DNA from: a virus | Direction: 5' to 3' (one strand) | IMG/VR virus record: IMGVR_UViG_3300033146_005004 | Coordinates: 1-22,640 of that record | Length of the DNA: 22,640 nucleotides | Part shown: piece by piece, positions 1 to 22,640 of the stretch | Numbering within the stretch: the stretch's first letter is position 1 | Layout: every line of letters begins with the position of its first letter | Notes under the pieces: generated by a model | Database searches by the model: none | The model's input: the letters and a program-made list of their open reading frames with translations, nothing else | What the model was told of the DNA's origin: nothing | Made by a program: the position numbers and the translations under genes

Positions 1-51
1 TTAATCTTAAGAATAAGAATAAAAGTAGGGAAAAATTGATTAATGTTGTTT

Positions 52-97
52 AAATCCCATAGATAAAAGTACTTGTTGTACTGATATTGTGGGATTT
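52..97. other. Inverted repeat, possible RNA structure
   Basis: An 8-bp outer stem (52-59 AAATCCCA with 90-97 TGGGATTT) encloses a second 5-bp stem (68-72 AGTAC with 78-82 GTACT, loop TTGTT). On the + strand only four Ts follow, so it is a weak terminator at best. The rest of 1-143 holds no open frame I can support. It could be the 3' end of an RNA coming from the left of the window. Confidence 0.35.
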
Positions 98-106
98 TAA
101 AAGATT

Positions 107-135
107 ATAAAAAAAGAGACTTAAATGTCTCTTTT
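107..135 (-). terminator. Intrinsic terminator of the leftward unit
   Basis: A perfect 9-bp stem (112-120 AAAAGAGAC with 127-135 GTCTCTTTT, loop TTAAAT) lies nine bases beyond the stop codon of the leftward 79-aa gene. Read leftward, the stem ends in an uninterrupted run of seven Ts. Read rightward it also ends in four Ts, so it could act in both directions. Confidence 0.8.
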
Positions 136-143
136 CAAGGGGG

Positions 144-383
144 TTATAGCCTTTTTAAGATGTTAAAAAGGCTCTCTTTGCTGACGTAGTCAGTATCTTC
201 GTAAGACCTTATTTCGATAAAGTCTAACAGATTGTCATCTATTTTGCTGATTATCTTTAACAGCAATACGTCTTTGTCAGACAAATTGCTGTCACTTGTC
301 AGATATTCTGACAGGCTTATGCCATTAGCATTTAAGCTAATGGCATTAATTTTTTTTATGATTTCTTTTTTTTTAAGTGCCAT
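144..383 (-). CDS. 79-aa protein of unknown function, leftward
   Basis: I do not recognise this protein. It starts MALKKKEIIKKINAISL and has alternating basic and acidic/hydrophobic segments suggesting a small helical cytoplasmic protein; no transmembrane segment or metal-binding motif is visible. Support for it being real: an A-rich leader just before the ATG, a terminator directly after the stop, and protein-like composition. It is read away from the late genes, so it may end the opposing (early or replication) module. A perfect hairpin lies within its first codons (319-346), which might affect its expression. The rightward frame over the same DNA (232-447) is an unlikely alternative. Confidence 0.65.
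   Translation of the reverse strand: MALKKKEIIKKINAISLNANGISLSEYLTSDSNLSDKDVLLLKIISKIDDNLLDFIEIRSYEDTDYVSKESLFNILKRL
319..357 (+). terminator. Terminator-like hairpin plus T8, rightward, inside a leftward gene
   Basis: A perfect 11-bp stem (319-329 ATGCCATTAGC with 336-346 GCTAATGGCAT, loop ATTTAA) is followed by TAA and eight Ts (350-357) on the + strand. This is the form of an intrinsic terminator for rightward transcripts, although the DNA is also coding in the other direction. It may be a coincidence of coding sequence, since the stem encodes Asn-Ala-Ile and Asn-Gly-Ile segments. Confidence 0.4.
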
Positions 384-399
384 TTCGATTTTTTTTAGT

Positions 400-534
400 T
401 TAACAATATACTGGGGTATTTCTCCCGCAAATACAAGTAGGGGTTGATGTGGTGGGCATCACCCACTCATCTACACCTACACTTACATTTACATTTACAT
501 CTATACTTACATCTACATTTGCATCATTATCCAT
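400..534 (-). CDS. Possible 44-aa peptide with Val-Asp/Asn repeats and Cys-rich tail
   Basis: An open frame starting MDNDANVDVSIDVNVNVSVG and ending CICGRNTPVYC, with its stop 16 bases before the 79-aa gene on the same strand. The first half alternates Val/Ile with Asp, Asn, Ser or Gly and is encoded by a six-base tandem repeat (471-524); the tail carries three cysteines. I know no family for it. The alternation suggests a beta-strand or an extended acidic linker. It could also be noncoding DNA whose hexamer repeat happens to keep a frame open. There is no strong A-rich leader at the ATG. Upstream (535-560) is a doubled ACTTACTTAA. Confidence 0.4.
   Translation of the reverse strand: MDNDANVDVSIDVNVNVSVGVDEWVMPTTSTPTCICGRNTPVYC
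471..524. repeat. Hexamer tandem repeat YTACAY, nine units
   Basis: Nine consecutive six-base units fit or nearly fit YTACAY (CTACAC, CTACAC, TTACAT three times, CTATAC, TTACAT, CTACAT, TTGCAT). Unit length is a multiple of three, so gain or loss of units would keep the frame of the leftward 44-aa peptide that overlaps it. Confidence 0.75.
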
Positions 535-821
535 ACACTTACTTAAAACTTACTTAATAAATATTTAATAGACTTTTTCTAAAACTATATCTCAGTTATA
601 AGAAAATCTCTTAGACTGTCTTATAGGGGGGGATAAAATAATATTATATTAAAAGGTATGGGTTAGTATAGTACTCTATAAAAGAGTAAAAATGAATATT
701 AAGAATATAATTTATTATACAATTTAAGAGAAATATCTATGTAAAGAATTATTTACTTTTAGTGGTATTGAAGATAAAAGAAGAGACAATTAATGTAAAT
801 AATTGAATAACAATTTATTAC

Positions 822-893
822 AAGGATTTGCTATCATTCCCTCAATGATGGGTTATACTTCCCTCAAGTATAACAAATCCTTCCCACAAGGAT
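822..893. repeat. Three tandem hairpins with CCCTC/CCCAC loops, 22-bp period
   Basis: Hairpin 1: 831-838 with 844-851, loop CCCTC. Hairpin 2: 852-860 with 866-874, perfect 9 bp, loop CCCTC. Hairpin 3: 877-882 with 888-893, loop CCCAC. The core TTCCCTCAA (third copy TTCCCACAA) begins at 837, 859 and 881, exactly 22 bases apart, and TTATTACAA at 815 is a degenerate fourth copy. The stems differ in sequence but remain paired. An outer helix (822-829 with 875-882) would enclose hairpins 1 and 2 and compete with hairpin 3. No T run follows in either direction, so these are not terminators. Could be an RNA element, a single-stranded DNA site or an iteron-like origin. Confidence 0.75.
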
Positions 894-918
894 AATACTT
901 AAAATAAAGTAAAGAAAA

Positions 919-950
919 TTTGTTTTATTACATAGTTATACTTAATTTTG
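919..950 (+). promoter_or_regulatory. Bacteroides-type promoter for the RepL-like gene
   Basis: TTTG at 919-922, then 20 bases, then TAATTTTG at 943-950. This fits the published Bacteroides primary-sigma pattern (-33 TTTG, -7 TAnnTTTG). Transcription would begin near 957, leaving only about 14 bases before the ATG at 971. It lies just downstream of the hairpin array, so the array would be outside this transcript. Confidence 0.65.
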
Positions 951-970
951 AGTATTAAAAATAAAAAATT

Positions 971-1429
971 ATGAGTAAAAAATATAGAGTTAGTGAAAGA
1001 ACTCAAAAAATAGAAATAATCAACAAAGAAACAGGGGAGATAAATGAAGAAACTTTAACAACACAAAAAGTTTTTAGTTTAGATGTAGACTCAAGTCAAT
1101 TTTATATGACTTTCTTAGATAATCTGCCAAAATTATGGAAATTAACTAAGGTAGAAAGAAATATACTTGATTTTTTAATGTTACATTGTAAATATGATAC
1201 CGGAATAGTAACAGTGGCTACTGCTAATAAATTAAGATTTTGTAAAGAAACTGAAATAAGACCATCATCATTTGCAAATTCATTGATTACATTACAAAAT
1301 AAAGGATTATTATATAAAGGAGAATATAAACAGGAATATGTAATTAGTCCGGATATTATGTGGAAAGGTTCTAATAAGGGAAGAGTTAAAATGTTACATA
1401 TAATTTTTAAAGCTGAATATGAAAAATGA
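971..1429 (+). CDS. RepL-like winged-helix protein
   Basis: A 152-aa protein. After a charged N-terminus (1-40) comes a helical segment with a winged-helix look: LTKVERNILDFLMLHC (about 58-73), a turn and second helix ending in SSFANSLITLQNKGLL (about 98-113), then a strand pair and the segment YVISPDIMWKGSNKGR (about 122-137), which resembles the N/SP..F.KG stretch of the RepL family of plasmid replication proteins. If that is right it could bind DNA to start replication or control copy number; a transcription regulator is the other reading. It has a consensus promoter, an A-rich leader (AAAAATT before ATG) and overlaps the next gene by four bases (ATGA). The hairpin array directly upstream is a plausible binding target. 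Confidence 0.6.
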   Translation: MSKKYRVSERTQKIEIINKETGEINEETLTTQKVFSLDVDSSQFYMTFLDNLPKLWKLTKVERNILDFLMLHCKYDTGIVTVATANKLRFCKETEIRPSSFANSLITLQNKGLLYKGEYKQEYVISPDIMWKGSNKGRVKMLHIIFKAEYEK

Positions 1430-1584
1430 ATAAAATGGAATTTGCTAAATGGTTACTTGATAATAGGTATCAATTAAGAAGAATTGATAAGGAAGGGAGT
1501 AAATATGGTAGGAATTTAAATGAATATTATACTCTTGAAGAATTGTTATTAAAATTTGAACAAGAAAAGAATGGTTGGAAATAA
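1426..1584 (+). CDS. 52-aa protein of unknown function
   Basis: A short frame starting MNKMEFAKWLLDNRYQLRRI, overlapping the stop of the RepL-like gene by ATGA, and ending in KNGWK. The middle (EGSKYGRNLNEYYTLEELLL) looks like a compact helical protein. I do not recognise a family. The tight overlap and protein-like composition support translation coupled to the gene before it. It ends just upstream of the A-rich leader of the next gene. Confidence 0.65.
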   Translation: MNKMEFAKWLLDNRYQLRRIDKEGSKYGRNLNEYYTLEELLLKFEQEKNGWK

Positions 1585-1595
1585 AAAAAAGAATT

Positions 1596-1850
1596 ATGGT
1601 AAATGAAAAGTATGAAGTTTTGGTAATAAGGAAGAAAAAGAAAATTAAAGTGCTTCTTCCGGGAATTAAAAGAAAGAATATTGTAGTAGTAACTAATATT
1701 GAAGAACATTTTACTACTTTTGTAATTAAATTAAAGAAATTTCCTGACTATTATTATGGTAAGGATATTAGGATTGTTTTAGAACCTGTTAAGGTTAAGA
1801 AAGTTAAATTAAAAAATGGGATTCTTAATATAACGCTATTATATGATTAA
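1596..1850 (+). CDS. Small heat-shock-like protein (minimal Hsp20/alpha-crystallin domain)
   Basis: An 84-aa beta-rich basic protein if started at the ATG at 1596, which has the usual A-rich leader (AAAAAAAAGAATT). An in-frame TTG at 1575 lies inside the preceding gene and is a less likely start. Two stretches match the diagnostic ends of the alpha-crystallin domain: KVLLPGIKRKNIVVV (about 18-32, compare LPG.kkedI.V) and VKLKNGILNITL (about 70-81, compare A.LkNGvLtvtl). Between them are beta-strand-like segments. It lacks the N-terminal arm and C-terminal I-x-I tail of full small heat-shock proteins, so it may oligomerise differently. The family role is holding unfolded proteins; here it could protect virion proteins during assembly. 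The match is by motif only. Confidence 0.55.
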   Translation: MVNEKYEVLVIRKKKKIKVLLPGIKRKNIVVVTNIEEHFTTFVIKLKKFPDYYYGKDIRIVLEPVKVKKVKLKNGILNITLLYD

Positions 1851-1874
1851 AAAAGTTGATTGGTATATCTATTG

Positions 1875-1905
1875 GTTGTTACTATGAATTGAATAGGTAT
1901 ATTTG
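1875..1905 (+). promoter_or_regulatory. Possible promoter of a short RNA
   Basis: GTTG at 1875-1878, then 19 bases, then TATATTTG at 1898-1905, close to the Bacteroides pattern with one mismatch in the -33 element. A second -7-like box, TAGTTTTG, lies at 1916-1923 without a good partner. Transcription from the first would begin near 1912. Confidence 0.35.
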
Positions 1906-1911
1906 TAATAT

Positions 1912-1997
1912 TATGTAGTTTTGTTTTCTGCATTAATTTTATTAATTGCCTATTCTGACTTCTGAAAGCCTTGTGATTTTATATCATGAGGCTTTTT
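1912..1997 (+). ncRNA. Candidate small RNA of about 85 nt
   Basis: No protein frame fits 1851-2066. A promoter-like sequence at 1875-1905 is followed about 60 bases later by a strong intrinsic terminator at 1965-1997, which would give a transcript of roughly 85 nt with a small AT stem (GCATTAA region near 1930-1948) and the terminator hairpin. It may equally be the 3' untranslated end of the upstream operon. No known RNA family is recognised. Confidence 0.25.
1965..1997 (+). terminator. Strong intrinsic terminator after the Hsp20-like gene
   Basis: A 13-bp stem (1965-1977 AAAGCCTTGTGAT with 1983-1995 ATCATGAGGCTTT, two G-T wobbles, loop TTTAT) ends in a run of five Ts (1993-1997). It closes the first rightward operon before the next promoter. 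Confidence 0.85.
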
Positions 1998-1999
1998 AA

Positions 2000-2030
2000 T
2001 TTGAAATATTAAAATTTATTATTACATTTG
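2000..2030 (+). promoter_or_regulatory. Bacteroides-type promoter of the packaging/head operon
   Basis: TTTG at 2000-2003, 19 bases, then TACATTTG at 2023-2030, an exact match to the Bacteroides -33/-7 pattern. It lies directly after a terminator and about 37 bases before the first ATG, so transcription would start near 2037 with a leader of about 30 nt. It probably drives the genes from 2067 through the capsid gene, as no other consensus promoter was seen in the intergenic gaps. Confidence 0.7.
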
Positions 2031-2066
2031 TAATGTTAGTTTGGTAATAATTAAATTAAAAAGATT

Positions 2067-2237
2067 ATGATTATTAAAGTTGATGTAGAAGCTGAGCAGT
2101 TATTATCCGGTATTATTGATGTTTATGTTAAAACAGTAGGATTAAAAGGTATTCAGGTAGTTAATAAGATTAGTACTCATATTGAAAGAATTGAGGAAGA
2201 AAAAGTTGTTAAAAAAGAAGAAGAAAAAAACAAGTAG
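2067..2237 (+). CDS. 56-aa protein of unknown function
   Basis: First gene after the promoter, starting MIIKVDVEAEQLLSGIIDVY and ending in a very charged tail (KKEEEKNK). The leader AAAAAGATT before the ATG is typical of the region. It ends in TAG, three bases before the next ATG. The sequence suggests a short strand and two helices; no family is recognised. Its position at the head of the packaging operon suggests a small regulatory or assembly role, which is inference only. Confidence 0.65.
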   Translation: MIIKVDVEAEQLLSGIIDVYVKTVGLKGIQVVNKISTHIERIEEEKVVKKEEEKNK

Positions 2238-2240
2238 AAT

Positions 2241-2615
2241 ATGGTAATTAGGTATGATACTGATATTAAAACAAAACTACATCTTTTTATTTTTGCTGTA
2301 TTAAATTCCATGAGAGGATGGGGTTTAAATAATACAGATTTAAAAGTTCTTGCAAGTCTTTATAATAAAGATTTTGAACTTATGAAACAATATCCTGAAT
2401 ATAGTGATAGGATGGTGAAGCTGTTTAGTAAAGAAGGGAAGGAAGATTTAATGAAATCTTCCGGAACTTCTTATTTTGTTTTAGGAAATTCTCTTTCTAA
2501 ATTAAGAAAAAAGGGTTTTATCAAAGCAAATATGCTTGAAGAGAAATTATTACTTAATTTAGATAAGGATGAATTTAATTTAACAGTAAAAATAAGAAAT
2601 GAAGGAAGAAATTAA
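2241..2615 (+). CDS. Winged-helix DNA-binding-like protein
   Basis: A 124-aa protein with a helix LNNTDLKVLASLYN (about 29-42), a charged middle, then SGTSYFVLGNSLSKLRKKGF (about 74-93) and two short strands, which reads as a winged helix with its recognition helix near 79-91. Its plan is like that of the RepL-like protein encoded at 971. Candidate roles are a late-gene regulator or, as it lies in the stretch before the large terminase, a small terminase subunit that binds the packaging site; nothing here decides between them. It overlaps the next gene by 17 bases. Confidence 0.6.
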   Translation: MVIRYDTDIKTKLHLFIFAVLNSMRGWGLNNTDLKVLASLYNKDFELMKQYPEYSDRMVKLFSKEGKEDLMKSSGTSYFVLGNSLSKLRKKGFIKANMLEEKLLLNLDKDEFNLTVKIRNEGRN

Positions 2616-3015
2616 GAAATTATTGGAAAGACATAAAAATAATTATAAATACAGATTAAGTCTTTCACCTATTCTTAGAGAAATTGCTGAAGAAGTAGCA
2701 GAAGAAACAGGAGAAAATTTAACTACAGTTTCTACTTTAATTTCAGGTTACTTTGATACACTTGCAATGATACTTGATGATGTAAGTAATTTGAAAGGAG
2801 AACCTATGAAAATTGAGAATTTTAAGAGTGTTATGTTTATGTATTTAGGAAAATTCTTGCCTTCTAAAAAGAGGATAAACCAATCTAATAATAGATTTTT
2901 GAAATACAGAAATATTACAAAGGAAGAATGGGAAGAGATTAGTAAATTAAAAAGTAAAGAAGATAGAATAAAAAAGATAAAAGAACTACATAAAAAAAGA
3001 AAAAATGGTGTTTGA
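2599..3015 (+). CDS. HU/IHF-like DNA-binding protein (tentative)
   Basis: A 138-aa protein. Residues about 20-94 follow the plan of HU/IHF proteins: two N-terminal helices (ILREIAEEVAEETGENLTTV), a third helix (FDTLAMILDD), then KIENFKSVMFMYLGKFLPSK, resembling the strand-turn-strand with conserved G.F before the DNA-binding arm. A basic, helical C-terminal extension (EWEEISKLKSKEDRIKKIK) is added. crAss-like phages are known to carry IHF-like genes, which fits. If right, it bends or coats phage DNA, possibly at packaging. It overlaps both neighbours by 11-17 bases, so translation is probably coupled. Confidence 0.45.
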   Translation: MKEEIKKLLERHKNNYKYRLSLSPILREIAEEVAEETGENLTTVSTLISGYFDTLAMILDDVSNLKGEPMKIENFKSVMFMYLGKFLPSKKRINQSNNRFLKYRNITKEEWEEISKLKSKEDRIKKIKELHKKRKNGV

Positions 3016-3544
3016 TTTAGACAGGTCAGGAAATGTAAAAGTTAATCCTGAATTTCTCTTAATAAAGGAATTTAAAAAATTAGAAGAGAAATATAAGGAA
3101 CAAACAGCTAAATATTTTGCTTATATTTATTTTAAAAATGATTTTAAATCTCCTTATAGAAGTTCATACGAAGAACCTGAGTTATCTAACATTATTAAAA
3201 AAGATATTATTGAAAATATGCAATGGGAGCCTGATAATGTAATTATTAAGGCTGAAAAAAAATATAATGAATTACAAGAAACTAAAACTTTAAAAACTCT
3301 GCTTTCTGCAGAGAAAGCACTTTTACAAGTAAGAAAATATTTTGATGAATTTAATCTTGAAGATGTAGAAGAAGATAAAAAACATATAGCAGTAAAAAAT
3401 TTAATGACTAATTTAAAAGAGGTGGATGATGTAGTTGCTAAAATTGAATCTGCAAGAACAAGAGTAGAGAAAGAATTAACAACAAAAACTTTAACAGGAA
3501 AAAAAGTTCTCAGAAAAAGAGAATTACCTAAAAATAAAAGATAA
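3005..3544 (+). CDS. Conserved-looking 179-aa helical protein before the terminase
   Basis: A mainly helical protein with the segment YFAYIYFKNDFKSPYRSSYE (about 37-56), then a long helical region with heptad-like spacing (about 80-165) and a basic tail (KKVLRKRELPKNKR). The aromatic segment followed by helices seems familiar from Bacteroidota phage genomes as a hypothetical protein, but I cannot name a function. A small terminase subunit is possible given its size, coiled-coil-like helices and position; a structural cofactor is another option. The start at 3005 overlaps the preceding gene by 11 bases. Confidence 0.6.
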   Translation: MVFDLDRSGNVKVNPEFLLIKEFKKLEEKYKEQTAKYFAYIYFKNDFKSPYRSSYEEPELSNIIKKDIIENMQWEPDNVIIKAEKKYNELQETKTLKTLLSAEKALLQVRKYFDEFNLEDVEEDKKHIAVKNLMTNLKEVDDVVAKIESARTRVEKELTTKTLTGKKVLRKRELPKNKR

Positions 3545-3560
3545 CTTTAAAATAAAAATT

Positions 3561-3842
3561 ATGATAAATTTTCAACCTATTGGAAGAGAAATTTTAGTAG
3601 AAATTCCTATGATTAGTAAAACTACTGAAAGTGGTGTTATTAAAAGTGAGAAAATGATAGAAGAAGAAAAAAAGAATATGGATAAATTCTTAACAGTACT
3701 TGAAGTAGGTAATGAAGTACAACAAATAAAACAAGGAGACAAAATTTATATTACTAATGGTAAACATCCTCAGATTGAATTAGATGGAAAACTTTACGCT
3801 ATTATTAATGAATTACATGTATTAGGGAAGAAAAAAAAGTAA
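3561..3842 (+). CDS. GroES-like co-chaperonin
   Basis: A 93-aa protein matching the GroES (Cpn10) fold in order: QPIGREILVEI (about 5-15, compare L.PlgdRvlV), a mobile-loop-like TTESGVIKSE (21-30), VLEVGNEVQQIKQGDKIYI (46-64, compare V.aVG......G..V) and ELDGKLYAIINELHVLG (73-89, compare G.eY....e.diL). Phage co-chaperonins such as T4 gp31 dock on host GroEL to enlarge the folding chamber for the capsid protein; that role is plausible here but inferred. The leader AAAATAAAAATT is canonical. It abuts the next gene through the TAATG junction. Confidence 0.7.
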   Translation: MINFQPIGREILVEIPMISKTTESGVIKSEKMIEEEKKNMDKFLTVLEVGNEVQQIKQGDKIYITNGKHPQIELDGKLYAIINELHVLGKKKK

Positions 3843-4132
3843 TGTATACAAGAATACTATATATAATAAGTATACTCAGGGAAAATATTCCAAATAGTAC
3901 TAAAATTTATAGTAATGGTAAATGTTATGAGTTTTATCTTATTTTAAAAAGTATTTTTCCTGACGCCATTGCTTATTATGATGGTAATCATATAATTACA
4001 AAAATATGGGAAAAATATTATGATATAAATGGTGAAGTTAATGATATTGATAATTATTTAGAACTTTCTAAACATTATACCGAAAATTTAGACTTTAGAA
4101 CATGGGCAACTTCTTTAGAGAAAATTGGATAA
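3842..4132 (+). CDS. Possible papain-like C-H-D protein
   Basis: A 96-aa protein. After an N-terminal helix come GKCYEFYLILKSIFPDA (Cys28 at the start of a helix), NHIITKI (His50 on a strand) and KYYDINGEV (Asp61). Cys before a helix, then His and Asp on following strands is the order of papain-like and transglutaminase-like folds, so a small cysteine protease, amidase or an inactive relative is possible. No signal peptide is seen, so it acts in the cytoplasm or the virion. It overlaps the previous gene by one base and the terminase by 31 bases. The enzyme call rests on three residues and is tentative. Confidence 0.5.
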   Translation: MYTRILYIISILRENIPNSTKIYSNGKCYEFYLILKSIFPDAIAYYDGNHIITKIWEKYYDINGEVNDIDNYLELSKHYTENLDFRTWATSLEKIG

Positions 4133-6567
4133 GTAAAGTTAGAGAAGTGGATGTTGATACTAATCAAGGATACACTTTTGACCGGGTAATGAATAATCTA
4201 AATTGTTCTAAAGATGCAAGATATTGGAGAATAATAAAAAAGACAAAAAATTCTAAAGAACCAAAATTCCTTTTTAAAAGTAATGTGGCTGAAAGTTGGG
4301 AATTTACTGATCCTAATATTGATAATCCTATAAGAAATACTAATCAAATCTATCTTAAATTTAAAAAGGTTAAAGATTTTATAGCTCCTTCAAATCATTT
4401 TAGAAAACATGGATGTTATACATTTGCTCCGGAAGATACTTTAGTATATGAAAGATATTGGGATGATATAGAAGATAAAATAGAAAATGGATTTGTTTAT
4501 GAAGGAGTTAGAATAACAGGAAGACATTTCTTTACTATTAATTTTGGTAGATTTTTAGCAATTCCTGTAGATGAATTTGGTAAGCCTACATCAAAAAGAA
4601 AAGTATGGACATTTCTTAGATTTATTGATATTCAATTTTATATCTTTCATGAATTGGAAGAAGTTATGTTAGATGGTATTTATTCTAACATCAAATCTTA
4701 CAGAAAATGGTTTCCCACTAAATTAGCTGATGATTATTATGCGCTTACTCCAAAATCCTTTGTAGCATCTAAAGCAAGAAGAAAAGGATGGTCTGCAATA
4801 ATTGGTACAGGAATTTTTAATTATAATTTTACTTTTAAAGAAGGTAGTACTAATTTTATTGTAGCAGGAGAAAAATCTCATTATGGCCCAATTAGAAAAG
4901 CTATTGCTAATACTAAAAGTTTTATTGATAAATATACTCCATGGATTAGAAGAACTGATGTTATAGGCCAAAGGGAACATATGGTAGCATCAGTTAAAAT
5001 AAAAGATGAATATGGAATTGAAACAGAAGAAGGTTATTTATCAGAATTAAAATATGAAAGTTTTAAGGACAACCCATTTAAAAGTATTGGTGAATCAGCT
5101 TATGTTATTAATATTGAAGAACCCGGGAAATTTTCTAATTTATTAGAAGCTTATCCAATTTCTATCCAACCTTTATTAAGAGATGGTGAAACTATTATAG
5201 GCAGTTGTATAGTTGGAGGTACAGCAGGAGATTTAGAAGCTGGTGGTTCAGAAGGTATTTATAATATGATGATGGCACCTGAAGCTTATGGATTTAAAGG
5301 ATATGAAAATATTTATGAAGAAAATCCAAGAGAAGATAAAGTAGGTTTTTTTATAGATGATTTATGGTATAGCCCGGTTAAACTATTAAAATCTGAAATA
5401 TTACACTATAGCAAATCAAAAAAGACTAAATTATATCTTGAATTATTTAAGTCAAGATATGTAGATACAGTAGATGAATTTGGTAATTCTTATCGCTATT
5501 TATCTAAAATTATTCTAAAAGAAAAAAGAAAAATACAAAAAGGTACTTCTATAACTTCTTATCAAAAATTTATAACTCAACAACCTTTATATCTTTCAGA
5601 AGCTTTCTTAGTTAATGAAACAAGTCCATTTGAAGTATTAATGGCTAAAGAAGCTTTAGGTATTTTAAAAGCAAGAACAAGAAGAAATTGGGAAAGTGGT
5701 TTATTTTATTATGGTAAGGCTAATAAAGTTAAATGGAAAAGAGATTTTGGATTAAATCCTATTATTGAATTTCCACATCATGAAAATGAAGATTTAGCAG
5801 GCTGTTGGGTACTTTATCAACATCCTGTAAAAACTAAAGTTATTGATGAAATCTCAGGAGATTATAAAGAAGAAATAATGTCATGGAGATATATTGCAGG
5901 TACTGATCCTATTGATTTTGGTACAGAAGAAACAAGTGGTAGTAAAGATAATAAACATTCTCTCGCTGCTACTTATATTATTGATGCTTTAACAAGAAAT
6001 ATTGTAGCTGAATATATTGGTAGACCCAGAACATCTGAAGAATATTTTGAACAACTAATAAGAGGATTAGAATATTATAATGCTATATTATTGTATGAGA
6101 ATAATTTAAAAGGTCTCTTTTCTTATTTTAAATCTAAAAATAAATTGTATCTTTTAGCATCTGAACCTGATAGTTTAAAAGATAGAACAGGATATAAACC
6201 AAATAATAGAATTAAAGGTTTCCATGCAACTAAACAAATTAATTCACACGCAAGAGAATTAATTAATAGGTGGACTTTAGAGGAAGTTATTATAGGACAA
6301 GATGAAAATAGTGGAGAAAAAATTATTGAAACAAGAATGTTTACTATCCCATCTATTGGATTATTACAAGAAATTATAGCATGGAACAATAGAGGTAATT
6401 ATGACAGGATTAGTGGTTTAGGTGCTGCAATGCTTCTTCTGTTTGATAGAGATTATGAAGAAGAGGTAGAAATGTCTTCTTCACAGAGTGTATTAAATGA
6501 TGGTATTTTTAGAAGAATACGGAATAGGACTAAAAAAGAAAATCCATTTTTAAATTTTATGAAATAA
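4102..6567 (+). CDS. terL: Terminase large subunit (packaging ATPase and nuclease)
   Basis: An 821-aa protein that pumps phage DNA through the portal and cuts it. ATPase domain: a Walker A-like K-A-R-R-K-G-W-S at 224-231 (variant, R-rich as in many phage terminases) and a Walker B-like VINIEEP (335-341) with the catalytic Glu at 339 or 340. Nuclease domain, RNase H-like: GTDPID at 600-605 (Asp602), a Glu in LLYEN (Glu666), and Asp768 in YDRISGLGA. The length and the extra N-terminal region of about 200 residues suit crAss-like terminases. The chosen ATG at 4102 lies inside the preceding gene; the 3' end shares one base with the portal ATG (TAATG). No intein or frameshift is seen. Confidence 0.92.
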   Translation: MGNFFRENWISKVREVDVDTNQGYTFDRVMNNLNCSKDARYWRIIKKTKNSKEPKFLFKSNVAESWEFTDPNIDNPIRNTNQIYLKFKKVKDFIAPSNHFRKHGCYTFAPEDTLVYERYWDDIEDKIENGFVYEGVRITGRHFFTINFGRFLAIPVDEFGKPTSKRKVWTFLRFIDIQFYIFHELEEVMLDGIYSNIKSYRKWFPTKLADDYYALTPKSFVASKARRKGWSAIIGTGIFNYNFTFKEGSTNFIVAGEKSHYGPIRKAIANTKSFIDKYTPWIRRTDVIGQREHMVASVKIKDEYGIETEEGYLSELKYESFKDNPFKSIGESAYVINIEEPGKFSNLLEAYPISIQPLLRDGETIIGSCIVGGTAGDLEAGGSEGIYNMMMAPEAYGFKGYENIYEENPREDKVGFFIDDLWYSPVKLLKSEILHYSKSKKTKLYLELFKSRYVDTVDEFGNSYRYLSKIILKEKRKIQKGTSITSYQKFITQQPLYLSEAFLVNETSPFEVLMAKEALGILKARTRRNWESGLFYYGKANKVKWKRDFGLNPIIEFPHHENEDLAGCWVLYQHPVKTKVIDEISGDYKEEIMSWRYIAGTDPIDFGTEETSGSKDNKHSLAATYIIDALTRNIVAEYIGRPRTSEEYFEQLIRGLEYYNAILLYENNLKGLFSYFKSKNKLYLLASEPDSLKDRTGYKPNNRIKGFHATKQINSHARELINRWTLEEVIIGQDENSGEKIIETRMFTIPSIGLLQEIIAWNNRGNYDRISGLGAAMLLLFDRDYEEEVEMSSSQSVLNDGIFRRIRNRTKKENPFLNFMK

Positions 6568-9017
6568 TGAAAAAGTCAAGTTCAAAAATAATATTAGGTG
6601 ATGATAAGGATACTTATGTAGGTTCATTACCAAATCAAAGAATTAGTAGAAAAGCTAAGCAATCAAAAAGATGGCAAAGAGAAACTATTGATTTCTTTAT
6701 AAATAATAGAGGTGAACATTATAATCATAGAAAAACTCCGGAAGAAATTAGAGATAATTGGGATTTTTATAATACTTATCTTTCACCTTCAGAAATTAAG
6801 AAACATCTCGATCCTTTAAATGTTGAAGATAGTCTCATAGATGATGAAATTACTGCATTTGATTTTTATGATATTCTTCAACAACCTTTTGATACTTTAT
6901 TTGGTGAAGAATTAAAAAGAGATAGTGAAGTAAGAGCTTATGCAGTTAATCCAAATATAATCAATGAAAAAGACAGAATTTTTAAAAAGAAAATTATTGA
7001 TTATATGACTAAATTAGCTGAGCAGGAAAGTATTAATCCTGAAGAAGTTAAAACTAAATTACAAGAATTTGATGATTGGAGAAAACATGATTTACAGACT
7101 GTTCATGAAGAAATGGCAAATAATATTCTCACTGCTATAAAAAATGACAGTAATCTTAATCTTAAATTCAAGTTTAATAAGAATTTTAAAAATTATGAAA
7201 TTACAGGAGAAGAAATTTATCGTATAGGACATATTGGAAAAGAATTATCAATTACACCTGTAATTAGTGAAAATTTTTATGTTTTAGGTATGGGTGATTC
7301 TGAATGGATCCATGATGGATATGCATGGATTGAAATTGATTATATGAATGCCCATAAAGTTATTGAAGAATTTGCAGATGAGTTGACAAATGCAGAAATT
7401 GATAGAATTTTAAGAGAAAGTAATACAGGTGAAGAAAGTTGGTTATCTCCACCAAGTCAAATAGCTGTAATTAATCCTGATACTCATCCTGAATTATTTG
7501 ACCCAAACAATCCAAGCAAAACTACTTTTAAAATGTCAGATTCTGATTTAGGATTAATTCCTTTAACTGATGATGACGATAGTTTTGTAGATGAAAATGG
7601 AAATGTTAAAGTATATAGAATACAATGGTTATCTCTCCGTGAATTAGGTATTCTTACTTATTATGATGAAGAAGGATATGAACAGAAAAAATGGGTAGAT
7701 GAATACTATCCGGTTAATCCAAATGCTAATGAAAAGATAAAATGGATTTGGGTTAATGAATTAATGGAAGGATGTAGAATTGGTACTGATATATATAAAA
7801 AAGTAAGAATTAGTCCTATTCAAATGAGAAGTCAATTAAATCCTTCTATTGTAAGACCTACCTATGTTGGATTTGTGAGTAAAGAAAAATGTAGAATTGA
7901 TAAGTTAAAGCCTTATCAAAGAATGTATAATATCTTTGCAAATAAATTAATTACACTTTGGACTCAGAATTTAGGTAGAGTAGCAAGAGTAGATGTTAGT
8001 AAAATACCTTCAGAAATGGATACTGATGAATGGTATCTCTGGTTAAAAAGGTTCAAATTAATGTTTGAAAATTCTTTTGAAGAAGGTAAAAAAGGTGCAG
8101 CTAAAGGGATGTTAGCAGGAAATATGCAACAATCTGCAGTAGCTATTGATTTATCTCTTGCTGATGAAATTAATCAAACTATTCAAATGTTAAATTGGAT
8201 TGAACAAATAGTAAATAAAATTGCTGCAGTACCTGAACCAAGACAGGGTAATATGACAGGAAGAGAAGGATTAGGGGTATCTCAACAGGCTATTGTACAA
8301 TCATCACATCAAACCGAATTTGATTTCTTTATTCATGATATTGTTAAAAGTAAAGTATTTGAAATTGCTATTGAGTATATAAAAGTATTATGGAAAGGTG
8401 ATACTGCAAAAAGACAATATCTTTTAGATGATTTATCTTCTCACATTATTGATATAAATGGTGCTATTCTTAATGAAAGTGAGTATGGTATTATAATTAC
8501 TAATAGTAGTAAACTTAATGAGATGTTTATGAATTTACGTAATCTTTCTCATGCAGCATTACAAACAGGTATTGCCACATTATCTGATATTGCAAGATTA
8601 TCTATGAGTAGTTCTCCTTCAGAAATGTTAAGAAAATTAGAAGAAGCTGAAGATAAAAGGCAAAAGCAACAATTAGAACAATCTAAAATGCAACAAGAAT
8701 CTCAGGCTCAACAATTACAAGCTCAACAACAATTAGAACAAATGAAACATCAGTTTGATATGGATAAGTTACATACTGAATGGAAATATAAATTTAAAGA
8801 AAAAGAGCTTGAGTTATTTATGAAACAACAACAATTAATTACAGATACTAATAATAATGGTATACAAGATGTAGTTGAAATAGAAAAAGAACAATTAAAA
8901 GCTGAAACTCAGAAATTCATGTTAGAAGAAAAGTTAAAACAAGAGAAAGAATTGAAAGAAAAGGAATTTAAGAATAAAATAGAATTAGAAAAAATGAAAA
9001 AAGATAAAAAGAATTAG
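6567..9017 (+). CDS. Portal protein with EF-hand-like loop and coiled-coil tail
   Basis: An 816-aa protein that forms the DNA channel at one capsid vertex. Its core resembles crAss-like portals: VGFVSKEKCRIDKLKPYQRM (about 434-453), a stretch with AIDLSLADEINQTIQMLNWI (about 525-545), then AVPEPRQGNMTGREGLGVSQ (about 555-575). From about residue 689 the protein becomes a Gln-rich and Lys/Glu-rich coiled coil. Inside it, DTNNNGIQDVVE (760-771) fits a 12-residue EF-hand calcium loop (D1, N3, N5, G6, I7, D9, E12). It follows the terminase with a one-base overlap and precedes the scaffold-like gene, the usual order. Confidence 0.88.
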   Translation: MKKSSSKIILGDDKDTYVGSLPNQRISRKAKQSKRWQRETIDFFINNRGEHYNHRKTPEEIRDNWDFYNTYLSPSEIKKHLDPLNVEDSLIDDEITAFDFYDILQQPFDTLFGEELKRDSEVRAYAVNPNIINEKDRIFKKKIIDYMTKLAEQESINPEEVKTKLQEFDDWRKHDLQTVHEEMANNILTAIKNDSNLNLKFKFNKNFKNYEITGEEIYRIGHIGKELSITPVISENFYVLGMGDSEWIHDGYAWIEIDYMNAHKVIEEFADELTNAEIDRILRESNTGEESWLSPPSQIAVINPDTHPELFDPNNPSKTTFKMSDSDLGLIPLTDDDDSFVDENGNVKVYRIQWLSLRELGILTYYDEEGYEQKKWVDEYYPVNPNANEKIKWIWVNELMEGCRIGTDIYKKVRISPIQMRSQLNPSIVRPTYVGFVSKEKCRIDKLKPYQRMYNIFANKLITLWTQNLGRVARVDVSKIPSEMDTDEWYLWLKRFKLMFENSFEEGKKGAAKGMLAGNMQQSAVAIDLSLADEINQTIQMLNWIEQIVNKIAAVPEPRQGNMTGREGLGVSQQAIVQSSHQTEFDFFIHDIVKSKVFEIAIEYIKVLWKGDTAKRQYLLDDLSSHIIDINGAILNESEYGIIITNSSKLNEMFMNLRNLSHAALQTGIATLSDIARLSMSSSPSEMLRKLEEAEDKRQKQQLEQSKMQQESQAQQLQAQQQLEQMKHQFDMDKLHTEWKYKFKEKELELFMKQQQLITDTNNNGIQDVVEIEKEQLKAETQKFMLEEKLKQEKELKEKEFKNKIELEKMKKDKKN

Positions 9018-9092
9018 CTATATATAAGCTAAAAAGAATAGTGTGTTTTTAATAGAGTTGTTTTTAATAAAAAAAATTTAAAACTTTGTAAT

Positions 9093-10127
9093 ATGGCAAA
9101 TAATTTAGAATTAAATGATTTCATAGAAGTAGATGAGACTGAATTGGCTGGTGGTATTGACGTATCAAAACTACAAGAAGATACTGAAACTCCGGAAGAA
9201 ACTCCTATGGAACAAAACAAAACTAATCCAACATTAGAAAATGCTCCGGAATTAGAAGTAGATGATACGGAGATAACTAATGTGGGAAATAATGAAATTG
9301 AAAAAATTGATGAAGATGTTAATCCTTTTCAAGCTTTTTCTGTACTACTTAAAGAAAAGGGTGTTATTCCTGACGTACCTGAAGAAGAATTATCTAAAAT
9401 TAATGATGCTGAATCTATTGTAAATTTGTTGAATAAACAATTACAAGATATTAGTACATCATGGCAAGAACAGTATAAAAAAAGTTTATTGGATAATTTA
9501 ATAAAGGATGGTTTAGTTAAACCTGAACAAGTAACAGTACAGAAATTAAAAAGGTATAGTGAAGATGAAATAAGGAGTGATGAAGAAAAAGCCAAAGCAA
9601 CTATAAAAGAATTTTATCAGGCTAAGGGAATACCTGATAGTCAGATAGAAACAATATTAGATGCTCTTCTTGATGTTAATGAAGAAGCTTTAAAACTACT
9701 TCCTATCTTAGAAGAAGAAGATAAAAAGAAGGAAGAAGAAATTGCAAGAAAAATAAAGGAAAAAGAAGAAGCTCAACAAAAACAATTTCAAACTTTTAAT
9801 GAAAGATTAAAAGAATCTGCTTTTAAATATGAAGAATTTATTCCGGGTAGAAAACTAAATGAAGATGATAAGACAGATGCTTATCAACGAATACCACAAG
9901 TTTTAGAAAAAATTAATCAGGATTTAATTAAATATGCACCTGTTTTAGCTTATTTAGATAAGTATGGTATTTTAGATGGTAAAATGGATACTATTTTAAA
10001 AGAAGCAGAAACTAAAACTGTGAATAAGTTCTCAGAAATTTTAACTAATAAAAAAAGAAGCAGCTCTTCAAGAGGTAAATCAGTAACAAGTAGATATAAT
10101 ACAGATATGCCTCAAATTTATAAATAG
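9093..10127 (+). CDS. Scaffold-like protein between portal and capsid genes
   Basis: A 344-aa, very acidic protein with low-complexity N-terminus (Glu, Asp, Thr, Asn up to about residue 75), a helical middle, a charged coiled coil around 205-235 (EEEDKKKEEEIARKIKEKEE) and a basic, Ser-rich C-terminus (SSSSRGKSVTSRYNTDMPQI). This composition, helical nature and position between portal and capsid genes fit an internal scaffolding protein, whose basic C-terminus often contacts the capsid protein. No protease is recognised nearby except the possible cysteine-type protein at 3842. An alternative is a minor internal virion protein. The 75-base gap before it has only a small hairpin (9014-9032). Confidence 0.65.
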   Translation: MANNLELNDFIEVDETELAGGIDVSKLQEDTETPEETPMEQNKTNPTLENAPELEVDDTEITNVGNNEIEKIDEDVNPFQAFSVLLKEKGVIPDVPEEELSKINDAESIVNLLNKQLQDISTSWQEQYKKSLLDNLIKDGLVKPEQVTVQKLKRYSEDEIRSDEEKAKATIKEFYQAKGIPDSQIETILDALLDVNEEALKLLPILEEEDKKKEEEIARKIKEKEEAQQKQFQTFNERLKESAFKYEEFIPGRKLNEDDKTDAYQRIPQVLEKINQDLIKYAPVLAYLDKYGILDGKMDTILKEAETKTVNKFSEILTNKKRSSSSRGKSVTSRYNTDMPQIYK

Positions 10128-10150
10128 GAAATACATAAATAAATATAATT

Positions 10151-11665
10151 ATGGCAAAGGTTAGAGAAAATCAAATATTTGAAGGTACGCAATGGCATGA
10201 TTTTACAGATAAAAATCATCTTATTGCAGCCTATGATTATGATCCGGTACAAATTTTCAACAGATTAGAAAGAGTATTGGATGTTAATTTAGGTGAAAAT
10301 TTTGTTTCTATGATAATGAAACATGGTATTCACTATATTGATAAAGATAAGGATGTCTATGAATGGTACTTGGAAAATACTCATGCAGAGAATTATGAAC
10401 TGTATGGTGTTTATGAGGATGTACTAATGCAAAGACCTGCAGGATCTACTCCTGGATTAAGATTAGGTGCTAATGGAGCAGAATTTTATATGTTGTTTCA
10501 AGATAAACCATTTGGAGTAAATGAAATAATTGTAGGTATGAAGCCTGATTTGTACAGACTTTGGATTAGTGATGATCCAATTAATGTTGGAGCAGACAGA
10601 TGGCTGTATAAAGTACAACTAATTACAAGTAATGAAACTGACTTTATTCCTCTTACAGAAGTTTATGAAGGAAGTAGATGGTCAAGTGATGGTGGATTGA
10701 CAGTAGATCAAATGTCTTATACTGGTTTTGGACCTGATTTTAGAAGTCATTCAATGCTAAGAAATCACTTGTCTCAATTCCGTATGAAGCATAAAATTCC
10801 GGGTAATATGTTTGATGTTAAGCCAATGTATTTCTTTATTAGAGAAAATGGTAAAACTCAAAAATTATGGCTTACTAATGTAGAATATGAGTTCTTGAAA
10901 AAAGCAAGATGGACTGCTGCAAGTATTATAATGAATGGACAAAGTAATGTTAAATCAGATGGAACTATTACTAATATTGATAAAAATGGTTTCACTGCAA
11001 CTACAGGTTCAGGATTTAAAGAACAATGGCTTACTACTAATAAGCATACATGGAATACTGTACCTGATTTAGATTTCTTAAATGAAATTGCCCTTGATGC
11101 AGTAGTTGGTAAAGTTGCTTGGGAAAATAGAAAAATGGTTATTAAAGCAGGTGAGTATGGTTTAACAGCCCTTGCTAACATGGTAACTTCTAAATATGGT
11201 GGTTCTGCATGGGCACCTTGGGCAGGAGATGCTACAGGAAGAGCCTTTACATGGTCAGGTAATGAAGTAAAAGTTAAAACAGGACAAGTAATGGGTGTAG
11301 CTACAATTAATGGAATTGAGTTTTCATTTGTAATTGATCCTTCTAAAGATGATTTAAAGAGAAATAAAGTTATGCATCCATTAGGTGGTCCGGCAAGTTC
11401 TTATGAATATGATATTATTGGATTTGGAACTAAAGATGAAAAATCTAATATGCAAATTGTTCGTAGAAAAGGTGAAACTCCTATTTGGGGTGTAGAAGAA
11501 GGTATGCGTGGTTTCTATTCTGAAAAAGGTTCATTCTGGAATCCTAAGAGATTATCAACAGCAGTAGATGCTTCTACTATTCATTATTTTGAACCTGGTA
11601 TTGGTGCTATTGTTTGGGATCCAACTAAAATTGTGAGATATTATCCTGAGATTACACAGGTTTAA
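10151..11665 (+). CDS. Major capsid protein
   Basis: A 504-aa protein with no coiled coil or membrane segment, rich in beta-type segments and Trp/Gly. Position after portal and scaffold, length near 500 aa, and the stretch LRLGANGAEFYMLFQDKPFG (about 102-121) followed by an IIVGMKPDLYRLWI strand fit the crAss-like capsid protein, expected to have the HK97 fold and form the icosahedral shell. The leader AAATAAATATAATT before ATG is canonical. A strong terminator follows the gene, which fits a very highly made transcript. There is no obvious inserted domain. The identification is by context plus remembered family features. Confidence 0.85.
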   Translation: MAKVRENQIFEGTQWHDFTDKNHLIAAYDYDPVQIFNRLERVLDVNLGENFVSMIMKHGIHYIDKDKDVYEWYLENTHAENYELYGVYEDVLMQRPAGSTPGLRLGANGAEFYMLFQDKPFGVNEIIVGMKPDLYRLWISDDPINVGADRWLYKVQLITSNETDFIPLTEVYEGSRWSSDGGLTVDQMSYTGFGPDFRSHSMLRNHLSQFRMKHKIPGNMFDVKPMYFFIRENGKTQKLWLTNVEYEFLKKARWTAASIIMNGQSNVKSDGTITNIDKNGFTATTGSGFKEQWLTTNKHTWNTVPDLDFLNEIALDAVVGKVAWENRKMVIKAGEYGLTALANMVTSKYGGSAWAPWAGDATGRAFTWSGNEVKVKTGQVMGVATINGIEFSFVIDPSKDDLKRNKVMHPLGGPASSYEYDIIGFGTKDEKSNMQIVRRKGETPIWGVEEGMRGFYSEKGSFWNPKRLSTAVDASTIHYFEPGIGAIVWDPTKIVRYYPEITQV

Positions 11666-11683
11666 TCCTTTCATATATTTTTC

Positions 11684-11717
11684 AAAATCTGGATACTTTT
11701 TTAGTATCCGGATTTTT
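11684..11717 (+). terminator. Intrinsic terminator after the capsid gene
   Basis: A 13-bp stem (11684-11696 AAAATCTGGATAC with 11704-11716 GTATCCGGATTTT, one G-T wobble, loop TTTTTTA) ending in five Ts (11713-11717). No consensus promoter was found between it and the next ATG at 11749, so downstream genes probably depend on partial read-through or a promoter type I do not recognise. Confidence 0.88.
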
Positions 11718-11748
11718 ATAGGAATAGTTAATTAATAAAAATAAAATC

Positions 11749-12678
11749 ATGGCAGAAGTATTAGAAAAAACAAAGAAAAGATTGAAAAATCCACTATTAA
11801 ATAAAAAAGTACAAATTGCTCTTGTAAAGCAAGCTCCTTCAGCTTTATATAAAGATGAAAGTCAAGCTACTTTATTAACAGGTGCAAGTAAGGATTTTTC
11901 TTGTCCGGTGGACCAATATGGTAATTTAATAGATCCTTTAGAAGATTGGGAAAGAGATTATTTGGAAAAATTATTAGGTATTAATTTGAGCGTTCATGTC
12001 GTAAATACTCCTGATAATCCACATGCTAATTTTTGGACTACCAAAAAAGCTAAAGTAATTCTAAGAAAAACTACAAGAAATATTGAAAGTGCAACAATAA
12101 CTTTAGATTTATCAGATCCTTTTCAATTTATTTTATATAAAATTGCACTAATTAATCCGAGAGTTGCTAAATCATGGGATGAAAGATATGAGAAAGGTAA
12201 AGGATATGAATTTGTGATTAAAGATGAAGATGCTGAAATAGTAGAGCAATTAGGTAAGATTGAAATTGAAGATACTGTAAATGAATATCTGTTAAAGATT
12301 AAAAAGAATAAGAAAAAATTATTTAATCTTTTAAGAATTTATGGTGGTAGTGATTCTAAAGGATTAGTAACATGGGATATGAGTCTGGAAGAATTATATC
12401 TTAAAGCTAAAAAGCTTACAAAAAATAAATATAATTTAGAGAAACTTCATAAGATTATCACATTAGGTGAAAAAGATATGGAAGATTTAACTTTTATAGC
12501 TGATGCAGTATCTTGTGGAATGATCGAAAAAAAGGGTATTTTTTACTATTTAATGGGTGGTGAAAAGATAGGTGCTTCTATGAGAGATGCTGCTGATTTC
12601 TTAAATAAGAAAATTAATCAGCCTGTTAAATTAAAAATTAACACAGCAATTGAAGATTATTATAACAATAAAAAATAA
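11749..12678 (+). CDS. 309-aa virion-associated protein of unknown function
   Basis: Directly follows the capsid terminator. The first half (to about 150) looks beta-rich, with FWTTKKAKVILRKTTRN and SATITLDLSDPFQFILYKIA; the second half is helical and Lys-rich, with EDLTFIADAVSCGMIEKKGI and a C-terminal helix. I do not recognise a family. Its place next to the capsid gene suggests a head-associated protein such as an auxiliary capsid or vertex component. The leader AATAAAAATAAAATC is canonical, and the gene ends five bases before the next ATG, so both are probably made together. Confidence 0.7.
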   Translation: MAEVLEKTKKRLKNPLLNKKVQIALVKQAPSALYKDESQATLLTGASKDFSCPVDQYGNLIDPLEDWERDYLEKLLGINLSVHVVNTPDNPHANFWTTKKAKVILRKTTRNIESATITLDLSDPFQFILYKIALINPRVAKSWDERYEKGKGYEFVIKDEDAEIVEQLGKIEIEDTVNEYLLKIKKNKKKLFNLLRIYGGSDSKGLVTWDMSLEELYLKAKKLTKNKYNLEKLHKIITLGEKDMEDLTFIADAVSCGMIEKKGIFYYLMGGEKIGASMRDAADFLNKKINQPVKLKINTAIEDYYNNKK

Positions 12679-12683
12679 GTATT

Positions 12684-13574
12684 ATGCAAGCTAATGAAAT
12701 GAGGGCTAAATTTCTATTAGGTTATGAAGCTGCAAGACTTTCCAATAGAACTTTTAATGATAGAGAAATTGAAGATTTTCTTAATAAAGCTCAATTGGAA
12801 TTTGTAAAAGAAAGAGCAGCTCCATGGAAAAATAGACCTCAACTTGGATTTGGACAACATCCTATTAGAAATGCTGAATTAGCAGGCTTGCTTACAGCTA
12901 CTCAATCAGTACCAAGAGAAAATTTTATTTTAGGTAATGAATTGAATGGTGCATTAAAAGGTCCAGACTTGGATAAAGCAGATCAACCTGAAGATATATA
13001 TGGTATTTTTGTTGGAATGCCTGATGAAGTACTATATCCAATTATTGAAACTTGTGAAACTCAAAAAGGATTAATAGTTAAAACTAATACTCCTGTTAAA
13101 GAAGTTACTTTAGATGAATATAGATCAGGTATTTTTGATGATTATGCAAAACCTTATGATAATTTAGTTTGGTCAATGGATTGGGGTAGTTATACTACAA
13201 GTATTCCTGATGATGCATTAACAGGTAATGGTGTTTATACACCTTCTCAAAAAGAATATTCAAGTAGTGGAACAGGATATAATATGCAAGGTGTAAATTA
13301 TAATGGTGACATTATTGTAATTAATACTAATAGATCAAGATATTTAATTCCGGGTAAAGGGTGGAAAATTTTAAAATATATTATTTTTTATATTAAATAT
13401 CCAAGAGATATTCATATTGATGTTCAAACTCCATCTATACAAATACATTGTGAATTACCTGATTTTGTACACCAGGATATTGTTGATAAAGCTGTAAAAT
13501 TAGCTTCTGCTGCTATTGTACCTGAACAAGGTAAATATCAGGTAAATCAAATAGAAAGTAAAGAAGATGAATAA
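12684..13574 (+). CDS. Head-tail connector/ring-like protein
   Basis: A 296-aa protein. The N-terminus (MRAKFLLGYEAARLSNRTFN then DREIEDFLNKAQLEFVKERA, about 6-45) is the two-helix opening common to head-tail adaptor or ring proteins of Bacteroidota phages: a segment ending in a D-x-E-I-x-x-F-L-N-x-A-Q helix. The rest is beta-rich, with a helical C-terminus (VDKAVKLASAAIVPEQ). It probably docks under the portal to prolong the DNA channel. The exact ring cannot be assigned. It sits between the 309-aa and 53-aa genes in one transcription unit. Confidence 0.6.
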   Translation: MQANEMRAKFLLGYEAARLSNRTFNDREIEDFLNKAQLEFVKERAAPWKNRPQLGFGQHPIRNAELAGLLTATQSVPRENFILGNELNGALKGPDLDKADQPEDIYGIFVGMPDEVLYPIIETCETQKGLIVKTNTPVKEVTLDEYRSGIFDDYAKPYDNLVWSMDWGSYTTSIPDDALTGNGVYTPSQKEYSSSGTGYNMQGVNYNGDIIVINTNRSRYLIPGKGWKILKYIIFYIKYPRDIHIDVQTPSIQIHCELPDFVHQDIVDKAVKLASAAIVPEQGKYQVNQIESKEDE

Positions 13575-13586
13575 AAACTAAATACT

Positions 13587-13748
13587 ATGACTGATAAAGA
13601 AAAAATTGACATGTTAAAAGGCGTTCCTTCAGGAATGAGAAGTGCCTTTTTGAAATTAATACAATATATTGATTTCCAAATTGAAGAAAAAGTAGCTAAA
13701 TCCCAATCAAAGGATAACTACAAAAATTATAAAAAGACTAAAAAATAA
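13587..13748 (+). CDS. 53-aa protein of unknown function
   Basis: A short frame starting MTDKEKIDMLKGVPSGMRSA and continuing FLKLIQYIDFQIEEKV before a very basic tail (KNYKKTKK). It fills the gap between the connector-like gene and the 359-aa gene. The composition is protein-like, with an amphipathic helix in the middle; it may be a small virion or assembly factor. An imperfect hairpin with a T run lies inside it (13616-13651). No family is recognised. Confidence 0.65.
   Translation: MTDKEKIDMLKGVPSGMRSAFLKLIQYIDFQIEEKVAKSQSKDNYKNYKKTKK
13616..13651 (+). terminator. Imperfect terminator-like hairpin inside a small gene
   Basis: AAAAGGC (13616-13622) pairs with GCCTTTT (13644-13650); inside, TTCC (13624-13627) pairs with GGAA (13632-13635) around TTCA, with an eight-base bulge on the 3' side. 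Five Ts (13647-13651) end it. It could reduce transcription of distal genes, or reflect coding sequence only. Confidence 0.3.
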
Positions 13749-13768
13749 ATTTAATAAATACTAATGTT

Positions 13769-14848
13769 ATGGACGTAAGAGATATTAATAATACATTTAT
13801 TGCTGCTGATTGCGCAAGAACTAATGGTACAGACACTATTGATGGAGTTGCTGTAACAGGTGTTCAGATACATGCTGATAAAGATGATGCAGGTGCCGCA
13901 GCTACTACTTATTATGGTGCAGGAGAATTAGTTGTCACTGATACTTCAGGAAGAGTACTTAATGCTACTACTGCTGTAAAAGCCGTTGAAGCAATTGTAA
14001 TTCACCAAAGAAGTGCAGATGGTACTTCACATTTTACTTCTCCGGCTATTAAAGGTGCTAATATTACTTCTTATTCACTTATTCCTTATAAAGCTCCTGT
14101 TGAGCAAGTTGCTTCTATTTCAGCAATTGATGCAACTAAAACTGATTTTAATTATATGATTAAGATTAGGAAATTAGGTAGTGATGTAAGTAGAATGCAG
14201 GAAAGTACTGTAAAAACAGCTTATTTTAAAACTTCAACTGCGGGTAATACTGCTACTGAAATTTTAACAGGACTTGCTGATTATATTAATCGTAATTGGA
14301 ATGATGATTTATTAGTTCCTGTTAAAGCAAGTGTAATTGGTGCAGGAAGTGATGAGTTACTAATTGAAGCTCTTCCTTATGAATATGAGCCTTATAAATT
14401 TAAGTATGAGAAATTAAATTTTGCTGTTGAATTAGTTAATTTTGACGCTACAGTACAAACTAATTTAGGTCAATCATTTACTGATGGTGCAAGTACAACT
14501 CATGCAATTGCTACAAAAGGAGCAGGTAATTATGAACAAGTTAGTGATTTAGAACTTTTTGGTAAATTATATACCGGTGCTAATAAAGATGTAACTTCTC
14601 CGGGATTTAAACGTACTATTGTTCCTTTAGATGTAGTTACAGGAGCAACTTATGATACACTTGTTATCGGGTGGGTAAATAAACAAGGTGATTTTTCACA
14701 AAATGTACGCCAAGAAGGAAATTTAACTATTTTCTTACCAACAGCAAATAATGGTACTAATCAAGTTATTGATATTGTTAATACACTTGATAACTATATT
14801 GTAACAGAATATGGTGTTGGTGTAGCACAAGCTGGAAATCTTTCTTAG
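13769..14848 (+). CDS. 359-aa Ala/Thr-rich virion protein, function unknown
   Basis: A beta-rich protein poor in Lys-rich runs compared with its neighbours, with segments such as VVTDTSGRVLNATTAVKAVE, TSYSLIPYKAPVEQVASISA and LVIGWVNKQGDFSQNVRQEG. It has no signal peptide or membrane segment and no coiled coil. Position after the connector-like gene and ahead of the fibres, together with its own strong terminator, suggests an abundant virion component such as a tail or head decoration protein. I cannot assign a family. The leader TTTAATAAATACTAATGTT precedes the ATG. Confidence 0.7.
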   Translation: MDVRDINNTFIAADCARTNGTDTIDGVAVTGVQIHADKDDAGAAATTYYGAGELVVTDTSGRVLNATTAVKAVEAIVIHQRSADGTSHFTSPAIKGANITSYSLIPYKAPVEQVASISAIDATKTDFNYMIKIRKLGSDVSRMQESTVKTAYFKTSTAGNTATEILTGLADYINRNWNDDLLVPVKASVIGAGSDELLIEALPYEYEPYKFKYEKLNFAVELVNFDATVQTNLGQSFTDGASTTHAIATKGAGNYEQVSDLELFGKLYTGANKDVTSPGFKRTIVPLDVVTGATYDTLVIGWVNKQGDFSQNVRQEGNLTIFLPTANNGTNQVIDIVNTLDNYIVTEYGVGVAQAGNLS

Positions 14849-14870
14849 TTCTCTCTATATCATAAATTTC

Positions 14871-14913
14871 AGGGAAAGCTATTTATTTAGCTTTCTCTTC
14901 TTTTTATTTTTTT
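14871..14913 (+). terminator. Intrinsic terminator after the 359-aa gene
   Basis: A 10-bp stem (14871-14880 AGGGAAAGCT with 14889-14898 AGCTTTCTCT, one G-T wobble, loop ATTTATTT) followed by a long T-rich tract to 14913 (TTTTTATTTTTTT). The next gene starts 22 bases later without a recognisable promoter. Confidence 0.85.
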
Positions 14914-14934
14914 AATTTTATTAAACATGGATAA

Positions 14935-17900
14935 ATGCAATACTTTTATAAAGACAACAATGATTTATTCCATGTTGGTAATGAAATATTGCCTTCAGGG
15001 AAGTATTCCTTAAAAATTCAAAAAAGTAATTCTATTGTATCTTTAGTGTCCTTGGATGGAGAAGAAGTTATAATGGCACCAATAGAAGTTACTAAATTAT
15101 TAAGAGAGAATGGAAGTTCTTACAATGATTTGGATACTTTTTTGAATGAAAATGGGGATTTTTTTACTAGCGGATTAGCAGCCCTATCCGCTTTAGAAAT
15201 TAGAGTTGCCTATATAGAGGACACAGAAACAAAAGTACTTTATTATGAAGAAATTGATGGTGGACAAATTAGCGGACAAATCAGCATTCCGACAAATACA
15301 CAAATCCTCTTTAACCAATGGCAAAATGGTGTTGATGCAGTTGTTACATCTATTGAAGGTGGTGTACCAACATATCAAGACACAGGCATTGACGTACTTT
15401 CTCTTGATAGTAGTGGTAATTATACATTATCAGGAACTCTCCCAACTAATCCGGCAGCTTTTATATTCTATCTTTCAGTTCCACTTATAGAACTTCAGAA
15501 TTTAGATAAAAATAAAATAATAGATCAATATTTATTAGTTTCTGCAAACTCAGAATCACTTGAAAATGTTATTTCAGTAGCTTTATCAGGTGGAGATTAT
15601 ACATCAATTAAAGAAGCTGTTGATTCTATTCCTACAGGTGTAAGAACTACCATTAGAGTTGCTCCCGGTACCTACACAGAAAATAATCCTATCACAGTAC
15701 CTCAATATTGTACAATAGAAGGAATAGGAAAAGATAAAGTAAGAGTTGAAGCTGCTAATGTTAATAATCATCTTTTTATTCTTGAAACAGGTGTTTTAGA
15801 ACTTAAAAATTTAATTTTTCTTAATGTAACAGGTGCAGGAGCTTATGCAGTATATAAAGATACAAGTAATTCAGTTCCTATAAAAATTACAGATTGTTTA
15901 TTTTCTCTTAATGCTAATGGTCTTTTACTTAATAATTCGGGAGGAAAAATATCATTAGTTAATTGTGGATATTACACAAACAGTAGTGTTACTATTGATA
16001 ATTTATTTACTGTTTCAGCAGGTGTTCTCTATATTAATGGATTTAGCACTTTTGATTTTGTAAATAGAGTTAATAATTTATTTGTATCAAATGGTTCTGA
16101 TGCAGTATTAGTAATTAATAATACTACAGTTTTAAATTCTAATATTGGTACCATAGCAAGATTGGAAAATGGTGGAAATTTAACAGCAAGTACTTGTTTT
16201 TGGAATGATGCAGAATATGGAATTTATATAGGAGAAGGAGATACTGAAGTTGATGTTAATAATCTTTCTATGAAAAGAAATAATATTGGACTTCATGTAG
16301 CTTATTCTACAACTACTAATCCTCTATTATCTCTTTTTTCAACTGTTATTTTAGATAGTTCTATTTTTAATATCGATATAAATAACGTAAATACAATAAT
16401 TACAGGTAATGGTAGTACTCAAAGTAATAAGATGAGATTAATAGGTGGAGTAAAATTATTTGCTTCATTTATTGATATTATTCCCTATGATGAAGGATTA
16501 AATGTATTTGGTGAATTACATGTAGGTACTCCATTTTATCCTACTGAGAGTTGTTTAGGTGAAGGTGATAGTTATTCTGATCAAATGCTTATATATGAAT
16601 GGGATGGTACTAATTGGACTAATGTTACTGATTTAGTAAAAACTATAGATGGTACCAGTTATACTTTATCTAATGGAAATATAGATAGTGCAGTTTATAT
16701 GGCTTCTACATATAGAGATAAGTATAATCAGTTTATTAAGCATTTTGGAGTCAAAATGAATATATCATCTCTTGGAAATAATACAAATGATATTGAAGTT
16801 ACAGGAACTTGCAGCCCGGATGTTACAGGTGGGTATAATGATAGATTAAGTGACTTTAATGGAAATAAAGTATATATAAGAAGAGATAGTGCGTATTATA
16901 TTTTCTTTATGCAAAGTTACTGGTGCATCAATGATTTACCGCCTGAACAGACAGATAATTATTTTAATAGCAAATTTATCGCTGCAAAATTAGAAACAAC
17001 TTACTCTCCGGTAGGAAGCAGTACTGGAAACCCTATTGTTCAGATTACAAGTATTAATACAACGCCAAAAATAATTATAGAATATTATAATTCCGAAAGT
17101 GCTGCATGGGAAGAAGTAACATTTATGAACAGTGATAGTGATAGTCCTTATGTAAGTTATGCGAATCATCCAATAAGTACAACAGGCAGTCATCAAGTAA
17201 GATATAATTACGGATTGCGTGATGCATCTTGGGGTAAAAATGACCCTATGGGATTAGGTGTTAATTATTATTGGATAAGATGGAGAATTATTAGTCAAAT
17301 AGAACCATCATCAATTGATCAGATTAAAATACATTCTAATAGAATGGAAGTTAATAGTGATGGATGGGTAGAGTATTTTGGAACGTCAAGACCAATAGGC
17401 TTATTACCTTGGTTCTTTAATTTAGCAATCGCAAGTACAAATAGTCCTGCTAATGCTGATATTTTCCTTTCAGATAAATTGCATAGAGGTGGGAAAGAAA
17501 ATAGATTTCAAACAGGAGTTACTGATAGTACAGGATTTAGCAGCGCAATCCCATTAGACTGCGATACATCAACACCTATATTGATTAAGTTTTCATATTT
17601 CTTTAACGGTGCAACACAAGGGATTGCAGATTTTACAATTAGATGGGGATTTGCAAAAGAAGGAGATAATATTTATACAGGTACAGCAGGTGCTCCACCT
17701 ACATGGACTAATGAAAAATCAAAACAGATTAGTTTAAATTTTGATGAAAATAATAAATTTCATTGGTTTGAATTTTATCTTGATATATCAGACATGTTGC
17801 CGAGGCGGGTTGCTAATTTTCCGGATGTATTTTTTGTAAACATAGAGAGGGATGGCTCAAATGATACACTTGACGGTGATGTTGTAATCCCTGAAATTTT

Positions 17901-17940
17901 AGCTTATTACTTAAAATGGAATAATGGAGGTCATATCTAA
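14935..17940 (+). CDS. Tailspike-like protein with beta-helix (pectin-lyase type) domain
   Basis: A 1001-aa protein likely to bind, and perhaps cut, host surface polysaccharide. Residues 1-200 form an N-terminal attachment part (ILPSGKYSLKIQKSNSIVSL, NGSSYNDLDTFLNENGDFFT). From about 212 the segment SGGDYTSIKEAVDSIP, TTIRVAPGTYTENNPITVPQ and TIEGIGKD opens a right-handed beta-helix as in pectin-lyase-fold tailspikes, running to about 480. The remaining half is a beta-rich head with many aromatic residues (NYYWIRWRI near 775-783). No catalytic residues can be identified. The last third has many more CG dinucleotides than the neighbouring genes, which suggests exchange of the host-binding end. 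An out-of-frame ATG at 14927 is not the start. Confidence 0.72.
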   Translation: MQYFYKDNNDLFHVGNEILPSGKYSLKIQKSNSIVSLVSLDGEEVIMAPIEVTKLLRENGSSYNDLDTFLNENGDFFTSGLAALSALEIRVAYIEDTETKVLYYEEIDGGQISGQISIPTNTQILFNQWQNGVDAVVTSIEGGVPTYQDTGIDVLSLDSSGNYTLSGTLPTNPAAFIFYLSVPLIELQNLDKNKIIDQYLLVSANSESLENVISVALSGGDYTSIKEAVDSIPTGVRTTIRVAPGTYTENNPITVPQYCTIEGIGKDKVRVEAANVNNHLFILETGVLELKNLIFLNVTGAGAYAVYKDTSNSVPIKITDCLFSLNANGLLLNNSGGKISLVNCGYYTNSSVTIDNLFTVSAGVLYINGFSTFDFVNRVNNLFVSNGSDAVLVINNTTVLNSNIGTIARLENGGNLTASTCFWNDAEYGIYIGEGDTEVDVNNLSMKRNNIGLHVAYSTTTNPLLSLFSTVILDSSIFNIDINNVNTIITGNGSTQSNKMRLIGGVKLFASFIDIIPYDEGLNVFGELHVGTPFYPTESCLGEGDSYSDQMLIYEWDGTNWTNVTDLVKTIDGTSYTLSNGNIDSAVYMASTYRDKYNQFIKHFGVKMNISSLGNNTNDIEVTGTCSPDVTGGYNDRLSDFNGNKVYIRRDSAYYIFFMQSYWCINDLPPEQTDNYFNSKFIAAKLETTYSPVGSSTGNPIVQITSINTTPKIIIEYYNSESAAWEEVTFMNSDSDSPYVSYANHPISTTGSHQVRYNYGLRDASWGKNDPMGLGVNYYWIRWRIISQIEPSSIDQIKIHSNRMEVNSDGWVEYFGTSRPIGLLPWFFNLAIASTNSPANADIFLSDKLHRGGKENRFQTGVTDSTGFSSAIPLDCDTSTPILIKFSYFFNGATQGIADFTIRWGFAKEGDNIYTGTAGAPPTWTNEKSKQISLNFDENNKFHWFEFYLDISDMLPRRVANFPDVFFVNIERDGSNDTLDGDVVIPEILAYYLKWNNGGHI

Positions 17941-18150
17941 ATGAGTAAAAAAGAAAAGAATTATATTAAATTAATAATATTTTTTATTATATTTAGCGTA
18001 TTAGTAATTTTAGTAAATTGTTACACTACTATTGAGATTAAAAGAACAAATGATATTGACATAACAATTAAGTCTAAAAAACATCATAGAGATAGTCTTG
18101 ATGTAGATACATTATATCAATACAGAAAACATAAAGATAAAAGAAAATGA
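17941..18150 (+). CDS. 69-aa membrane or lipoprotein-like protein
   Basis: After a basic start (MSKKEKNYIK) there is one hydrophobic segment (residues about 9-26, IKLIIFFIIFSVLVILV) ending in L-V-N-Cys27, then a polar, basic tail (KSKKHHRDS, YRKHKDKRK). It may be a single-pass membrane protein with its tail outside the cytoplasm, or a lipoprotein, though Asn before Cys is not a standard lipobox. In a phage, candidates are a lysis accessory (holin or spanin type) or a superinfection factor; none is supported by family recognition. It starts immediately after the spike stop codon and overlaps the next gene by four bases (ATGA). Confidence 0.6.
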   Translation: MSKKEKNYIKLIIFFIIFSVLVILVNCYTTIEIKRTNDIDITIKSKKHHRDSLDVDTLYQYRKHKDKRK

Positions 18151-18704
18151 ATATAGATTTCTTCATAAATGTTATTGATAAGAAAACTCTAAAAGTATAT
18201 GATATTAGTGATACTACTATGTCATTACCTGCAGAAATTCACACAATGACTTTAGATATTTTCTCTTCAAAATTACCAAATGGGAAAATTCCAAATAAAT
18301 TAGATGTAATTAATTATATTAGAATGCACAGAGTGCAAAATGAATTATTTACAGTAACAAGTGATGTTTTAGGATTAGCTGCTGATTTACCAATTCCTGA
18401 TGGTGTATATCATTATTATTATGCATTAAATAATTCTATCATAAGAGAACACACTTTCTTATTCTATGCAACTGTAGAAGAGGAAATAAATAAATTGGTA
18501 AAAGAAGTTAATTATAATGTAGAAATAGGAGATTATGATTATGAATTTGTAGGAGATTATTCTCAAGATGATTTGGAAAGAATAAGACTTGCAGTATCAC
18601 TTTTTAATGAAATTGAATCTATTGCACAAGCACCTGATGAAGTAAAAGCAAATGACACTTTAGATAAATTACAAAGATTATTAGAAATTATAAAACAAAA
18701 ATAA
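18147..18704 (+). CDS. 185-aa protein of unknown function between fibre genes
   Basis: Starts by ATGA overlap with the small membrane protein. The first two thirds look like a beta-sandwich-type domain (NVIDKKTLKVYDISDTTMSL, then IPDGVYHYYYALNNSIIREH with an F-L-F-Y-A strand); the rest is helical (EEEINKLVKEVN, DTLDKLQRLLEIIKQK). The pattern of a strand domain plus C-terminal helices, between two fibre genes, suggests a tail or fibre-attachment protein. I do not recognise a family. Confidence 0.6.
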   Translation: MNIDFFINVIDKKTLKVYDISDTTMSLPAEIHTMTLDIFSSKLPNGKIPNKLDVINYIRMHRVQNELFTVTSDVLGLAADLPIPDGVYHYYYALNNSIIREHTFLFYATVEEEINKLVKEVNYNVEIGDYDYEFVGDYSQDDLERIRLAVSLFNEIESIAQAPDEVKANDTLDKLQRLLEIIKQK

Positions 18705-18707
18705 GTT

Positions 18708-20768
18708 ATGGGAAATACATTGTTCACACATAATGGAATTATAAGATTTTATGATGGTACTATTATAGCCATTGAAAGTCAAGAATATAGTCCTGACGGA
18801 ATACATTTCTGGGAAAAAACATTTAATCCTGAACCACATATATCAACTATTGATGGAGTTACTCTTATAGAAGGACATAAATATAAAAGAGTAAAACATA
18901 GTGGTGATACTGAATGGCAATTACCTTATAAGATAGTTGCTGAAACACCGGAATTTCAAGTTAATGATTTAATCTTACAATGGAAATTTGAAGATGAAGA
19001 AGAATGGAAAGATTTAATTAATCTTGAAGAATTAAAAGGTGATAAAGGTGATACAGGTGAAAAAGGTATTCCGGGAGAAGGATTTCATATTGATATTTAT
19101 GGATATTTTGCTGATAGACCTGATTGCTCTAATCAATTAGATAACAGTAATTGTAATACTTGTAATGACACTGCAAATACTACTAATAATGCTGTTACTT
19201 ATTTATCTTTAGGAGATGGTGAGTTAATTCTTACTGCTGATATAATATCAAATGGTTCAGTAGTAGTAGGTGGAAATACTTTTACTCATTTTAGTAATAA
19301 TCTTACCGGATGGACTTCTATAAGTAATGGTATAGTAGGTTTAAGAGCAAGATATTTAGCTACTGATGCTACAGGTGCTGTTTATACTGATATGAGAGAT
19401 GAAAATTTCTATGGTAGTAGAGGTATAGTTTATGTTTGTGCAGATGGAAAATGGATTGTTCTTACTAATATTGCAACTCCTTCTTATATGGTAGGAGAAA
19501 CTTTAGGTAGTGATAATATTGGATATTTAGATCATTTTACTACTACAGGAACAGGATTAGATAATACTATAACTTTAGAAAATGGTATTTTAAAAGTTAT
19601 TGAACAAAGTTTAGATGAAAATGCTTTGCAACAAAGTATAGTTAGTGATGGACTTTTAATTCCTAATCCCGGAGATAAAATTCAAGTAAATGTTTCAGAT
19701 TTTGCAGGATTTGGATTGCAAAGTTATACTTCTAATACAGATGGTTTTGATAATCTTCAAGTATTGGTAGATTCACTTATTAATGATGGTTTAGCAGTAT
19801 TTGGTGAAGTTTCTATAGATGGTGAAACAAGAAATACTGCAATTGTTAATGTAAATGATTTAATTAACCAAAATTCATTCTTAATATCAAATACTGAGAC
19901 TGATAATTTTGATGATTTATATGTTAATATTGGAAATGGGCTAATGAGTGATGGTGGTAATCCTGCTGCTATTACTATTAGAACTGATGAATTATCTCTT
20001 ACTGTAGATGCTACTAATTTAAGAGTAATGCCTTATGATAATAATGCTGCACAAGGTATTAAAAGAGAGCATCTTAATCCTGATTTTGTAAGACCTAATT
20101 ATGGATTGGAATTTGATACTAATCTTGGATTATTTGCGAGAGTAGATACACAAGAATTTACTATTGGAATTAATGGAGTTGGGGAATTATATATTCCTGA
20201 TAATGCAATAATAGGTTCAAAACTTAATGATAATGTAGCTGATAATACAAGAGGTATTGAAGTGCTTAATGATATGTTATCAGTTAAAGTAGATGGAATT
20301 ACTATTGATTATAATGGTTCAGGAGAATTAGAAGTTCTTCCAACATCTCTTCAAATGGTAACAAGTATTCTTCCTTTTGATAATGGTAGTCAATTAGATG
20401 CTGTAAGAGATGATGTGCAACTTCATATTAATGAGGGAGAAGGTATTGAAACAGTATTTACTTCAGATGGAAGTGCTAACATTCTCACTCTTAATATTGC
20501 TTTTGATACGGCATGGGGTGATGCAAGATACCAACCTATTGGTACAAGTACTACTGTATATTGGAATGACCTTGCAAGAACTAATTCAGATCCAACAACT
20601 ATTGAGCAATATATTTCAGGATTAAATCATTTAATTGAAAATAATCTTTATGGAAATATGAAAGTAGTTAATGGTACAGGATTAATTATAGTTGCAAGTA
20701 GTGGAGAGCAATATAGACTTATTGTAGATGCTAATGGAAACTTAGATACTGAACTTTATACTAATTAA
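18708..20768 (+). CDS. Tail fibre with short collagen-like segment
   Basis: A 686-aa protein. The N-terminal part (1-110) is a compact attachment domain. A collagen-like run of Gly-x-y triplets occupies 111-125 (GDKGDTGEKGIPGEG), followed by a domain with three cysteines (Cys140, Cys149, Cys152). From about 240 to the end there are repeated short beta segments with Asp, Asn and Gly turns (for example GLQSYTSNTDGFDNLQVLVD), typical of trimeric fibres. Collagen-like triplets in phages mark trimeric fibres. It may form the receptor-binding fibre together with the following two genes. The leader GTT before ATG is typical of this region. Confidence 0.72.
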   Translation: MGNTLFTHNGIIRFYDGTIIAIESQEYSPDGIHFWEKTFNPEPHISTIDGVTLIEGHKYKRVKHSGDTEWQLPYKIVAETPEFQVNDLILQWKFEDEEEWKDLINLEELKGDKGDTGEKGIPGEGFHIDIYGYFADRPDCSNQLDNSNCNTCNDTANTTNNAVTYLSLGDGELILTADIISNGSVVVGGNTFTHFSNNLTGWTSISNGIVGLRARYLATDATGAVYTDMRDENFYGSRGIVYVCADGKWIVLTNIATPSYMVGETLGSDNIGYLDHFTTTGTGLDNTITLENGILKVIEQSLDENALQQSIVSDGLLIPNPGDKIQVNVSDFAGFGLQSYTSNTDGFDNLQVLVDSLINDGLAVFGEVSIDGETRNTAIVNVNDLINQNSFLISNTETDNFDDLYVNIGNGLMSDGGNPAAITIRTDELSLTVDATNLRVMPYDNNAAQGIKREHLNPDFVRPNYGLEFDTNLGLFARVDTQEFTIGINGVGELYIPDNAIIGSKLNDNVADNTRGIEVLNDMLSVKVDGITIDYNGSGELEVLPTSLQMVTSILPFDNGSQLDAVRDDVQLHINEGEGIETVFTSDGSANILTLNIAFDTAWGDARYQPIGTSTTVYWNDLARTNSDPTTIEQYISGLNHLIENNLYGNMKVVNGTGLIIVASSGEQYRLIVDANGNLDTELYTN

Positions 20769-20770
20769 TT

Positions 20771-21106
20771 ATGGAGATTTTAGTTAAAAAAGATACTCAA
20801 AATCCATCAGGTAAAATACCTTTATTAAATTTGATTAAAGAATTTAAGAAAGTTTTAAAGGATGATTTTAAAGTAATTATTGAATTAAAAAAAGAAATAG
20901 AAGATTTAAGAACTCAATATAATTCATTAAAAGACGAATTTAATACAATACAAAAAATAATGAATAAAAAATATATTGATTTAACTTCAGCTTCTTCTAT
21001 TGAAAAAAATGAAAAAATTCCAAATGGTGTAATTTATTTTAACTCAAGAAAAAAAGAACTTAGAGTTAAAATGAATAATACTTGGAAAACTATTGTTTTA
21101 AAATAA
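20771..21106 (+). CDS. Short coiled-coil fibre or tip protein
   Basis: A 111-aa protein. Residues 15-70 form a coiled coil (FKVIIELKKEIEDLRTQYNS). The C-terminal part (KIPNGVIYFNSRKKELRVKM then NNTWKTIVLK) has the G-x-I-Y-F...L-R-V...W-x-T-I pattern found at the ends of many phage tail fibres. It may be a small fibre-tip protein, or an assembly factor for the fibres beside it. It follows the fibre gene within two bases and precedes the next by six. Confidence 0.6.
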   Translation: MEILVKKDTQNPSGKIPLLNLIKEFKKVLKDDFKVIIELKKEIEDLRTQYNSLKDEFNTIQKIMNKKYIDLTSASSIEKNEKIPNGVIYFNSRKKELRVKMNNTWKTIVLK

Positions 21107-21112
21107 AATGTT

Positions 21113-22640
21113 ATGAGTTACGGATATAAAGATAACTACCCTTCTAATATAGAAGCTCCTCAAAGAGTAAAATTTCAATATTCCCATGATATTAAATGGG
21201 ATTGGGAATCCGGAGTATATCCAATTGGAGCTGAACATGAAGGATTTGATTGGGAAGATAATTATATACCGGTAGAACATTATATTAATAAAGGTAAAGT
21301 TGGTCCACATGTTTGGATGAGAGTATCTGTAGGTAATAGTCAGGATTGGACTTTACCTATAAGATTAAGTGTATCTGTTACTAATATTACTCATACAGAA
21401 GCTATCTATGATGAAAGTAATGGAATGGTTAGTTTCTACATTGTTTATACTCTTGCAGATGGTACACAAGTTAAAAGTGATTTGATTCAATTTCCTTATG
21501 GTAAAGATGGAAGAGGTATTTCTAAAACTGAAATAATTAATGATGATTTATATATTACTTATACTGATGGTGTAAGAGAAAATTTAGGTAAAGTTGTTGG
21601 AGAAGATGGAACTGGAATACCTATGCCTGCACCTGATTATCAATATTTAAGTATCATTTCAGGTACAACTGTATGGAGAGAACCTATTTTAATGTTAAAT
21701 GAGAATTTATCAGCTACTAATCCAATTGAATATAATAACGGAGTAATTTCTCATAATACTGATGATGGAAATAGACATATTCCAACAGGTGGTATAGATG
21801 GAGATTTTTTAACAACTGATGGATTAGGAAATTATTCATGGTCTCAACCAACATTAGTTACTGATTTTATTTCATTAACTGACACCCCATCTGATTATAC
21901 AGGAAATGCCGGTAGAATAGTAAATGTAAATTCATCTGAAGATGGTTTAGTATTTTCTGAAAATAATTTCTTATCCTTAACAGATACACCTACAGATTAT
22001 ACAGGACATGCAAATAAATTAGTCGTAGTTAATTCTATAGAAAATGGATTAGAATTTATTGATAAACCAACTGTATATGATACTTTCTTATCATTAACTG
22101 ATACTCCCGCAGATTATACAGGAGATTCAGGAAAATTTGTAATGGTTAATAGTTCTGAAGATGGACTTATTACAGAATATCCAAGATGGGATGTAGTATT
22201 ATATTCAGGAAATGATTATCAATTAATAGCAAATCCAAATTATCCTGAAGATATAGTAGGTATTAAAATAGAAAATGATACAGATCTTTATATACATAAT
22301 GTTTTAAAAGCTACTAATAGTGATGCATCAACTCATGTACAATTAAAATCTGATAATTTTCATTCTTCAGAAACTAATGCTGATATATTAGATATAGCCA
22401 GGCATGGTTCTACAGCAACACATGTTGAAAGTAGATTTAAAGGAAATGCTACTATAATGAATGATACCAAAATGTATTTTGGTAGTGATGAAGGGATAAT
22501 TTTTATGACACAAGGAACATTGGATGCTGTAGATCCAATGAAGGAAAGATTAGAATTAACTCAAGATGGTTTATTAAAAAGTTTAGTAACAAATTATGAA
22601 ACTTTAATTATTAATGATAATGATATTCCAAATAAAAAGT
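21113..22640 (+). CDS. Tail fibre protein, cut by the right edge of the window
   Basis: An open frame from ATG (start MSYGYKDNYPSNIEAPQRVK) running off the right edge; about 509 residues are visible. Residues 1-110 form an N-terminal beta domain, followed by a Gly-rich link (FPYGKDGRGI) and VVGEDGTGIP. Residues 252-285, 286-324 and 325-356 are three copies of a repeat of the form F-L-S-L-T-D-T-P-x-D-Y-T-G ... V-N-S-x-E-D/N-G-L, a repeat found in phage tail fibres. The leader TAAAATGTT is canonical. This is the third fibre-like gene in the row, and the end of the protein is missing. Confidence 0.8.
   Translation, partial: MSYGYKDNYPSNIEAPQRVKFQYSHDIKWDWESGVYPIGAEHEGFDWEDNYIPVEHYINKGKVGPHVWMRVSVGNSQDWTLPIRLSVSVTNITHTEAIYDESNGMVSFYIVYTLADGTQVKSDLIQFPYGKDGRGISKTEIINDDLYITYTDGVRENLGKVVGEDGTGIPMPAPDYQYLSIISGTTVWREPILMLNENLSATNPIEYNNGVISHNTDDGNRHIPTGGIDGDFLTTDGLGNYSWSQPTLVTDFISLTDTPSDYTGNAGRIVNVNSSEDGLVFSENNFLSLTDTPTDYTGHANKLVVVNSIENGLEFIDKPTVYDTFLSLTDTPADYTGDSGKFVMVNSSEDGLITEYPRWDVVLYSGNDYQLIANPNYPEDIVGIKIENDTDLYIHNVLKATNSDASTHVQLKSDNFHSSETNADILDIARHGSTATHVESRFKGNATIMNDTKMYFGSDEGIIFMTQGTLDAVDPMKERLELTQDGLLKSLVTNYETLIINDNDIPNKK
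21866..22180 (+). repeat. Three tandem 32-39-residue fibre repeats
   Basis: In-frame repeats beginning at 21866, 21968 and 22085. Each starts with Phe-Leu/Ile-Ser-Leu-Thr-Asp-Thr-Pro and an Asp-Tyr-Thr-Gly turn, and ends near Asn-Gly-Leu or Asp-Gly-Leu. Nucleotide sequences differ at many third positions, so they are old repeats rather than recent duplication. Confidence 0.8.

Follow-up and report, generated by a model that had tools for sequence, protein, structure and literature searches.

A 22-bp dyad array upstream of repL as a probable RepL-binding site and replication origin in a divergent crAss-like phage

A Hairpin Array Precedes a repL Gene

The 22,640-base stretch analyzed here (the window) is a complete virus contig that carries, near its left end, three perfect hairpins spaced by exactly 22 bp, directly upstream of a gene whose product is assigned by profile comparison to the RepL family of plasmid replication initiators. 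We consider it very likely that these hairpins are RepL iterons combined with an autoregulatory operator, and that they probably constitute the replication origin of the phage. By its proteins the source is a divergent crAss-like phage, the terminase, portal, and capsid matching phage families, with named phages of the Crassvirales at ∼28–30% identity. The array is held by an intergenic region of 587 bp, with a leftward ORF (144–383) on one side and a rightward gene cluster starting at 971 on the other (Table 1).

Table 1. Coordinates of the array and its neighboring features in the window
Feature	Position	Strand	Basis
A+T-rich stretch, candidate unwinding region	676–825		18% G+C, adjoins array
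Putative degenerate fourth iteron (center 819), in-phase right half-site AAGGAT	822–827		Sequence and 22-bp register
Putative iteron dyad 1, ATCATT-CCCTC-AATGAT (TCAT-N7-ATGA)	833–849		Perfect hairpin, 5-nt loop
Putative iteron dyad 2, GTTATACTT-CCCTC-AAGTATAAC (TACT-N7-AGTA)	852–874		Perfect hairpin, 5-nt loop
Putative iteron dyad 3, ATCCTT-CCCAC-AAGGAT (TCCT-N7-AGGA)	877–893		Perfect hairpin, 5-nt loop
Further dyad TACTTAAAATAAAGTA (TACT-N8-AGTA)	896–911		Dyad scan
Bacteroidota-type promoter TTTG-N20-TAATTTTG, assigned to repL	919–950	+	Perfect consensus match
Candidate RepL operator TACTTAATTTTGAGTA (TACT-N8-AGTA)	939–954		Overlaps promoter −7 element
repL, predicted RepL-family (PF05732) replication initiator, 152 aa	971–1429	+	Profile matches

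The three hairpins, their equal loops, and their spacing are as the initial annotation had described, except that they span 61 bases (833–893) and not 63. An equally spaced hairpin triple occurs once in the window and in none of 100 dinucleotide shuffles (0/100), and it was absent from all of the other loci searched (1.28 Mb in all, nearly all from crAss-like phage), which bears out the earlier view of a non-chance, functional array with palindromic symmetry. No T run is present, and a terminator had rightly been discounted. A further helix, pairing 822–829 with 875–882, does exist as claimed, but it is explained by the AAGGAT at its left side being the right half of a degenerate, in-phase repeat.

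Less survives of the proposal that the stems covary and thereby reveal selection on a single-stranded shape. The changed stems are still paired, but the claimed covariation rests on two variable positions in three copies, and when seven repL arrays were pooled, the paired cells numbered 18 of 35 against 15.6 expected from shuffling (p = 0.11); covariation within the arms was accordingly rejected as a sign of such selection. The matched arm changes in the window are a slight oddity, which may be due to a dimer that prefers symmetric sites, to template switching that restores palindromes, or to extrusion playing some part.

Three direct repeats of 22 bp lying 78–138 bp upstream of repL, and an A+T-rich region adjoining them (18% G+C at 676–825), are both features looked for in an iteron origin, although the whole region around the array is A+T-rich and not just this stretch. 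Cumulative G+C skew over the first 2.4 kb reaches its minimum within the same intergenic region. Both the skew minimum and the low G+C content fit an origin, but this is weak evidence, as the contig extends for just 383 bp on the other side. Elsewhere at the left end of the window we noted a 12/24-bp tandem repeat (TACATCTACACT, 468–525) and a probable terminator hairpin (AAAGAGACTTAAATGTCTCTTT, 112–137), and a gene for a Cpn10 (GroES-like) co-chaperonin lies at 3561–3842 (PF00166, above cut-off).

Relatives of the Phage and a Host-derived Repeat

Searches with single proteins or exact DNA found no close relatives of the region, and relatives were recovered through alignments of the capsid, portal, and terminase. 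The nearest by capsid protein (L009–L012) end before the array region, and those extending further (L089, L090, L094, and L102) lack both the hairpin triplet and a close repL. The more distant relative L089 carries a different winged-helix gene and no triplet; upstream of that gene, in a divergent intergenic region, are two 29-bp repeats ending in AACTAATGAGGTAGGGGG (L089:2944–3001). Several of these contigs have other unusual features. The terminase frames of L013 and L014 (ORF of 1197 aa) and of L090 (1167 aa) are enlarged by an in-frame, intein-like insertion near residue 370, the terminase gene of L012 is split with an ORF between its parts, and L090:860–1340 is a ∼480-bp non-coding stretch, apparently structured and intron- or ncRNA-like by eye.

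Tandem arrays of 22 bp built on the same TTCCCNCAA core occur in some Bacteroidota genomes, some of them with hairpins, and the array could on these grounds be a piece of a dispersed family of 22-bp repeats from a Bacteroidota host chromosome. However, 22-bp spacing was a requirement of the very search that gave these matches, and the two-core pattern was found in one of 295 genomes of one order besides the seed, against one with a reversed control. With no enrichment across these 295 genomes this explanation is largely refuted, and we give it hardly any credence. Papers on the 22-bp repeats of P. gingivalis and on BldC, considered as precedents, proved to have no bearing on the array. On the Bacteroidota chromosomes L195, L203, L215, L132, L158, and L179 we recorded short intergenic tandem arrays of 22 bp in which the TTCCCNCAA core is flanked by complementary arms peculiar to each array.

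The Neighboring Gene and Its Promoter

The product of the gene at 971–1429 matches PF05732 at 22.6 bits (cut-off 20.3) over residues 15–149, a full-length match. Because helix-turn-helix proteins of other kinds often match this model by chance over a short stretch (matches of this kind, limited to the helix-turn-helix and scoring 20–25 bits, are common in Bacteroidota), we built an independent RepL profile from 12 other RepL proteins, leaving out the window protein, which it detected with an E-value of 3.1e-16 (57.6 bits, hmmsearch). Comparison of the window protein with RepL by hhalign gave 97.7% (E = 2.5e-12). In the phage and plasmid collections the matches listed at E ≤ 0.1 were all RepL loci, among them annotated RepL proteins of Sodalis pSG3/phiSG1 and of a Sulfuriferula plasmid. 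The published RepL motif in the DNA-binding domain, hydrophobic-N-P-x5-G (PMC12089946), reads V-I-S-P-DIMWK-G in the window protein, so that P-x5-G is retained and S stands in place of N. A small winged-helix gene found upstream of the terminase in crAss-like phages (L093:1033–1431 and L094:5442–5840), related to window 2241–2615, also matches the RepL profile weakly (E = 1e-5) and may be a RepL paralogue.

Between the array and repL lies a perfect match to the Bacteroidota promoter consensus. With 2.7 such matches expected by chance across the whole window, its assignment to repL rests on position and context, it being the sole consensus match nearby. With this promoter between it and the gene, the array should precede, and not be part of, the repL transcript, an arrangement that speaks against a structured RNA such as a 5′ untranslated element or a small RNA. 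The + strand does fold better than its shuffles (z = −3.7), the effect being mild for the − strand (z = −1.5), but a score of this kind follows from the palindromes alone, as it would for any perfect palindrome set. There is no Rfam match at the gathering threshold, and unrelated replicons show this DNA geometry ahead of repL as well (see below). A structured RNA is very unlikely on these grounds, and the earlier suggestion of action as RNA or single strand is not upheld.

A second dyad with iteron-like half-sites and a spacer of N8 or N9 lies 20–45 bp before repL, over or near the promoter, in the window (TACTTAATTTTGAGTA), Sodalis (TACTTATTATTGAGTA), E. coli (TACTTAAATGCGAGTA), Erwinia (TCCTTATATTTGAGGA), and ArsPv8 (TACTTTATATTAGAGTA), having one or two more spacer bases than the iterons. 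In Erwinia the iterons share an altered half-site, TCCT/AGGA, with the promoter dyad, which fits recognition of both by a single protein. Taken singly, each such dyad has a shuffle probability of 0.004–0.02, and the weight of this evidence therefore comes from its repetition across replicons; the same scan found no match in ArsFIN14, Aapi, and ArsPv7.

A 22-bp Period Recurs Upstream of repL

We examined 19 regions upstream of repL, a non-random sample hand-picked from similarity matches. An exact 22-bp period was present in 11 of the 19, which come from plasmids and phage-plasmids of Proteobacteria and Bacillota and from this phage, a score reached by 0/1000 shuffles (p < 0.001 for each). The 11 are this phage, Sodalis pSG3, an Erwinia phage, three Arsenophonus and two Priestia plasmids, small plasmids of E. 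fergusonii and E. coli, and Sulfuriferula. The signal was absent in the other eight, which were a Vibrio phage, C. helveticus, Pseudoalteromonas HS5 (21 bp), Carjivirus communis gp88 (43 bp) and gp43, LMMB, cr110, and the Bacteroidota locus L277. Among control windows of 400 bp, a period of 22 at a score of at least 30 was seen in 3 of 900, all three within repL-plasmid loci. Matches to PF05732 in Bacteroidota genomes were mostly short helix-turn-helix cross-matches; of the two better ones, L276 and L277, the former also has 22 as its best period (score 29 versus a shuffle maximum of 27).

The arrays mostly lie ∼80–220 bp before repL (∼300–355 bp in Erwinia), and in the best aligned of them every repeat is a dyad flanking a 5-bp spacer. 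Half-sites are common to several: TACT/AGTA of window dyad 2 is found also in the arrays of Sodalis, the 2460-bp E. coli replicon, and Arsenophonus paPv8/paPv7, and TCCT/AGGA of dyad 3 also in that of the Erwinia phage. From half-site matches between arrays and promoter dyads we infer binding by RepL. In the other arrays, however, the arms are mostly constant and the spacer is variable in several, whereas in the window the arms vary and the loop is constant, which is unusual and counts against the reading of the array as RepL iterons.

The combination of a constant loop with perfect pairing despite changed stems could instead mean that the DNA is extruded into hairpins that function as single strands or cruciforms, either as a rolling-circle double-strand origin nicked in the CCC(T/A)C loop or as hairpin promoters of the kind used by an N4-like virion RNA polymerase. 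RepL plasmids are by convention counted as rolling-circle (PMC5703833), and a virion RNA polymerase is carried by crAss-like phages (PMC10136315). However, the several arrays that vary the spacer and conserve the arms display the opposite of a nick-loop signature, three equal copies are atypical for a rolling-circle origin, and the RepL plasmid pBAS2 has no obvious nick site, with no single-stranded DNA seen (PMC5779722). No observation requires such a role, which we judge improbable.

A more serious alternative is that RepL binds the array solely for regulation, as a cooperative operator for repL or for divergent early and late genes, with replication starting at another place, such as within repL, the site suggested for P1. 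The array is directly upstream of the repL promoter, half-sites also overlap that promoter, and P1 RepL acts on an A+T-rich region within repL (PMC9948254). Against this, several helically phased copies next to A+T-rich DNA, most of them 90–220 bp ahead of rep, are what an iteron origin typically looks like, in line with the 22-bp iterons described upstream of rep (PMC5703833, PMC3632715), and such copies occur on small plasmids of 2.3–2.5 kb with little else than repL. We think a purely regulatory site somewhat unlikely.

Proposed Function of the Array

In the model that we favor, of RepL iterons plus an autoregulatory operator, each 22-bp repeat would be one dyad, two half-sites with a 5-bp spacer, bound as double-stranded DNA by a RepL dimer, and the period of two helical turns would bring the dimers to lie on the same side of the helix. 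The arms differ between replicons and the Erwinia half-site change appears in iterons and promoter dyad alike, as would be predicted of a double-stranded homodimer site. RepL bound to the array might then remodel the adjoining A+T-rich DNA so that replication starts, as at a plasmid-type origin, and RepL at the promoter dyad would lower expression of its own gene.

A broader proposition, for which we see the balance as roughly even, is that the RepL family as a whole, in plasmids, phage-plasmids, and crAss-like phages, may use 22-bp dyad iterons together with a near-identical promoter dyad one base wider, initiating by an iteron-type and not a rolling-circle mechanism, the origin of this phage being a case with paired half-site variation. 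Reviews class RepL plasmids as rolling-circle, with the mechanism uncertain and the origins poorly defined (PMC5703833 and PMC5779722), one is described as being without iterons (PMC11389370), and oriL of P1 is placed inside repL (PMC9948254). Our search of the open-access literature turned up no account of 22-bp dyad iterons for RepL. An architecture common to many repL genes is of some interest, given the usual listing of these plasmids as rolling-circle and the uncertainty about their origins. Crassvirales, which are very abundant gut phages, are regarded as putative phage-plasmids where they carry repL (PMC11652158), and according to PMC10136315 the way in which they initiate DNA replication is unknown. 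The array provides a precise candidate for both binding site and origin. Its half-sites are recognizable in plasmids of Sodalis and Arsenophonus as well as in this divergent crAss-like phage, and a repL-linked dyad array might serve as a sequence signature for spotting phage-plasmids in which the RepL protein has diverged.

Comparison with Known Systems

The prototype crAssphage, C. communis, resembles the window in that its repL gene gp88 stands at a divergent intergenic boundary with direct repeats directly upstream. These are two 34-nt copies at a distance of 43 bp (close to twice 22 bp), and they contain a dyad, but there are two copies and not three, they have no sequence match to the window, and a period of 22 is not significant. 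The repeats themselves (beginning ATTTATACCATACATGGAATAGATTTCG, at L099:8017–8093) are a candidate RepL site in crAssphage itself. Upstream of repL at both repL loci of C. communis (BK010471) there is also a long inverted repeat with the common sequence CTCCCCGT(G/A)GAGGATGG, whose arms are separated by ∼100 nt in one case (L099:7743–7759/7863–7879) and ∼71 nt in the other (L098:28065–28094/28166–28195).

Origins with 22-bp iterons are classical for Rep_3-type plasmids. The plasmids pSK639 and Psychrobacter repB plasmids have four or five tandem repeats of 22 bp just upstream of rep and near its promoter (PMC5703833, PMC3632715), much as in the window, although the Rep_3 initiator is unrelated to RepL and a dyad structure of the repeats is not described in the text consulted.

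In Sodalis glossinidius pSG3 and phage phiSG1, three 22-bp repeats (beginning TTACTCTATTTGAGTA, 22 bp apart), with dyads around a 5-bp spacer, precede a homologous repL. The Sodalis arms are constant and the spacer variable, whereas in the window the CCC(T/A)C spacer is constant and the arms change in matched pairs. The two RepL proteins have only ∼26% identity. The TACT-N8-AGTA promoter dyad of Sodalis is nearly identical to that of the window, with 14 of the 16 bases the same.
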